From: Asanoa iriomotensis
GTDB taxonomy: Bacteria > Actinomycetota > Actinomycetes > Mycobacteriales > Micromonosporaceae
Reading direction: 5' to 3'
Assembly: GCF_016862515.1 (NCBI RefSeq)
Contig: NZ_BONC01000013.1
Span: forward strand, 1 to 64,000
DNA length: 64,000 nucleotides
Of the stretch, positions 1 through 64,000 are shown piece by piece. The translations under genes and the position numbers were made by a program. The notes below the pieces were generated by a model. That model worked only from the letters and a program-made list of their open reading frames with translations, had not been told where the DNA came from and did no database searches. How positions within the stretch are numbered: the stretch's first letter is position 1; each line of letters starts with the position of its first letter.

Positions 1-87
1 GATCGTGCGAACGCCGAGCCGGCGCGCGGTGCGGATCACCCGGCGGGCGATCTCACCGCGGTTGGCGACCAGCAGAGACTCGATCAT
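1..87 (-). CDS. Acyl-CoA (acetyl/propionyl) carboxylase biotin-carboxylase subunit, N-terminus only
   Basis: Only the first 29 codons lie in the window; the gene runs off the left edge. The peptide begins MIESLLVANRGEIARR, the conserved opening of biotin carboxylase (N-terminal ATP-grasp pre-domain), which carboxylates biotin for acyl-CoA carboxylases. The ATG is at 87-85, with a GGGGAG ribosome binding site a few bases upstream. It follows the TetR-type gene at 151-780 on the same strand with a 63 bp gap, so the two are probably co-transcribed. Which acyl-CoA is the substrate cannot be told from this fragment. Confidence 0.8.
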   Translation of the reverse strand, partial: MIESLLVANRGEIARRVIRTARRLGVRTI

Positions 88-150
88 CAGGACTCCCCTT
101 TCGGCGGGCGACACTGCCCGGCTGGAGAATATGCGTCCTGGGGTGCTCGT

Positions 151-780
151 TCAGGCGTTGGGGCTGGCCGGCGTGGGCCGGAGCGCGGCCATCGTGGCGG
201 CGCGGAGGAGCTCCGCGAGCCGGTCCCGGTGGACCTCCTCGCCCAGGAACGGGGTGGAGTTCATCAGGCCGAACGCCGCGTGGGCGAGGGCGCGGGCCTC
301 GGGCGCGGTCAGCTCGGGGCGGATGGAGAGCAGCACCTTCACCCACTCTTCCACGTAGAGCCGCTGCAGCCGCCGGATCTGCCGCCGGGGCTCCTCCGGC
401 AGCCGGTCGAGCTCGTGCAGGTGCAGCGCGATCACGGCGGGGTTGGCCAGGGCGAAGTCGACGTGGAACTCGACCAGTGACGGCAGGGCGGTCTCGCCCG
501 GGTGCCGCGCGACCCGCTCGCGGCCGCCGGCGAGCAGGCCCTCGCTGACCGGGATCAGGGCGGCCACCAGCATCGCCTCTTTGCCCGCGAAGTGGTGGTA
601 GAGCGCCGGGCCGGTGACCCCGGCCGCCGACCCGATGTCGTCCATCGACACGCCGTGGTAGCCGCGGGCGGCGAAGAGGCCGACCGCGATCTCGAGGATC
701 TCGTCGCGCCGGGACCGGCGCTTGGGCGGTGTGGACGCGGCGCTCGGGGTGGCGGGGTCCGCTTGTTGTTCCAGCGTCAC
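151..780 (-). CDS. TetR/AcrR family transcriptional regulator
   Basis: A 209-residue protein. Residues 24-70 form the TetR helix-turn-helix, with the recognition helix around VTGPALYHHFAGKE (55-68). The C-terminal ligand and dimer domain is helical and has no recognisable specificity. The start is GTG at 780. A TAGGCT box lies 6 bases upstream of that GTG (787-792), so the transcript is probably leaderless. The gene sits directly upstream of the carboxylase start on the same strand, so it likely controls fatty acid, branched-chain amino acid or other acyl-CoA catabolism genes. That role is inferred from position. Confidence 0.85.
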   Translation of the reverse strand: MTLEQQADPATPSAASTPPKRRSRRDEILEIAVGLFAARGYHGVSMDDIGSAAGVTGPALYHHFAGKEAMLVAALIPVSEGLLAGGRERVARHPGETALPSLVEFHVDFALANPAVIALHLHELDRLPEEPRRQIRRLQRLYVEEWVKVLLSIRPELTAPEARALAHAAFGLMNSTPFLGEEVHRDRLAELLRAATMAALRPTPASPNA

Positions 781-786
781 GTCGCC

Positions 787-792
787 AGCCTA
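787..792 (-). promoter_or_regulatory. Candidate leaderless -10 box of the TetR gene
   Basis: On the minus strand TAGGCT is followed by six bases and then the GTG start. This TANNNT-N6-start spacing fits a leaderless sigma-A transcript. An imperfect dyad (ACCTTGT / ACAGGT) at about 796-816 could be the regulator's own operator. Confidence 0.4.
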
Positions 793-892
793 GCCACCTG
801 TCAAGACCAACAAGGTGTCGTGATCTTGAATTTGTCCTGGTGTTTTGGGGGTTTTGGTGGTGATATGTCCCGGCACTGCGGCGTGCTGGACG

Positions 893-1801
893 TCACTTTC
901 CGCGCTTCGCGCCACCGGGCTCGGTGCCCTTGGCGATCGGTGACCGCACGAGGTTGCCCCACTCGGTCCACGACCCGTCGTAGTTGCGGACGTGGGTGAA
1001 GCCGAGCAGGTGCTGGAGCACGAACCACGTGTGGCTGGACCGCTCCCCGATCCGGCAGTACGCGATGACGTCGTCCCCTTCGGACAGACCGAGCTGGTCC
1101 TCGTAGATGGTGCGCAGCTCGTCGGCCGACTTGAAGGTGCCGTCGTCGTTGGCCGCCGACTTCCACGGCTTGCTCACCGCGCCCGGGATGTGCCCACCGC
1201 GCAGCGCGCCCTCCTGCGGGTAGTCGGGCATGGCCAGCAGCTTGCCCGTGTATTCGTCCGGCGAACGCACGTCGACCAGCGGCCGGTCGGCCTGCACGTG
1301 CGCCAGGACCTGCTCGCGGAACGCGCGGATCCGGGCGTCGTCACGGCGCGGCACCGGGTACGGCGTCGGCGGGCGCTGGGTCTTGTCGCGCGTGAGGTCG
1401 CGCCCCTCGGCCACCCACTTCTGCCGGCCGCCGTCGAGCAGCCGCACGTCCGGATGACCGAACAACGAGAACACCCAGAGGGCGTACGCCGCCCACCAGT
1501 TGAAGTTGTCGCCGTAGAACACGACGGTGTCGTCCCGGCTGATGCCCTTGGCCGCGCACAGCGCCGCGAAGCTCTCCGGGTCGACGTAGTCGCGGGTCAC
1601 CTCGTCGTTGAGCTCGGTGTGCCAGTCGACCTTGACGGCGCCCGGGATGTGGCCGGACTCGTAGAGGAGCACGTCCTCGTCGGACTCGACGATCACGAGG
1701 CCGTCGCGGCCCAGGTTTTCCGCCAGCCACTCCGTCGTGACCAGCGACTGCGGGTGCGCGTACGCCTGCAGCGTCGGGTCCGGGTCGTTCGAAACGGGCA
1801 T
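893..1801 (-). CDS. sseA: Sulfurtransferase (rhodanese / 3-mercaptopyruvate type)
   Basis: Two rhodanese domains in tandem, about 302 residues, the normal length for SseA. The N-terminal half is non-catalytic. The C-terminal half has the active-site loop CRIGERS with the persulfide-carrying cysteine near residue 249. It moves sulfane sulfur from thiosulfate or mercaptopyruvate to cyanide or thiol acceptors in the cytoplasm. The ATG at 1801 is preferred because MPVSNDPDP matches typical starts; a TTG at 1822 is in frame. A TAGCGT box 7 bases upstream of the ATG suggests a leaderless start. The class V aminotransferase gene ends 24 bp upstream on the same strand, so the two form a sulfur pair. 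In actinobacteria SseA is often linked with SufE, encoded here at 6251. Confidence 0.87.
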
Positions 1802-1825
1802 AAGCGCAACGCTACCCCGCAAGTG

Positions 1826-3100
1826 TCAAACAAGGCCGTGAACGGCACGGACCGCCGCGTCCACGTGCTCCTCGCTGTTGGCGATGCTCGGACCGAATCG
1901 CAGGTACGTGGTGCGGTAGGGCGTCGCGGTGGCCACCACCTTGGCGGCGGCGAGCCGGCCGACGGCCTCGTCGACCTGCAGGTTGGCGACCGCGCAGCAG
2001 ACCAGGCCCGCCGACAGCTCGGGGTCGCGCGGCGTGACCAGCGTGACCCCGCCGATCCCGGCCAGGCCGTCCTTGAGCCGGGTGGCCAGGTCGCGGATCC
2101 GGCCGGCGACGCGGTCGCGGCCGATGCTGTCGTGGAGCTGGAACGCCTCCGCGAGGGCCCAGCGGTGCTCGAAGCTGTGGTAGCCGCCCGGCGTGGCGGC
2201 CGGGCCCGGCGGGACGGGCACCCGGCCGGCGGTGATCCAGCCGGTGAGGGCGCGCGGGTCGAACGACGGGATGCTCGGCGTGTAGCGGGCCCAGCCGCGG
2301 GTCGAACCCCAGATCAGGCCCGTGCCGCGCGGGCCGTGCAGCCACTTGTGCGTGCCCGAGACGAGGAAGTCGCAGCCCAGGCTCGCGGGTGTGGCGTCAA
2401 CCGCGCCGAAGCCGTGCACGCCGTCGACGCAGAGAAGGACGTCGCGACCGGCGAGCGCGTCGGCGATCGCGCGGATCGGCATCCTCGCGCCCGTGCTGGA
2501 GTGCACCCAGGTCAGGGCGACGACCCTGGTCCGGGGGTTGACTGCGGCGATCAGCTTCCCGACGATCTCGTCTGCCGTGGCGGCGGCCGCGTCGGCGTAC
2601 AACTCGACCTGGCGCACCGTGACACCGTCCCGCTCGGCGCGCAGTCGCAACGCCTCGTGTGTCGCGTAGAAGTCGTGGGTCGTGGTGAGGACCTCGTCGC
2701 CTTTCGCCAGGCGCAGCCCGCCGTAGAGCAGGCCGAGGCCGAGGGTGGTCGAGTCGGTGAACGCCATCCGGTCGGCGCCCTCGCCGAGGTAACGCATCGC
2801 CGCGCCGGACACGCGGCCTTCGGCCGTGGCCTCGTTGGCGTGCAGGTAGCCGATCGGGTCACGGTCGAAACCGGCCCGGTGCAATTCGATCGCCGCGCGT
2901 ACGGGTGCGGGGTGCGGTGCGAAGACGAACGTGGACAGGTGCGCGACGGCGGGGTCGAGGTCGAACTGGGCCCGGACGCTCGCCCAGTCGCGCGGGTCGA
3001 AGGGCGGTGCGCCGGCGTCGCCACCTTCACAGGCCGCGACGCCCAGCAGACCGACCGCGGCGGTGGCACCCAGCAGACCTCGGCGGCTCAGCTGTGCCAT
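1826..3100 (-). CDS. Aminotransferase class V (PLP) with Tat/lipoprotein-type signal
   Basis: A 424-residue fold-type I PLP enzyme of the cysteine desulfurase / isopenicillin N epimerase family. The PLP-binding lysine is K252 in SGTHKW, and the Asp and His that contact the cofactor are in VDGVHG (226-230). Unusually, the N-terminus has twin arginines (LSRRGLLGA, residues 4-12), a hydrophobic stretch and a lipobox-like VAAC with Cys24. This predicts Tat export and possibly lipid anchoring. The gene lies just upstream of sseA with a short gap, suggesting work on sulfur compounds, but the substrate is unknown. No cysteine-desulfurase loop cysteine is obvious, so it may not be a true desulfurase. 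Confidence 0.8.
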   Translation of the reverse strand: MAQLSRRGLLGATAAVGLLGVAACEGGDAGAPPFDPRDWASVRAQFDLDPAVAHLSTFVFAPHPAPVRAAIELHRAGFDRDPIGYLHANEATAEGRVSGAAMRYLGEGADRMAFTDSTTLGLGLLYGGLRLAKGDEVLTTTHDFYATHEALRLRAERDGVTVRQVELYADAAAATADEIVGKLIAAVNPRTRVVALTWVHSSTGARMPIRAIADALAGRDVLLCVDGVHGFGAVDATPASLGCDFLVSGTHKWLHGPRGTGLIWGSTRGWARYTPSIPSFDPRALTGWITAGRVPVPPGPAATPGGYHSFEHRWALAEAFQLHDSIGRDRVAGRIRDLATRLKDGLAGIGGVTLVTPRDPELSAGLVCCAVANLQVDEAVGRLAAAKVVATATPYRTTYLRFGPSIANSEEHVDAAVRAVHGLV

Positions 3101-3135
3101 GCGACACAGTGAACACCGTCGAGGTCACACGCGGG

Positions 3136-3933
3136 TCACTCGGCCTGCGTCTGTGCCTGGCCTTGCGTGTACGGGGTCAGGTCCGGGCGCTTCGCGGTGA
3201 CCAGGTCGCCGGACGAGCGGCCGGTCAGCCGGCGCCTGATCCACGGCGCCAGGTGCCGCCCGGCCCAGCGGGCGTCGGCCGCACGGGCGGCCAGCCATCG
3301 CCCGGCCGGCAGCCACTCCGGCGGGACCATCCACAGCGGATCCGACTGCACACCGAGGGCGTTGAGCACGTGCCCGGCGACCCGGCGGTGCCCGGCGGCG
3401 GAGAGGTGCAGGCGGTCGGGGCCCCACATCAGTGGGTTGCGGAACTCGTCGTCGGCGAAGAGGTCGATGAGGTGGGCACCGTGCCGCTCCGCGGTCTCGC
3501 CGACGGCGCGGTTGAGCACCGCCGCGCGCGGGCCGATGATCCGCTGGCCGGGCAGCCGGGCGGTGACGTCGGCGAACCGGAACACCACGACGTCGGCGCC
3601 GGTCGCCCGCAGCGCACCGATCACGTCGTCGAAGCGGGCCATCAGCGCGACCGGGTCGAACGAGCGGCGCAGCACGTCGTTGCCGCCGGCGGCGAAGCTG
3701 ACCAGGTCGGGCCGCATCGCCAGCGCGGTCGGCACCTGCTCGTCGACGACGTTCGGGAACAGCCGGCCGCGGATGGCGAGGTTGGCGTAGCGGAAGTCGG
3801 GCCGGTCTGCGGCCAGGCGGGCCGCGACCAGATCGGCCCAGCCGCGGTACGTGCCGTCCGGGTACGGATCGTCCATTCCCTCGGTGAAGCTGTCACCGAC
3901 CGCTACATAACTGCCCCAACGCACGTGCCGCAT
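3136..3933 (-). CDS. SGNH/GDSL hydrolase family protein
   Basis: About 265 residues. Block I is GDSFTEG with the nucleophile near Ser15, block III is GGND, and block V is DRLHLSAAGH, which supplies the catalytic Asp and His. All four SGNH positions are present, so it should be an active esterase or lipase-like enzyme with no clear signal peptide. The ATG at 3933 is chosen because it puts the GDS block 13 residues in, as in relatives; a GTG at 3960 is an alternative. It is divergent from proS, with a roughly 110 bp shared control region. Substrate unknown. Confidence 0.82.
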   Translation of the reverse strand: MRHVRWGSYVAVGDSFTEGMDDPYPDGTYRGWADLVAARLAADRPDFRYANLAIRGRLFPNVVDEQVPTALAMRPDLVSFAAGGNDVLRRSFDPVALMARFDDVIGALRATGADVVVFRFADVTARLPGQRIIGPRAAVLNRAVGETAERHGAHLIDLFADDEFRNPLMWGPDRLHLSAAGHRRVAGHVLNALGVQSDPLWMVPPEWLPAGRWLAARAADARWAGRHLAPWIRRRLTGRSSGDLVTAKRPDLTPYTQGQAQTQAE

Positions 3934-4032
3934 TGTGACATTGGGGACGGTGACCGACACCCGTCCGTGTCAGGAATATCACTGCATCATGCAGGTAACA
4001 AACCCGTTCGACGGTGTCGCGGTGACCGGCCT

Positions 4033-4038
4033 ACGCTT
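4033..4038 (+). promoter_or_regulatory. Candidate leaderless -10 box of proS
   Basis: TACGCT is followed by exactly six bases and then the proS ATG at 4044, and no Shine-Dalgarno sequence is visible. This is the spacing expected of a leaderless actinobacterial mRNA. Confidence 0.4.
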
Positions 4039-4043
4039 CCCGG

Positions 4044-5804
4044 ATGTTGCTCCGGATGAGCACGCTGTTCCTCCGCACCTTGCGCGAGGATCCCGCGGAT
4101 GCCGAGGTCGCGAGCCATCGCCTGCTGTTGCGGGCCGGATACGTCCGGCGGGCCGCGCCGGGCGGGTTCACCTGGCTGCCGCTCGGCAAGCTGCTGGTCG
4201 ACCGGGTCACCGATCTGGTCCGCGCCGAGCTGGCGGCGGTCGGCGCGCAGGAGGTGCAGTTCCCGGCGCTGCTGCCGCGGGAGCCCTACGAGAAGAGCGG
4301 ACGTTGGACCGAGTACGGCGACGGGATCTTCCGGCTGACCGACCGGCGCGGCGCGGAGTTCCTGCTGGCGCCGACGCACGAGGAGATGTTCGCGCTGCTG
4401 GTGCGGGACCTGTTCAGCTCCTACCGGGACTATCCGGTGCTGCTCTACCAGGTGCAGACGAAGTTCCGTGACGAGGCGCGGCCGCGGGGCGGGTTGCTGC
4501 GCGGGCGCGAGTTCCTGATGAAGGACGCCTACTCGTTCGATCTCGACGATGCCGGGTTGTCCGCGTCTTATGCGACCATGCGGGCCGCGTACCAGCGGAT
4601 CTTCGATGGTCTTGGTCTTCGCTATGCGGTCGTGAAGGCGTCGTCGGGGTTGATGGGTGGGTCCGCGTCCGAGGAGTTCCTGGCCACGACTTCCGTCGGG
4701 GAGGACACCTTTGTGGCGTGCGCGGCGTGCGGGTACGCGGCCAACACCGAGGCTGTGGTGACGCCGCCCGGTGCCGTGAGCGATCCGGGTCAGCGGCCCG
4801 CGGCGTCGACACACGACACGCCTGACACGCCGACGATCGAGTCGCTGGTGGCGCTGGCCAACGCGCGCCGGCTGGGTGGGCGCTCCGACTGGACTGCGCG
4901 CGACACCCTGAAGAACGTCGTCGTCACCGTCACGCCGCCCGGTGGCAAGGGTGCGCCGCTGGTGATCGGTGTGCCCGGTGATCGGGAGGTCGACCTCAAG
5001 CGGCTGGCGGCGGCGGTCGAGCCGGCGACGGTGGAGCTGTTCGACGACTGGGCCGCGTACCCGTCCCTGGTCCGGGGTTATATCGGTCCGCAGGTGCTGG
5101 CCGGGTTGGGCATCCGGTATCTCGTCGACCCGCGGGTCGCGGTCGGGACGGCTTGGCTGACCGGTGCCAACTCGCCTGGTCAGCACGCGGTCGACGTGAC
5201 GCACGGGCGGGACTTCGTCGCCGACGGCACGATCGAGGCGGCTTCGGTGCACGTGGGCGACCCTTGCCCGGTCTGCTCGTCGGGCTCGCTGTCCATGCGG
5301 CGAGGCATCGAGATCGGGCATATCTTCCAACTCGGTCGGCGGTTCACGGACGCGTTCGGGGTCGACGCCCTTGGGCCCTCGGGCAAGCCGGTGCGGCCCG
5401 TCATGGGTTGCTACGGGATCGGGATCTCGCGGGCGGTCGCCGCCATCGCCGAGCAGCACCACGACGAGCGCGGCCTGGTTTGGCCGGCGTCGGTGGCGCC
5501 GGTCGACGTGCACGTGGTCGCCGCGGGGAAGGCCTTGGCCTCGGGTGCGTTGGCCCTCGGCGCGTCGCTGGAGGCCCGCGGGCTGCGGGTGCTGGTCGAC
5601 GACCGGCCGGTGTCGCCCGGGGTCAAGTTCACCGACGCCGAACTGATCGGGATCCCGGCTGTGGTGGTGGTCGGGCGCCGTTTCGGTGAGGGCGTGGTCG
5701 AACTGCGTGACCGGGCGGCGGGTTCGCGGGTCGAGATGTCCGTCTCGGAGGTTGCTGACGCGATTGCGACGCGCGCCGCCGTTTCCGGCGTACCGTCGGC
5801 TTAG
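4044..5804 (+). CDS. proS: Proline--tRNA ligase, bacterial type with editing domain
   Basis: Class II aminoacyl-tRNA synthetase of 586 residues that attaches proline to tRNA-Pro. The start [15 protein letters not shown] is the classic opening. The catalytic core carries motif 2 ([21 protein letters not shown]) near residue 145 and motif 3 ([10 protein letters not shown]) near residue 455. Between motifs 2 and 3 (about 250-390) lies the INS/YbaK-like domain that removes mischarged alanine. The C-terminal anticodon-binding domain occupies about 480-586. Length matches the E. coli-type enzyme. The gene is not obviously in an operon; a CBS gene follows about 30 bp downstream. A free YbaK-like protein that could share the editing role is encoded at 7816. 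Confidence 0.97.
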
Positions 5805-5835
5805 CTGGGCGGGAGCTGGGAGCGGGGGAGGCGTC

Positions 5836-6240
5836 GTGGCCACTGTGCGAGTCGCGGACGTGATGACCAAGAGGATCGTGTACTTGCCGGCGGAGACGGC
5901 GCTCGACGAGGCCGCCCGGGCGATGGCCGAAGCCGACATCGGGGACGTGGTGGTGACCGAGGGCGCCAACCTGGCGGGGATGGTCACCGACCGCGACATC
6001 GTCACCCGGTCGGTGGCAACGAACCGCAAGCCGTCGAGCGTGACGCTGGGCGAGGTCGCGGTGCGGGAGATCGTGATCATCGAGCAGTCGTCGACGCTCA
6101 AGGAAGCGGCCGACCTGATGCGGGCGCGCTCGGTGCGCCGGGTCCTGGTCGCCGACGCCGAGCGCCAGCTGGTCGGGATCATCGCGCTCGGCGACCTGGC
6201 CCTGGTCCACGAGACGGCAGTGACGGCGCAGCGGAACTAA
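5836..6240 (+). CDS. CBS domain-containing protein
   Basis: 134 residues made almost entirely of two CBS motifs (about 8-62 and 74-127). These usually form an adenosine-nucleotide sensing pair. VTDRDIVTR and GIIALGDLAL mark the ends of the two motifs. The GTG start at 5836 has a strong GGGGGAGG ribosome binding site. No effector domain is fused, so it may be a stand-alone regulatory module; the ligand is unknown. It lies 31 bp after proS and 10 bp before sufE, so the three could be transcribed together. Confidence 0.82.
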   Translation: MATVRVADVMTKRIVYLPAETALDEAARAMAEADIGDVVVTEGANLAGMVTDRDIVTRSVATNRKPSSVTLGEVAVREIVIIEQSSTLKEAADLMRARSVRRVLVADAERQLVGIIALGDLALVHETAVTAQRN

Positions 6241-6250
6241 CCTGGGAGTC

Positions 6251-6670
6251 ATGCCACCCAAGTTGGCCGAGATCGTCGAAGACTTCCGCTCCGCACCGCG
6301 CGACGTGGTGCTGGAGATGCTGCTCGAGTACTCGGACGCCGTGCCGCCGCTGCCGCCGTCGATGGCCGGGCATGCCGGCATGGAGCCGGTGCCCGAGTGC
6401 CAGACGCCGTTCTTCCTCAAGGCCGAGGTGGCCGCGGACAAGATCGTGACGGCGTGGTTCGACTGCCCGCCTGAGGCGCCGACCACGCGGGCGTTCGCGG
6501 GGATCTTGGCTTCCGGGTTGTCGGGGGCGACTGCTGACGAGGTGCTGTCGGTGCCGGACGATCTCTACCAGCAGATGGGGCTGGCGCAGGCGATCAGCCC
6601 GCTGCGGGTCCGCGGCGGCGGCGCGATCCTGGCGCGCCTGAAGCGACAGGTCCGGGAACAGATTTCTTGA
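6251..6670 (+). CDS. sufE: SufE-type sulfur acceptor protein
   Basis: 139 residues, the normal SufE length. The acceptor cysteine is C50 in VPECQTPFFL, and the C-terminal LRVRGGGAILARLKRQV matches the family end. SufE takes persulfide sulfur from a desulfurase or sulfurtransferase and passes it to Fe-S cluster assembly. The ATG at 6251 has GGGAG just upstream. SseA and a class V aminotransferase are encoded about 3-4 kb away, so a sulfur-transfer chain is plausible, although no sufS lies beside it. Remnants resembling the 3' end of this gene are found just downstream (see 6671-7150). Confidence 0.87.
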   Translation: MPPKLAEIVEDFRSAPRDVVLEMLLEYSDAVPPLPPSMAGHAGMEPVPECQTPFFLKAEVAADKIVTAWFDCPPEAPTTRAFAGILASGLSGATADEVLSVPDDLYQQMGLAQAISPLRVRGGGAILARLKRQVREQIS

Positions 6671-7150
6671 ACCGCTGCTGCTGACCCCAAGATCCTTGGC
6701 CATTCGGCCGGTCGGCGACGACCTGCTGCCGACCGTGACGCTCGGAGCCCACTGCGCACGATCCCCCTGCGGGCACGAGGCGGGCCGCGCGATCTCGGCA
6801 CGGCTCAAGCGGCAAGTGCGGGAAGAGCCTTTCTTCGAACCGTGGGGTTGTCGTCGGCCCATCGGATTCGGCAATTCGGCCTTGGGGCCGACGTGTGACG
6901 ACGTGCTGTCCGTCGCTGTGCTTCAGCGTAAGGCCAGGCGCCGACGATCAGCCCACACGAATGGGAGGCCAGCGGCGCGACCGTCCCGCGGCGCAAGTGT
7001 TGCCGTTGGCTAGAAATCGGCGGCATCCGGGACTTGGCTCGGTCCACGACCCTCGCGGGTGGTCAGCGCCCGCTCTGAATGAGGCATGCGGCGCGGTCTT
7101 CGCGGGGAGCGTCCGGGAACAGACTTCTTGAATCGGGGGTTGCCGTTGGC
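6671..7150. pseudogene. Decayed duplicates of the sufE 3' end (480 bp without an intact gene)
   Basis: Two pieces resemble the end of sufE. At 6789-6842 the + strand reads ARLKRQVREE, differing from sufE mostly at third codon positions, as expected of a diverged paralogue. At 7111-7135 a 25-base stretch matches 6650-6674 (sufE end including its stop) at 23 positions. No open frame links them. The segment looks like the remains of one or two sufE copies; I see nothing else convincing in it. Confidence 0.45.
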
Positions 7151-7786
7151 GTGGAAATCGAAATCTACGCCGATGTCGTGTGCCCCTGGTGCTACATCGG
7201 CAAGCACCGGTTCGAGAAGGCGCTCGCGTCTTATGGCGGTGACGTGACCGTTCGGTACCGGCCGTTCCAGCTCGACCCCTCCCCCGTACCCCATCCGGAG
7301 CCGACCATCGAGGCGCTGGCGCGCAAGTTCGGGGGTCCGGCCCGGGCCCGGCAGATCACGGAGCAGACGGCCGCGACCGCCGCCCGTGATGGCCTGGAGA
7401 TCAACTTCGCCAAGTCGCTGACGGCGAACACGTTCGACGCGCACCGCGTGGTTCGGCTCGCCGACCAGGTCGGCAAGTCGGGTGAGATGGTCGAGGCGCT
7501 CTATCAGGCGCACTTCACCGACGGTGTGGACGTGGGCTCGCACGCGGAGCTGGCGCGGTTGGCCGGCACGATCGGCCTTTCGCCGACCGAGACGGCCTCG
7601 TATCTGGCGTCGGACTCGGGCGCCGACGAGGTACGCGCGGGGTTGGCCGAGGCGCGCGACCTCGGCATCACCGCGGTGCCGATGTTCGTGTTCGCCGGGA
7701 AATACGGGGTGAGCGGCGCCCAGGAACCATCGACGCTGCTCCAGGTCCTGAACGAGGTGTCGCAGCGCGAGGCGGAGGCTAGTTGA
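7151..7786 (+). CDS. DsbA family oxidoreductase (FrnE-like)
   Basis: 211 residues with the thioredoxin-fold active site CPWC at residues 11-14 just after the first strand (VEIEIYADVV), followed by the long helical insertion typical of FrnE/DsbA-like 2-hydroxychromene isomerase relatives. AVPMFVF (cis-Pro loop region) lies near residue 175. There is no signal peptide, so it acts in the cytoplasm, probably in thiol redox or polyketide-type isomerisation chemistry. The GTG at 7151 is chosen because it places the first strand at the N-terminus; a GGGGG stretch lies about 11 bases upstream. It is convergent with the YbaK gene across a perfect 20 bp palindrome. Confidence 0.83.
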   Translation: MEIEIYADVVCPWCYIGKHRFEKALASYGGDVTVRYRPFQLDPSPVPHPEPTIEALARKFGGPARARQITEQTAATAARDGLEINFAKSLTANTFDAHRVVRLADQVGKSGEMVEALYQAHFTDGVDVGSHAELARLAGTIGLSPTETASYLASDSGADEVRAGLAEARDLGITAVPMFVFAGKYGVSGAQEPSTLLQVLNEVSQREAEAS

Positions 7787-7790
7787 TCTT

Positions 7791-7810
7791 CATGTTCCAC
7801 GTGGAACATG
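7791..7810. promoter_or_regulatory. Perfect 20 bp palindrome containing a parS-like core
   Basis: CATGTTCCACGTGGAACATG is fully symmetric. Its core GTTCCACGTGGAAC (7794-7807) differs from the parS consensus GTTTCACGTGAAAC by one symmetric base pair in each half. It fills the 29 bp gap between two convergent genes, so it could be an outlying ParB site, a bidirectional terminator, or both. It lies about 38 kb from the main parS group. Confidence 0.5.
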
Positions 7811-7815
7811 AGCGA

Positions 7816-8358
7816 TCACCGCGCGAGGTCCTCCACGACCTGAGCATTGGGTAGCAACCCCAAAGCGGCCCCCGGCAGCTCGATCTTGCTGTGCCGCACC
7901 CCCGACCCGATGATCACCCGCGCCGTGCCGGCGACGCGGGAGTCAACCAAGATCGGCCAGTCGGCCGGCAACCCGATCGGCGTGATCCCGCCGTACTCCA
8001 TCCCCGTCAAGGCGACGGCCTCATCCATCGGCGCGAAGCTGGCCTTCCGGACGTCGAGCATCTTCCGCACGACCCCATTGACGTCGGCTCGAGTGGTCGC
8101 CAACACCATGCAAGCGGCGTAGCGAACCTCGCCGCCCCGCTTCCCGGCCACGATGACGCAGTTGGCGGAGACGTTGAGCCCAACGTCATAGGCCTCGCAA
8201 AAAGCTGCGGTATCCGCGAGTTCCGCATCGATCGGCGCGACCAGGACCTCGTCAACAGGCACGGCGGCGTCGCTGGGCCACTGCTCCAGCGCCTCGACAA
8301 CCGGCTTCGCCAACAGGTCGGCCCGGCCAACAGCCGGCTCAGTCTTCAGCGTTCCCAT
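7816..8358 (-). CDS. YbaK/EbsC family aminoacyl-tRNA deacylase-like protein
   Basis: 180 residues of the YbaK/ProX fold that hydrolyses mischarged aminoacyl-tRNA (Cys- or Ala-tRNA-Pro). The family GGI motif is visible in EYGGITPIGLPADWPILVD, with the nucleotide-contact segment IIGSGVRHSKIELP near the end. The ATG at 8358 (MGTLKTEPAVGRADLL) is preferred; an upstream start at 8403 would add 15 arginine-rich residues. The repeat-filled region begins just upstream of this gene. proS with its own editing domain is 2 kb away. Confidence 0.82.
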   Translation of the reverse strand: MGTLKTEPAVGRADLLAKPVVEALEQWPSDAAVPVDEVLVAPIDAELADTAAFCEAYDVGLNVSANCVIVAGKRGGEVRYAACMVLATTRADVNGVVRKMLDVRKASFAPMDEAVALTGMEYGGITPIGLPADWPILVDSRVAGTARVIIGSGVRHSKIELPGAALGLLPNAQVVEDLAR

Positions 8359-8500
8359 CACAAACGCGATCCTGCCACGCTGCCGCGCTCTTGCCGTCCC
8401 CATCCTTCCGGGGGCGACCGCCGTGGGCGCTCTATTGAGCGAAACCGTCCGCTTTCAGGCAGCTGCCCTGCGCATCTCTACCCACTCGGCTGCAAGACGT

Positions 8501-8758
8501 GCCGTTGCCGCAACCCGGCCTGGTGCCGTCGCCGCAACCCGGCCTGGTGCCGTCGCCGCAACCCGACCTGGTGCCGTCGCCGCAACCCGGCCCGGCGCCG
8601 TCGCCGCAACCCGGCCCGGCGCCGCCGCAACCCGGCCCGCCGCCGTCGCCGCAACGCGGCCTACTGCCGTTGCCGCAACCCGGCCCGCCGCCGTTGCCGC
8701 AACCCGGCCCGCCGCCGTTGCCGCAACCCAGCCCGCCGTTGCCGCAACCCGGCCCGAG
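8501..8758. repeat. 24 bp tandem repeat, 11 units
   Basis: Unit GCCGTYGCCGCAACCCGGCC plus four variable bases. Eleven units run head to tail at 8501-8758; units 6 and 10 are 21 bp. Five units contain the perfect palindrome GTTGCCGCAAC; most of the others have GTCGCCGCAAC, which breaks one half. On the + strand it would read as 8-residue VAATRPG repeats. Confidence 0.9.
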
Positions 8759-9395
8759 GTGCGCATGCGGATGCTGCGCAAGCGCCAACTCGACCGCCGT
8801 GCGACGTGTTGCTTTGTAGTTGGCGCCGACCTTTGCCGCCCGTTTCCGCGTTGGCCCGCGGTGGTGAGCGCGTTGCCGCAACGGGTTCCCGCCGCGCAGT
8901 TGCCGCAGACGGTCCTGGGCTGCAGGCACTAGCCGCGGCGCGGCGAATCCGCAGTTGCGGCAACGCACGGCAGGTGCCAGTTTCACAGCCTGTTGGTCAT
9001 CGCCAGGTGCGGTTGCCGCAATGCCCCGCGGCGTTCCGATTGCCGCAACATGGTCCGGGCCGGGGCGCCGCGCGGCGAGTCCGCACTCCCGGCAATGCAC
9101 CGCAGCCACAAGGCCGCACACATGGCTGGGCGGTAGCCGACGGTGCGGTTGCCGCAACGCCGCTCGGCCGAGTCCGCAGTTGCGGCAACACGACAGGTGC
9201 GGGGATCACAACCAGCGGGTCGCAGGGAGTGCGGTTGCCGCAAAACGGTCCGGGCTTGGGGCGCCAGCCGCGACGCGGCGAGTCCCTTGTCGCGGCAACG
9301 AGCGGCAGGTGAGGCATGCCGCGACGCCCCATACTCGGTGCGTCGCCGCCGGAGTCCGGTTGCCGCAACAACGTTTGTGGGCTGGGGCGCTAGCC

Positions 9396-9641
9396 GCAAC
9401 GCGGCGAGTCCCTTGTTGCCGCAACACGCGGCAGATGCGGGATACAACAACAGCGCACACCCGGCCCCGCGCAAGCCGCAACGCGGCGAGTCCCTCGTTG
9501 CCGCAACACGCGGCAGGTGCGGGCTACAACAACGGCGCACACCCGGCCCCGCGCAAACCGCAACGCGGCGAGTCCCTCGTTGCCGCAACGCGCGGCAGGT
9601 GTGGGCTGCAACAAGGGCGCACACCCGGCGGTCTTCGGCGG
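9396..9641. repeat. 82 bp tandem repeat, three units
   Basis: Units begin at 9396, 9478 and 9560. Each contains GCGGCGAGTCCC, then the palindrome GTTGCCGCAAC, then CGCGGCAGRTG and a CACACCCGGC segment. The period of 82 is not a multiple of three, so the array is not maintained as protein code. Degenerate copies of the same core (GGCGAGTCC...GTTGCGGCAAC...GGCAGG) occur upstream at about 8940 and 9280. Confidence 0.85.
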
Positions 9642-10096
9642 AGTTCGGTTGCGGCAACGACGTTCTGGGCTGGGCACTAGCCGCAGCGCGGCCAGTCTGC
9701 GGTTGCGGCAACGCGCGGCAGGTTGGCGCAACGCGGTCGGGGCCGGTGGGGCCGATGACCTGGCTGATCGAGAGGAACGACGGGCAGACGAGCCGCGGGC
9801 GGGCGTTGGCACCCCGATCGGATCGTCCTCGACGTGCGCCTGTGGCCAGGCACAAACCACACCGAGCTCCGGCGGCGGCGCGGTCTTCACCAAGAGCCTG
9901 CTTTGTCGGTTGCAGGGCGACCAACTTTCTCCTGGGCTGGAGCCCGGCCCCTCACTTCGTCGGCCGAAACGGGGGTGCATGGACCGCGTGGCTGAGTGTG
10001 GGTCGGTCTAAAGGGCGGCGGGTCGGGCCGCACGGTAGCTATCCCCGGCTCTTCACGCTCATCCATGTCCATGTGCTGCGCCGGTACGCTGCGCGC

Positions 10097-10543
10097 GTGA
10101 GCTATGACCTTATGTTCATGCGGCGGCAGCCTGGGCAGAGTTGGGGCGAGGCGCTCGAGGCCGCCGAGGACTACCAGGACTTCGGGGCCGGGCCCGACGA
10201 GCAGGTCTGGCAGCGGGTCGTGGCGCGGGCGAAACTGCTGCTCGGCGACGCTTTTACCCGGCTCACCGACGACGGTGGCGAGGTCAGCCACGAGCGCACC
10301 GGCATTCAACTCTTCCTCTACGCCGACTCCGCCGAGATGAACGTGCCATACGGCGCCACCGGTGAGGGTGCGACCGCCGTACTCCGGACGATGTTTCTGC
10401 TTGGGCAGGTTGTCGAGGAGGAGACCGGTCTCGAGGGCTACGACCCGCAGCTTGGCCAACCCCTCCGCGAGGCGGCCGCCGATCTCGATCTCGGTGCGGC
10501 CTCCTTCGAGACCGTCGCCCGCCTGCTGAGCAAGCCCAGCTAA
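10097..10543 (+). CDS. Conserved hypothetical protein
   Basis: 148 residues starting at a GTG (10097) with the peptide MSYDLMFMRRQPGQSWGEALEAAE. It looks like a small soluble actinobacterial protein of unknown function, with a mixed alpha/beta pattern and no signal or membrane segment. The open frame extends far upstream into the repeat region, but conserved-looking sequence begins only at this GTG. Its 3' end overlaps the convergent ArsR-type gene by 4 bp. Confidence 0.7.
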   Translation: MSYDLMFMRRQPGQSWGEALEAAEDYQDFGAGPDEQVWQRVVARAKLLLGDAFTRLTDDGGEVSHERTGIQLFLYADSAEMNVPYGATGEGATAVLRTMFLLGQVVEEETGLEGYDPQLGQPLREAAADLDLGAASFETVARLLSKPS

Positions 10544-11232
10544 GGCGCCTCGATCCGCCAGCGTTTGGCCAGTTGGCGTCGGCCCTCGTCGGTGATTCGG
10601 AGCGCGCGGTGGCCCGGCGCCCGCCGCACGAACCAGCCCTCCGCCAGCGCGTGCGCGCACACCGCCGCACCCAGCGCCCCGGCCAGGTGTGGTCGACGTT
10701 CCGTGAAGTCCAGGCACGACCGGGCGAAGGCCCGGCGGCTCGACCGCGCGCCCGCCACGTCAACCCCCGCATCCGCCAGGGCCTCGGCTCCCGACGGGGT
10801 CAGCACGAAGCCGTCGCCGCCCGCGGTCAGCACCGAGTCGGACACGAACGCGTCGACCAGGGCAACCGCCACCACGCCGGCCAGGTGGTCGTAGCACGTG
10901 CGGGCATACGTCATGGCCTCGTCCGTGCGGGACTGGCGCAGCGAGCGGACCGGGCGCGGCGGGCTGATCGCACCCAACGCTTCCAGCGCATGCGCGACGT
11001 CCGGCGACGCCAGCCGGAAATACCGGTGGCGGCCGCTGTCCGCGACCTCGACCAAACCACCATCGACGAGCTGAGCCAGGTGCCCGCTCGCCGTCGAGGG
11101 CCGGACCCGCGCGGAACGCGCCAACTCGCCCGCCGCCAAGGCCGTACCCGAGAGGAGCGCGTCGAGCATCGCCGCCCGGGCCGGCTCCGCGATCAGCCGG
11201 GCGACCGCCGCCAGGTCTACGTCGGTGGTCAT
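10540..11232 (-). CDS. ArsR-type winged-helix transcriptional regulator
   Basis: 230 residues from the ATG at 11232. Residues 1-85 form a winged helix: VARLIAEPARAAMLDALLSG and then the recognition segment ARSARVRPSTASGHLAQLVDGGLV. The C-terminal half is a second helical domain seen in larger ArsR relatives; no metal-binding cysteine motif is visible. It is divergent from the DinB gene across 64 bp that contain a 9 bp inverted repeat (see 11239-11290), so it probably controls itself and that gene. Confidence 0.82.
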   Translation of the reverse strand: MTTDVDLAAVARLIAEPARAAMLDALLSGTALAAGELARSARVRPSTASGHLAQLVDGGLVEVADSGRHRYFRLASPDVAHALEALGAISPPRPVRSLRQSRTDEAMTYARTCYDHLAGVVAVALVDAFVSDSVLTAGGDGFVLTPSGAEALADAGVDVAGARSSRRAFARSCLDFTERRPHLAGALGAAVCAHALAEGWFVRRAPGHRALRITDEGRRQLAKRWRIEAP

Positions 11233-11238
11233 CCGACA

Positions 11239-11290
11239 ACCGTAGGCCCGCGACAGTTCGGGCCGCACCGAAGCGTCCCGCGCCTACGGT
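11239..11290. promoter_or_regulatory. Mirror-image divergent leaderless promoters / operator
   Basis: ACCGTAGGC at 11239-11247 and GCCTACGGT at 11282-11290 are perfect inverted copies. Each presents TACGGT exactly six bases before an ATG (arsR-type gene at 11232, dinB-like gene at 11297), as expected for two leaderless promoters. The same repeat could be the operator of the ArsR protein. Confidence 0.5.
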
Positions 11291-11296
11291 CGCGAG

Positions 11297-11740
11297 ATGA
11301 TCACTGAGCTGATTCCAAGAGCGGTCGACGACGTGTTGAACCGGGCCGCCGCCGACTGGCTCGGGTGGGACGGCGCTCCAGTCAACCGGGATGGCAACGT
11401 CTGGACCCCGCACAAGGCCATCCGCCGCGTCGCCGATCACCTGCTCGACCATCTCGCCGAGATCGACTGCCGGCTGGCCGGCCTGCCGACCATCCCGGAC
11501 GAGTGGCACGGGCGCACGGTCACCACCCACGCCGACTTCGCCCGGTTCACCGAGATCGACCTCGACGAGGCGCGCAGCCGGCTCACCCGGCTGGCGGCCT
11601 GCTATCGGGCCCGGCTCCAGCACATCGACGAGCAGGCCCTCGACGACAAGCCGGCCGACGGCGCCTGGTCGCTCCGCGAGGTGGTCGAGCACGTCGCGAA
11701 CGTCACTTACTACGCCCGCATGCTCGAGAAAGCCGGCTAG
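11297..11740 (+). CDS. DinB superfamily protein
   Basis: 147 residues of the DinB-like four-helix fold (DinB / maleylpyruvate isomerase N-terminal type). A metal site is suggested by His in ADHLLDH and by REVVEHVANV near the C-terminus. Such proteins are often thiol-dependent transferases or hydrolases; the substrate is unknown. Start ATG at 11297 without a ribosome binding site but with a TACGGT box six bases upstream. Divergent from the ArsR-type regulator, which is its likely controller. The 3' end overlaps the next minus-strand gene by 4 bp. Confidence 0.75.
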   Translation: MITELIPRAVDDVLNRAAADWLGWDGAPVNRDGNVWTPHKAIRRVADHLLDHLAEIDCRLAGLPTIPDEWHGRTVTTHADFARFTEIDLDEARSRLTRLAACYRARLQHIDEQALDDKPADGAWSLREVVEHVANVTYYARMLEKAG

Positions 11741-12081
11741 CCGCCAGGTGTCTCCGAAACGCTCGGCGACGGGGACGGCGGAGCGGACGACGACGACGGC
11801 GGCGGCGTGGTCTCGACCGCCGGCGGCGTGGTCGTCACCTGCGGCGTCGGCGACGGCGGCCTGGTCACAGTCGGCGTCGGGCGCGCCGGCGAGGTGTGCG
11901 ATGTCCGAGGCGAGGTCGTCGGAGACGAGGTCGGAGAGTCGACCTGCTCAGCAGCCGGCGGCCGCTCCGTCGACTCCGCCGGGCCAGGTCGCACGAGCAG
12001 GTAGCTGACGAAAGCGACCAGAAACACCACCACGAGCACGAGAGTCGACAGCCGGACCTTGCCCAGCCGGAGCCGGCTCAC
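11737..12081 (-). CDS. Small membrane-anchored protein with Ser/Thr/Pro-rich tail
   Basis: 114 residues. One membrane helix (about 10-30, LSTLVLVVVFLVAFVSYLLV) is followed by about 80 residues of low-complexity Pro, Ser and Thr, likely outside the membrane. There is no catalytic motif. Its ATG overlaps the stop of the MscS gene (ATGA), so the two are translationally coupled and the protein may accompany the channel. Function unknown. Confidence 0.65.
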   Translation of the reverse strand: MSRLRLGKVRLSTLVLVVVFLVAFVSYLLVRPGPAESTERPPAAEQVDSPTSSPTTSPRTSHTSPARPTPTVTRPPSPTPQVTTTPPAVETTPPPSSSSAPPSPSPSVSETPGG

Positions 12082-12977
12082 GACGCCGCCATGGGTTCGG
12101 CCGTGTCCACCGCGGCGGCGACCCGGATGCCCTCGTGCTGGAACGCGATCGCCACCCGCGACCGCAGCTCACGCCCCACGTCGAACTGCTTGCCCGGCAG
12201 CGTCCGGGCCACGATCCGCAGGTGCACCGAGTCGACCTCGAGGCTCTGCACCCCGAGCACCGTCGGCGCGTCCAGCAGCATTTGCCCCAGACCCGGGTCT
12301 TCGACGGCGGCCGCGGTGACCTCCTGCAGGATCTCGCGCGCCCGGGTCAGGTCCACCGTCGCCGGCACCGGCACGTCGATCACGGCCCGGGCCCAGTCCC
12401 GCGACATGTTGATGACCTGGACGATCTGGCCGTTGGGGATCATCACGACCTCGCCCTGCAGCGTACGCAGGCGCGTGATCCGCAGAGTGACCTCCTCGAC
12501 CGTCCCCGTCACGCCGGCCTCCGAGCCCAGCGTGCCGATCCGGATCACGTCGCCGAACCCGTACTGCCGCTCGAAGATGATGAACGTCCCGGCCAGGATG
12601 TCCTGCACGATCCGCTGCGCGCCGAAGCCGAGCGCGACACCGACCACCGCGGCCGGGGCGACCAGGCCGGTGATCGGCACACCGAGGCGGGCGATCACCA
12701 GCACCGCGGCGATCGAGTAGATCACCACGATGACGACCCAGGTCAGGCCCTGCGTAACCACGTGGCGGTGCTTGGCCGCCTCGTCGGCTATCTGCTCGTT
12801 GCCGACCGGGCGCGCGTCGATGCGCTGGTAGATGCGGCCGCTGACCCAGCGCGCCAACCGGGACAGCAGGATCGCGCCGGTGACGAAGAGGACGATCTCC
12901 AACCCGCTGCTGCGCAGCCAATCGGTCACGTCGTTGAGAGGAGCCATCGCCACCACCATGGCAACCCATCCTGACAC
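12078..12977 (-). CDS. MscS family mechanosensitive ion channel
   Basis: 299 residues. Two to three membrane helices lie in the first 110 residues, the last ending in the pore motif GVALGFGAQRIVQDILAG. The beta domain (FGDVIRIG, TGTVEEVTLRITRLRTLQGEVVMIPNGQI) and a C-terminal alpha/beta domain follow, as in small MscS channels that release solutes during osmotic downshock. The start is at 12977, with an ATG 11 codons in as an alternative. It is followed in an overlapping arrangement by the small membrane protein gene. Confidence 0.9.
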   Translation of the reverse strand: MSGWVAMVVAMAPLNDVTDWLRSSGLEIVLFVTGAILLSRLARWVSGRIYQRIDARPVGNEQIADEAAKHRHVVTQGLTWVVIVVIYSIAAVLVIARLGVPITGLVAPAAVVGVALGFGAQRIVQDILAGTFIIFERQYGFGDVIRIGTLGSEAGVTGTVEEVTLRITRLRTLQGEVVMIPNGQIVQVINMSRDWARAVIDVPVPATVDLTRAREILQEVTAAAVEDPGLGQMLLDAPTVLGVQSLEVDSVHLRIVARTLPGKQFDVGRELRSRVAIAFQHEGIRVAAAVDTAEPMAAS

Positions 12978-13038
12978 GGCCTCCCGGCCGTCGCACCAGC
13001 CGAGCGGACCGGTCAGCGAGATCCCGACGCGGGAAGAA

Positions 13039-13722
13039 TCACACCATTCGTACGTGTGGACGCCGGCGCAACCGGATGCCGAACGCGACCGCGACCACGA
13101 TGAGCAGCAGCACTGCGGTCACCGCACCGTGCAGCAGACCGCGGTCGAGATAGCCGACCGACGTGTGGTCTATCGCATAGGTGCCGATCTCCCGGCTGTA
13201 CCAGAACGGCAGCACCCGGGCCGCGTTGCCCGCCGGGTCCAGGATCATCTGCAGCCCGACGACCGTGAGCAGCACCAGCATGCCTTCCAGGTCGCGGGGC
13301 AGCAGCGCACTGACGGCGAGCCCGAACAGCGGCGCCACCAGCACACCGAGCAGCATGATCACCGCGATCGCGCCGTACCGGACGTCGTGCTGGTCGAATC
13401 TGATCAACACGAAGTACGGCGCCGACAGCGCGACACCGAGCCCCCACAGCGCGACCAGCCGGCCGAGGAACAACTGGTGCGTCCGATAGCCCGACAGCCG
13501 CAGCCGGGGTTCGAGCGACCGCGCCGCCGAGCCCACGAACAGCGCCGCCGTGCTCAGCGCCCAGCTCAAACCCAGGCAGACGAACCGGATCGACTGGCCC
13601 AGGTGGTCGCCGCGCCGGGCGAGATAGAAGGCCAGCGGCAGCACGAGAAGCATCACGAGTACGCCGCGCCGCCGCGCCGTCTCGCGCAACGTCATCTCCG
13701 CGACGGTCAGGGTGCGCGTCAC
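13039..13722 (-). CDS. ABC transporter permease subunit (ABC-2-like)
   Basis: 227 residues with about six hydrophobic helices, for example VLVMLLVLPLAFYLA, IAVIMLLGVLVAPLFGLAV and AVTAVLLLIVVAVAFGI. The GTG start at 13722 overlaps the stop of the ATPase gene (GTGA), so it is translationally coupled to it. Together they form a simple exporter or drug-resistance-type ABC system under PadR control. Substrate unknown. Confidence 0.75.
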   Translation of the reverse strand: MTRTLTVAEMTLRETARRRGVLVMLLVLPLAFYLARRGDHLGQSIRFVCLGLSWALSTAALFVGSAARSLEPRLRLSGYRTHQLFLGRLVALWGLGVALSAPYFVLIRFDQHDVRYGAIAVIMLLGVLVAPLFGLAVSALLPRDLEGMLVLLTVVGLQMILDPAGNAARVLPFWYSREIGTYAIDHTSVGYLDRGLLHGAVTAVLLLIVVAVAFGIRLRRRPHVRMV

Positions 13723-14543
13723 GCCGCCACCCCCGCGCCGCCGGCCGACAGATCGAGCACGACGTCGACCCGGTCGAGCTGGTTGAGCAGGTGGGTGACC
13801 ACCACGACCGCCCGGCCACGATCGCGCCACTGCCACACCTCGTGCCAGAAGTCGAGGTACGTGCCCCGGTCGAAGCCCTGGTAGGGCTCGTCGAGCAGCA
13901 GGATGTCGGGGTCGCCGAGCCCGGCGAGCACCAGGTTGAGCTTCTGCCGTGTGCCGCCGGACAACTGCCGGGCCTGCTCGCCGCCCGGCGTCCAGTCGAG
14001 CGCGGACGCCTGCCGCCCGCCGGCCCGGACGGCCGCTCCGCGCGGCATGCCCCGCCCGGCGCCCACGAGCGCGAAGTGCTCGTCGGCCCGCAGGAAGTCG
14101 GCGGTGCCGCCGGCCTGCGGGCAGTAGCCGACCGTGCCGTGCAGCTCGACCTGCCCGCCGTCGGCACCGGTCAGCCCGGCGCAGATCCGCAGGAAGGTCG
14201 ACTTGCCGGAGCCGTTGGCGCCCACGATCGCCGCGACCTGGCCCGCGTGCACGGTCAGCGAGACGCCGGAGAGCACCGTGCGCCGCCCGTACCCCTTGGT
14301 GATGTCGACCGCCCGCAACCGCACCGGGCCGACGACGCCGCGCGCCCGTTGGGCCGGGCCGCCGATGCTGTCGGCCACCGCGGCGGCATACGCCGACGGC
14401 GGACCGAACGCCCGCAGCGGCGGCTCGCCGCTGTCCCGCAGGTGCGCGGCCGCCTCGGCGACCACGTGCCCCGCCAGGTCGGGCCCGACACCGTGCCGCC
14501 GGAGCTCGTCGGTGAGTGCGGCCAGCCAGATCTCGTATCTCAC
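13719..14543 (-). CDS. ABC transporter ATP-binding protein with N-terminal prefix domain
   Basis: 274 residues. Residues 1-75 are a helical prefix not found in ordinary ABC ATPases; it resembles the short helical modules that precede permeases in PadR-linked operons. The ATPase has Walker A GANGSGKST (108-116), signature QLSGGTRQ and Walker B DILLLDEP. The GTG start at 14543 overlaps the padR-type stop by GTGA. It energises the permease encoded next. Confidence 0.85.
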   Translation of the reverse strand: MRYEIWLAALTDELRRHGVGPDLAGHVVAEAAAHLRDSGEPPLRAFGPPSAYAAAVADSIGGPAQRARGVVGPVRLRAVDITKGYGRRTVLSGVSLTVHAGQVAAIVGANGSGKSTFLRICAGLTGADGGQVELHGTVGYCPQAGGTADFLRADEHFALVGAGRGMPRGAAVRAGGRQASALDWTPGGEQARQLSGGTRQKLNLVLAGLGDPDILLLDEPYQGFDRGTYLDFWHEVWQWRDRGRAVVVVTHLLNQLDRVDVVLDLSAGGAGVAA

Positions 14544-14896
14544 GGCGCCGTCCTTTCCTGGAGTATCGCGCCGACCCCGCCGGCGAACGCCGACCACTGC
14601 CCGGACGCCTCGGCCAGCACGGTCCGGCCAGCGGGGCTGACCTGGTAGTACTTGCGGGCCGGACCGCCGCCGCCCTCGCGCCAGTAGACGGTCACCAGGC
14701 CGGAGCGCTGCAGCCGCAACAGCACCGGATAGAGCGTGCCGCCCTGGATCACGCCGAGCCCGGCGGACTGCAATGACTGGGCCAGCTCATAGCCGTAGGA
14801 ATCGCCGCGGGCGAGCAGCCCGAGCACGCACAGGTCGAGCACGCCGCGTAGCCACTGCGCCCGGCGATCCTGATCCACGGTTGAGGACGCTAGCAC
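14540..14896 (-). CDS. PadR family transcriptional regulator
   Basis: 118 residues, the short PadR form. The winged helix is seen in RGVLDLCVLGLLARGDSYGY and GTLYPVLLRLQRSGLV; WREGGGGPARKYYQVSPAGR is the wing and family signature. Start GTG at 14896, or possibly the GTG at 14878, which would give the family-typical opening MDQDRRAQWL. A perfect palindrome lies just upstream (14898-14911), and the ABC genes follow by overlapping starts, so it is an autoregulated local repressor of the exporter. Confidence 0.88.
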   Translation of the reverse strand: MLASSTVDQDRRAQWLRGVLDLCVLGLLARGDSYGYELAQSLQSAGLGVIQGGTLYPVLLRLQRSGLVTVYWREGGGGPARKYYQVSPAGRTVLAEASGQWSAFAGGVGAILQERTAP

Positions 14897-14897
14897 G

Positions 14898-14911
14898 GCT
14901 ATCTAGATAGC
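14898..14911. promoter_or_regulatory. Candidate PadR operator, perfect palindrome
   Basis: GCTATCTAGATAGC is a perfect 14 bp palindrome lying immediately before the padR-type start and after the stop of the upstream ABC permease gene. PadR operators are often ATGT-ACAT or similar dyads over the promoter; this one differs in sequence but sits in the right place. Confidence 0.5.
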
Positions 14912-14919
14912 GGAACCAT

Positions 14920-16113
14920 CTAGTTGGCGGCGAGCGCTTCGGTCGGTGCGAGCCGCGCCGCCCGGACGGCCGGATAGAGCCCGGCGACGGCGCCGATCAG
15001 CAGTGTTGCCGCGACCGCACCGAGCGAGGCCCACGCCGGCACCACCGCGGGCCAACCCTGTGTCATCGCGTACGCGGTGGTCACGCCGATGCCGAGCAGC
15101 ACACCGCCGAGCCCGCCGAGCGCGCAGAGCAGCAACGACTCGGCGAGGAACTGGACCCTGACCTGCCCGCGGGTGGCGCCGAGCGACCGCCGCAGCCCGA
15201 TCTCGCCCCGCCGCTCGAGCACCGAGATGACCATCGTGTTGGCCACCCCGACGCCGCCGACGAGCAGTGCCACGGCGCCGAGGCCGAGCAGCAGCCCGGT
15301 GAAGGCGTCGTCGGCCGCGCGCCCGGCGGCCAGCGCGTCGGACGGCCGCGACACCTCCACCTCGGCCGGCGACTCCGGGTTGGCCGTGTTCGCCAGCACG
15401 CCGGCCACCGCCTCGACCGACGCCTCCTCGGCCCGGGTGTAGATGGTCGTCGGGTGACCGTCGAACCCGAGGTACGACACCGCGGCCGCCCAGCCGACGA
15501 GCGCCGACGTGTCCAACTCGGGCGCGAGCGGCACCGGGGCGAGCACGCCGACCACGGTGAACCAGGCGCCGCCCAGCCACACCGGCTGCCCGGTCGACGC
15601 ACCCAGCCGGTCCGCCGCCACCCCGCCCAACACGACCGCCGGATACGTCGCGGTCGCCGCGTTGAGCCAGACGCCGCGCGAGATCGTGGCACCCACCGTC
15701 CCCGGCAGGTCGAGATGGCTGGCGACCACCGAGATGCTCCCGCTCTCCGCGGCGGGGATCCGGTCGGTGCGGTACACCTTCGCGTCGACCCGGCCGGTCG
15801 CGCTGACCGAGGTCACCGGTCCGATCCGGCTGACCATCGAGACCGCCTCGTCCGGCAACGTCGCGGGCTCGGCCGCGAACAGCTTGCTGCCGGGGCCGAC
15901 GGTGAGCAGGTTGGTGCCGAGCCGGTCGAGAGTGCGCTGGAACTCGGCCTGCGACGAGGCCGAGACGCCGACGACCGCGGTCATGGCCGCGATCCCGATC
16001 GCGATGCCCAGCGCGGCGAGCACCGCCCGCGACGGTCGCGAGCGCAGCCCGGCGGCGCCGAGCCGGGCCAGGTCACCGAGGCGCAGCCGGGCGCTGGTCA
16101 GTTCAGGCCGCAT
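14920..16113 (-). CDS. MacB/FtsX-type ABC transporter permease
   Basis: 397 residues. One N-terminal membrane helix ([20 protein letters not shown]), a large extracytoplasmic domain (about 55-270) and three C-terminal helices, the MacB/FtsX topology. [33 protein letters not shown] is the conserved cytoplasmic coupling segment. Such permeases do not transport through a channel but drive an external partner. The ATG overlaps the end of the ATPase gene by 11 bp. It closes a four-gene set: lipoprotein, adaptor, ATPase, permease. Confidence 0.87.
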
Positions 16114-16777
16114 GAGCAGCCTCCGCGATCCGGCCGTCGCGGATCTCCACCCGCCGCGGCAGCCGAGCGGCGATCTCCCGGTCGTGGGTGATCACGATGA
16201 TCGTGGTGCCGGCCGCGTTCAGCCCGCGCAACAAGTCGAGCACCGCCGCCCCCGACGCCGAGTCGAGGTTGCCGGTCGGCTCGTCGGCCAGCAACAACGC
16301 CGGCTCACCGACCACGGCCCGCGCGATCGCGACCCGCTGCCGCTCGCCACCGGACAGCTCGTGGGGCCGGTGCCGGAGCCGGTGCGCGAGCCCGACCGTG
16401 GTCAGCGCCTCCTCGGCCCGTTCGAGCCGCGCCGACCGGCGTACGCCCGCATAGAGCAGCCCGTCCGCGACCGCGTCCAGCGCGGGCACGCCCGCAGCGA
16501 GATGGAACTGCTGGAAGACGAACCCGATCCGGCTCGCCCGCAGCGCGCTGAGCCGGCGGTCCGTCAGCCGGGCCACGTCGTGGCCGGCGATCTCGACGGT
16601 CCCGGACGTCGGCCGGTCGAGCGTGCCGACCAGGTGCAGCACGGTCGACTTGCCGGACCCGGACGGTCCGACGACAGCGACCAGCTCACCCTCGTCGACG
16701 GAGAGCGAGATGCCGTCGACCGCGACGACCCCGCCCGCGTACTCCTTGCGCACGTCGCGCAGCGAAACCAGCGTCAT
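16103..16777 (-). CDS. MacB/LolD-type ABC transporter ATP-binding protein
   Basis: 224 residues. Walker [10 protein letters not shown] (about 37-45), Q-loop FVFQQFHL, signature [14 protein letters not shown] and Walker [13 protein letters not shown] identify a LolD/MacB-class ATPase. The ATG at 16777 overlaps the adaptor stop (ATGA). It pairs with the FtsX-like permease that follows. The much longer open frame upstream is a shadow of the adaptor gene. Confidence 0.9.
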
Positions 16778-17808
16778 GACGGCATCCCCACCGTCATCCC
16801 CTCGGCCACGCCGGCGCCGCTGACCTCGACCCGGCCGTCGGCGAACAACCCGGTCTCGACCGCGACGAAGTGGCTGCTCGCACCGTCGATCACCTGCAGG
16901 CCGTAGCCGCCCTCGGCCAGCGCCACCAGCGCGGCGACCGGAACGGTCAACACCCCTTCCCGGCTCTCCGCGGTCAGAGAGACGTCGACCGGCGCCTCCC
17001 GCAGGTCGCCGAGCGCCTTCACGTCGGCGACCGTGACGGTCACCTCGACGGTGGGCTCGGCGTCGGGTTGAGCGGCGGTCGCGACCGCACCGACGGTGGC
17101 CACCTTGCCCTGCGCCGTGTTCCCGTCGGGCAGTTCGATCGTGGCCGCCGCACCGACCACGGCCAGGTCGCGGTCCGGCACGGGCAGGTCGATCGTGACC
17201 AACCGCCGGGTGCCCGTGTAGTCGAGCACCGGGCCGCCGGCCGGCGCGCCGACCACCGCGCTGTGCCCGGCGATCCGGATCGGGCCGGGCGCGTAGGCGA
17301 CGAGGGCCGCGGTGACCGTGCCGGTCGCGGCGACGCCGAGATCGTCCTGCCAGTGCCGTACCGCCGCTGCCGTCGCGTCCGTGTAGTCGTCGTCCACGGT
17401 GAAGCCGTCGTACCCGAGCGCCGCCAGGTTCTGCTCGAACTGCCGCACGTCGGCGCCGCCGACACCCGGTGCGAGCGGCCGGTAGACCGGCAGCGGACCG
17501 TAGAGCAGCACCACCGGATCGCCGTCTGCCCGATAGACCGGCTTGCCGCGGGTCACCGTGGCGCCCTCGGCGGCCAGCCAGGTGACCATCCCGCCGGCGC
17601 CGCGCAACGCGACCGGTGCGCCGTAGCCCAATCGCCCGTCGACCGTGTCGGTGGCGACCAGGGTCTGCCGGGTCACCGGCGTGCTCTTGGGCGGCAGGTC
17701 GCCGGCGTGCGCCGTACCCCCGTCGCCGCCGCCGAAACCGACCGCGGCGGTGGCCGCGGCACCGGCCGCGACCACCGCGATGCCGGCCGCGAGGACGACC
17801 CGCCTCAC
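16774..17808 (-). CDS. Efflux adaptor with peptidoglycan-binding domain
   Basis: 344 residues. N-terminal membrane anchor ([22 protein letters not shown]), then HlyD/MacA-like beta segments ([20 protein letters not shown]). A peptidoglycan-binding helical domain is inserted ([18 protein letters not shown] to [12 protein letters not shown]). More beta-barrel sequence ends the protein. This architecture is typical of adaptors that link MacB-like ABC pumps to the Gram-positive wall. The GTG start at 17808 overlaps the lipoprotein stop (GTGA). Confidence 0.85.
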
Positions 17809-18320
17809 TTGCCCACCCCCGGCCGGCTGCTCGGCGTGGGCACGATGTCGCGGCACTTGTCCAGCGCGGCGAGCACGTCGTCGTCGTGCTTGTCGAGGAT
17901 GTACTCGCGGACGGCTCCGCCACCGTCCGGATCCGGGTCCGGGAAGTCCGGCACCCCGTTGGCCCGCATGCACTCCGCCAGCGCCCGCTGCCGTTCGAGC
18001 TGGTCAGGGTTGAGCTTCACGTCCTTGCCGCCGCCCGGCATCACGTCCCGGCAGGCGTCGACCGCGTCTAGCACCTTGGTCTTGTCGAGCTTGTCCAGCT
18101 CGACGCCGAGGCCGCCGCCGGGCTGCGGGTCGGGCATATCGACGCCGTGCTCGCGCATGCAGGCCGCGAACTCCCGGCCGTCGTCTTCGTCGGCGGCGCT
18201 CGCGCTGGCAGCCGGGGTGCCGCCGCCGGCGGTGGCCACGCCGGGTGTCGCGCCGGCGCTGTCACAAGCGGCCAGGCCAAGACCCAGCACCAGCAGGGGT
18301 ACGACCAATGACCGTCGCAT
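17805..18320 (-). CDS. Lipoprotein with duplicated CM(R)xxG-PDPD motif
   Basis: 171 residues with a lipoprotein signal (lipobox LAAC, Cys19). Two similar halves carry [15 protein letters not shown] and [17 protein letters not shown], each followed by a later Cys (ACRD, KCRD), suggesting a small disulfide-linked repeat. It is the first gene of the MacB-like operon and is divergent from the two-component pair, so it may be the surface sensor or substrate-binding partner of the pump. No function is known to me. Confidence 0.75.
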
Positions 18321-18440
18321 CGGTTTCTCCTCCCTAAGTCGGACTCGTCCGAGGAGTCCAGCGCGCGGCGGATAAGGCCGGCATCAAGCGGCGCGGATCG
18401 CTTATGGCGGCCTTATTCCCTGTTCGGCGACCATGGCGGG

Positions 18441-19097
18441 GTGCGCGTGCTGGTGGTGGAGGACGAACGGTTGCTGGCCGACGCGGTCGGCGAGGGGCTG
18501 CGCCGCGAGGCGCTGGCGGTCGACGTCGTGTACGACGGTGACGCGGCGCTGGAACGGCTCGGCGTCAACGACTACGACGTGCTGGTCCTCGACCGCGACC
18601 TGCCGATCGTGCACGGCGACGACGTGTGCCGGGCGGTGGTGGCCTCAGGCGCGGACACCCGGGTGCTGATGCTGACCGCGGCGGTCGACGTCGCCGACCG
18701 GGTCGCCGGCCTCGGGTTGGGTGCCGACGACTACCTGCCGAAGCCGTTCGCGTTCGCCGAGCTGGTGGCCCGGGTGCGCGCGCTGGGCCGGCGGGCGCGT
18801 CCGGCCGCGCCGCCGCTGCTGGCCCGGGCCGGGCTGGTGCTCGACCCCGGCCGCCGGTCGGTGACCCGGGACGGCCGCGCGCTGGGTCTGTCCCGCAAGG
18901 AGTTCGCGGTGCTGGAGGAGTTGCTGCGCGCCGACGGTGCCGTGGTCAGCGCCGAGCAGTTGCTCGAGCGAGCCTGGGACGAGCACATCGACCCGTTCAC
19001 CAACGTGCTGCGGGTGACCGTCATGACGCTGCGGCGGAAGCTGGGCGAGCCGCAGGTGGTGCTGACCGTGCCGGGAGTGGGGTACCAGATCCGATGA
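18441..19097 (+). CDS. OmpR-family response regulator
   Basis: 218 residues. Receiver domain with the acidic pair VVEDE (residues 5-9), phosphorylation site Asp51 (VLVLDRDLP) and LPKPF lysine. The C-terminal OmpR winged helix runs from about 125 to the end (LSRKEFAVLEELL, NVLRVTVMTLRRKLG, GVGYQIR). GTG start at 18441. It overlaps the kinase start by ATGA. Divergent from the lipoprotein-MacB operon, which is its likely target. Confidence 0.93.
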   Translation: MRVLVVEDERLLADAVGEGLRREALAVDVVYDGDAALERLGVNDYDVLVLDRDLPIVHGDDVCRAVVASGADTRVLMLTAAVDVADRVAGLGLGADDYLPKPFAFAELVARVRALGRRARPAAPPLLARAGLVLDPGRRSVTRDGRALGLSRKEFAVLEELLRADGAVVSAEQLLERAWDEHIDPFTNVLRVTVMTLRRKLGEPQVVLTVPGVGYQIR

Positions 19098-20332
19098 GCC
19101 GGTTGACCGTACGCGCGAAGCTGACCATGACGTACGGGCTGGTCTTCCTGGTCGCGGGTGTCGCGCTGCTCGCGGTGACCTACGTGCTGATGGACGCGAC
19201 GCTGGACCGCCAGAAGATCAGCGCTTCGGTGGTCTTCGACGGCAAGACCGGAGCCCAGTTGCCGGCGGCGGCCAAGGAGGTCCTGTCGGGCCTCGCGATC
19301 GACAAGGACGTGATCAACAGGGCGGTCAACGCCCGGCCGTTGACCTCTGAGCAGCGCGACCAGATCAGGCGCAGCCTGGAGCTGGCCGAGCGTCTGCAGG
19401 ACGATCTCAACCAGCGCACGCTCAACTCGCTGCTGACCCGCGGCGGCATCGCGGTCGGGATCGTCACGGTCGTCGGGCTGTGGCTGGGCTGGTTGATGGC
19501 CGGCCGCACGCTGCGCCCGCTCACCCAGATCACCGCGACCGCCCGCCGCGTCGCCGACCGCAACCTGCACGAGCGGATCGGCCTGTCGGGGCCGCGCGAC
19601 GAGCTGCGCGAACTGGCCGACACGTTCGACGACATGCTGGCCCGGCTGGACGCGTCGTTCGACGGCCAGCGTCGGTTCGTGGCCAATGCCTCGCACGAGC
19701 TGCGTACGCCGCTGGCCGTGAACCGCACGGTGTTGGAGGTGGCGATGGGCCGCCCGGGCGCGCCGCCGGAGCTGGTGCGGCTCGGCGAGACGCTGCTGGA
19801 GGTCAACGCCCGGCACGAGCGGCTGATCGACGGGCTGCTGACGCTGGCGCGTTCGGAGCAGGCGGTGTCGGACCCGGTGCCGGTCGACCTGGCCGCGGTG
19901 GCGGAGCGGGTGCACGAACAGTTCGCCGGCGAGGCCCGCGGCGTGGGGTTGTCCTTCGACCGCGCCGGCGCTCCGGCACCCACGGCCGGCGACCCGGTGC
20001 TGCTCGAACGGCTCGCGCAGAACCTCGTGGAGAACGCGATCCGGCACAACGTCGCGTCCGGTGGAGAGGTGACCGTGACCACCGCGGCGTCGGCCGACCA
20101 GGCGGTGCTGACGGTGGCCAACACCGGACCTGTCATTCCGGCGTACGAGGTGCCCGGGCTGTTCGAACCCTTCCGCCGCCTGACGGATCGCGTGGGCTCG
20201 GCGCGCGGCACCGGCCTCGGGCTGTCGATCGTCCGCTCGGTCGCCCGCGCACACGGCGGCGAGGTGACCGCCCACCCCCGGCACGGCGGCGGGCTGGTCG
20301 TCAGCGTCGCCCTGCCGCTTCGTCCGGGGTGA
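19094..20332 (+). CDS. Sensor histidine kinase
   Basis: 412 residues. Two membrane helices (about 11-33 and 117-136) enclose a short external loop, followed by HAMP, H-box NASHELRTPLAV with His201, N-box LVENAIRHN, and G1/G2 motifs FRRLTDRVG and GTGLGLSIVRSVA. The ATG at 19094 is coupled to the response regulator by a 4 bp overlap. The pair probably senses cell-envelope or drug stress for the adjacent MacB-like system; that is inference from position. Confidence 0.92.
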   Translation: MSRLTVRAKLTMTYGLVFLVAGVALLAVTYVLMDATLDRQKISASVVFDGKTGAQLPAAAKEVLSGLAIDKDVINRAVNARPLTSEQRDQIRRSLELAERLQDDLNQRTLNSLLTRGGIAVGIVTVVGLWLGWLMAGRTLRPLTQITATARRVADRNLHERIGLSGPRDELRELADTFDDMLARLDASFDGQRRFVANASHELRTPLAVNRTVLEVAMGRPGAPPELVRLGETLLEVNARHERLIDGLLTLARSEQAVSDPVPVDLAAVAERVHEQFAGEARGVGLSFDRAGAPAPTAGDPVLLERLAQNLVENAIRHNVASGGEVTVTTAASADQAVLTVANTGPVIPAYEVPGLFEPFRRLTDRVGSARGTGLGLSIVRSVARAHGGEVTAHPRHGGGLVVSVALPLRPG

Positions 20333-21125
20333 GGCGGAAGACCGGCCAGCCGATCTCGGTGCGCCAACGGTTCGAGTCGGCGGTGTCGCGCGGGCCGACC
20401 AGGTACGTCTCGTAGATCGGGCCGTCGACGGCCAGGGCGTGGTCGACCACCCACGCGCCCAGGCGGCCGTAGGTGACGTCGATGTCGTCGTGCGGTCCCC
20501 GGTGGACGGTGACGGCCAGGTCTCGCGGAGGCAGTTCGAGTGCCTCGATCCGGCCTCGCGCCTGGGGGTCGTCGACCTGGTGCCACACCGAGACGACGCC
20601 GGCGCCGTCGGTGAACAGCTCGTTGGCGTAGCGGCCGCCCGGCGGTCCCGTGCGGTCCGGGTAGGCGGCGTCGAGGTCGGCCATCGCGTCCGCGTACCAG
20701 GTGATGACGTCCGGGAGGGTGACCCGGTCGGTGATGGCGGCGACCGTCCGGGCCGGAGCCGAGCGGAGCTCCACATCGAGGTCGGCCGGGTCGGGCCGGA
20801 GCAGTTGGCGCAGCGAGACGACCGCGGCCCGGGTGCGGTCCAGCTCCTTCTCCAGGCGCTGGAGGTGCCCGGCGATCAGCTCGGTGCGCCGCTGGGTGTC
20901 GTCGGTGGCGAGGATCGCCTTGACCTCGGCGAGGGGTACGTCCAGCTCGCGGAGGCGGTGGATGACCTGCGCGGGCGGGATCTGCTCGGCCGTGTAGTAG
21001 CGGTAGCCGGTGAACTGGTCGACGCGGGCCGGCTCGAGCAGGCCCGCCTCGTGGTAGCGGCGCAGGGTCCGCACGCTGAGGTGGGTGAGCGCGGCGAACT
21101 CCCCGATGGTCAATCCCGGGTGCAT
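20301..21125 (-). CDS. MerR family regulator with GyrI-like effector domain
   Basis: 274 residues from the ATG at 21125. The N-terminal MerR helix-turn-helix is LTIGEFAALTHLSVRTLRRY, followed by the wing (YYTAEQIPPAQVIHRLRELD) and a coiled-coil dimer helix. The C-terminal half (about 115-270) resembles the GyrI/BmrR-type effector-binding domain. Divergent from the SnoaL-like and SDR genes, with a dyad between. The 3' end overlaps the kinase gene by 32 bp in convergent orientation. Confidence 0.87.
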   Translation of the reverse strand: MHPGLTIGEFAALTHLSVRTLRRYHEAGLLEPARVDQFTGYRYYTAEQIPPAQVIHRLRELDVPLAEVKAILATDDTQRRTELIAGHLQRLEKELDRTRAAVVSLRQLLRPDPADLDVELRSAPARTVAAITDRVTLPDVITWYADAMADLDAAYPDRTGPPGGRYANELFTDGAGVVSVWHQVDDPQARGRIEALELPPRDLAVTVHRGPHDDIDVTYGRLGAWVVDHALAVDGPIYETYLVGPRDTADSNRWRTEIGWPVFRLTPDEAAGRR

Positions 21126-21142
21126 CGGCCCAGTCTGGACCC

Positions 21143-21157
21143 TCTCCCGGGGGGAGA
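21143..21157. promoter_or_regulatory. Candidate MerR operator
   Basis: TCTCCC-GGG-GGGAGA is a 15 bp dyad lying between the divergent merR-type and SnoaL-like starts. G/C-rich CCTCTCCC-type dyads inside the promoter spacer are typical of MerR targets in actinobacteria. Confidence 0.5.
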
Positions 21158-21173
21158 CGCCACGGTTGGACAC

Positions 21174-21482
21174 ATGAACACGCTGCCGCCCGCGATCGCG
21201 GGCTATCTCTCAGGGGCCGACGCCAGATTCTTCACCGCCGACGCCGTCGTGCGTGACGACGGGCACACCTATCGGGGTACGGAGGAGATCCGGGACTGGC
21301 TGGGCCGGGTGTCCGGCGAGTACACGTGGACGGCCACGCCGACCGGTTCGATCAAGCTAGATGATTTGCGGTACGAGGTGCGGCAACACCTCGAAGGCGA
21401 CTTCCCCGGTGGGGTCGTGGATCTCCGCTACCGGTTCACTCTCCGTGGTGACCTGGTGAGCGAGTTGGTGATCGAGCCATGA
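21174..21482 (+). CDS. SnoaL/NTF2-like small protein
   Basis: 102 residues of the cone-shaped NTF2 fold: FFTADAVVRDDGHTYRGTEEIRDWL and the final strands VVDLRYRFTLRGDLVSELVIEP. Members are isomerases, hydratases or ligand-binding proteins; the substrate cannot be assigned. ATG at 21174. Its stop overlaps the SDR start (ATGA), so the two are one unit under the divergent MerR regulator. Confidence 0.78.
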   Translation: MNTLPPAIAGYLSGADARFFTADAVVRDDGHTYRGTEEIRDWLGRVSGEYTWTATPTGSIKLDDLRYEVRQHLEGDFPGGVVDLRYRFTLRGDLVSELVIEP

Positions 21483-22306
21483 GGACGTGGTTCATCACGG
21501 GTGGTGGCACGGGCGGGTTCGGCATGGCGTACGCCTCGGCGGCGCTGGAGGCTGGTGACCAGGTCGTGCTGACCGCGCGCCGGGTCGCGCCGCTGCGGGA
21601 GTGGGAACGGGCGCAGGCGGGCCGGGCGCTGGTCGTGCCACTGGACGTCACCGACCCAGCGCAGGTGGCGGCGGCGGTGCGAGCAGCGCAGGAGCGCTTC
21701 GGCGGGATCGACGTGCTGGTCAACAACGCCGGGCGCGGTTGGTACGGCTCGGTGGAAGGCTCCTCCGACGACGCGGTCCGGCGGCAGTTGGAGCTGAACT
21801 TCTTCTCGGTGCTCACGGTGCTGCGGGAGGTACTGCCCGGCATGCGGGCCCGGCGCCGCGGCTGGATCGTCAACATGTCGTCGGTGGCCGGGCTGCGCGG
21901 TGTGACGGGGTTCGGCTACTACTCGGCGGCGAAGCACGCCCTGGAGGCGGTCACCGAGGTGCTCCGCGCCGAGGTGGCACCGTTCGGGATCAAGGTGCTG
22001 GCGGTGGAGCCGGGAGCGTTCCGCACGCGGGCCTATGCCGGCTTCGCCGAGGAGCCGGTGGACGAGCCCGAGGACTACCGGCCACTCCTGGACGGGATCC
22101 GGACGTCGATGGTCGCCCAGAACGGCAACCAACCCGGCGACCCGGCGCGGGGTGCCCGCGCGGTCCTGGCCGCGCTGGCCCAGGACCCACCACCCCACCG
22201 CCTGGTCCTGGGCAGCGCAGCCTTCGACACGGTGACCAGGACCTTCGAGGACGCGCTGGCCGACATCGCCGGATCAGAACCCTTGAGCCGCAGCGCCGAC
22301 TTCTAG
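21479..22306 (+). CDS. Short-chain dehydrogenase/reductase
   Basis: 275 residues. The nucleotide-binding glycine motif is TGGGTGGFG (7-15), NNAG is at 82-85, the catalytic Ser is in NMSSVAG (134-135), and YSAAK gives Tyr148 and Lys152. This is a classical SDR, probably NADP-dependent given the ARR after strand two (33-35). It is coupled to the SnoaL-like protein, and the pair may detoxify or modify a small carbonyl compound sensed by the MerR protein. Confidence 0.9.
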   Translation: MRTWFITGGGTGGFGMAYASAALEAGDQVVLTARRVAPLREWERAQAGRALVVPLDVTDPAQVAAAVRAAQERFGGIDVLVNNAGRGWYGSVEGSSDDAVRRQLELNFFSVLTVLREVLPGMRARRRGWIVNMSSVAGLRGVTGFGYYSAAKHALEAVTEVLRAEVAPFGIKVLAVEPGAFRTRAYAGFAEEPVDEPEDYRPLLDGIRTSMVAQNGNQPGDPARGARAVLAALAQDPPPHRLVLGSAAFDTVTRTFEDALADIAGSEPLSRSADF

Positions 22307-22462
22307 CCGCAGGCCGGCTGAGCCGGCGCAGGAGGGCGAGACCTGGTTATGGGGTCGGGGCGCAGACTAACCGGTCGACCGATCCGGTTCGAGCCAGCGA
22401 CGTGCGCCTGTCGACTCGGCCGCCACGGCGCGGCAAGTGGCCGCAGCGCGGCCATGGGGGGT

Positions 22463-22482
22463 GCGGGGTGGGAACCCCCCGC
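22463..22482. terminator. Hairpin downstream of tRNA-Ala
   Basis: GCGGGG and CCCCGC arms (with an extra C) enclose a short loop 25 bp beyond the tRNA-Ala 3' end on the minus strand. There is no T-tract, so it would be an actinobacterial-type terminator or simply a stem-loop. Confidence 0.35.
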
Positions 22483-22506
22483 CGCGCCGAAGGCGCAGAG
22501 GCTCGG

Positions 22507-22579
22507 TGGAGCCGAGGGGACTTGAACCCCTAACCCCTGCCTTGCAAAGGCAGTGCTCTGCCAGTTGAGCTACGGCCCC
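22507..22579 (-). tRNA. tRNA-Ala (anticodon TGC)
   Basis: A 73-base cloverleaf: acceptor GGGGCCG/CGGCTCC (one G-T pair), D-arm GCTC...GAGC, anticodon arm CTGCC-TTTGCAA-GGCAG with anticodon TGC, and T-arm AGGGG-TTCAAGT-CCCCT. CCA is not encoded. It sits in the conserved pair tRNA-Ile / tRNA-Ala downstream of gyrA. Confidence 0.95.
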
Positions 22580-22613
22580 GACGGCGGGTGGAGCCGCCGG
22601 TGTCGGAAGTAAG

Positions 22614-22742
22614 TTATCGGAGGTCGGGCGCGGTGGTCGCCTCGTGCCACAGGGCCCGCTCGTCGCTGGACTCCTTGACCTTTTTGACCACCAGGGCTGC
22701 GACGCCCACGACTCCGACGATGATCAGGAGCTTCTTCAACAT
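22614..22742 (-). CDS. DLW-39 family small protein
   Basis: A 42-residue protein between the two tRNA genes. It has a hydrophobic N-terminal helix (MLKKLLIIVGVVGVAALVV), then KKVKESSDERALWHEA. Small proteins of this form at exactly this place (between tRNA-Ile and tRNA-Ala, downstream of gyrA) are conserved in actinomycetes. ATG at 22742, stop TAA at 22614. Likely membrane-inserted; function unknown. Confidence 0.75.
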   Translation of the reverse strand: MLKKLLIIVGVVGVAALVVKKVKESSDERALWHEATTAPDLR

Positions 22743-22778
22743 TGGGGTAGACCCCTCACGCTCTTCGACCGTCTGAAG

Positions 22779-22852
22779 TGGGGCTAGCTGGAATCGAACC
22801 AGCGACCTCAGAGTTATCAGCTCTGCGCTCTAACCGACTGAGCTATAGCCCC
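22779..22852 (-). tRNA. tRNA-Ile (anticodon GAT)
   Basis: A 74-base cloverleaf: acceptor GGGGCTA/TAGCCCC, D-arm GCTC...GAGC, anticodon arm CAGAG-CTGATAA-CTCTG with anticodon GAT, and T-arm GCTGG-TTCGATT-CCAGC. CCA is not encoded. Confidence 0.96.
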
Positions 22853-22946
22853 GTGCGACCGGGCAAGGTTACCGTACCCGCTCCCCTTCCCCCAACTTGG
22901 ATACCGGCACGGCGCAGGGCGCCGCACCGGTATCACCACGAAGGGG

Positions 22947-23837
22947 TCAGTCGCGCTCGGCCAGGGTGAGTTCGACGCCGCCGACCAGGTCGGCGCAGAC
23001 GTTGTAGATGAATGCGCCGAGGGTGGCCAGCGCCGTAAACAGGACGACGTTGACCACGCCGATCAGGGCCGACGTGCCGATCACGCCCTTGGCCGTGATC
23101 TTGAACGTGCTGCCCTCGCTGCCGCCGCTGGCGCTGATCAGGTCGCCCAGGCTGGTGTTGACCTTCTCGAACACGCCCATCGCGTCGAGGGCGAGGTAGA
23201 GCACCGCCGTCGCCACGATGACCACGATGAAGAGGACCAGCGACACGGCGAACGAGAACTTGAAGACCGACCACGGGTCGATCCGCTTGACGTTGAGCCG
23301 GGCCCGCCGCGGGCCGCGGGCACCGCCCGAGACCGCCGTGCGGGCCGTGCGTACCGCCTCGGTGACCCGGGCCGCACCCACCGCGGACGCGGAGCCTGCC
23401 GCGCCGCTGACGGGAGCCGCGGCCACCGGGCCGGTGGCGGCCGGACGGGGGCCCGCGTCCGGACGCGCCGCGCCCGGACGCGTGATCGTCGGCGGCGCGC
23501 CGGACGGGCCGTTGGGAGAGGAGGAGGACAGGCCGCCACCCAGCGATGCCCCCACCGAGACCGACGGCTTGCCGGAGGGCGCCGCGCCGGCGGAGCTAGC
23601 GCCGGCGCTCGGCGAGTCGGAGCGATCCTCGGACGAGTTGCCACTCTCGCCGGGCTTGTCCGGCGGCGGTGGCATGCCCGGTGCCCGGGTGAACTTTGGC
23701 GACGGTGCGTCGGCGGGGACTACCGCCCGGCCTACCGCCGCGCGGCCGGCCGCGGAGGCGCCACCAGCAGCGGCGTCGTTCGCGTCCGGGGTGGTCGAGG
23801 CCCCCGCAGCCCCCGACTTCGCCTGTGTCTCCGTCAT
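22947..23837 (-). CDS. DUF3566 transmembrane protein
   Basis: 296 residues. The first about 175 are disordered (Ala, Gly, Pro, Ser). The C-terminal part has the DUF3566 signature LNVKRIDPWSVFKFSFAVSLVLF, with two membrane helices (about 195-215 and 255-285) around a short loop. It is conserved downstream of gyrA across actinobacteria. The ATG at 23837 is 3 bp after the gyrA stop, so they are co-transcribed. Function unknown; a link to cell growth or envelope is only a guess. Confidence 0.85.
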   Translation of the reverse strand: MTETQAKSGAAGASTTPDANDAAAGGASAAGRAAVGRAVVPADAPSPKFTRAPGMPPPPDKPGESGNSSEDRSDSPSAGASSAGAAPSGKPSVSVGASLGGGLSSSSPNGPSGAPPTITRPGAARPDAGPRPAATGPVAAAPVSGAAGSASAVGAARVTEAVRTARTAVSGGARGPRRARLNVKRIDPWSVFKFSFAVSLVLFIVVIVATAVLYLALDAMGVFEKVNTSLGDLISASGGSEGSTFKITAKGVIGTSALIGVVNVVLFTALATLGAFIYNVCADLVGGVELTLAERD

Positions 23838-23840
23838 CAA

Positions 23841-26372
23841 CTAGTCCTGTTCGTCGGGCTCGTCGGCATTGCGAGCGATGGCCACGATGGTTACGCCGTC
23901 CGGAAGGTCCATGAGCTTGACCCCCATTGTGTTCCGATCGCGCGTTCGGCGTACAGGCTTCACCGGAGTCCGGATAACACCACCATTGCTCGTTATAGCA
24001 AACAGCTCATCGTCGGGACTGATCACCACCGCCCCTACGAGCCCGCCCCGACGCTCGGTGAGCTTAGCTGTGAGCACACCCTTGCCGCCGCGCCCCTGGA
24101 CGGGGTACTCGCCGATCGGCGTGCGCTTCGCGTAGCCGCCGTTCGTGGCCACGAGCACGTCCAGTTCGTCCATTCCCTCCCGGACGACCTCCATGGACAG
24201 CAGCTCGTCGGCGCCGGTGAAGCGCATGCCGATCACGCCGGACGTGGCCCGGCCCATCGGCCGCAGCGCCTCGTCGGTGGCGTTGAACCGGATCGCCTGC
24301 GCCATCCGCGAGACCAGCAGCAGGTCGTCGTCGGGGCCGGCGAGCGCCGCACCGACCAGCTCGTCCTCGTCGCGCAGGTTGACCGCGATGATGCCGCCCG
24401 ACCGGTTGGAGTCGAACTCCTCCAGCTTGGTCTTCTTGACCAGGCCGTTGCGGGTGGCCAGCACGAGGTAGGGAGCCACACCGTAGTTGGCGATCTCGAT
24501 CACCTGTGCGATGTGCTCGTCGGGCTGGAACGCCAGCAGGTTGGCCACGTGCTGGCCGCGGGCGGTGCGGCTGGCCTCCGGCAGCTCGTACGCCTTGGCG
24601 CGGTAGACCCGGCCCTTGTTCGTGAAGAACAGGATCCAGTCGTGTGTGGAGCACACGAAGAAGTGGCTGACGATGTCGTCCTGCCGCAGGCCGGCGCCAC
24701 TGACGCCCTTGCCGCCCCGCCGCTGCGAGCGGTAGAGGTCGACCTTGGTGCGCTTCGCGTACCCGGTGCGGGTGATCGTGACCACCACGTCCTCGCGCGC
24801 GATGAGGTCCTCCATGGAGACCTCGCCGTCGAACGGGATGATCTTGGTGCGACGGTCGTCGCCCCACTTCTCCACGATCGTGCTGAGCTCGTCGGAGACG
24901 ATCTTCCGCTGCCGCTCGGGCTTGGCGAGGATGTCCTTGAGGTCGGCGATGTCGATCTCGATCTTCGCCAACTCGTCGATGATCTTCTGCCGCTCCAAGG
25001 CCGCCAGGCGGCGGAGCTGCATGTCCAGGATCGCGGTCGCCTGGATGTCGTCGATGTCCAGCAGGTCCCGCAGGCCCGCGCGGGCGTCCTCGACGGTCGG
25101 CGAGCGCCGGATCAGGGCGATCACCTCGTCGAGCGCGTCCAGCGCCTTGACCAGACCGCGCAGGATGTGCGCGCGCTCCTCGGCCTTGCGCAACCGGTAC
25201 GCGGTGCGGCGCTGGATGACGTCGATCTGGTGTTCGACGTAGTAGCGGATGAACTGCGCCAGGTTGAGCGTGCGCGGCACGCCGTCGACCAGCGCCAGCA
25301 TGTTGGCGCCGAAGGTCTCCTGGAGCTGGGTGTGCTTGTAGAGGTTGTTCAGCACGACCTTGGCGACCGCGTCGCGGCGGAGCACGATCACGATCCGCAT
25401 GCCCGTGCGCCCGGACGACTCGTCCCGGATGTCGGCGATGCCGGCGATCTTGCCCTCGCGGATCAGCTCGGCGATGCGCTCGGCCAGGTTGTCGGGGTTG
25501 ACCTGGTAGGGCAGCTCGCTGACGACGAGGCAGGCGCGGCCCTTCTTGTCCTCCTCGACCTCCACGACGGCGCGCATGCGGATGGAGCCACGGCCGGTGC
25601 GGTACGCGTCCTGGATCGCCTGGGTGCCGACGATCAGGCCGTACGTCGGGAAGTCGGGGCCCTTGACGATGCCGAGCAGCGCCTCGAGCGTGGTGGGCTC
25701 GTCGGCGTCGGGGTTGTCCAGGCACCACTTGACCGCGTCGGCGATCTCGCGCAGGTTGTGCGGCGGGATCTTGGTGGCCATGCCGACCGCGATGCCCTCG
25801 GCGCCGTTGACCAGCAGGTTGGGGATCCGCGACGGCAGGATCACCGGCTCCTTGGCCCGGCCGTCGTAGTTGTCCTGGAAGTCGACGGTGTCCTCGTCGA
25901 TGTCCCGGAGCATCTCCATGGCCAGCGGGTCGAGCTTGCACTCGGTGTATCGCATGGCCGCCGCGGGGTCGTTGCCCGGCGAACCGAAGTTGCCGTTGCC
26001 GTCGACCAGCGGGTAGCGCAGCGACCAGGTCTGCGCCATCCGGACGAGCGCGTCGTAGATCGCGGAGTCGCCGTGCGGGTGGAACTGACCCATCACGTCG
26101 CCGACGACCCGGGAGCACTTCACGTAGCCACGGTCGGGCCGGTAGCCCGAGTCGTACATCGCGTAAAGGATCTTGCGGTGAACCGGCTTGAGACCGTCGC
26201 GGACGTCCGGCAGCGCACGCCCGACGATGACGCTCATCGCGTAGTCGAGGTAGGAGCGCTGCATCTCGACCTCGAGCCCGACCGGTTCGATCCGGTCGCG
26301 ATGGCCGACCGCGGCCGCCGCGGCCTCCAGATCCGGCTCGCCGCCCTCGTAGGCCTCGGGGTTATCCGTCAC
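23841..26372 (-). CDS. gyrA: DNA gyrase subunit A
   Basis: 843 residues, normal length. It cuts and rejoins DNA in the A2B2 gyrase that introduces negative supercoils. The catalytic tyrosine is Tyr142 (AAAMRYTE). The quinolone region reads [10 protein letters not shown] with Ser103 and Asp107, equivalent to E. coli Ser83 and Asp87, that is the sensitive type. Six-bladed C-terminal DNA-wrapping repeats follow, including the GyrA box QRRGGKG. Start GTG at 26372. It lies 140 bp after gyrB, and the gap holds two DnaA boxes. Confidence 0.98.
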
Positions 26373-26409
26373 AATTAATCCTTTTTCGCCCTAAATGCCG
26401 TTTTCGTCC

Positions 26410-26449
26410 TGTGGATAACGGCTGTGGAAACCGACCTGTCTGTGGATAA
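26410..26449. promoter_or_regulatory. Two perfect DnaA boxes between gyrB and gyrA
   Basis: TGTGGATAA occurs at 26410-26418 and 26441-26449 (reverse complements of TTATCCACA), with a weaker TGTGGAAA between. They lie upstream of the gyrA start, 8 kb from oriC, so DnaA may bind here and affect gyrA transcription. Confidence 0.6.
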
Positions 26450-26512
26450 CTTCAGCGCTCGCTTCCGTCGGGGCCGACATGCAAGACGCACGCCGGCCCC
26501 CGAAACGTTGCG

Positions 26513-28459
26513 TCAGATGTCGAGGAAACGCACATCCTTGGCGTTGCGCTGGATGAACGAGCGCCGGGCCTCGACGTCCTCACCCATCAGCACGCTGAAC
26601 AGCTCGTCCGCGGTGGCCGCGTCGTCGAGCGTCACCTGGCGCAGGGTGCGGGTCGCCGGGTTCATCGTGGTCTCCCACAGCTCCGGGTAGTTCATCTCGC
26701 CCAGACCCTTGAACCGCTGGATGTCGTCCGGCTTGGCGTTGGGCTTGGTCTCCTGGCGGAGCCGGATCAGCCCGTCACGCTCGCGGTCGGAGTACGCGTA
26801 CTGCGCGTCGTCGCCCTTCTTGTTCCACTTGATCTTGTAGAGCGGCGGCGACGCCAGGTAGACGTGGCCGAGCTCGACCAGCGGCCGCATGAACCGGAAC
26901 AGCAGGGTCAGCAGCAGCGTCTGGATGTGCTGACCGTCGACGTCGGCGTCGGCCATCAGCACGATCTTGTGGTAGCGCAGCTTCTCGATGTCGAAGTCGT
27001 CGTGGATGCCGGTGCCCAGCGCCGTGATCAGCGCCTGGACCTCGTTGTTCTTCAGCACCCGGTCGATCCGTGCCTTCTCCACGTTGAGGATCTTGCCGCG
27101 GATCGGCAGGATCGCCTGCACCCGCGGGTCGCGGCCCTGCTTGGCCGAGCCGCCGGCGGAGTCGCCCTCGACGATGAACACCTCGGACTCGCGCGGGTCC
27201 GTCGACTGGCAGTCGGCCAGCTTGCCCGGCATCGAGCCGGACTCCAGCAGCGACTTGCGGCGGGCCAGCTTGCGGGCCTGCTGCGCGGCGATCCGGGCCC
27301 GGGAGGCCTGGGTCGCCTTCGTGATGATCGTCTTGGCCTCGCTGGGGTTGCGCTCCAGCCAGTCGGCGAGCCACTCGTTGCAGACGCGCTGCACGAAGCT
27401 CTTGACCGGGGTGTTGCCCAGCTTGGTCTTGGTCTGGCCCTCGAACTGCGGGTTGGCCAGCTTGACGGAGACGATCGCCGCGAGACCCTCGCGGATGTCC
27501 TCACCGGTCAGCTTCTCGTCACCCTTGAGGATCTTCTTCTCGGTGCCGTACTTGTTGACCACACCGGTCAGCGCCGCGCGGAAGCCCTCCTCGTGGGTGC
27601 CGCCCTCGTGGGTGTTGATCGTGTTGGCGAACGTGTAGACCGACTCGCCGTACGACTCGTTCCACTGCATGGCGATCTCGACCGCCATGCCCTCCTCCTC
27701 GCCGCCGAACTCGACCACGGACTTGTGGATCGGCGACTTGGTGTTGTTGAGGTGCCGGACGAAGTCGGCGATGCCGCCCTTGTAGAGGAAGGTGACCTCG
27801 CGCGGCTTGCCGTCCTCTTCGCTGGTCGGCCGCTCGTCACGGAAGTGGATCGTCAGACCGCGGTTGAGGAACGCGTACTCCTGGAGCCGCCGGTAGATCG
27901 TCTCGAAGGCGAACTCGGTGGTCTCGAAGATCTTCGGGTCGGGCCAGAAGGAAACCGAGGAGCCCGTCTTGTTGGTGGTCTCGCCCTTCTGCAGCGGCCC
28001 CGGCTTGGAGTTGGTGTAGCTCTGCCGGTAGACGTAGCCGGACTTGTCGATCACCACCTCCATCCGGGTGGACAGGGCGTTGACCACGGAGACACCGACG
28101 CCGTGCAGACCGCCGGACACTGCGTAGGCTTTGCCGTCGAACTTGCCGCCGGCGTGCAGGACCGTGAGGGCGACCTCGACGCCCGGCTTCTTCAGCTTCG
28201 GGTGGAGGTCGACGGGGAAACCACGACCGTTGTCGACGACCCGCACGCCACCGTCGGCGAGCAGCACGACGTCGATCGTGTCGCAGTAGCCGGCGAGTGC
28301 CTCGTCGACCGCGTTGTCGACGACCTCCCAGACCAGGTGATGCAGGCCACGTTCACCGGTCGACCCGATGTACATGCCAGGGCGCTTGCGGACAGCCTCG
28401 AGCCCTTCGAGCACCTGGATCGAATCGGCGCCGTACTCCTGCTTTTTCTGCGTTGCCAC
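26513..28459 (-). CDS. gyrB: DNA gyrase subunit B
   Basis: 648 residues. The GHKL ATPase has [13 protein letters not shown] and GRGFPVD near the N-terminus and [13 protein letters not shown] further on. The transducer and TOPRIM domains carry [14 protein letters not shown] and MADADVDG, and the C-terminus ends [12 protein letters not shown]. The GTG at 28459 ([12 protein letters not shown]) is chosen from comparison with the usual N-terminus; GTG 28468 and a further upstream start are alternatives. The usual neighbour dciA/recF is separated from gyrB here by a hypothetical gene. Confidence 0.97.
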
Positions 28460-29075
28460 CTTGGCCACTTTCTCGCGCCGCTCCGGCGCGTCCGGGAGAC
28501 GCTCGGCCCGCGGGCGCGGGTATGGCGGGACGGCCACCAACGACCGGCGCGACCGGGGTGTGGGCGCGCCGCTCGCCGCGCCTTCCCGCGGTCACGATCG
28601 GCTGGACATGACACGCGGGCGGCCCCGGGCCGGGGAGGACCCGATATGGTCGTCCGCGCGTCGTCCTTCGTCTGCCACCAATCTTACCGGGCGGGAGCCT
28701 CGAACACCCATCCGGCGCGGCCCGAAAACGGCGCTAGAAGCGCCACAGGCGCCCGAACCCCTCTAGCCGCGACTCCCCCCACGCGTGTGGCCCTCCGGCG
28801 CGAGCCAGCCGCGCGCCGGCCGGTTTTGGCCCTCGATCATGAGTCGCTTTCGGTGGCCGGTGTGGCGGCCGGGATCAGTGGTCCGGGCAAATCGGAAATC
28901 AGGTCCATGATCCCCATCTCAAAGGTGACCGTCCGGGGGTCGCGCGAAACCGCCGCCGTGCCGTAGTTTCTGCCCCGCGATCCGATCGGGGCAAGCACCC
29001 GGCGGTGGGATACGCTCGCGCACCTACCTCACCGGTGTCGGGAAGCTGCTCAGCTGTCCGAGAAAGGGTGGCCCG
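28460..29075. other. Divergent intergenic region upstream of gyrB
   Basis: About 616 bp between gyrB and the 29076 gene. It should hold the gyrB promoter. I see no convincing -35/-10 pair, repeat, RNA or short gene. Confidence 0.5.
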
Positions 29076-29630
29076 ATGGGGCTGGACAACGTCGCCGTCC
29101 AGTGGCCGCGCACCGGTCGTTTCTACGACCCGGTCGCACCGGCCGAGTTCGTCGACTTCGCCGACCTGGCGGACGCCCCCGACGTCGCCGCGCCCACCGC
29201 GGCCCTCGCCGGCCACATCGCGAAAACCGGGACGGTCCGGGCAACGGCCTACACGGAGCTGGTCGACCTGCTGCTCGGTCTGCAGGGTGTGCTCTACGCC
29301 ACAGAGGCGGCGGCGGAGGACGAGGACCCGGTGATCGACCCGGACGGCTGCGCCTGGATCGCCGGCGGTCTGGAGCGCTTCGTCGACGGGCACCGGTCGC
29401 ACGGCGAGACGGTCACCTTCGACACGGTCGGTGCCGTGCTGCGGACCGCGCTGGCGGGCGGCCGGCTGGCGGAGCAGCAGTTGCGCTGGCTCGACGGGCG
29501 GCTGGACGCCCTGCGGGACGAGTCGGGCGACGCGCCGCAGTGGAGCTTCGCCCGCAGCGAGCTCGCGGTCCTGGCCCGCTTCTACCGCCGCTGCGCGGAC
29601 CGCGGCTTCGCCGTCTACGCGGACTACTAG
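29076..29630 (+). CDS. Hypothetical protein
   Basis: 184 residues, acidic, predicted soluble and mostly helical (AEFVDFADLADAPDVAAPTAAL, FARSELAVLARFYRRCADRGF). A ribosome binding site AAAGGG precedes the ATG. I do not recognise a family. It lies between gyrB and the dciA-like gene, a place where many actinomycetes have no gene, and faces away from gyrB. Confidence 0.65.
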   Translation: MGLDNVAVQWPRTGRFYDPVAPAEFVDFADLADAPDVAAPTAALAGHIAKTGTVRATAYTELVDLLLGLQGVLYATEAAAEDEDPVIDPDGCAWIAGGLERFVDGHRSHGETVTFDTVGAVLRTALAGGRLAEQQLRWLDGRLDALRDESGDAPQWSFARSELAVLARFYRRCADRGFAVYADY

Positions 29631-30351
29631 TCGTTCCGGGGCCGGCCGCGCCTGCCTCGATCGGTTGGGTGGCCGATCAGCGCGACGCGGCGGGCCTCCG
29701 CCTGGTTCGGTAGGTTCGCGCGCCGCGACCAACTGCCGCCGCCGCCTACGGACACCGCACCTTGCGTTTCGGGGACCCAGCCGCCTTGGCGCGAGCCGGG
29801 ACCGCGGCTTCTTGCGACCGTCGCCGGAAGCAGGAGCCGCGCCGATCCGCGGATGTTGGTAGTTCGTTGTCCTCGGCGCAGCAACCGATTACCCACATCT
29901 CCACGAGCGCTACGCGGTCTGCCAGCCGCTCCTGGCTCCCACCGGCAAGGCTCATCAGCTTGGGCGTCGGGGTCCTGATCCCTGCGGAACCGGAGCAACC
30001 CGGCTTGTCCAGTCGGGCTCCGCGCAACCTCATGATCCAGTGCAGCCAATCGACGAACCAGCGGCGCATCGCCATGATCACGTGTGGCACGCCTGTAATA
30101 CCCGCGCCATATCTGACAGCGCATGCGCACCTGATCACGACACGGGCCGCTCGCAAAGCGGACCTAACGCACGCGATCATGAAGTAGCGCCGCCACCGAA
30201 ACCTGCGACGGCCAAGCCGCACATCATCATCGCGCGGGGCGTCCCCTGGCGCGCCCTCGCGTCGCGCGTGCGTCCCCGGCGCGCACTCGCGGCGCGCGTG
30301 CGTCCCCGGCGCGCACTCGCGGCGCGCGGTGGCTGAATGGATCGGCGGCGG
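29631..30351. other. 720 bp region without a convincing gene
   Basis: No open frame here resembles a family, and codon use is unlike the neighbours. The only structure seen is a 30 bp tandem repeat at its right end (30240-30330). It could be a decayed gene. Confidence 0.5.
30240..30330. repeat. 30 bp tandem repeat, three units
   Basis: Unit CGTCCCCGGCGCGCACTCGC plus GGCGCGCGTG. Two near-exact copies at 30271-30328 and a diverged copy before them (from about 30240). Confidence 0.75.
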
Positions 30352-31188
30352 TCAGCCGTAGGTGTCGCGAGGGCCGCGGCCCTGCACCCGGCGCGGGCCG
30401 CGGTTCCACGACGGTGCGGCTGGGCCGTGGATGTGCAGCTTCTTGACGACGTTGTGGCCCACCTCGCCGGCGATGCGTTTGAGCAGGTTCGCGGCCAGCA
30501 GGCGGAGTTGGGTGGCCCAGGCCGTCGACTCGGCCTCGACGGTGAGCTCGCCGTCGGCCAGCTTGATCGGGCGGCAGTGCGCGGCGATGTCCGGGCCGAC
30601 GACCTTCTCCCAGGCGCCGAAGACCGTCGCCTCCGCGGCCGGCTTCTGCCAACCGCGGGCCTTGACCAGGCGCTCCAGCACCGCGCCAAAGAGTTGTGGG
30701 TCGCGCGGGTCGGGGCCCGGCCCCGAATAGCCGCGCAACCGCCCTCGCTGGCTGCCGCCGGAGCCGACCGCCGGCCGGCGGCGTTGGGCGGCCGCGCCCC
30801 GCTTGGCCAGCGCCGCGTCCAGCGCTGCCCGCGCCAGCTCCGGACCTGCCAACCCTTCGGTCGACCCGGCCCGGTCAGGTTTGGACCCGCCGGCACTGGA
30901 GCCACGCCCCGCCGCCCCGGGATCAGAACCCGCCGCAGCCGAGCCACCCACGCCTTGGTCCGAGCCTCCGCCGGACGCCGGCCCGGTAGCCCGAGCTGAG
31001 CCTCCGCCGGACGCCGGCCCCGTAGCCCGAGCCGAACCTCGGCCGGGCGGCGGCTCCCCAAGCCGCGATGAATCTCGGCCGTCCGGGCCGTCCGAGCCCA
31101 GGTCGAACTCGCGGCGGGCGGACCTGCCCGTCGACCGGCCGCTGCCCGTGCGCGGCGATCCGCCACCGGCCGGCTCGTCACTCGACAC
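30352..31188 (-). CDS. dciA: DUF721 / DciA family protein
   Basis: 278 residues. The C-terminal about 120 residues ([53 protein letters not shown]) form the DUF721 domain of DciA, the protein thought to load or operate the replicative helicase DnaB. The N-terminal about 150 residues are low-complexity Gly, Ser, Pro and Arg and include a 36 bp repeat. The GTG start at 31188 overlaps the end of recF by 11 bp, so it is coupled to recF. The long N-terminal tail is unusual in size. Confidence 0.83.
30962..31069. repeat. 36 bp tandem repeat inside dciA
   Basis: Copies begin at 30962, 30998 and 31034 (the last partly diverged). In the dciA frame each reads as a 12-residue unit [12 protein letters not shown]. 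The period is a multiple of three, so the frame is preserved. Confidence 0.8.
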
Positions 31189-32308
31189 GACGCACCACAC
31201 CTTCCGCGATCTCGAACCGTGCTCCCTGCAACGAGGCTGGCACGTCCTCGGCCACCGCGCACGTCACCAGCAGTTGGGTGGCGCCGCCGACCAGCTCGGC
31301 CAACCGCTCGCGGCGGCCCGCGTCCAGTTCCGCGAACACGTCGTCCAGGGCCAGCACCGGCTCGATCCCGTCGGCCCGCAGCAGGTCGTAGGCCGCGAGG
31401 CGCAAGGCCAGCGCGTAGGACCACGACTCGCCGTGGCTCGCGTAACCCTTCGCCGGCAGCTCGCCCAGCGTCAGCACCAGGTCGTCGCGGTGCGGACCCG
31501 TCAGCGTGACGCCGCGTTCCACTTCGGACGAACGGCCCGCGGCCAGCGCGGCCAGCAGCGCCTCCTGGAGGGCGGCGCGATCGGGCGACGGCGGCACCTC
31601 GATCGACGCCCGGTAGGCGATGCCCGCGGCTGTCCGCCCGGCCGCCACCGCGTCGTAGGCCTTGGCCACGAAGGGCGCCAGCGCCGTCACCAGCTCCAGC
31701 CGGCCGGCCAGCAGCTCCGCGCCGTGCTGGGCCAGGTGCGCGTCCCAGACGTCCAGGGTGGACAGATCCCCGCCGCGGGTGCCGCCGGTCTTGCGGGCCA
31801 GGTAGGACGTGCGGAGCAGCGCGTTGCGTTGCTTGACCACCCGGTCGTAGTCGGCGCGGACACCGGCGTAGCGGGGTTGCCGCGCCACCAACAGGTCGTC
31901 CAGGTAGCGCCGGCGTTCGGCCGGGTCGCCGCGGACCAGCTCCAGGTCCTCCGGCGCGAACAGCACCATCCGCAGCGCACCGAGGACGTCCCGGGCGCGG
32001 CGGACCGGTGACCGGCCCAGGCGCGCCCGGTTGGCCTTGCCCGGCACGATCTCCAGCTCGACCTGCAGCTCGCGTCCATCGTGGACGACCAGGCAGCGGA
32101 TCACCGCCGCCGCGGCACCGGCCCGGACGAGAGGGGCGTCCGTGGCGACCCGGTGACTGTCCAGGGTCGCCACGTAGCCGAGCGCTTCGAGCAGGTTCGT
32201 CTTGCCGACCCCGTTGGGGCCGACCAGCACGCTCGCCCCAGCGGACAGGTCGACCGCCACCCGCTCGTACGAGCGGAAGTCGACCAGTTCGAGCCGCTGG
32301 ACGTACAC
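31178..32308 (-). CDS. recF: DNA replication/repair protein RecF
   Basis: 376 residues, an SMC-like ATPase that loads RecA at gaps with RecO and RecR. Walker [10 protein letters not shown] (30-38), signature [12 protein letters not shown] and Walker [13 protein letters not shown] are all present. It is the last of the dnaA-dnaN-gnd-recF series on this strand, with gnd ending 3 bp upstream of its start and dciA overlapping its end. Confidence 0.96.
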
Positions 32309-32311
32309 GAA

Positions 32312-33184
32312 TCAGCTCTTTTTGACCGGATGCCCACCGAACTGGTTGCGCAGCGCGGCCACCGCCTTCATCGCCGGCGAGTCCTCCTCGCGGGACTCGA
32401 AGCGAGCGAACAGCGAGGCGGCGATGACGTGCATCGGCACCGCCAGGCGGATCGCCTCCTCGACGGTCCAGCGGCCCTCGCCGGTGTCGTCGGCGTAGCC
32501 CTTGATCTCGTCGAGCCCCGGGTCCTGCTCGAGCGCCCGGTCGAGCAGGTCGAGCAGCCACGACTTGATCACGGTGCCCTCGCGCCACGACTTGATCACG
32601 CCGGGCACGTTGTGCACGAGCTCGGAGGCGCCGAGCAGCTCGTAACCCTCCGCGTACGCGTGCATCAGGCCGTATTCGATGCCGTTGTGGACCATCTTGG
32701 CGTAGTGCCCGGCGCCGACCGGCCCGGCGTGCACGAAGCCGAACTCACCGGCGGGCTTGAGCGCCTCGAAGATCGGCATGAGCCGGTTGATGTGCTCCTC
32801 GGAGCCGCCGGCCATCAGCGCATAGCCGTTCTCCCGGCCCCAGATGCCCCCAGAGACGCCAACGTCGACGTACCCGATGCTCTTGACGTCGAGCCGCTCC
32901 GCGCGCGGTGCGTCGGCGCTGAACCGCGAGTTGCCACCGTCGATGATGATGTCGCCGGGGCTGAGCACGGCGGCCAGTTCGTCGATCGTGCTGTCGGTGA
33001 CACCGGCCGGGACCATCACCCAGACCGCGCGGGGCGCGGTGAGCTTGGCGGCCAGTTCCGTCAGGCTCTTGGCGTCGGAGATCTCTAGGTTGTGGTCGAA
33101 TCCGACGACCTCGTGACCGGCGGCGCGCAGACGTTCGCGCATGTTGCCGCCCATCCGGCCCAGGCCGATGAGCCCCAGCTGCAT
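32312..33184 (-). CDS. gnd: 6-phosphogluconate dehydrogenase, decarboxylating (short form)
   Basis: 290 residues, the short bacterial form rather than the 470-residue E. coli type. The nucleotide-binding motif is GLGRMGGN (7-14); GGNSRF and VGAGHYAKMVHNGIEYG carry the substrate site and catalytic lysine. It makes ribulose 5-phosphate and a reduced nicotinamide cofactor in the pentose phosphate pathway. Its position between dnaN and recF is a long-standing actinomycete feature. Confidence 0.95.
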   Translation of the reverse strand: MQLGLIGLGRMGGNMRERLRAAGHEVVGFDHNLEISDAKSLTELAAKLTAPRAVWVMVPAGVTDSTIDELAAVLSPGDIIIDGGNSRFSADAPRAERLDVKSIGYVDVGVSGGIWGRENGYALMAGGSEEHINRLMPIFEALKPAGEFGFVHAGPVGAGHYAKMVHNGIEYGLMHAYAEGYELLGASELVHNVPGVIKSWREGTVIKSWLLDLLDRALEQDPGLDEIKGYADDTGEGRWTVEEAIRLAVPMHVIAASLFARFESREEDSPAMKAVAALRNQFGGHPVKKS

Positions 33185-33225
33185 AGCGGGTTCCTCTCCC
33201 GTGTGACGTGCTCTGTTGCCCCTGC

Positions 33226-33249
33226 GTTACCCGCGGCTCAGCGGGTTAC
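33226..33249. terminator. Stem-loop at the dnaN stop
   Basis: GTTACCCGC and GCGGGTTAC pair with one T-T mismatch around the loop GGCTCA. The stem spans the dnaN stop codon. It could attenuate read-through into gnd. Confidence 0.35.
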
Positions 33250-34371
33250 CCGGATCGGCATGATCAGGTAGCGGTAGCCGGGGACGATCTCGCCGTCGTC
33301 GCCGGCAGGCGAGATCACGGCAGGCTTGAAGGCGTCGACGAAGGAGAGGAGTGCCGTCGGTGCCAGGAGGTTCTGCAGACCGTCGATGAGGTACTGCGGG
33401 TTGAAGCCGATGGTCAGCGGCTCACCGGTGAAGGTGGCCTCCATCGCCTCGCTCGCCCGCGCCTCCTCGCTGCCGCCCGCCTCGACGACCAGGCCGTCGG
33501 GGCCGAAGCTGAGCAGCACCGGGGTGGTGCGCTCGGCCACCAGGGCCACGCGGCGGACGACCTCGACCAGCGCCGGCACGGAGACCCGCGCCTCGGCGTT
33601 GTGGCTGGCCGGGAAGAGCGACCGCACCGGCGGGTAGTTGGCACCGTCGAGCAGCCGGCTGGTGGTGCGCCGGGTGCCCGCCGAGAAGCCGATCATGCCC
33701 TCGCCGGCGCCGCCGTGTGCCAGCGCCATCGTCACGTCGCCGCCGAGCGGGCCGAGGGTCTTGGCCGTGTCGTTGAGCGTGCGGGCCGGCACGAGCGCGT
33801 TGAGGCTGATCTCCGGGTCCTCCGGGCGCCACTCCAGCTCGCGCATGGCGAGCCGGTAGCGGTCGGTGGCCAGGAGAGCGATGTTGCCGCCGGAGAGCTC
33901 GAGCCGCACGCCGGTCATCATCGGCAGCGTCTCGTCGCGGCCCGCGGCGATCGCGACCTGGGCGACCGCTGTGGCGAAGGTCGCGGCGTCGATCGTGCCG
34001 GCGCTGGCGGGCATCGCCGGCAGGCTCGGGTAGTCCTCGACCGGCATGGTCGGCAGGGTGAACCGGGCGCTGCCGCAGACGAGCTCGAGGTGGGCGCCGA
34101 CGGCGGCGATGTCGACCGGCTTGCCGGGCAGCGCCTTGGTGATCTCGGCGAGCAGGCGGCCGGAGACCAGTGCGGCGCCGTCGGCGTCACCCTGGATGTC
34201 GACGGTCACCTGGCTGGAGACCTCGTAGTCGAAGCCGGAGACCTCGAGGCTGCCGTCGGAGACCCGCAGCATCACGCCGGCGAGCACCGGGACGGACGGA
34301 CGACTCGGCAGACTCTTGGCCGTCCACGCCACGGCGTCGGCGAGCGCGTCGCGCTCCACACGGAACTTCAT
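33238..34371 (-). CDS. dnaN: DNA polymerase III sliding clamp (beta subunit)
   Basis: 377 residues, three clamp domains of about 120 each. Start MKFRVERDALADAVAW at ATG 34371 (an in-frame upstream start at 34410 is less likely). It ends YRYLIMPIRVTR, the usual RV(T/S)R-type clamp end. It holds the replicase on DNA and recruits partners. oriC lies directly upstream. Confidence 0.97.
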   Translation of the reverse strand: MKFRVERDALADAVAWTAKSLPSRPSVPVLAGVMLRVSDGSLEVSGFDYEVSSQVTVDIQGDADGAALVSGRLLAEITKALPGKPVDIAAVGAHLELVCGSARFTLPTMPVEDYPSLPAMPASAGTIDAATFATAVAQVAIAAGRDETLPMMTGVRLELSGGNIALLATDRYRLAMRELEWRPEDPEISLNALVPARTLNDTAKTLGPLGGDVTMALAHGGAGEGMIGFSAGTRRTTSRLLDGANYPPVRSLFPASHNAEARVSVPALVEVVRRVALVAERTTPVLLSFGPDGLVVEAGGSEEARASEAMEATFTGEPLTIGFNPQYLIDGLQNLLAPTALLSFVDAFKPAVISPAGDDGEIVPGYRYLIMPIRVTR

Positions 34372-35195
34372 GCGATGCCTCCGGGTCGTCTCGGGTGCGT
34401 AGTGCCCCACCGAACTTTAAGACGAGGCGTGCCGTGACGTGCGCCCGACCCCGCTCTTCTCGGCGAGGTTACGAGCGCATGCACAAATCCCCAGACGTGA
34501 TGATTGGTTTTCTTCTCTCTAAAGAGATATCTAGTCGTCTTCATCGGTCCTGTGCGAACTGTGGATCGTCGCTGTTTTGGCTGCTCAGATATGTTATCCA
34601 CCGGTGTCGAACGTGTGGATGAGCCTGCGTGTAACTCGGCCCCCGATCCACAGCCGACCGCTCGCACACAGCCACGCCAAGTTGTCCACCGGTTGTCCAC
34701 CGGGTTTACCCACGGTTTCTCCACACCCCGTTAGAGATCATCTTCGGCCTTTCCCCAGAACCTTCAACACACTCCGCACATGGTGCGCGCAGCTGTGGAC
34801 GTCCGGACCCGCGTCCACAGCACTGTCCCCAGCCTTCGTCCACAGCCTGTGTGGACATCGACGGGCACGACCGCGACGCCGTCCACGACGGTGGACAGCG
34901 GCTGTGGATTGCCTGTGGGAACTGTGGATGAACGCGAGTCACCTGTGTGTTCTGCGGATAACCGCTCCTTACGTGTGCACAAACCTGGGGACGCAGACTG
35001 ATCCAGACTGATCGTAGTAAACAACCTAATCCGGACAATACTGGAAACGCTGGCAGCGACGGTTTTTCCACGTGTGGATACCTCTGGGGGTACGGGTGTG
35101 GACCAGGTGTGGAAAAGCCCGACATCCTGTGGATTGATGTCGGGCTGTGGATACGCGTGTAGCGGTGTGGATAACCGCGTGCGCTCAGCGCAACG
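34372..35195. other. oriC: Origin of chromosome replication (oriC)
   Basis: 824 bp non-coding region between dnaA and dnaN filled with DnaA boxes in both orientations. Examples: TTATCCACC 34594, TTGTCCACC 34682 and 34693, TGTGGATGA 34923, TGTGGATAC 35073 and 35146, TGTGGAAAA 35108, and TGTGGATAA 35166 (perfect). Two A/T-rich patches are candidate unwinding elements: about 34505-34543 (TTTTCTTCTCTCTAAAGAGA) and about 35013-35045 (GTAGTAAACAACCTAATCC). DnaA would load helicase here. Confidence 0.93.
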
Positions 35196-37220
35196 CTACG
35201 AGCTCTGCTTGATCCGGTTCGTCAGCTCGGCGATCTGGTTGTAGAGCGACCGCCGTTCCGCCATCTGCTGGCGGATCTTCCGGTCCGCGTGCATCACCGT
35301 GGTGTGGTCGCGGCCGCCGAACGCCTGCCCGATCCGGGGCAGCGACAGGTCGGTCAGCTCGCGGCAGAGATACATGGCCACCTGGCGGGCGTTGACGAGC
35401 ACCCGCGAACGGGAATGGCCGCGGAGGTCCTCGAGCGAGACGCCGAAGTAGTCAGCCGTCGACACCATGATCTGATCGGCGGTGATCTCCGGGCCCGACC
35501 CGTCCGGGATGAAGTCGCGCAGCACCTCTTCGGCGATCGCGAGCTCGACCGGCGACCGGGTCAGCGAGGCGAACGCCGTGACCCGGATCAGCGCGCCCTC
35601 GAGCTCGCGGATCGAGTTGGCGATCCGCGACGCGATGAACTCCAGCACGTCCGGCGGCGCGTACAACCGCTCCTGCGCCGCCTTCTTCTGCAGGATCGCG
35701 ATCCGCGTCTCGAGGTCCGGCGGCTGGATGTCGGCCAGCAGCCCCCACTCGAACCGGGTGCGCAGCCGATCCTCCAATGTGGCCAACTGCTTCGGCGACC
35801 GGTCGGAGGTGATGACGATCTGCTTGTTGGCGTTGTGCAGGGTATTGAACGTGTGGAAGAACTCTTCCTGCGTGCGCTCGCGGTTCTCCAGGAACTGGAT
35901 GTCGTCGATCAGCAGGATGTCGACGTCGCGGTAGCGGCGCTGGAACGCGCTGGTCTTGTCGTCGCGCAGCGAGTTGATGAAGTCGTTGGTGAACTCTTCG
36001 GTCGAGACGTAGCGCACCGACCGTGCGTTGCCCAGCGTCGTGGCGTAGTGGCCGATCGCGTGCAGCAGGTGCGTCTTGCCCAACCCGGAGCTGCCGTAGA
36101 TGAACAGCGGGTTGTACGCCTTCGCCGGCGACTCGGCCACCGCGACGGACGCCGCGTGGGCGAACCGGTTGGACGAGCCGATGACGAACGTCTCGAACAT
36201 GTACTTCGGGTTGAGGCGGTTGCCGCCACCGTCGGCACCCGCGCGCCGTTCGTCGCGGCGACCCGGACCGCTGTCGCCACCCTCGCGCCGCATCGCCTGC
36301 GTGGGCGGCTCGTCGTAGGGCAGCCTGCGGTTGTCGGGCTGGTCCTGCTGCGCGGCCGGTCGCTGTTCCTCGCGCGGCTGGTACGGCGTGCCGTACGTGG
36401 TGCCGCCGCTGGAGTAGCCGGGGACGGCCTGGGGCGGCGACGCCGGGTACGGGGTGCTGAACAGCGCGTCCTGGCGGTCGCGTTCGGCGCCCCGCGGGGT
36501 GGGGTTCGCGGCTGGCACCGGCGGGCGGGCCTTGCCGACGGCTCCGGTGCCGGTCGGGCGGGCGCCCTGGGCCGGCGCGGCCGGGCTGGTCGGTGCCGGG
36601 TCGACCGGTGGGTTGGGCTTCGGCTGGATGACGCTGTGCAGCGCGGTCGGGGCGTTGAGGGCGTTGATCTGGTCCGGCTTGGCGGCCGGCCGCGGCTCCC
36701 CGGCGGGTGCCGGGCTCGTGGCTGCCGCGCTCGGGCGCGCGGTGGGCTGCGGCGGCGTGCCGGGTTGGCGGGGGGCGGGAGCCGGTGGTGACGGCGGCGG
36801 CGCGGCGGCCGGCTTGGGCGGTTCGGCCTGGCCGGTGGTGTCCGGCGGGGTGGTGCGCTGGTGCGGCGGGTAGGCGCTGGCGGCGAACCCGCCGGCCTCG
36901 TCCGGCGTGGGGGGTGCCGGGGGCCCGAGCGGAAAGCCGGCCGGCCGTGGTTGACCGTCCTCAGGGGGGCGGACGGTGACCGCGACCTGGATCGCGCGAC
37001 CCATCCGCCGGGAGAGCGCCTCGGTGATCGCCGGCCGCAGCCGGGACTCGATGACGTCCCGGGTGAACGCGTCGGGCACGGACAGCAGGGCGGTGTCTTC
37101 GACGATCGCGCGGAGCCGGGTCAACCGGAGGTAGGCGCGCTGCTGGGCGGAGACGATCTCGTCCGCGAGCTCGTCGGTCGCCGCCAGCCACACGCCGGCG
37201 AGATCGATCGTCTCGGACAC
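35196..37220 (-). CDS. dnaA: Chromosomal replication initiator DnaA
   Basis: 674 residues, start GTG at 37220 after a G-rich ribosome binding site. Domain I is at 1-85. An exceptionally long Pro/Ala/Gln-rich domain II covers about 85-325. Domain III is AAA+ with Walker [10 protein letters not shown] near 374 and Walker [10 protein letters not shown] near 438. Domain IV holds the DNA-binding signature [15 protein letters not shown] near 645. E. coli DnaA is 467 residues, so the extra length is all in the linker, as in Streptomyces. Three perfect DnaA boxes upstream suggest autoregulation. Confidence 0.98.
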
Positions 37221-37841
37221 CCTGTCGCCACCCCCCTCGATCCATGTGCTCGGCCGCGACGGGCCTGCTCAGACCCGCTGCCACCTGGGCACAGTCCCCC
37301 GCGTACGGGCGGCTGGCCTGACCGCTGTCCACAAGTTGTCCACAGCCTGTGTGCTGGCCGATCGTGGCCCTTTACCCATACGAACTGACGAACCGGACTC
37401 GACCGATTCGGCAGTGGTGTGGCTTCACCGTGCCGAACGATTGACCACCTCGCCCGGTTTTGCCCCGTATGGCAGCCGTGAGCCCCCCAGATCGCCGACC
37501 AGCAACCCGGCACGCTAACAGCGTTGTCCACACCCCTACAACCGTTGTCCACAGAACTGCCTTCTCGGTATACGCAAAAGGGGGCACGATTGGGCTGCGC
37601 CGTACCCGCCGCGGCCTGCGACGACGCGCCGTTTGCCGGTGTTTGACGGTCATTGCGGCGGTGCGTAGGCTAGAGCGGCCGCTCCGTCGCCCTCTGGTAG
37701 GGTGACGGATGTTTGCTGGGTAGGTGCGTCTCGCATCTCGAGCACGCCGGCCGACGCGCCGAGGCACGCCTCGTGCGGCGCGCCGCGCATCAACCAAGAC
37801 CGGCCCGCCTGTTCGGGCCGCCCGACGACGGAGAGCCTGAC
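37221..37841. promoter_or_regulatory. dnaA-rpmH divergent control region with DnaA boxes
   Basis: 621 bp with no gene. Perfect DnaA boxes TTGTCCACA lie at 37336-37344, 37524-37532 and 37545-37553, and a CTGTCCACA at about 37325. These probably repress or tune dnaA and may extend the origin to the other side of the gene. The rpmH promoter and its roughly 160-base leader fill the right end. Confidence 0.75.
37643..37671 (+). promoter_or_regulatory. Sigma-A type promoter of the rpmH-rnpA-yidD-yidC unit
   Basis: TTGACG (37643-37648), 17 bp, TAGGCT (37666-37671). Hexamers and spacing both fit a housekeeping promoter. The predicted leader before rpmH is about 160 bases. Confidence 0.65.
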
Positions 37842-37979
37842 GTGAGCAAGCGCACCTTCCAGCCGAACAACCGTCGGCGTGCCAAGACCCACGGCTTCCG
37901 GCTGCGCATGCGCACCCGCGCCGGCCGTGCCATCCTCTCCGCCCGCCGGGCCAAGGGTCGCAAGGAACTGTCGGCCTGA
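37842..37979 (+). CDS. rpmH: 50S ribosomal protein L34
   Basis: 45 residues, [20 protein letters not shown] onwards, the universal L34 sequence, very basic. GTG start at 37842 preceded by GGAGAG. First gene of the cluster running away from oriC; rnpA follows after 36 bp. Confidence 0.98.
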
Positions 37980-38015
37980 TCGTCAGTCCGGCACCAGGAT
38001 GGAAGTAGGGCAGCG

Positions 38016-38426
38016 ATGCTGGCCCCCGCGCAGCGCCTTCGGCGCCGCGACGAGTTCACCACCGCTCTTCGTGGCGGCCGCAGGGCCGGTCGCGGTGCGG
38101 TGGTCGTCCATCTGACGCTTCCGTCCCCGTTCCCGCACGATCTCGACCAGCCGGCGTCCGCCACTGGTGCGGCCAACGCCACACCACCGGCGCGCGCCGG
38201 CTTCGTCGTGTCGAAGGCCGTCGGTGGCGCCGTGGTGCGCAACCAGGTCAAGCGCCGGTTGCGGCATCTCACACGGGAACGCTTGGCGGCGTTGCCGGAG
38301 GGCGCCACGCTGGTAGTAAGGGCGCTGCCCGCGGCCGCCGACAGCTCGTACCAGCGGCTCGGTCTTGATCTCGACAAGGCGATCTCGGCGGCGCGGAGCC
38401 CACGGAAGGGTCGGGAGGGGCCGTGA
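38016..38426 (+). CDS. rnpA: Ribonuclease P protein component
   Basis: 136 residues. The RNA-binding signature [18 protein letters not shown] and the opening [20 protein letters not shown] identify the protein subunit that helps RNase P RNA mature tRNA 5' ends. An extra Ala/Pro-rich loop (about 45-60) makes it slightly longer than most. It overlaps yidD by GTGA. Confidence 0.95.
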
Positions 38427-38731
38427 GTTCTCAGGAAACCATCAGCAACGCGACACCCAAACGCCCCAGCATCCCCGCCCGCGTACTGGCTTTTTGCATC
38501 ATCGCGTACCGTCGTTGGATAAGCCCGGCACTGCCGGCCCGCTGTCGGTTCTACCCGTCGTGCAGCGCATACGCCCTCGAGGCGGTGTCGCGGCACGGCG
38601 CGATCCGTGGAACCGGTCTGGCGATCTGGCGGCTGCTGCGCTGCCACCCCTTCCACCCCGGTGGCTACGACCCGGTGCCGGAACCGGGCCGTCGTCGCCC
38701 CGCCAGCGCGGCGGACCCCCTGACCGAGTGA
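38423..38731 (+). CDS. yidD: Membrane protein insertion efficiency factor YidD
   Basis: 102 residues. The family core [31 protein letters not shown] and [15 protein letters not shown] is intact, with the conserved cysteines. It is a peripheral membrane protein that assists YidC-dependent insertion. GTG start overlaps rnpA; yidC follows 12 bp later. Confidence 0.95.
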
Positions 38732-38743
38732 CGGGAGCCCTTG

Positions 38744-39868
38744 GTGCACATCAGTCTTGACTGGATCTACTGGGCGATCTCGTGGATCCTGCTGCGCTGG
38801 CACGGGGTGTGGGATGCCATCGGCGTGCCGGACAAGGCGGTGCTGGGCACCAACTGGTCCTGGATCCTGTCGATCTTCTTCCTGGTCGTCACGGTCCGCG
38901 TGGTTCTGTTCCCCATCTTCGTCAAACAGATCAAGTCGCAACGCGCGATGCAGTCCCTGCAACCCAAGGTCAAGGAGTTGCAGGAGAAACACAAGGGCGA
39001 CCGGGAAACGCTCCAAAAAGAGATCATGGAGCTGTACCGGACCGAGAAGGCCAACCCGCTCATGGGCTGTCTGCCCATGTTCCTGCAGATTCCGGTCTTC
39101 CTCGGCCTCTTCCACGTCCTCAAACGCCTCAACCCCAACAACCAGGCCAAGGAGTTGTACGGCTGGACGGCGCAGCAGTTCGACAGCGCGTCGCACGCGA
39201 CCCTGTTCACCGCGCCCATCTCCGGCCGGTTCGGCTCGAGCGCGACCGAGCTCGCCGCCCTTGACGCCAGCGTCACGACCGTCAAGATCATCGCGGCCCT
39301 CCTCGTAGTCGTCATGATTGCCACGACATATCTGACCAGCCGCCAGATGATCCTCAAGACGGGCTGGGCCGAGGACCCGCAGCAGCGGATGCTCCAGCGG
39401 CTCATGCTCTACGGCATCCCGGCCTCGCTGCTGATCTCCGGTGCCATCTTCCCGATCGGTGTGATCATCTACTGGGTCACGAACAACCTGTTCACCCTCG
39501 GCCAGCAGCAGTGGGTGCTGCGCAAGTTCCCGCCGCCGAAGGTCAGCACCGCCGCCACGGTCAACCGCTACTCGGAGGCCGGCGAGAAGGCGCGGGCCGC
39601 CGCGGCCGCGCGCGAGTCCCAGCCGCAACAGAAGTCAGGTGGACTGCTCAGCCGCATCACCGAGGCCGCCAAGTCGGCCGCCGCCCCGCAGGCCGGCGCG
39701 GCGCCCAAGGCCGTCGGCAAGTCCTCGTCTCGTGACGCGGCCAAGTCCAACGGCAAGCAACCCGAGGCGAAGGGCGCGGTCGACGGCAAGGCCCTCGCGC
39801 CCAAGCCCGGCGCGAAACCGGTCAACCCGAAGAAGGCCGGCGGCCGCAGACCGGCGAAACGTAAGTGA
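38744..39868 (+). CDS. yidC: Membrane protein insertase YidC/Oxa1
   Basis: 374 residues. The Oxa1 core has about five membrane helices: an N-terminal one, ILSIFFLVVTVRVVLFPIFV, the GCLPMFLQIPVFLGLFHVL hairpin, IIAALLVVVMIATTYLTS and ISGAIFPIGVIIYWVTNNLF. A long basic Ala/Lys tail (about 270-374) likely contacts ribosomes. The short form lacks the large Gram-negative periplasmic domain. The GTG at 38744 is favoured over the TTG at 38741 because GGGAGC lies 5 bases before it. Confidence 0.95.
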   Translation: MHISLDWIYWAISWILLRWHGVWDAIGVPDKAVLGTNWSWILSIFFLVVTVRVVLFPIFVKQIKSQRAMQSLQPKVKELQEKHKGDRETLQKEIMELYRTEKANPLMGCLPMFLQIPVFLGLFHVLKRLNPNNQAKELYGWTAQQFDSASHATLFTAPISGRFGSSATELAALDASVTTVKIIAALLVVVMIATTYLTSRQMILKTGWAEDPQQRMLQRLMLYGIPASLLISGAIFPIGVIIYWVTNNLFTLGQQQWVLRKFPPPKVSTAATVNRYSEAGEKARAAAAARESQPQQKSGGLLSRITEAAKSAAAPQAGAAPKAVGKSSSRDAAKSNGKQPEAKGAVDGKALAPKPGAKPVNPKKAGGRRPAKRK

Positions 39869-39873
39869 GCGCT

Positions 39874-39900
39874 GCGGCCGGCGCCTCCTCCGCCGGCCGC
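39874..39900. terminator. Stem-loop after yidC
   Basis: GCGGCCGGC and GCCGGCCGC form a perfect 9 bp stem around a 9-base loop, 6 bp after the yidC stop. There is no T-tract. It may limit read-through to the jag gene. Confidence 0.4.
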
Positions 39901-40004
39901 GCCTCGCGACGACAAACGTGCCCGGCGCCGGGGTGACCCGCTCACCCGCCCGGGCTGACCAGCGGACCTGATGGTCCGGCAAGCAGACATACGGAGATGA
40001 CACC

Positions 40005-40655
40005 GTGACCGACACCAGCATCCCCCGCACCGATAAGCCGTTCGACGAGGAGAACGACGAGGCTGCTGCGCGTGCGGACGAGGCCGCTGAGCTGGCCGAA
40101 GAAGCGGACGAAGCGGATGAGGCTGACGAGGCGGACGAGGGCGACGAGGCGTCGGGCGACGGCGCGGACGCCGGTGAGGCCAAGGAGACCAGCGACAACG
40201 ACCTGTTCCGGCAGAGCGAGATCGCCGCGGACTACGTCGAAGGCCTGCTGGACATCCTCGACTACGACGGCGACATCGACGAGTTGGTGTCCGGCGGCCG
40301 GCCGGTGGTCGAGGTCGTCGGCGGCCGGCTGCAGCCGCTGGTCGGCCAGCGCGGCGCGACGCTGGAGGCGCTGCAGGAGCTGACCCGGCTGGCGGTCTTC
40401 CGCGAGACCGGCTCGCCGAGCCGCCTGCTGCTCGACGTCGGTGGCTACCGGGCCAACCGCCGCAAGGAGCTGGCCGCGGTGGCCAAGAACGCGGTCGAGA
40501 AGGTCAAGGAGTACGGCGAGCCCGTGCGCCTGGAGCCGATGTCGGCGTTCGAGCGCAAGTGCGTACACGATGTGGTCAACGCTCTTGCGGGTGTCGAAAG
40601 CGAGTCCGAGGGCGTCGAGCCGCACCGCCGGATCATCGTGCGCCCGGCTCCCTGA
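40005..40655 (+). CDS. jag: Jag / KhpB RNA-binding protein (KH-R3H)
   Basis: 216 residues. The first about 65 are acidic with an [17 protein letters not shown] run. A KH domain ([19 protein letters not shown] near 110) and an R3H domain ([22 protein letters not shown]) follow. It binds RNA and is linked to cell elongation in Gram-positives. GTG start at 40005. Conserved place between yidC and rsmG. Confidence 0.93.
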
Positions 40656-40719
40656 TGCTGTTGAGCTTGTCGGCCCGGGTGGTTCGCCGCCCGGGCCGTT
40701 GCATGTCTGGAGTTCGTTC

Positions 40720-41451
40720 GTGACCGACCTCCCTGTCCCTCCGGCCGTAGCTTCGGTGGTCTTCGGTGACCGCCTGCCGCTGGCTGCTCGATATGCCTCC
40801 CTCCTGGCCACGGACGGTGTGGTTCGCGGCCTGATCGGCCCCCGCGAGGCCCCGCGTCTCTGGGACCGGCACCTTCTGAACTGTGCCGTGATGACCGATT
40901 TGATCCCTTCCGGCGCTTCGGTGATTGACGTAGGGTCTGGGGCCGGTTTGCCCGGTATCGTGCTTGCGGTGGCGCGACCGGATCTTTCCGTCGTTCTGGT
41001 CGAGCCACTGGCACGACGGACCGCCTTCCTGGCGGAAGTGGTGACCGCGCTGGGCCTGGACGCTGTCGTGACAGTCGTCCGCGGCCGAGCGGAGGAGGTA
41101 CGGGCCGCAGTTGACCCGGCCGACGTGGTCACCGCTCGGGCGGTCGCGCCGCTCGACCGACTCGCCGGCTGGTGTCTCCCCCTCACCGCACCCGGCGGAC
41201 GGCTGCTCGCCCTGAAGGGCGCGTCGGCCTCCGACGAGATCGCGGAACACCAGACCGCGATCGGTCGACTGGGTGGTGCCACGCCGGTCGTCCGGCAGTG
41301 CGGGGTCGGCCTCGTCGACCCGCCGACGACCGTCGTGGAAATCGTCCGCGAGCGCGTAGTCGAGCCGGCATCACCCCGGCCGGCCGGCCGGGGTCGGCGC
41401 CGCTCCTCATCGGAGAGCGGCGGAGGGCGCGGGACAACGCGGAGGGGTTAG
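40720..41451 (+). CDS. rsmG: 16S rRNA (guanine-527-N7) methyltransferase
   Basis: 243 residues. SAM-binding motif [16 protein letters not shown], then [16 protein letters not shown], and the family segment [11 protein letters not shown]. It methylates G527 of 16S rRNA; loss gives low-level streptomycin resistance. The GTG at 40720 with TGGAG upstream matches the conserved N-terminus ([14 protein letters not shown]). Its TAG stop is directly followed by the ATG of the long parA frame. Confidence 0.94.
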
Positions 41452-44400
41452 ATGGGTCGGCGGGGACCAGCACCTGGGTTCGAATCCACTTCCCCGCCGT
41501 CTTTGGCTGATCCACCGGGTGATCGCGCCGATGCGGACGCTTCCCCGGAGCGGGGGGCTCGCCGTGGTCGTGTTGACGCCGAGTCGTCGGACGGCCCGAC
41601 TGCCGAGGGGCCGGGCTCCGCGGAGTCGCCGGAGGGTGTCTCGAAGCGAGCGCCTCGCTCTGGCAGCGGCGGCGCGGACCGGGATGCTTCCGCGAAACCG
41701 TCACCTCGTGGTGCCGCCCGGCCTTCTGACAGTGCGGCTGCGTCCGGAGCGGAGTCGGTTTCCGTGGCTTCCCGCGACGGGGTCACGAAGCGGACGCCTC
41801 GCGCTGGCCGTGGTGGCGCGGGTTCGAGCGCCGCGGTCGCGGGGGCCACGCGCGTAGGGCCGGTTGCCACTGCGGACCTGGACGCTCCCCGGGCGCGTCG
41901 TGGTGGCGCCAAGTCCTCGGACGCTGCACCTGCGTCCGTGGCGCGGTCGGCTTCCGTGGCGTCCGCGAAGGGCGTCTCGAAGCGGGTGCCTCGCGCTGGT
42001 CGCGGTGACGCGAAGTCGGACGGCGCGGCTGCTGCTGTGCCGCGGTCGGTTTCTGCGGCGGCGCCGGACGGCGCCTCGAAGAGCACTCCTCGCGCTGGTC
42101 GTGGGGTCGCGGTTTCGGGTGGCGTGCCAGCGGGAGGCGGCGTCTCGAAGAGGTCGCCTCGCGGTGCTCGTGTTGGTGCGAAGTCGGACGGCGCGCCTGC
42201 GGCAGGGGGTGGGGCCCTGTCGGTTTCGGCGACGTCGCCGGACAGCGTCTCGAAGAGGTCGCCTCGCGGTGCTCGTGTTGGTGCGAAGGCGGACAGCGCG
42301 CCTGCAACAGCGCGCGGGGCCCGGTTGGTATCCGCGACGTCGCCGGACAGCGCCTCGAAGTCGGCCGGAACTGGTCGTGGTGTCGGGCGTTCGGGCGGCG
42401 CGCCCGCGGGAGGCGCTCACGCGCCGTCGGCTGCGGGCGCGAAGCTCGGTGCCGATTCGACGCCGGCATCCCGTGGCGGCGCGGGTTCGGACGGTGGGTC
42501 TGCGCGGGCGGCCGTGTCGGCTTCCGGAGCAAAATCCGATGCCGTCTCGAAGGGGTCGCCCCGCGCAGGTCGTGGCGGCACGATTTCCGATGGTGTACCC
42601 GCGGCGAGCGGGGTGCGGTCGGCTGTCGGCGCGCGGCCCGACGCTGCCTCGAAGAGGGCTCCTCGCCGTGCCACTGCCGGTTCGGGGTTGGAGGGCGCGG
42701 CTGCGGGAGCAGTTCGGCTGCGGTCGACCGGCGAGTCGGAGTCCAACGTCGCCTCGAAGCGGGCCCCTCGCCGTGCCATTGCCAGCTCGGGGTCGGATGG
42801 CGCGGCTGCCGGAGTCGCTCGGCCGCGGACGACCTCCGAGTCGGGGTCAAACCTTGCCCCGCAGCGGCCACCAGGCCGAGTTCGTGCTGGCGCGGTGACG
42901 GACGGCGCGAGCGGCAAAGAGGCGTCGCCGCCGCGGAGTGGTCGCGGCGTTGCCGCAACGCCGACGTCAGCGCGAAAGACCAAGGTGGCGGCAACCCCTC
43001 GTCGGACGAAGGTTGCGGCAACCCCACGCACGACCGGGGTTGCGGCAACGCCTGAGGCCGACGTTGCCGCAACCCCGCGCAGGACCGCAGTTGCCGCAAC
43101 GCGGCCTCGGACCGAGGTTGCGGCGACCCGACGCACGAAGGGGGTTGCGGCAACGCTTGAGACCGACGTTGCCGCAGCCCCGCGCAGGACTGGAGTTGCC
43201 GCAACGCGGCGTCTTACCGAGGTTGCGGCAACCCCACGCGCGACGGGGGTTGCGGCAACGGCTGAGACCGACGTTGCCGCGACCCCGCGCAGGACTGGAG
43301 TTGCCGCAACGCGGCGTCGGACCGAGGTTGCCGCAACCCCAGGCGAGGAAGTTGCCGCATCGTCCGCCTCGGAAGGGGCTCACCGGCGTGCGGCAAAGGC
43401 CGCCTCCTCAGCCGCGACGAAGAAGGCCGTCGTGGCGAAGACGCCGACCACGCCAGCGTCGTCTGCGTCCCGCGGCCGTGGTGCCCGGGACGCCGCCGGT
43501 GGCCTAGGGCCGCCCGGAGTCTCCGACGATTCGGCACCGCTCGAACCCAGCGGCCGTGATGCCGCTTCACCGGCGGCCGCGCCACCATTGTCGAAGGCCA
43601 GCAAGAGCCAGGGCCGGTCATCGGTCGCGACCTCGCGACGTCGTCGCGATTCCGTAGGCGAGGTGGAACCGAACGCGCCGTCCTCGCTCGGCTCAGCGGT
43701 AGTCCACGATTTGGGTTCCGATGCGAGCCCCGCGGCCGGCGCGGCGAAGCGGGCTCGCGCAGCACGGCGGACTTCGGCGCAGGAACCGATCGCTGTCGAG
43801 GGCTCAGGGCTCCACGACAAGCGCGCGAATCGGAGCGCCTTGGGTGCGGACGCCGATACCAACGCCACCGTTGCACGCCAAAGGTCCGCGGTGGGAAATC
43901 AGAGTGAAGCAGGGCGATCCGGCTCCAGCCGCTCAAGCGTTCGGCCCGCTGTTCGGCATTCCGAGCCTCGACTTGTCCCCGACGAATCAGATATCGCCGC
44001 TCCCCTACGGTCCCGGTCTCCCGGGTCCCCGAGCATCGAAGAACCAACCACGGCGTCGGGCGCGCCGCGAGGGCGCTCGCCACGTGCACGGCAGGCCACC
44101 GAACTCGCGGCCCAGAGCAAGCCCGCACGTCCTGGCACCCGACGGGGCGTCGTGGCAGCTGTAGCTGGTCCGCTGGACGATGCACCTGACTTCGTGTCAG
44201 ATGCGCTCGTCGACGCTCCCCAGACAGGCAGGCCTTCGGCTCGCGACCGCGACGGTTCCTCGGCCGGGAGGGACCCTGAGCATGATCCGGCTGGCCAGCA
44301 CAAGGCGCCGCGGCGTGCAGCCAGTCGAAATGGGTCCGGCAGCGAGGCGGCTGGGCGTGACACGGCCCGGCAGCACACGGCCCTGCGGCATGCAGCCGGC

Positions 44401-47082
44401 CGAGACTTGAGCGAGAGCGATGTGATCGCACGAGACGCCGGCGGTCGGGACGCGGTCGAGCGGGATGCCGGCGGGCGGGACGCGGTCGGGCGGGATGCCG
44501 GCGGGCGGGATTCGGTCAGGCGGAATTCGGCTAGGCAGCCCAAGGCGCCGCGGAATGCAGCTAGTCGAGATGCGGGCGCCAAGGATGTTGTCTTGCGAGA
44601 CGCCGGCAGCCAGGAGGAGGTCGAGCTCGATGCGGTCGGCCCGGACGCGGTCAGGCGGGACAAGGCTAGCCAGGACGACGCTGGTGAAGGCGAGGCCCCG
44701 CGGAACGCAGCCAGGCGAAGCGTCGGTCGCCGGAAGACGGCTGGGCAGGACAAGGACGCGCGGACTGCAGCCGTTCGCGGCGTGGACAGTCGGGACGCGG
44801 TCGAGAGCGATGTGCGTCGGCGGGACGCGAGCGAGGCGGACGCGGTCGGCCGGAGTGCGGCTGTCCTGGCGGCAGACGCCCAAGACGCCGACGACCGGGA
44901 GGTCGCCGGGCGCGACGCGTCGGGGTCTGGTTCAGAGGCCCCACCGTCGGTGAGTGGGAAGCGCCGCGTTGTTCGGCGTCAGCGGCCTGGCGCTGATGAC
45001 GGCCCGACTTGCTCCAAGGGCGAATCGGGTGGATCAAGTAATGGCAGAGGATCGCGCGATTCGAGTCGAGGTTCTGCGGTGTCTGGTTCGGTTATGCGGG
45101 GCGGTGAGCCGGCGGGGTCCGATCGCCGGAACACAACGGGCGGGGCTGGTCGTAAGGCTGCTAATTACGTGGAACGGACTAACGAAACTCATCAGGAGGA
45201 CTCGGCCCGCCGGTCCGCGGCGGCACGGTCCACACCGGCGCAACAGCGGGCAAGCCGTGAAGGGCAGTCCGCTTCGTCGGACATGAAGCGAAAGGCCGGG
45301 AATCAGGGGCCCGGCGAGGCCGGCGTCCGGCCGGTGAGGCCGAGCAACAAGACGCCACGTACCGAGCCGGACCCGGAGGAGGCATCGGAGCAGAGCGCCA
45401 AGGCCGCTAGTCGGCGTGGCAACGTGTCAGGTTCCCGTCGCGTACCGGTGGGTGGGACGGGTTGGCCGCCGGTCGCGACGCCGCGGCGGGGTGGTTACCT
45501 GCGGCTCGTTGACGGGTTCCTGGTGTTTGTCCCTCCACACTCGGGTACCGAAAGCACCGACGACCCGAACAGCCGTGGCCTTGAACGGAGAACGGCCGTA
45601 GGCTGGCCGCGCGGCACCAGTGCGGAAGACGCGGCCGGGACGCACCCGCCCGCAGCGGCCGACCAGCAGCGCACCGCCTCGGCTGGGCCGGCCGGAGCGA
45701 CGTCGCCGCCACACGCGATCACCTCGAGCTTCGGCGAAGCCGATACACCCCGAGCGGACAGGGACGACACCGTGCATGACAACGACGACCAGGACCCCGG
45801 CGCGACAGCGCCTCATGTTTCACGTGAAACCGGGCCCGATGGTTGGGCGGTCGGTAGGCGCGCGGCGGTCCCCGACACTGGTCTGCCCCACCCCCGCGTC
45901 GCGAGTGGACAGACAGAGCCGGTAGCTACCGCGTCAGACGGGTCCGGGACAGCGCCGCGTGTACCCCTCGCCGTACCATTCTCTAGCCCAGACAACGGCG
46001 GCGGCGCCGGCTATCAGGGTCGGCCCGATGTGGCCGAGCGCTCTCCCGCGCCGGCCCCACGTCCGCAACCAGCCCCTACCACGGATCGGGTCGATGTCGC
46101 TCCGCCCCGGCCCGCACCAACTCGGTCCGCTACGCCTACCGTTGCGCCCGAGGCGACCCCGGAGGAAGCGGTGACCGACGCGTACGTTTCACGTGAAACC
46201 CCTACACGTGAAGACGACGACCCGCCGTTGGCGATGGAAGCTCTACGCGCCGTCCAGATCCTGAATCCGAGCGGCGAGATCACCATGCCGCGCCCGGACC
46301 ACACTCGGATCATGTGCGTCGCCAACCAGAAGGGCGGTGTGGGCAAGACCACGACCACCGTCAACCTGGCGGTGGGCCTGGCTCTGCACGGCAACCGCGT
46401 CCTGGTGGTCGACCTCGACCCGCAGGGCAACGCGTCGACCGGTCTGAACGTGCCCCATCACGCTGGCATTCCGGACGTGTACGACTGCCTGATCGACAAC
46501 GTGCCGCTCTCGGACGTCGCCCAGGCGGTCGAGGGCATCCCGAACCTCTGGTGCGTACCCGCGACAATTGATCTTGCTGGTGCGGAGATCGAGCTTGTGT
46601 CCGTGGTCGCCCGTGAGTCCCGCCTGTCAAGGGCGATCGCCGCGCATCCGGGCACCTTCGACTACGTCTTCATCGACTGCCCACCGTCGCTCGGCCTCCT
46701 GACCGTCAACGCGCTCGTCGCGGCGCAGGAGGTGCTGATCCCGATCCAGTGCGAGTACTACGCCCTGGAGGGTCTCAACCAGCTGATCAACAACATCAAT
46801 CTGGTACGGCAGCACCTCAACCCGACGCTCGACGTCTCGACGATCTTGCTGACCATGTACGACCGCCGCACCCGCCTCGCCGACGCCGTCGAACAGGACG
46901 TGCGCAACCACTTCGGCGACAAGGTGCTGCGCGCGGTCATCCCCCGCAACGTCCGGGTCTCCGAGGCGCCGAGTTATGGCCAGTCGGTCATGACCTACGA
47001 TCCAGGGTCGCGTGGCGCCACCAGCTACTTCGAGGCGGCCCAGGAGATCGCTGAGCGTGGCGTCAAGGGAGGCAAGGCATGA
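41452..47082 (+). CDS. parA: ParA chromosome-partitioning ATPase with about 1,600-residue repetitive N-terminal extension
   Basis: A single uninterrupted frame of 1,876 codons. Residues 1612-1876 are a complete ParA: Walker A KGGVGKT (1627-1633), [20 protein letters not shown], and [13 protein letters not shown]. It drives origin segregation with ParB. The 1,600 residues before it are disordered, rich in Ala, Ser, Gly, Arg and Asp, in three repeat zones: SKR-PR repeats (about 35-480), VAAT repeats (about 500-640) and RDA repeats (about 980-1150). A strong GGAGGGG precedes the ATG, which abuts the rsmG stop. Alternative shorter starts for a normal ParA are GTG 45772 (AGGGA upstream) or GTG 46171. 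That no stop occurs over 4.8 kb argues the long frame is translated. parB overlaps its end by ATGA. Confidence 0.75.
42949..43361. repeat. In-frame array of GTTGCSGCAAC palindromes inside parA
   Basis: Sixteen sites, 11 of them perfect, begin at 42949, 42985, 43012, 43039, 43063, 43090, 43117, 43144, 43168, 43195, 43222, 43249, 43273, 43300, 43327 and 43351. From 43012 on the steps are 27 or 24 bp, giving a higher-order period of about 105 bp. In the parA frame each site codes for VAAT or VAAA. Confidence 0.92.
44431..44520. repeat. 30 bp tandem repeat, three units, inside parA
   Basis: Unit CGGGATGCCGGCGGGCGGGA plus CGCGGTCGGG. Read in the parA frame it gives 10-residue RDAGGRDAV-type units. 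Similar RDA motifs continue in looser form to about 44900. Confidence 0.85.
45817..45830. promoter_or_regulatory. parS site (perfect), inside the parA frame
   Basis: GTTTCACGTGAAAC, the perfect ParB-binding palindrome. In the parA frame it reads VSRET. It sits 45 bases after the candidate short parA start at 45772. Confidence 0.93.
46186..46199. promoter_or_regulatory. parS site (perfect), inside the parA frame
   Basis: Second perfect GTTTCACGTGAAAC within parA, again read as VSRET, about 100 bases before the conserved ATPase domain. Confidence 0.93.
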
Positions 47083-48188
47083 AGAACCGTCCGAGGGGCG
47101 GTCTTGGACGCGGGCTGGGTGCGCTGATCCCCACCGCTCCGGCTCAGGCTCCGGCGTCGTCCGTCGCCGTCGCGCCGCCGCCGGTGGAGACCGAGACGGA
47201 GCCGGAGGCGCCGCCCGTTGCCAGCGCGCCGCCCGCGCAGGTGTCCGCTCCCCCGGCGGAGGCGCCGACGCCGCCACCCGTACCCCAGGATGAGGCTCAA
47301 CCAGCGGCGAAGGCGGCTCCTCAGCCGGCGGCGAGCGACCCGGATCCGGACCTGGCGCCCGTCCCCGGCGCGCGGTTCGCCGAGCTGCCCGTCGACGCGA
47401 TCGTGCCCAACGCGCGCCAGCCGCGGTCGGTCTTCGACGACGAGGCGCTCGACGAACTCAAGATCTCCATCCAGGAGGTCGGCTTCCTGCAGCCGATCGT
47501 GGTGCGCGAGACCGAGGAGGCCGGGCGCTACGAGCTCGTCATGGGCGAGCGGCGGTGGCGGGCCGCGCAGGCGGTTGGGCGGTCGACGATCCCGGCGATC
47601 GTCCGCGACACGCGGGACGACGCGATGTTGCGGGATGCGCTGCTGGAGAACATCCATCGGGCCAACCTGAACCCGCTGGAAGAGGCGGCCGCGTACCAGC
47701 AGCTGTTGGAGGAGTTCGGCGCGACGCACGAGGAACTGGCGCGTCGGATCGGGCGGAGCCGCCCGCAGATCTCCAACACGATTCGGTTGCTCAACCTGCC
47801 GGCGGTCGTACAACGGCGGGTTGCTGCTGGGGTGTTGTCGGCTGGGCACGCGCGTGCGCTGCTCGGGCTCGATGACGCGCAGACCCAGGAGGAGCTTGCG
47901 CACCGGGTTGTCGCGGAGGGTCTGTCGGTGCGGGCGACCGAGGAGCTGGTGACGCTCGCGCTCGCTGACGGTCCGGCGAAGCCGGCGACGCCGGCCAAGC
48001 GTCGGGTCAAGGCCGTGGCGCCGGCGCTGTCGGATCTGGCGGACCGGCTGTCGGACCGCTTCGACACGCGGGTCAAGGTGGAGCTCGGCCGCAACAAGGG
48101 CAAGATCTCGATCGAGTTCGCGACGGTCGACGACCTCGAGCGGATCGTCGGCATCATCGGGATGGGTGACGAGCCGCCTACGGAATGA
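47079..48188 (+). CDS. parB: ParB chromosome-partitioning protein
   Basis: 369 residues. Start [18 protein letters not shown], the conserved ParA-stimulating N-terminus. A Pro/Ala linker (about 20-100) precedes the CTPase/ParB core ([43 protein letters not shown]). The helix-turn-helix [19 protein letters not shown] reads parS. The C-terminal dimer domain ends [13 protein letters not shown] overlaps the parA stop by 4 bp. A strong terminator and a parS site follow. Confidence 0.97.
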
Positions 48189-48202
48189 CCCCTCGTACGT
48201 CG

Positions 48203-48237
48203 AACGGCCGCGAGCCCCATTCGGGTTCGCGGCCGTT
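48203..48237. terminator. Terminator of the parA-parB unit
   Basis: A 15 bp stem (AACGGCCGCGAGCCC with GGGTTCGCGGCCGTT, one G-T pair) around a 5-base loop, 14 bp after the parB stop and running directly into a parS site. Confidence 0.7.
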
Positions 48238-48248
48238 TCACGTGAAAC
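48235..48248. promoter_or_regulatory. parS site (perfect) downstream of parB
   Basis: GTTTCACGTGAAAC overlapping the 3' arm of the parB terminator by three bases. Confidence 0.93.
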
Positions 48249-48284
48249 GCGGATCCACTGAGGGCCAGAAGTTTTACACAGGCG

Positions 48285-48293
48285 TTGTCCACA
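48285..48293 (+). promoter_or_regulatory. DnaA box downstream of parB
   Basis: TTGTCCACA, perfect, 37 bp after the parS at 48235. A weaker TGTGGATGA lies at about 48341. It is about 13 kb from oriC. Confidence 0.5.
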
Positions 48294-48425
48294 GGCACCC
48301 CTCTGAAAGAGCGAAACCCCGTGTCGGAGGCGTTGTGGGCCTGTGGATGAACGAGTGGAGAGGGGGCCTCGACCGCCCGAAATGGGGAAGGACGGAGGCC
48401 CGCATCCTCCGATAGGGTCACCCTC

Positions 48426-49382
48426 GTGCCTCACTCCGCCGACTCGGTCCCCGCATACACCAAGTGGCCCTCCTTCCCGTTCGAGGGCGATCTGCGCGTC
48501 AAGAAGCTTGCCGACCCCGTCGACGCCGAGCCCCGGCGAAAGGGCGAAGACGCAGCGGACTGCGTCGCCTGCAACACCCCGGACGACGCCTACATCTGGG
48601 TGAGCGAGCGGTGGCGCGTACGCGCTATGGAGCGGCCGACCGGCCTGCCGATGGTGCTCATCCTGGAAGCCCGGTCGCATCTGGACCTGGGCGACCTCCC
48701 GAACCTGCTGGCCGCCGAGCTCGGGGTGATGACCGTCCGCCTGGAGCGCGCGGTGCGGTCGCTCGACGGGGTGGCCCGGGTGCACGTGAACCGGTGGGGC
48801 GACAGCTCGGCACACCTGCACATGTGGTTCCTGGCGCGGCCGTACGGGCAGCTTCAGCTCCGCGGGACGTTCCTGTCGCTGTGGGACGACATCCTGCCGC
48901 CCATCGCCGAGTCGGTGTGGCGCGAGAACCTGGCGTTGGTGGCGGCGTGGCTCGCGGAGTTCGGCGGCACGCCGTTGGCCGAGCCGCCGCACATCGAGTG
49001 GCAGGCGCCGTCGAGCCTGACGCCACAGTCGACACCGACGGTTGCCGCGGCGGCTGCGGCAACTTCCGCGGAGCCGTTGTCGGTCGCGATCGCGGAGGCG
49101 CCGGAGGGTGTGCCGGATGCCGTGTCGTCGGCTGGCCCGGCTAAGCCCGTGGGCAAGGCTGAGGTGGCGGCTGCACCGGTTGCTGTTGGGGTGGCGCCGG
49201 TCAACGGGGCGAAGAGCGAGGCTCGCGCGGCCGCCGCGGGTGCGCCCGCGGCGGCTGGCGGGCGGGCCGAAGGTGCGGCTGGTGGCGCTGGGGAGAAGGT
49301 CGCGGTGATCGAGGCGCCCGCGGCTGAGCCCGGACCGGCGCCGGCGGTTGTGGCGGGCTCGTCGAAGCCCACGAAGTCGTAG
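48426..49382 (+). CDS. HIT-like conserved protein with Ala-rich tail
   Basis: 318 residues. The first about 200 are folded: residues near VARVHVNRWGDSSAHLHMWFLARP carry an HxH pattern like the histidine-triad active site, and CVACNTPDD near 46 may bind metal. The last about 115 residues are low-complexity Ala/Val/Pro. Similar proteins occur next to parB in related actinomycetes. GTG start at 48426 has no ribosome binding site, but TAGGGT lies 7 bases before it, suggesting a leaderless mRNA. Nucleotide hydrolase or transferase activity is possible but unproven. Confidence 0.72.
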   Translation: MPHSADSVPAYTKWPSFPFEGDLRVKKLADPVDAEPRRKGEDAADCVACNTPDDAYIWVSERWRVRAMERPTGLPMVLILEARSHLDLGDLPNLLAAELGVMTVRLERAVRSLDGVARVHVNRWGDSSAHLHMWFLARPYGQLQLRGTFLSLWDDILPPIAESVWRENLALVAAWLAEFGGTPLAEPPHIEWQAPSSLTPQSTPTVAAAAAATSAEPLSVAIAEAPEGVPDAVSSAGPAKPVGKAEVAAAPVAVGVAPVNGAKSEARAAAAGAPAAAGGRAEGAAGGAGEKVAVIEAPAAEPGPAPAVVAGSSKPTKS

Positions 49383-49398
49383 CGGTTCTCGGTCGTCG

Positions 49399-49430
49399 AA
49401 GCGCACTGGGCCTTGGCCCGGTGCGCTTTT
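49399..49430. terminator. Rho-independent terminator
   Basis: A 13 bp stem (AAGCGCACTGGGC with GCCCGGTGCGCTT, one G-T pair) and a 4-base loop, followed by TT. It ends the 48426 gene. Confidence 0.75.
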
Positions 49431-49431
49431 G

Positions 49432-49445
49432 GTTTCCCGTGAAAC
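49432..49445. promoter_or_regulatory. Degenerate parS site
   Basis: GTTTCCCGTGAAAC, one mismatch from the parS consensus, next to the terminator at 49399. Confidence 0.6.
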
Positions 49446-51045
49446 ATCGTCGGGCGGGGGGTCGGGTCGGCCGCTTCGACAGGCGGGGCTGCGCGAGGGC
49501 TCGAGGTTTGCAGCCGGCTCTCGATCTCATCGGCGTCGTTGGCGAGCGTCCTGTTGTCCGGCGCGGGCCCTATGGATGGCTTGCCCTTGAGGTTTCGGCG
49601 CGGTCCAGCCCCGGACCGTAGAGGTGGCTGCCGACGCTCCGCAATGAGGTCGGGGCTCTCGATTCCGTATTCGGTGTGGCGGCGAGGATTCAAACCGGAG
49701 GCGTCTCAGGCGACTGGCGAGTTTTGTGCCGGGTGGATGGTTGCCCTGCCGCCGACGGAAGGCCTTACGGACTTTGCAATCGCCCACCGCGACGGCGCGT
49801 CCAGAGGGCGGAGGCTGGCATTCCAGAGGCATTCGCCGTGGGCGCCTCCGTCCGGGCTCCGAGTGGTGGTTGCGAGAGGGCCGGCGAGCACAAGCGCGAT
49901 CGGCCAAACGCTGCCGCCCGGTCGGAGGCTCCCGAGACGTTGCGGGAGGTGCCGGGCAGGTCCCTGCCCACCTGTGCTGCCGTCGCGACGAACCCTGTGG
50001 AGGACGCGTGTGTCGGCTGCTGGCTGGGACGGCCGGGTTGGCTGACCGAGTGGAAACTGGACCATCGCCAGGACTCGTCGAGTGTCGTGCGGGCAGATTC
50101 GCCGCGCGGGATGAGAGGCGCGCTCTTGCGTCCCGACGCCCGCCAGGCCAACAGTCCCGGCCGCTAGGAGCTCGACGAAAGAACCGCGACCCAGCCGTGG
50201 CCAAGCAGAGAGCCCGTGCGGCAGATCATCCCGCGGCCGGAGCGTCGCCCGAGGCCCGCGTTGTGAGAGCCCGGCGCCAGCGCGTCACAACGGAGAGGCT
50301 CGACCAAAGTCTGGTGAGGCTCCTCCCTAAACGAGGTGTCCATGCGACGCGAGCGACGAGATGTGGCAACCCGCCGGTCGTGGCAAGCACTTGGCGGCTG
50401 GGCGACCCGTGATCGCGATACCGGGCACCGTCGCCGAGAACGACACCGACTCGGCCCATCCTGAACGACGGATCTCGGCTGTGCCCGACCTTCTCGCCCG
50501 TGACACGAACTAACCCAGCCTTTGCCTTGAACGTAGCGTTCGGCTCGATGTCATCGTTCATCCGCACGCATGACGGCGTTTGTCCTATGTGGACCAATGG
50601 TGATCCATCGGCTTGCGGTCGCCGTCTTGGGCCAGATCGAGCAAGTTGGGTCAGTTCACTACTCCGACTATGTCGGCGCGCGATGCTTTGCTGCATGGGC
50701 CGGTCCCGCCGTGCATCAGGCTCTCGGCAGCGACGTCTTCCGGGCAACGTTGCCGAGGCACGGGCGCGTTGCAACCCATCGAGTCAATAGGTCTGCCCCT
50801 GCGGCAGGAGCGGGTGGTCGGCGACGAAATGGACGTCGGGTGGGACCGTCAGCGGCGACTGCGTGGCGGGTCCCAGCCCGGGTGGTTGACGTTGGTGGTT
50901 CGTGTGTCCGGGGGCGTCGACGGGTCATTGGCCTTTCTGCGGCGTGCCTACGCCGAGGCAACCGTCGACGCTCGGGAAGGCGCCAAAGTCACGCCGCCGC
51001 CAACGCGCTGGATTGGTCTCTGCCGCAGTGGGCGCCAACGACGTG

Positions 51046-51059
51046 GTTTCACGTGAAAC
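51046..51059. promoter_or_regulatory. parS site (perfect)
   Basis: GTTTCACGTGAAAC followed by A, in non-coding sequence. Confidence 0.92.
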
Positions 51060-51498
51060 ATCGCGCAGCGCGGTCGAACCGGCCCGAGCCCGGCAGCGGG
51101 TCGTTCGGCTAGCCGGACCTATCGGTGCGTGTGGCTAACCGGACCGCCGCCACTGTCTGGCGACCCGTCGCCGGCGGGGAGATGGGTTGGCGGCGCGAGT
51201 CCGCAAGCGCTCGTCGGCGGCCCACCGCACGGACACGACGTGAGCAACGCATGCGGTGGACCACGACGCACGGCGGTGCCCGTGGCTCGACCGGCTAAAG
51301 CCGAAGCGCGTAACTAGTGGGCCGGCGCACCGTGGTCATCGGCGGCCGGCCCGCCTCCAGGCTCCCGGGCACCGAGGAAGTGGCGGCCCGGGGTAACCCG
51401 CAAACGACAACTCGGCGCGTGCCGCACCGTTGCTCTCTTCACTCTCGACGACCGTCCCGACGACGAGGTCGACGGACGGGCCCGGGCGCCGTCCCGGC

Positions 51499-51825
51499 CG
51501 ACGGACGGGGGGCCTGGAGCGCCCTCTGCTGGTCGTGGCCGGACGGGGGCCCTGGCGCGGTCGACGGACGGGGCCTGGGGCGCCCTTTGCTGGTCGTGGC
51601 TGGAGGGCCCGTGCGCGGTCGCGGTCGACGGACGGGGGCCGAGGGGCGGCGTCTTCTGGTCGTGGCTGGAGGGGCCCGTGCGCGGTCGCGGTCGACGGAC
51701 GGGGGCCTGGGGCGCCCTCTCCTGGTCGTCGCCCGACGGGCCCGTGCGTGGTCCCGGTCGACGGATGGGGGGGCCGCGGGCGGCCTCCTCAGTCGGCGGC
51801 GCCGACGAGAGCGTGTCGTTGCTCA
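51499..51825. repeat. Minisatellite, 64-67 bp unit
   Basis: Copies of TCGACGGACGGGG followed by GCCTGGGGCGCCCT and TGGTCGTGGC segments begin at about 51499, 51563, 51627, 51694 and 51760. Steps of 64, 67 and 66 are not multiples of three, so protein code is not preserved. Confidence 0.8.
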
Positions 51826-51969
51826 GGCTGATGACCCGCCGATGGCGCGGGTGGTATTCGTTTGGGCGCCTCCGACGACGTGGGCGCCAACTGGCCCGTA
51901 TGCGGCTCGTCGCGGCAGTTGCCGCGCTCCGGCCTTTGGGAGCCCAGCGCTACTGGGCCGATCCGCGAT

Positions 51970-51983
51970 GTTTCACGTGAAAC
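51970..51983. promoter_or_regulatory. parS site (perfect, 16 bp palindrome)
   Basis: TGTTTCACGTGAAACA (51969-51984), the most extended palindrome of the group. Confidence 0.94.
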
Positions 51984-54298
51984 AGCGGCGCGCGCCACGG
52001 CCACACCAGCCCGCGCTCGTCGAGTTCGGTCGCACAGCCGGATTGCGGTCGAGAACGCCAGACTCGACAGGCGAACTCTGGACGGGTGCCGTCCGCGGCC
52101 AGATGGCAGCGAAGCGCGCGCCGCTGCGTCTTCGGGGAATGCCCGATCGCCTCTCTTGTCGCGGCTCGTGCCGGCCAGATCGGCAGGCGCCGACGAGTTC
52201 GAGGCGGGGCCAGCCTTCACTAGCGGTCGGTAGTGCTCGCGCGAGCGGGGGTCGAGCCGTCCTAAGAGTCGAACCTATCGCCCGCGATCACGAGGCTACG
52301 CGCGCATGGCGGGCAGGCGCGCATTGCGCGCCGGTCTTCGCCTGCCGCCGTCGGATGCATCTGCCTGCGGGCAGTGCCCTCGAATTCGTTCGGGCTCGGG
52401 GCCAGCAACTCCGTTTCCGTGCTCGGCGCCGGCTGTGGGAACTGTCGCAGGCGCAGGACTGGGAGCCGTTCGAGACGGCAGCCACTGGTTGCCGGAGCTG
52501 TACACCTTGGCTCGCTTCGCTGGCTGCGGGTCATGGTGCCGGCGCGTGGCCAAGTCCGCCTGGAGAGGCGGTCCGTTGGGCACCGGTGCCAACGGCACTC
52601 TCGTCATCACGCGGCTTGTGTCGTGACCTCGCGCCGCAAAGTTGGTCGCTCGTTGCGGCGCTGGTTTGTGAGGGCAACACACGGCACGCACCCAACCCGG
52701 CCCCGGCCTCAACGGTTCGGGGCTCAGTTCGGGCGGCGCCGGGCAGTTGCGTCAAGCAGGGGTCCGGCCCGTTGATTTCGCCGGGTCGTCTGCGCGCGCT
52801 GCTGCGAACTCGAGTTGGATGGGCGAAGGGACATCGAGCGCTTTGGCTGGCCAAGCTGTGTCCGTCCCTGTCCACGGTCCGCCGCTTCGCGGGCTAGGGT
52901 TCAAATCGCGAACGCCTAGTCCAGGTGGTCATCAACACGCTGGGGTCGTCGCTTGGCCAACGGATCTCGCCTGCCGGCCTCCCGCCTGCTTGCTGCTCGC
53001 GTTGGCGGCCACGACGCGCCGACGGGCGGCCACAGAACGACGGATCTGGCAACGCACGTCACCGTCCTTCGGACGCTCGTATCCGCCGCGGCTGTGCGCG
53101 GGCTGCCGTCGAAGTCCAGCATCGGTGGCGGTCCCATCGCCTTCCCGATAGCGACTCTGGTCGAGTCAGGGTGGGTGGTTCCCGTTGCGTTCGTCGTTGC
53201 CATATCGCCGCGCGCTGCGTCCGACGGGGGCTGATGGTCGCACGGACGCCGGGTCATGTCCTGCTCTGCTTCTTCCCATCCCCTGCTGGCGGCCGCGGCG
53301 CGCGTCGCAGCGCGGGGCCGACGATCCATCATCGATGGTGCGTCAGCGGTAACCCGCACCGACCTTAAGGAACAGGGTGCGAGGGTCCGCTCCGCCGGTG
53401 TCCTGCACAGCGGCCGCTCCACTGGCTCGGCATTCGGCCGCCTCTGCGTCAGACAGAGCCCGAATCGCGCGGCGAGATCCAGTGGGGCTGCGTGCGGAGC
53501 GGTGCGCGGTAGACGACTCGGTGGACGACCGCGGCGGCCGCGCCGGCGCGTCGAGCTTCCCGAGCAGCGATCTGGATCCCCGCCTGTCACGGGTCCGTAC
53601 GACACGCTGAAACGGGTGCCGGTGACGGCACACCGGCGCTGAGCCAGCACCCTCAATCCGGCACTGTCGGCACGGGAGCGAGGCGGTCGTCGGGTTGGAA
53701 ACGGCAACCATGGCGGCTGGCATCGACGTGCCGAGCATCGATCAGGAATCGCCCGACTGGGACAAGTCGACGGACCCGCCGGTCGGGATAGGACAATGCG
53801 GCCATGGCGCCGTAGCCGCTAAGCCGGCCCGATTGACCCTGGCAGCGTCGACGCCGCACGCGAAGCGTCGCGCGTCCGCGTGCCCACCCATGGCTCCCGA
53901 CGTTGCACCCGTGAGCATCCCCGACCGCCGAGCTGATCGTGAGCGCCCCATGCTCGTTCCAACCCGAGGATCGGCGAGCCCCTGCCGGTCGCGAGATCAC
54001 CTCATACTCCGTTCCGAAGCGGGACGTGCGTCGCGGCGACGACCGAGGGTGCCGCCCGCGCCGGCCACCGACGGCCGCGTCCCTGCTAGCTCAAGCCTCG
54101 AGAAGGACCGCACCCTCCACCCGGCCTGTGCCCCGACCCGAGCGGTGCCTCGGCGGGCGTGCCGCAACCAGCTCTCCTGCACCGCATCCTCGGCCCGCTG
54201 ACGCTGCCCAGGACTCGGTAGGCGAGTCGTCGGCCCGTCAAGGAACACCACGAGCGGCCGAAGCCAAGCAGCACGGCGACGTCGCCGACCGCGCGGCC

Positions 54299-54312
54299 GT
54301 TTCACGTGGAAC
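54299..54312. promoter_or_regulatory. parS-like site (one mismatch)
   Basis: GTTTCACGTGGAAC, 57 bp before the perfect site at 54356. Confidence 0.7.
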
Positions 54313-54355
54313 CGGCCAGCCTCCAACCCGACGAAGCGCGGACCCTCAAATCTTG

Positions 54356-54369
54356 GTTTCACGTGAAAC
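54356..54369. promoter_or_regulatory. parS site (perfect)
   Basis: GTTTCACGTGAAAC just upstream of the GNAT gene; with the site at 54299 it forms a close pair. Confidence 0.92.
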
Positions 54370-54392
54370 GAAGCACCCTCAGAATTGGCAGA

Positions 54393-54905
54393 GTGCGGAT
54401 CCGAGCGGCCCAACCCGAAGACCTCCCCACGCTCCAGGACATCGAGCGCGCAGCCGGCGAGATGTTCCGCGCCATCGGCATGCCGGAGATCGCAGACGAC
54501 GACCCGCCGCCGCTGGCCGACCTGGAGCGACACCAACAAGAAGGAACGGCCTGGGTCGCCACGACCGAGACCAACGAGACCGTCGCCTACCTCATCGCCG
54601 ACCACATAGACGCCGGCCTCCACATCGACCAGGTCTCAGTCCACCCGAACCACGGGGGCAAAGGAATAGGCCGCCAACTCATCGACCACGCCGCCGCAGC
54701 GGCCAGCACGAACGAGATCACAGCCCTGACGCTCACCACGTTCCGCGACGTCCCATGGAACGCCAGCTACTACGAACGCTGCGGCTTCAGAACGCTCGAC
54801 GACTACGAGCTGACGCCAGACCTCACGGCGATCCGAAACCGAGAAGCAGACCACGGCCTCGACCGCTGGCCGCGCGTCACGATGCGCCGCCAGATGATCA
54901 GCTGA
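54393..54905 (+). CDS. GNAT family N-acetyltransferase
   Basis: About 170 residues from the GTG at 54393 (VRIRAAQPEDLPTLQDIERAA). The acetyl-CoA pyrophosphate loop is SVHPNHGGKGIGRQLI, followed by NASYYERCGFR, typical of GNAT proteins acting on amines of small molecules or proteins. Upstream in-frame starts (54306, 54363) would run through parS and are less likely. Its end overlaps the convergent ddl gene by 8 bp. Confidence 0.85.
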   Translation: MRIRAAQPEDLPTLQDIERAAGEMFRAIGMPEIADDDPPPLADLERHQQEGTAWVATTETNETVAYLIADHIDAGLHIDQVSVHPNHGGKGIGRQLIDHAAAAASTNEITALTLTTFRDVPWNASYYERCGFRTLDDYELTPDLTAIRNREADHGLDRWPRVTMRRQMIS

Positions 54906-55854
54906 CCCGCCCTGCGGCCCGCGCGACCATCTCCGCCAGCACCTTGCCGAAGTCCAACCCAGCCGCCTGAATAGCCATCGGCATCAGCGACGTCTCGGTC
55001 ATCCCCGGCGCGACGTTGACCTCCAGCACCTGCGGCGCCCCAGACTCGTCGACGATCAGATCGACCCGCGACAGGTCCCGCAGACCAAGCGCGTTGTGCG
55101 CCGCCACGGCCGCCGAGGCGACGGACCGCGCCACCGGATCAGACAGGCGCGCCGGTGTGTGCCACGTCGTCAGACCGGCCGTATACCGCGCCGCATAGTC
55201 GTACACCCCATTGCGTGGCACGATCTCCACCGCCGGAAGCGCCTGCGGACCGTCGCCCAGGTCGATCACCGTGACCGCGACGTCCATCCCCGTGACGTAC
55301 CGCTCCACCAGCGCCGTCGACCCGTACGCGAAGCAACCCACCATCGCCGCCGGCAGTGCGCTCTCGTCCCGGACCACCGCGGCGCCGAGCCCGGACCCGC
55401 CCTGCGCCGGCTTGACCATCAACGGCAGACCCAGCCGCGACGCGATCCGCTCGAGCACCGCGACCGCACCCAGCTCGGAGAACCGGTCGTGCGGCAACGC
55501 CACCCAATCGGGGGTCGGAATCCCGTGCTCGCGCAACACCGCCTTCGCCGACGGCTTGTCCCAGGCCAGCCGCGAGGAACGCGCGTCGCACCCGACGTAC
55601 GGGACCTCGCAAAGATCAAGCACGCCCCGCAGCGACCCGTCCTCGCCGGTCGCCCCGTGCAGCGCGATCACCACCGCGTCCGGCGGGTCAGACCGCAGCG
55701 CCGGCAGCAGCGACACGTCGGCGTCGCGCTGTTGTGCGTCGATGCCGGCGCTACGCAGCGCGTCGATCACCCGGCGGCCAGATTTGAGCGACACGTCCCG
55801 CTCGTAGGACAGGCCGCCAGCGAGGACAAGGACGCGCAGATCGGTCGTACTCAT
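54898..55854 (-). CDS. D-alanine--D-alanine ligase family protein
   Basis: 318 residues, ATP-grasp ligase that joins two D-alanines for peptidoglycan. Features: LAGGLSYERDVSLKSG, HGATGEDGSLRG, MVKPAQGGSGLGAAVV, and the metal-binding end EVNVAPGMTETSL (EVNTxPGMT in most Ddl). Several motif residues differ from the standard Ddl (for example Ala-Thr in place of Pro-Phe after HG), so it may be a second, specialised ligase. It follows the aminotransferase gene after 8 bp. Confidence 0.82.
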   Translation of the reverse strand: MSTTDLRVLVLAGGLSYERDVSLKSGRRVIDALRSAGIDAQQRDADVSLLPALRSDPPDAVVIALHGATGEDGSLRGVLDLCEVPYVGCDARSSRLAWDKPSAKAVLREHGIPTPDWVALPHDRFSELGAVAVLERIASRLGLPLMVKPAQGGSGLGAAVVRDESALPAAMVGCFAYGSTALVERYVTGMDVAVTVIDLGDGPQALPAVEIVPRNGVYDYAARYTAGLTTWHTPARLSDPVARSVASAAVAAHNALGLRDLSRVDLIVDESGAPQVLEVNVAPGMTETSLMPMAIQAAGLDFGKVLAEMVARAAGRVS

Positions 55855-55862
55855 AGGTCAGA

Positions 55863-57179
55863 TCATGCCAAGTCAGGACCGGGAGTGTCGGATCCGGCCT
55901 GCCCACGGCGGCGATTGGCGACCGCGCTGATCGCGCCGAACACCTGCCGCATGGCGAGGTCCTGCTCCATGACACCCGCGAGCCGCCGCACGCCCTCGCG
56001 GATCCGCTCCGGCGACGGGAACGAGAAGTTGAGCCGCATGTTGCCGCCACCGGTGCCGTCCGCGTAGAAACCGGTCCCCGGCACATAGGCAACACGTGCC
56101 GCGATCGCCCGCGGCATCATCGCCTTCGAGTCGAGCCCGGGCGGCAGCGTCGCCCAGACGAACAGGCCGCCGCTGGGCCGGGTCCAGGTCGTCCCGGCCG
56201 GCATGAGGTCGGCGAGCGACTCCAGCAGGGCATCCCGCCGCTCCCGGTAGACCTCGCGGTAGGTCTTTATCTGCTCCCGCCACGGCATAGTCGACAGGTA
56301 GGTGGTCACCGCCGCCTGTGCGTACGCGCTCGGGCAGAGAATTTGCGACTCCGACGCGATCACCAGCTTCTCGCGAACCGCGTGCGGCGCGAGGATCCAC
56401 CCCACGCGCAGACCGGGCGCGAACGTCTTCGAGAACGTCGAGAGGTAGAAGACCCCCTCGCGGCGCCGCGCCCGCAACGGCAGCGGCGCCTCGCCGTCGA
56501 AGGACAGCTGACCGTACGGGTCGTCCTCGACCACCAGCAGCCCGGCCCGCTCGCAGATGTCGAGCACCTGGTCACGCCGCTCGTCGGTCATGGTCACGCC
56601 GGCCGGGTTCTGATATGTCGGGATCGTGTAGAGGAACTTCGCCCGGCGCCCCGACCGCGCGACCTCGGCGATGGCCGCCTCAAGGGCGGCGGGGATCAGC
56701 CCGTCGTCGTCCATCGCGACGTGCACGACCTGGGCCTGCGCCGACTGGAAAGCGCCCAGCGCGCCCACGTAGGTCGGACCCTCGGCGAGCACCACGTCGC
56801 CGGGGTCGAGAAAGAGCCGGGACACGAGATCGAGGGCCTGCTGGCCCCCGACGGTGACAACGACATCGTCCGGCGAAGCGCCGGCGGCCGCGTCAATGCC
56901 GGAGAGCGCCATCACCTCGCAGATCCGCTCCCGCAGCTCGAGCGTGCCCTGCCCGATGCCGTACTGCAGAGTGCTCGTCCCATGATCAGCGGCCAGGCTG
57001 CCGAGCATCTCCCCGACGGCGTCCAGCGGAAGAGCGGCGATGTATGGTGCACCACCGGCGAGCGAGACGACCTCGGGACGGCTGGCGACGGCGAACAGAG
57101 CGCGAATCTCCGATGCCGTCATGCCGCGAACCCGCCGCGCGTAGCGGTCGGTATAGTCGTCGAGCGTCGTCCCGGTCAT
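55863..57179 (-). CDS. PLP-dependent aminotransferase class I/II
   Basis: 438 residues, fold-type I, similar to LysN/2-aminoadipate-type aminotransferases without a GntR domain. The PLP lysine is K251 in STFSKTFAPGLRVGW; other cofactor contacts are GGQQALDL (111-118) and YQNPAG (189-194). Start ATG at 57179. It forms an operon with the downstream ddl-like gene, so it might supply or interconvert amino acids for the cell wall, but the substrate is not known. Confidence 0.88.
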   Translation of the reverse strand: MTGTTLDDYTDRYARRVRGMTASEIRALFAVASRPEVVSLAGGAPYIAALPLDAVGEMLGSLAADHGTSTLQYGIGQGTLELRERICEVMALSGIDAAAGASPDDVVVTVGGQQALDLVSRLFLDPGDVVLAEGPTYVGALGAFQSAQAQVVHVAMDDDGLIPAALEAAIAEVARSGRRAKFLYTIPTYQNPAGVTMTDERRDQVLDICERAGLLVVEDDPYGQLSFDGEAPLPLRARRREGVFYLSTFSKTFAPGLRVGWILAPHAVREKLVIASESQILCPSAYAQAAVTTYLSTMPWREQIKTYREVYRERRDALLESLADLMPAGTTWTRPSGGLFVWATLPPGLDSKAMMPRAIAARVAYVPGTGFYADGTGGGNMRLNFSFPSPERIREGVRRLAGVMEQDLAMRQVFGAISAVANRRRGQAGSDTPGPDLA

Positions 57180-57449
57180 GCCCTACCTCGCCTTCGGGCG
57201 CATCGCTGGTTGGTTGATGTTAGACCGCGGGGTCGAAGACCACCTTCGGGTTACCCGAGCGCAGTCCATATCGCGGAATCCTGGGGTCCCCCGGCAGGTC
57301 AGACCCCGGACGCGCGATGCCCGACCTCTCCCCTCCTGCGCGGTTCCGGCGTACGATCGCTGGTTGGGGGCAAGGCGGGCGACACACACGACCTCCACCG
57401 TGCTCCGATAACCGTGATCCGGCAAACGAGCGGTTTTCGAGGTTCCGCG

Positions 57450-58106
57450 ATGTCACGTCGTCTGGTGAGCTTGACTCTCGACACTCTGGAAGATCTGCCG
57501 CGCCCGTGCAGGCAGTGCGTCTACTGGGAACTCGACCCGGTCTCGGCCGAGCGCGCGTGCGCCGCCGGTGACCCGGGCCTGGAAAAGGAGGCCTGGGTCT
57601 CGCAGACCCTCCTCGAATGGGGTTCGTGCGGCAAGCTGATCTACGTCGACGGCATGCCCGCGGGTTTCGTCATGTTCGCCCCGCCGGCTTACGTCCCCCG
57701 CTCGATGGCCTTCCCGACCTCCCCGGTCTCGGCAGACGCCGCCCTCCTGATGAACGCCCACGTGGTCACCGCCTTCGCCGGCGGCGGCCTGGGCCGCATG
57801 CTGGTCCAAGGCGTGGCGCGCGACCTCATCAAACGCGGCATCAAAGCAATCGAGGCCTTCGGCGACGCGAAGTTCGGCGACGCCCCCGACGAGCCTGGTT
57901 GCCTCGCTCCGGCCGATTTCTTCCTTTCCGTCGGCTTCAAGACCGTTCGTCCGCATCCGCGTTATCCCCGGTTGCGCCTGGAGCTGCGCACGGCCTTGTC
58001 GTGGAAGTCCGACGTCGAATACGCGTTGGAAAAGCTGCTCGGCTCGATGAGCCCGGAAAGCATCCTCCGCCCGGTCCGCCCGGCGACCCGCACAAGCAAC
58101 GGCTGA
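57450..58106 (+). CDS. GNAT family N-acetyltransferase
   Basis: 218 residues. After the conserved opening MSRRLVSLTLDTLEDLPRPCRQCVYWELDP, a GNAT core follows with VVTAFAGGGLGRMLVQGVARDL as the acetyl-CoA loop and CLAPADFFLSVGFKTVRPHP near the end. The CRQCVYWE cysteine pair is a family-specific mark. Similar genes sit between parB and trxA in actinomycetes. ATG at 57450; the long upstream open frame is a shadow of the aminotransferase gene. Confidence 0.85.
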   Translation: MSRRLVSLTLDTLEDLPRPCRQCVYWELDPVSAERACAAGDPGLEKEAWVSQTLLEWGSCGKLIYVDGMPAGFVMFAPPAYVPRSMAFPTSPVSADAALLMNAHVVTAFAGGGLGRMLVQGVARDLIKRGIKAIEAFGDAKFGDAPDEPGCLAPADFFLSVGFKTVRPHPRYPRLRLELRTALSWKSDVEYALEKLLGSMSPESILRPVRPATRTSNG

Positions 58107-58810
58107 CCCAAGCGAAACCCGAAGATCAAGAGGCGGTCCCGGGTCCGCCGGGCGCACGACCGTCGCTCCCGCCGGGCACCGCTCGCTCCGCTTCGCTGCG
58201 ACGCCCGCGCAACACAACCAAACCCAACCCTGGCTGACAGCGCCGCTCTGCGCGATCGCCCAGGCCGGCGGGCCGCACCATGCGGCCGATGGGGGGCGTC
58301 CCCCGTGATCGAGCGCTGCCGACAGTCGCCCGCGCGTCGTGACCCCGGACTCCCAGACGGTTGCGGGTGTTGCCGCAACCAGCCGGGACGGGGAGGTGCA
58401 GGTGTTGCCGTAACGGTCGGGACGGCGAGATGCCGCTGTTGCCGCAACGGTCGGGACCGGGAGGTGGAGTGTTTGCCGCAACGGTCGGGCCGCGAGATGG
58501 GCGTGTTGCCGCAACCGGTCGTCAGCGTGAGGTCCGGGTGTTGCCGCAACGGGTGCGGGCGAAGCAGACCCTGAGCCAGCGCGCGCGGTTGGCCCCGAGC
58601 GATCTCAGACGGCCGTCAGCGGATCGGCCGGCGCTGCGACGCACCGTCCTGCGAACTGGCGTGTTGCCGCAACAGTCCACGACGCGCGGGTGAGGGGTTG
58701 CCGCAACAGGCAACGCGCGCCGAGTGCAGGTGTTGCCGCAACAGGCGGTCGGCTCGGACGCCGAGCCAGCGAATCAGTCGGCCGGGTGAGCGGACCTGCC
58801 GGGCCGAGCG
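58107..58810. other. Non-coding region with spaced palindrome array
   Basis: 704 bp between convergent genes. Apart from the array at 58369-58742 I see no gene, promoter or RNA. Confidence 0.6.
58369..58742. repeat. Array of GTTGCCGCAAC palindromes at 33-35 bp spacing
   Basis: Sites begin at 58369, 58404 (one mismatch), 58438, 58472 (one mismatch), 58505, 58540, then 58663, 58697 and 58732. Steps are 35, 34, 34, 33, 35, then a 123 bp gap, then 34 and 35. The intervening sequence also repeats (CGGTCGGGACGG-type). It is not in a coding frame. Confidence 0.9.
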
Positions 58811-59995
58811 TCAGGCCGTCGCGTGGGCGGCGGCGATCGCGGCGCGGAGTTCGCGTACGTCGATCGAGCCGGTCGGGACGTCCTGGTCGATCGGGTAGTA
58901 CATCCGCTGCACAGCGGCCACCACCGCCTCCACCACCGTGTCCCGGAAGCGCGGATCCACCAGCTTCTCCCGGTCGATCGGCGACGTCAGATAGCCGACC
59001 TCGACCCGCACCGCCGGCATTTTGGTCAGGCGCAGCAGTTCCCACGTCTTCGCGTGGGTCTGGCAGTTGCGCAACCCCGTCCGTGCCACGATCTCCCGCT
59101 GGACCAGGCCCGCCAACCGCTCGCCCACCGTCGAAGCCGCGCCGTGGTTGGTGCCGTAGTGGTACGTCGCCACCCCGTCCGCCGACGGGTTCGCGTGGCC
59201 GTCGATGTGCAGCGAGATGAATAGATCACCGCCGAGCTCGTTCGCGAGCTGCGCCCGCTCGAGGTCGGTCAGCTCACCGGCGGGAGCCGGCCCGCGGGTC
59301 AGATGCACCCGCATCCCGGCGGCGGCGAGTCGGCCCTCCAGCCGCGCCGCCATGTCGAAGGCCAGCTCCGCCTCGGTCCACCGCAGCGCGCCCGACGGCA
59401 CCACCACGCCCGGGTCCGGGCCGCCGTGACCCGGGTCGACGATCACCGTCTTGCCGACCAGGTTGGGGCCCGAGTGCCGGAACGCGTCCGACTCGCGCAG
59501 CCACTGCGGGCGGCCGCCGGTCACCTTGCGGCCCAGCCGGCGCAGGGCGTGCATCGTCTGTGGGCCGCAGGCCCCGTCGGGCGCCAGCCCGACCTCACGC
59601 TGGAACTGGGCCACCGCCCGGGCGGTACGGGCGCCGTAGACACTGTCCGCGCGCCCGACGTCGTACCCCATCTCGAGCAGTCGTTCCTGCAGCGTCCGCA
59701 CGTCCTCGCCGGTCAGCGGGTCGGGGATGGCCTGGTAGAGCGTCCGGGAGCCGAGGCGCCAGCGCGCCGCGACCAGGGCCCGCCAGGTCTCCGCACCGAC
59801 CGCGCCGTCGCTGCTGAGGCCGCGGCTCTGCTGGAACGCCCGCACCGCCTGCTCGGTCACCTCGTCGAAGTCGCTCGACTCGAACTCCGAGCCCGGCGTG
59901 GTGGCGTGCGCGCCCGGGATCAGCCCGAGGCCGACGAGGATGCCACGGATCTCGGTGACCGCGGGACCACGGTCTCCACGTCGGACAACACGCAC
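58811..59995 (-). CDS. cwlM: N-acetylmuramoyl-L-alanine amidase family protein (CwlM-like)
   Basis: 394 residues without a signal peptide. Two peptidoglycan-binding repeats (about 5-75 and 90-155: AVRAFQQSRGLSSDGAVG, AVAQFQREVGLAPDGACG) precede an Amidase_3 domain (VIVDPGHGGPDPG, ELAFDMAARLEG, ISLHIDGHAN, VRVEVGYLTS) that retains the zinc residues and catalytic Glu. In mycobacteria the gene at this place, CwlM, is a cytoplasmic regulator of MurA rather than a hydrolase; the lack of a signal fits that. ATG at 59995. Confidence 0.87.
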   Translation of the reverse strand: MRVVRRGDRGPAVTEIRGILVGLGLIPGAHATTPGSEFESSDFDEVTEQAVRAFQQSRGLSSDGAVGAETWRALVAARWRLGSRTLYQAIPDPLTGEDVRTLQERLLEMGYDVGRADSVYGARTARAVAQFQREVGLAPDGACGPQTMHALRRLGRKVTGGRPQWLRESDAFRHSGPNLVGKTVIVDPGHGGPDPGVVVPSGALRWTEAELAFDMAARLEGRLAAAGMRVHLTRGPAPAGELTDLERAQLANELGGDLFISLHIDGHANPSADGVATYHYGTNHGAASTVGERLAGLVQREIVARTGLRNCQTHAKTWELLRLTKMPAVRVEVGYLTSPIDREKLVDPRFRDTVVEAVVAAVQRMYYPIDQDVPTGSIDVRELRAAIAAAHATA

Positions 59996-60081
59996 GGACT
60001 ACCTCCTCCGGGTGACGCAAGCCGCGCTTCCGGAGCCTATCGTGGCCGCCTGGCCAGGGCCGGAAGGATCGTGAGACGACG

Positions 60082-60112
60082 CCGCCCCCGCATCGCGGCG
60101 ATGCGGGGGCGG
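60082..60112. terminator. Terminator after trxA
   Basis: A perfect 14 bp stem (CCGCCCCCGCATCG with its complement) and a 3-base loop between trxA and the amidase gene. No T-tract, as is common in actinobacteria. Confidence 0.7.
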
Positions 60113-60128
60113 GTCGAGGAACTGAAGG

Positions 60129-60452
60129 TCAGAACGCGGCCTCGATGAGCTTGACCAGGTCACCCTTGGGTCGGGCGCCGGCCACGGACTGCACGGGCTC
60201 GCCGCCCTTGAACACGGTGAGTGTCGGCACCGACATCACGCGGTAAGCGCGCGCGGTCTCCGGGTTTTCGTCGATGTTGAGCTTGACGATCCGGACCTTG
60301 TCGCCCATCTCGTTGGCGATCTCCTCGAGCAGCGGCTCGACCTTGCGGCAGGGCGCGCACCATTCGGCCCAGAAGTCGACGAGTACGGGCGTGTCCGCCT
60401 GCAGAACGTCGTTGACGAAGTTGGCGTCCGTCACCGACTTGGTCGCTCCCAC
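60129..60452 (-). CDS. trxA: Thioredoxin
   Basis: 107 residues. Active site FWAEWCAPCRK (Cys32 and Cys35) with Ala instead of the usual Gly between the cysteines; cis-Pro in VMSVPTLTVF. It passes electrons from TrxB to ribonucleotide reductase and other disulfide proteins. It lies 97 bp after trxB on the same strand and shares its upstream promoter. Confidence 0.95.
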   Translation of the reverse strand: MGATKSVTDANFVNDVLQADTPVLVDFWAEWCAPCRKVEPLLEEIANEMGDKVRIVKLNIDENPETARAYRVMSVPTLTVFKGGEPVQSVAGARPKGDLVKLIEAAF

Positions 60453-60549
60453 CTGAAATCCTCCTCCGGGCCAACGATTGCTGAAACAAGTATGTAGTTT
60501 CCGGGAACGCCCGGCGGCATGTCGTGTCCGGACTCACGCCGGCGGAAAA

Positions 60550-61503
60550 TCAGACTTCCAGGGCGGCGATGAACCGTTCGGCGTCGAGCGCTGCGGAGGT
60601 CCCGGTGCCGGCGGCCGTGATTGCCTGCCGGTAGGTGTGGTCGACCAGGTCGCCCGCCGCGAACACGCCCGGCAGGGTGGTGTGCGTGGTCGGCGACGCC
60701 ACCTTGACGTAGCCGTCGTCGTCCATGTCGATCTGGCCGCGGAACAGCTCGCTGCGCGGGTCGTGGCCGATCGCCACGAACACCCCCGCGACCGCCAGCT
60801 CCTTGGCCGTGCCGTTGTGCACGTTGTGCAGCTTCACGCCGGTGACCTTGCCGTCGTCGCCGAGGATCTCGGTCACGACCGAGTTCCACTCGACCTTGAT
60901 CTTCGGGTTGGTCAGCGCCCGCTGCGCCATGATCTTGCTCGCGCGGAACTCGTCGCGGCGGTGGATGATCGTCACGTTGGCGGCGAAGCGGGTGAGGAAG
61001 CTCGCCTCCTCCATCGCGGAGTCACCGCCGCCGACGACCACGATGTCCTGGCCGCGGAAGAAGAAGCCGTCACAGGTGGCACACGACGAGACGCCGTGAC
61101 CCAGGTATTCCTGCTCGCCCGGCACGTTGAGCGGCCGCCAGGCGGAGCCGGTGGCGAGGATGACCGCCTTGGCGCGGTAGACCGTCTCGCCGACGTAGAC
61201 CGCCTGGGTCACGCCGGAGCCGAGCTGCCCGCTGTCGACCAGCTCGACCCGGGTCACGTCGTCGGTCAGGAACTCGGCGCCGAAGCGCTCGGCCTGCTTG
61301 CGCATCGCGTCCATGAGCTCAGGACCCAGGATGCCGTCCGGGAAGCCCGGGAAGTTTTCCACCTCGGTGGTGGTCATCAGGGCACCACCCGACTGCACAC
61401 CCTCGATCACCAGGGGGTTCAGGTTGGCTCGGGCGGCGTACACCGCGGCCGTGTAACCGGCCGGACCGGAGCCGATGATGATCAAGTTGCGGACTTCGTC
61501 CAC
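60550..61503 (-). CDS. trxB: Thioredoxin reductase
   Basis: 317 residues, low-molecular-weight type. FAD motif [16 protein letters not shown], redox centre [16 protein letters not shown] motif [15 protein letters not shown], and the end [21 protein letters not shown]. It uses NADPH to reduce TrxA. GTG start at 61503 with GGGAG upstream. A SigR-type promoter lies about 40-70 bp upstream. Confidence 0.97.
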
Positions 61504-61543
61504 TGCCGTCTCCCGAAGTTATGGCGTTCCTCGCACCTGGAAG

Positions 61544-61571
61544 AACGTCATGGTACGAGGCAAGGATTCCC
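61544..61571 (-). promoter_or_regulatory. SigR/SigH-type promoter of trxB-trxA
   Basis: On the minus strand GGGAAT, 19 bp, GTT. This matches the thiol-oxidative-stress sigma factor consensus (GGAAT-N18/19-GTT) known for trxBA in Streptomyces. Confidence 0.6.
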
Positions 61572-61623
61572 GTGCGTGGACAACCTCACGCCGCGCGTCC
61601 GGTCTGTCCGGAGGCGTCACTTG

Positions 61624-62538
61624 TCACCCTACTCGGGAACGGAACAGCTCGTCCGTGCCGCCCGGTCCGCAATCCGGGCCGACCGCCCAGCCCCAGCGGG
61701 CACTGGCCGCGTCGGTGAAGAACACGATCAAGGCAGGGCGGCCTTGGTACGAGGCGAAGTCCGCGGCCGTGACGTTGATCGGCCCCTGGCCGTGCTCGCG
61801 AGCGATCGCGTCGACGCAGATCGCCAGCGCCGCCGCCATGCCGAGCCGGGCCAGCTCCGGGCTGAGCGCCTGGCTGCGGAACTGGTCGTCACCACCGGCC
61901 TGCGTCGCCGCCGCCGACTTGTGGGTCCCCGGCGTCGAGTAGGCCTGCATTAGGCCGGCGAAGCCGGAGGCAACCGTGGAACTGTCATAGTCGGTCCCGG
62001 TGCTGAACTTCGGAACGGTCAGCGCCTCGGGCACCGCGGCCGAATCCGCAGCGCCCCCGGCCGCGGACTCGGCGACCGTCGCGTTGTCGCGGGCCGACTG
62101 ACTGATCCACAAACCTCCGAACGCCGCGACCAGCACCGCCACCACCGCCGGCGCCGCCCAGGTGATCCAGCGCGCCCGCCGCCGCGCCGCCGCCGTCGCG
62201 CGAGGCCGGCCGGGCGGGCTGCCACCCTCGGGCCGGCGCGCACGGGGCGCCCGGTTGTCACGGGCGGGGCCGACGTCAGGCGCCCCAGCAACCCCCGAAG
62301 AGGCCGGCAGCGCCGCCAGCAGCCGCGCGGCAACCTCATCAGGCATGGGTTCGGCAGTAGCCGACGCGAAGCTGGTCAGATCGTCGGCGGTCGCCGCGAG
62401 CGCGGTGACCAACGCCGCGTGCTCCGCGCCCCAGACCGGATCGGACACGACCAGCGCGGCCACCCGCGACTCGTCAGGGGTGCCCGCGAGCGCGCCGCCG
62501 ACGTAGTCGGCCAGCAGGTCGAAGTCGACCTCGCTCAT
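61624..62538 (-). CDS. Anti-sigma factor-like membrane protein
   Basis: 304 residues. A cytoplasmic N-terminus (1-120) is followed by one membrane helix (123-146, WITWAAPAVVAVLVAAFGGLWI) and an external domain. The gene overlaps the sigM stop (ATGA), the standard arrangement for a sigma factor and its anti-sigma. It lacks the HxxxCxxC zinc motif of ZAS-type anti-sigmas; binding to SigM is inferred from position only. Confidence 0.75.
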   Translation of the reverse strand: MSEVDFDLLADYVGGALAGTPDESRVAALVVSDPVWGAEHAALVTALAATADDLTSFASATAEPMPDEVAARLLAALPASSGVAGAPDVGPARDNRAPRARRPEGGSPPGRPRATAAARRRARWITWAAPAVVAVLVAAFGGLWISQSARDNATVAESAAGGAADSAAVPEALTVPKFSTGTDYDSSTVASGFAGLMQAYSTPGTHKSAAATQAGGDDQFRSQALSPELARLGMAAALAICVDAIAREHGQGPINVTAADFASYQGRPALIVFFTDAASARWGWAVGPDCGPGGTDELFRSRVG

Positions 62539-63218
62539 GACACCCCCTCTCCGCTGCTGTCGGTCACTGATCGGACGTCACCGCCGGGCGGCCGGTTCCG
62601 TGCGGTGGCGGACGGCACGCCGGCACCGCCTGTGCCCGGCCGCAGGTGGCCGAGCAGCAGCGCCATCCGCGCGCGCCCCCGCGAGCACCGGCTCTTCACG
62701 GTCCCTTCGGCGACACCGAGCAGCACGGCCGCCTCGGCGACCGGATAGCCCTGGACGTCGACCAGCACCAGCGCCGCCCGTTGGTCCTCGGGCAGCCGGG
62801 CCAGTGCCTGCCGCACCACCAGCGCCGTGTCATGGTCGGTGACCGGGGCCGCGGGCTCGACGCCGGTCGGCCGGTCGGGGTCGGCGTTGCCGTCCGGGAG
62901 CGGCACGGTCGGGTGGGCCTGGCGCCGCCGGATCCGGTCGAGGCAACAGTTGACGACGATCCGGTGCAGCCAGGTGGTGACCGCCGAGTCACCGCGGAAC
63001 CGTGGTGCCGCCCGGTGCGCCGAGAGCAGCGCCTCCTGCAGGGCGTCGGCCGCGTCCTCGCGATCGCCAAGGGTGCGCATCGCCACCGCCCACAGCCGGT
63101 CGCGGTGCCGGCGGAACAGCTCGGCGAACGCGTCCTGGTCACCCGCGACGTGGGCGCGCAGCAACGCCTCGTCGTCTGGCACGTCGAGGGAGTCGGGGTC
63201 GCGCCGGCCGGCGGTCAC
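62535..63218 (-). CDS. sigM: RNA polymerase ECF sigma factor SigM
   Basis: 227 residues. Region 2 (AFAELFRRHRDRLWAVAMRTLGD, DALQEALLSAHR, TWLHRIVVNCCLD) and region 4 (ALARLPEDQRAALVLVDVQG, VAEAAVLLGVAEGTVKSRCSRGRARM). Position beside trxB, and the partial membrane-protein gene upstream, fits SigM of mycobacteria and streptomycetes. The C-terminal 35 residues are a disordered tail. Confidence 0.9.
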   Translation of the reverse strand: MTAGRRDPDSLDVPDDEALLRAHVAGDQDAFAELFRRHRDRLWAVAMRTLGDREDAADALQEALLSAHRAAPRFRGDSAVTTWLHRIVVNCCLDRIRRRQAHPTVPLPDGNADPDRPTGVEPAAPVTDHDTALVVRQALARLPEDQRAALVLVDVQGYPVAEAAVLLGVAEGTVKSRCSRGRARMALLLGHLRPGTGGAGVPSATARNRPPGGDVRSVTDSSGEGVS

Positions 63219-63261
63219 GGCTGCACCTTATCGTCGCCGCGCTATGCCCCGCGGGCCGGAA

Positions 63262-64000
63262 TCACCCCTCGGCCTGTACCGCGATCTCCTGGATCTCCAG
63301 GCGGAGCTTGCCCTCGGAGGTCTGCGGGAGCTTGGTGAACCAGATCAGCAGGTACTGGTGCTTCTGGTCCGGCGGGAATCCGCCGAACGTCAGCGTCGTC
63401 GCCTCGTGGTTCTCGATCGGCTCGCCGATGCGGGTCTTGTAGTCGGTGAGGATCTTCTTGTCACCCGCGCTGGTGTTGCCGCTGTCGCCCTGACCGGTGA
63501 ACAGCTCGGCCGACGCGCCGGTCGCGGACAGGTTGACCTGCACCGAGGTGACGTCGGTGGGCTCGGCGAACTTGATCAGCACGCCCATGCCGGACTTGTC
63601 GCCGAACGGCAGGTTCTTGTAGGTGTCGCTCTCCCAGGCGGTGTCCCGCTTGCCGTCGACCATCAGCGCCGCGTCACCGAGCTCGGTGCGGTCGCCGTCG
63701 GGGTCGACGATGCGGACCTGGTCACGGGTGAGGGGCACGGCCTTCGGCGCGGCCGGCGCGGTGGTGCCACCGGTCGGCTGCTCGGTCGTGGTGGCCGCGG
63801 CGCCACCCGGCCCCGGGGCCGCGTCGTTGGAGTCGCCGCGGTCGGCCAGCACGCTGATGCCGAGCAGCAGGCCGACGGTGGCGATGACCAGCAGGCTGGC
63901 CACCCCGATGATCAGCTTGCGGCGGGTCGCCGGCGGCTGCTCGGGCAGGCCCTCCTCGATCGCGGAAAAGCGCAGGGGGCCGGCGTCGACGATGAACGGC
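63262..64000 (-). CDS. Membrane-anchored protein with extracytoplasmic domain, C-terminal part only
   Basis: The gene runs off the right edge. The visible part starts PFIVDAGPLRFSAIEEG, has one membrane helix (KLIIGVASLLVIATVGLLLGI), a Pro/Thr/Gly linker and a beta-rich external domain (VRIVDPDGDRTELGDAALMVDGKRDTAWESDTY) like carbohydrate- or peptide-binding discoidin modules. In actinomycetes the gene upstream of sigM is a protein-kinase-like protein of the MurJ region; the kinase part would lie outside this window. That identity is inference. Confidence 0.7.
   Translation of the reverse strand, partial: PFIVDAGPLRFSAIEEGLPEQPPATRRKLIIGVASLLVIATVGLLLGISVLADRGDSNDAAPGPGGAAATTTEQPTGGTTAPAAPKAVPLTRDQVRIVDPDGDRTELGDAALMVDGKRDTAWESDTYKNLPFGDKSGMGVLIKFAEPTDVTSVQVNLSATGASAELFTGQGDSGNTSAGDKKILTDYKTRIGEPIENHEATTLTFGGFPPDQKHQYLLIWFTKLPQTSEGKLRLEIQEIAVQAEG

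Follow-up and report, generated by a model that had tools for sequence, protein, structure and literature searches.

In the window, by which we mean the whole 64,000-nucleotide stretch of Asanoa iriomotensis DNA that was analysed, rsmG, parA and parB follow one another on the forward strand (Table 1). The parA frame encodes a deviant Walker A motif of 12 residues. A deviant Walker A ATPase domain is a mark of ParA chromosome-partition ATPases. The assignment is further indicated by the adjoining parB gene and by six perfect parS sites in the window, beginning at positions 45817, 46186, 48235, 51046, 51970 and 54356 and recognised by what we take to be the parS consensus. The sites at 45817 and 46186 are situated inside the ordinary ParA coding frame. 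The VSRET peptides that they encode are largely kept in relatives, and we attribute these peptide motifs to the presence of the two parS sites.

Table 1. Features of the rsmG-parA-parB locus in the window.
Feature	Position	Strand	Evidence or remark
rsmG (gidB)	40720..41451 (provisional start codon; stop TAG 41449-41451)	+	Pfam GidB, 4.2e-48; frame read from 40657
GGAGGGG ribosome site inside the end of rsmG, serving the upstream ATG	41441..41447	+	sequence
Long parA frame, putative giant isoform, 1,876 aa	41452..47082 (stop 47080-47082)	+	
Genus-conserved N-terminus, first 16 codons	41452..41499	+	dN/dS 0.36
Hypervariable, nearly aromatic-free, predicted disordered stretch, 1,179 codons in the window	41500..45036	+	
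Repeat zone 1, 105-bp units (42140-42360 and 42646-42909)	42140..42909	+	
Repeat zone 2, 105-bp units (43000-43341) and 11 GTTGCSGCAAC copies	42949..43341	+	
Repeat zone 3, 15/30-bp units	44434..44523	+	
Conserved 15-residue patch, predicted beta hairpin	45493..45537	+	surrounding segment dN/dS 0.13 in the genus
Promoter-like block: GTGGCC, 18-bp spacer, TAGGCT (45599-45604)	45575..45604	+	
Ribosome site AGGGA (45760-45764) and internal GTG start (45772-45774)	45760..45774	+	
Ordinary ParA from the internal GTG, 436 aa	45772..47082	+	comparison with relatives
parS site GTTTCACGTGAAAC within the coding frame, peptide VSRET	45817..45830	.	
Second parS site within the coding frame, peptide VSRET	46186..46199	.	
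ParA ATPase domain, last 265 codons	46285..47079	+	Pfam AAA_31, 6.9e-58
parB, overlapping the end of parA	47079..48188	+	Pfam ParB_N, 8.5e-35; HTH_ParB, 2e-36

The ATG at 41452 adjoins the stop codon of rsmG without a gap, and the GGAGGGG site is located just 5′ of it. The 1,611 codons between this ATG and the ParA core contain no stop, against 12–35 stops in each of the other five frames and about 29 or about 21 stops expected from the base composition or a first-order Markov model, respectively. A preliminary description of this DNA had proposed that a frame with a strong ribosome site runs open from the rsmG-abutting ATG through ParA and that a chance frame would meet stops repeatedly, and both statements agree with these counts. 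Its figure of about 1,600 residues for the extension corresponds to the codons preceding the ATPase core, but only 1,440 residues are added to the ordinary protein, since comparison with relatives places the start of ordinary ParA at GTG 45772.

Two in-frame starts with ribosome sites are thus present in the sequence (41441-41454 and 45760-45774). Family members with a closed upstream frame begin ParA at the GTG equivalent to 45772. The ribosome site and the GTG could be identified at 44 family loci, and in all 44 the element CGTAGGCT was found 57–174 bases upstream. Because the pattern used to find these loci itself contains a ribosome site and a GTG, the count is independent for the TAGGCT block only. 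The underlying DNA search was performed on 48 loci (L145, which has the same long frame as L016, was omitted), and the four loci where the internal start was not located (L029-L032, Glycomyces and Streptomyces records) are all outside the family. An earlier, stricter DNA pattern matched 8 loci, and a frame-based inspection of 41 frames gave the GTG in 32, a misplaced match in two (L145 and L016) and none in seven. The upstream hexamer position is occupied by RTGG in 31 of the 44 loci, by RTGG shifted one base up in nine and by RTAG in four.

Around the GTG, the codons of all 16 invariant residues are synonymously identical in six species, compared with 276 of 490 in the whole distal part. The freezing of codons around TAGGCT is moderate (8 of 11 in the genus versus 134 of 256 in the ParA core). 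In Micromonospora, no frame continuous with rsmG runs through the TAGGCT block, which is therefore preserved there as DNA. We read the GTGGCC/TAGGCT block as a putative parAB promoter, and in our reading the VGWP residues are invariant in the extension because of this promoter-like block. As the block and the GTG are kept where the upstream frame is closed, the ordinary start appears to be retained, and the 436-aa ParA is probably still made. The proposal that ParA has become a giant fusion can be accepted in part: a selected coding extension in phase with ParA is indicated, but ParA itself seems not to be replaced, its ordinary start having been retained.

It should be noted that a GACAC sequence occurs between the ribosome site and the GTG in the window and in many relatives and is absent from the Actinoplanes-type loci shown. 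GACAC is described as the WhiA motif (PMC3781837), and WhiA regulation is also treated in PMC4255298. In addition, a second run of 12 codons that are synonymously frozen in the genus was found at 45055-45099, possibly a further DNA element in the extension.

The comparison within the genus included the window genome and five relatives, all six with a ParA match. Their open parA frames encode 1,876, 1,526, 1,733, 1,481, 1,383 and 1,642 aa, and each of the six starts at an ATG that directly adjoins the rsmG stop and is preceded by a GGAGGG ribosome site. One relative with the long frame is represented by a single-contig genome, which speaks against an assembly fault. The comparison of the rsmG-parA interval suggested in the preliminary description thus gave a frame that is open and of varying length in these six genus members and also in several other genera. 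The ATPase itself is 99–100% identical across the genus (core dS 0.36, dN/dS 0.01).

Between the first 16 residues and the conserved distal part, each species has a hypervariable stretch of 688–1,179 codons. It is nearly unalignable, as blastn covers 0–81 bases in 14 of the 15 species pairs; in the closest pair (G002/G003), 1,004 of 2,826 bases are covered. When the hypervariable codons of the six species were pooled (5,455 codons), the ParA frame had no stop and seven aromatic residues (F, W or Y; 0–2 per species), against 24–160 stops and 129–398 aromatics in the other five frames. The codon periodicity of the stretch has one shared phase in all six species and amounts to 66–111 chi2 per kb, compared with 11 and 30 chi2 per kb in two repeat arrays of the window taken as intergenic; these controls, of 1,271 and 481 bases, are shorter than the test stretches. 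In Markov-1 simulations of the six extensions, stop-free runs were obtained in 0 of 500 cases for each species. When the hypervariable parts of the closest pair were aligned globally as nucleotides, 17 gaps resulted, of which 14 are multiples of three; the blastn pieces contain three gaps, just one of them a multiple of three; the aligned bases (1,016) all begin in the same frame.

Since the frame is open, biased against aromatics, periodic in a shared phase and not reproduced by the Markov-1 model, the hypervariable stretch is, as judged from sequence, selected as a translated, disordered polypeptide. What selection holds would be the residue make-up, with few hydrophobics and almost no aromatics or cysteine, and not the sequence. 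A dN/dS of 0.59 for the hypervariable part came from a forced alignment and was left out as evidence. The other extension segments gave dN/dS values of 0.36, 0.57, 0.13 and 0.51, so that the constraint on the extension is far weaker than on the ParA core. The GC content at third positions is 0.67–0.72 in the extension versus 0.85–0.92 in the ParA domain. Therefore, the codon usage of the extension is unlike that of the neighbouring ATPase, and its expression may be low.

A conserved patch near the end of the extension is predicted to form a beta hairpin. Differences in the hairpin core among 20 loci number 532, 277 and 1,031 at codon positions 1, 2 and 3, i.e., they fall mainly on the third, with the limitation that selecting the loci by a peptide pattern biases these counts. 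A peptide pattern used to look for the hairpin missed some true copies that are revealed by alignment (for example, in L016 and L144). According to the alignment, the patch is missing in four Actinoplanes-type loci (L147, L148, L151 and L154), all with an abutting long frame, and so it is not essential. For the last 682 residues, AlphaFold2 gave a weak model (mean pLDDT 46, pTM 0.39). In this model, the 417 extension residues covered are disordered except for one hairpin (pLDDT about 60) and a helix immediately preceding the ATPase domain, and most extension blocks have a pLDDT of 28–43. A Pfam search of the extension gave no match at E up to 1, and no N-terminal HTH of the kind present in long plasmid-type ParA was recognised by Pfam in the whole extension or in the weak model of the 417 residues. 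The hydrophobic fraction of the extension is 0.078–0.105 versus 0.175–0.231 after base shuffling. Low contents of hydrophobic and aromatic residues, together with the lack of a predicted fold in the model of the last 682 residues, are consistent with a disordered extension.

DNA binding, phase separation and tethering of ParA had been proposed as activities of the Arg- and Ala-rich extension, of which tethering may apply. For DNA binding, a selected positive charge is unsupported: the net charge per residue of the six genus members (+0.056 to +0.076) is lower than that expected from base-shuffled DNA (+0.112 to +0.130), and in 13 other fused loci it ranges from -0.071 to +0.027. The genus chain is still net positive and might bind DNA weakly. 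For phase separation, the route through aromatic stickers was rejected on composition as unlikely, the chain having almost no aromatics (seven in the 5,455 pooled codons).

The three repeat zones noticed earlier were confirmed, with 105-bp units in two of them and 15/30-bp units in the third. The 105-bp unit corresponds to 35 codons and is thus a multiple of three. In zone 2, the palindrome GTTGCSGCAAC reads as the peptide VAAT. The window contains 33 copies of this palindrome (0.04 expected) in three clusters, at 8504-9712, 42949-43337 and 58369-58742, of which only the middle one falls in the parA frame. Genome-wide, 161 copies were counted versus 3 for the reversed control pattern, and the five genus relatives have 7–61 copies versus 2–8 for the control. 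Closely paired copies were also found on contigs C24 and C29 of the window genome and in two relatives. Frames holding palindrome arrays in L184-L187 show 3–122 chi2 per kb, and the array frame of L187 (212 codons, 70 chi2 per kb) may be coding. The palindrome was not found in the rsmG-parA intervals of the five other genus members (0 of 118 loci) and can therefore not account for the extension in general; on this ground, a DNA-only role of the zone 2 palindrome was rejected as the general reason for it. The hypervariable chain may grow by in-frame uptake of species-specific repeat DNA.

To place the locus in a broader context, ParA matches were obtained in 297 of 300 genomes of the family sample and in 147 of 148 genomes of the class sample. 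The family is taken to be Micromonosporaceae, to whose genera the named relatives with 90–95% ParA identity belong. Among the matches listed, the open frames of the family outside the genus span 369–1,092 aa; in the class sample, the window frame is the longest among the matches listed, and the next one has 882 aa. Thirty-five rsmG-parA loci from outside the genus were chosen for long frames and genus spread, and the following fractions are therefore not prevalences. The ATG abuts the rsmG stop in 18 of the 35 loci (17 distinct, the frame of L145 being that of L016), including named Paractinoplanes, Actinoplanes and Pseudosporangium records; the frame starts 1–53 bases past the stop in five; and it is closed or starts at least 54 bases off in 12. 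The last group comprises the Micromonospora loci and one locus from outside the family (L029, Glycomyces). In the zero-gap loci, rsmG ends with GGAGG and a stop-ATG junction, and among the closed loci something similar was seen only in L153.

Read by topology alone, without support values, a phylogeny of 48 loci based on RsmG, ParA and ParB places loci with the extension in several distinct clades, among them the early-branching Dactylosporangium loci. Taken together with the hairpin common to 20 loci, this suggests that the extension is an old feature that has been lost several times. Across the examined loci, 137 to 1,611 residues precede the highly conserved ATPase core, and these loci thus constitute a natural length series.

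We suggest that parA is a two-start gene giving a short ParA and an rsmG-coupled giant isoform, which we consider the best explanation of the locus and a fairly probable one. Sequence comparison establishes that the frame is open and selected for translation and that the internal signals are conserved; from there, we infer that two proteins are produced, the long one by reinitiation. The ordinary 436-aa ParA would have its own promoter, with TAGGCT at 45599, and be translated from GTG 45772, and the giant isoform of 1,876 aa would arise when ribosomes finishing rsmG restart at ATG 41452 (termination-reinitiation). The added 1,440 residues would form a soluble disordered chain with a small conserved beta hairpin near its end. 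As a working guess by analogy, the long form would join ParA dimers, giving mixed dimers with altered packing, oligomerisation, diffusion or DNA residence, and the hairpin could serve as a docking motif. It is also conceivable, as a tentative and rather doubtful extension of the model, that the disordered chain, over three times as long as ordinary ParA, acts as an entropic bristle tuning packing, nucleoid movement or hyphal-tip hold; the hairpin would dock a partner, and the sequence could turn over completely as long as its make-up is held.

Several other explanations have to be weighed against the two-start gene. If the giant protein were the only or main ParA and the internal GTG and promoter block were relics, all six genus members would likewise be expected to show one unbroken frame leading in phase into ParA, as they do. 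However, relics should drift at the observed divergence (core dS 0.36), yet the block and the ribosome site with GTG are kept in the 44 located family loci and the surroundings of the GTG are synonymously frozen in the genus, which makes this explanation unlikely. It is likewise improbable that the leader is translated and the product is then cut or degraded, so that only the leader or the short ParA works and the leader effectively constitutes a protein of its own that happens to share the frame. The almost unconstrained length and sequence of the leader agree with such a possibility, but an independent protein could end anywhere, and in the 18 zero-gap loci from several genera no stop precedes ParA.

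The frame might also be kept open only in order that ribosomes cover the spacer between rsmG and parAB against Rho-type termination, with the peptide being irrelevant. We infer that the open frame, the coupling signals and the unalignable sequence would fit this. Nevertheless, ribosome cover leaves unexplained the near absence of aromatics in the hypervariable codons (7 in 5,455), the conserved N-terminus and hairpin segment, and the growth of the spacer itself, many relatives having only a few hundred bases there; we consider it very unlikely. Finally, stop-poor repeat arrays elsewhere in these genomes open hundreds of codons in several frames at once, which could point to an assembly or chance artefact arising from high GC and repeats. 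Here, the ParA frame alone is open, in six species, one of them with a single-contig genome, and it shows codon periodicity and residue bias, so that an artefact is hardly credible.

The nearest precedent for the proposed two-start gene is IncC1/IncC2 of plasmid RK2 (IncP-1), where alternative starts lead to ParA forms of 364 and 259 aa and the extension alters dimerisation and non-specific DNA binding (PMC2666795). Both systems have a ParA ATPase with an N-terminal extension encoded in frame upstream. The IncC extension is plasmid-encoded and has 105 aa, whereas that described here is chromosomal, begins at the rsmG stop, has 1,440 aa and is hypervariable and predicted to be disordered. Unlike in the IncC1/IncC2 system as described there, a promoter-like block for the short form is located inside the frame, and the two products are predicted here from sequence. 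The ParA proteins of Mycobacterium smegmatis and Corynebacterium glutamicum are described as having an N-terminal extension of 20–25 aa, and the N-terminal region of the former is involved in DivIVA binding (PMC9298525); in comparison, 171 residues of the ordinary and 1,611 of the long form precede the ATPase-core query here. As in the window, parA follows rsmG in the Streptomyces loci examined.

A further likeness is found in nFtsK, the N-terminal extension of mycobacterial FtsK, a conserved ATPase of chromosome segregation. This extension is long, disordered and lineage-specific and is reported to be dispensable for core function (PMC13277299). It belongs to a different protein and is described as conserved, positively charged and lipid-binding, whereas the ParA chain is hypervariable and less positive than its base composition predicts. 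A search of full-text literature, in which the matches listed were judged by title and abstract start and subscription papers were mostly outside the scope, gave no description of a long ParA form.

ParA is a highly conserved and normally compact segregation motor, and a possible giant disordered form makes the effects of added mass testable in mycelial bacteria. The extension also provides a clear case in which composition rather than sequence appears to be selected.

Some other observations were made in the course of the analysis. In the window, the region 36250-37249 differs from its surroundings, with GC up to 0.81 and AT skew down to -0.55. An open frame of 347 aa at G000:C80:18299-19051 (L002) contains a second ParA-like ATPase (47% identity). 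In addition, two equal ParA matches are present on opposite strands of one contig (G112:C397:419-1204 and 95983-96768), perhaps as a result of an assembly duplication.
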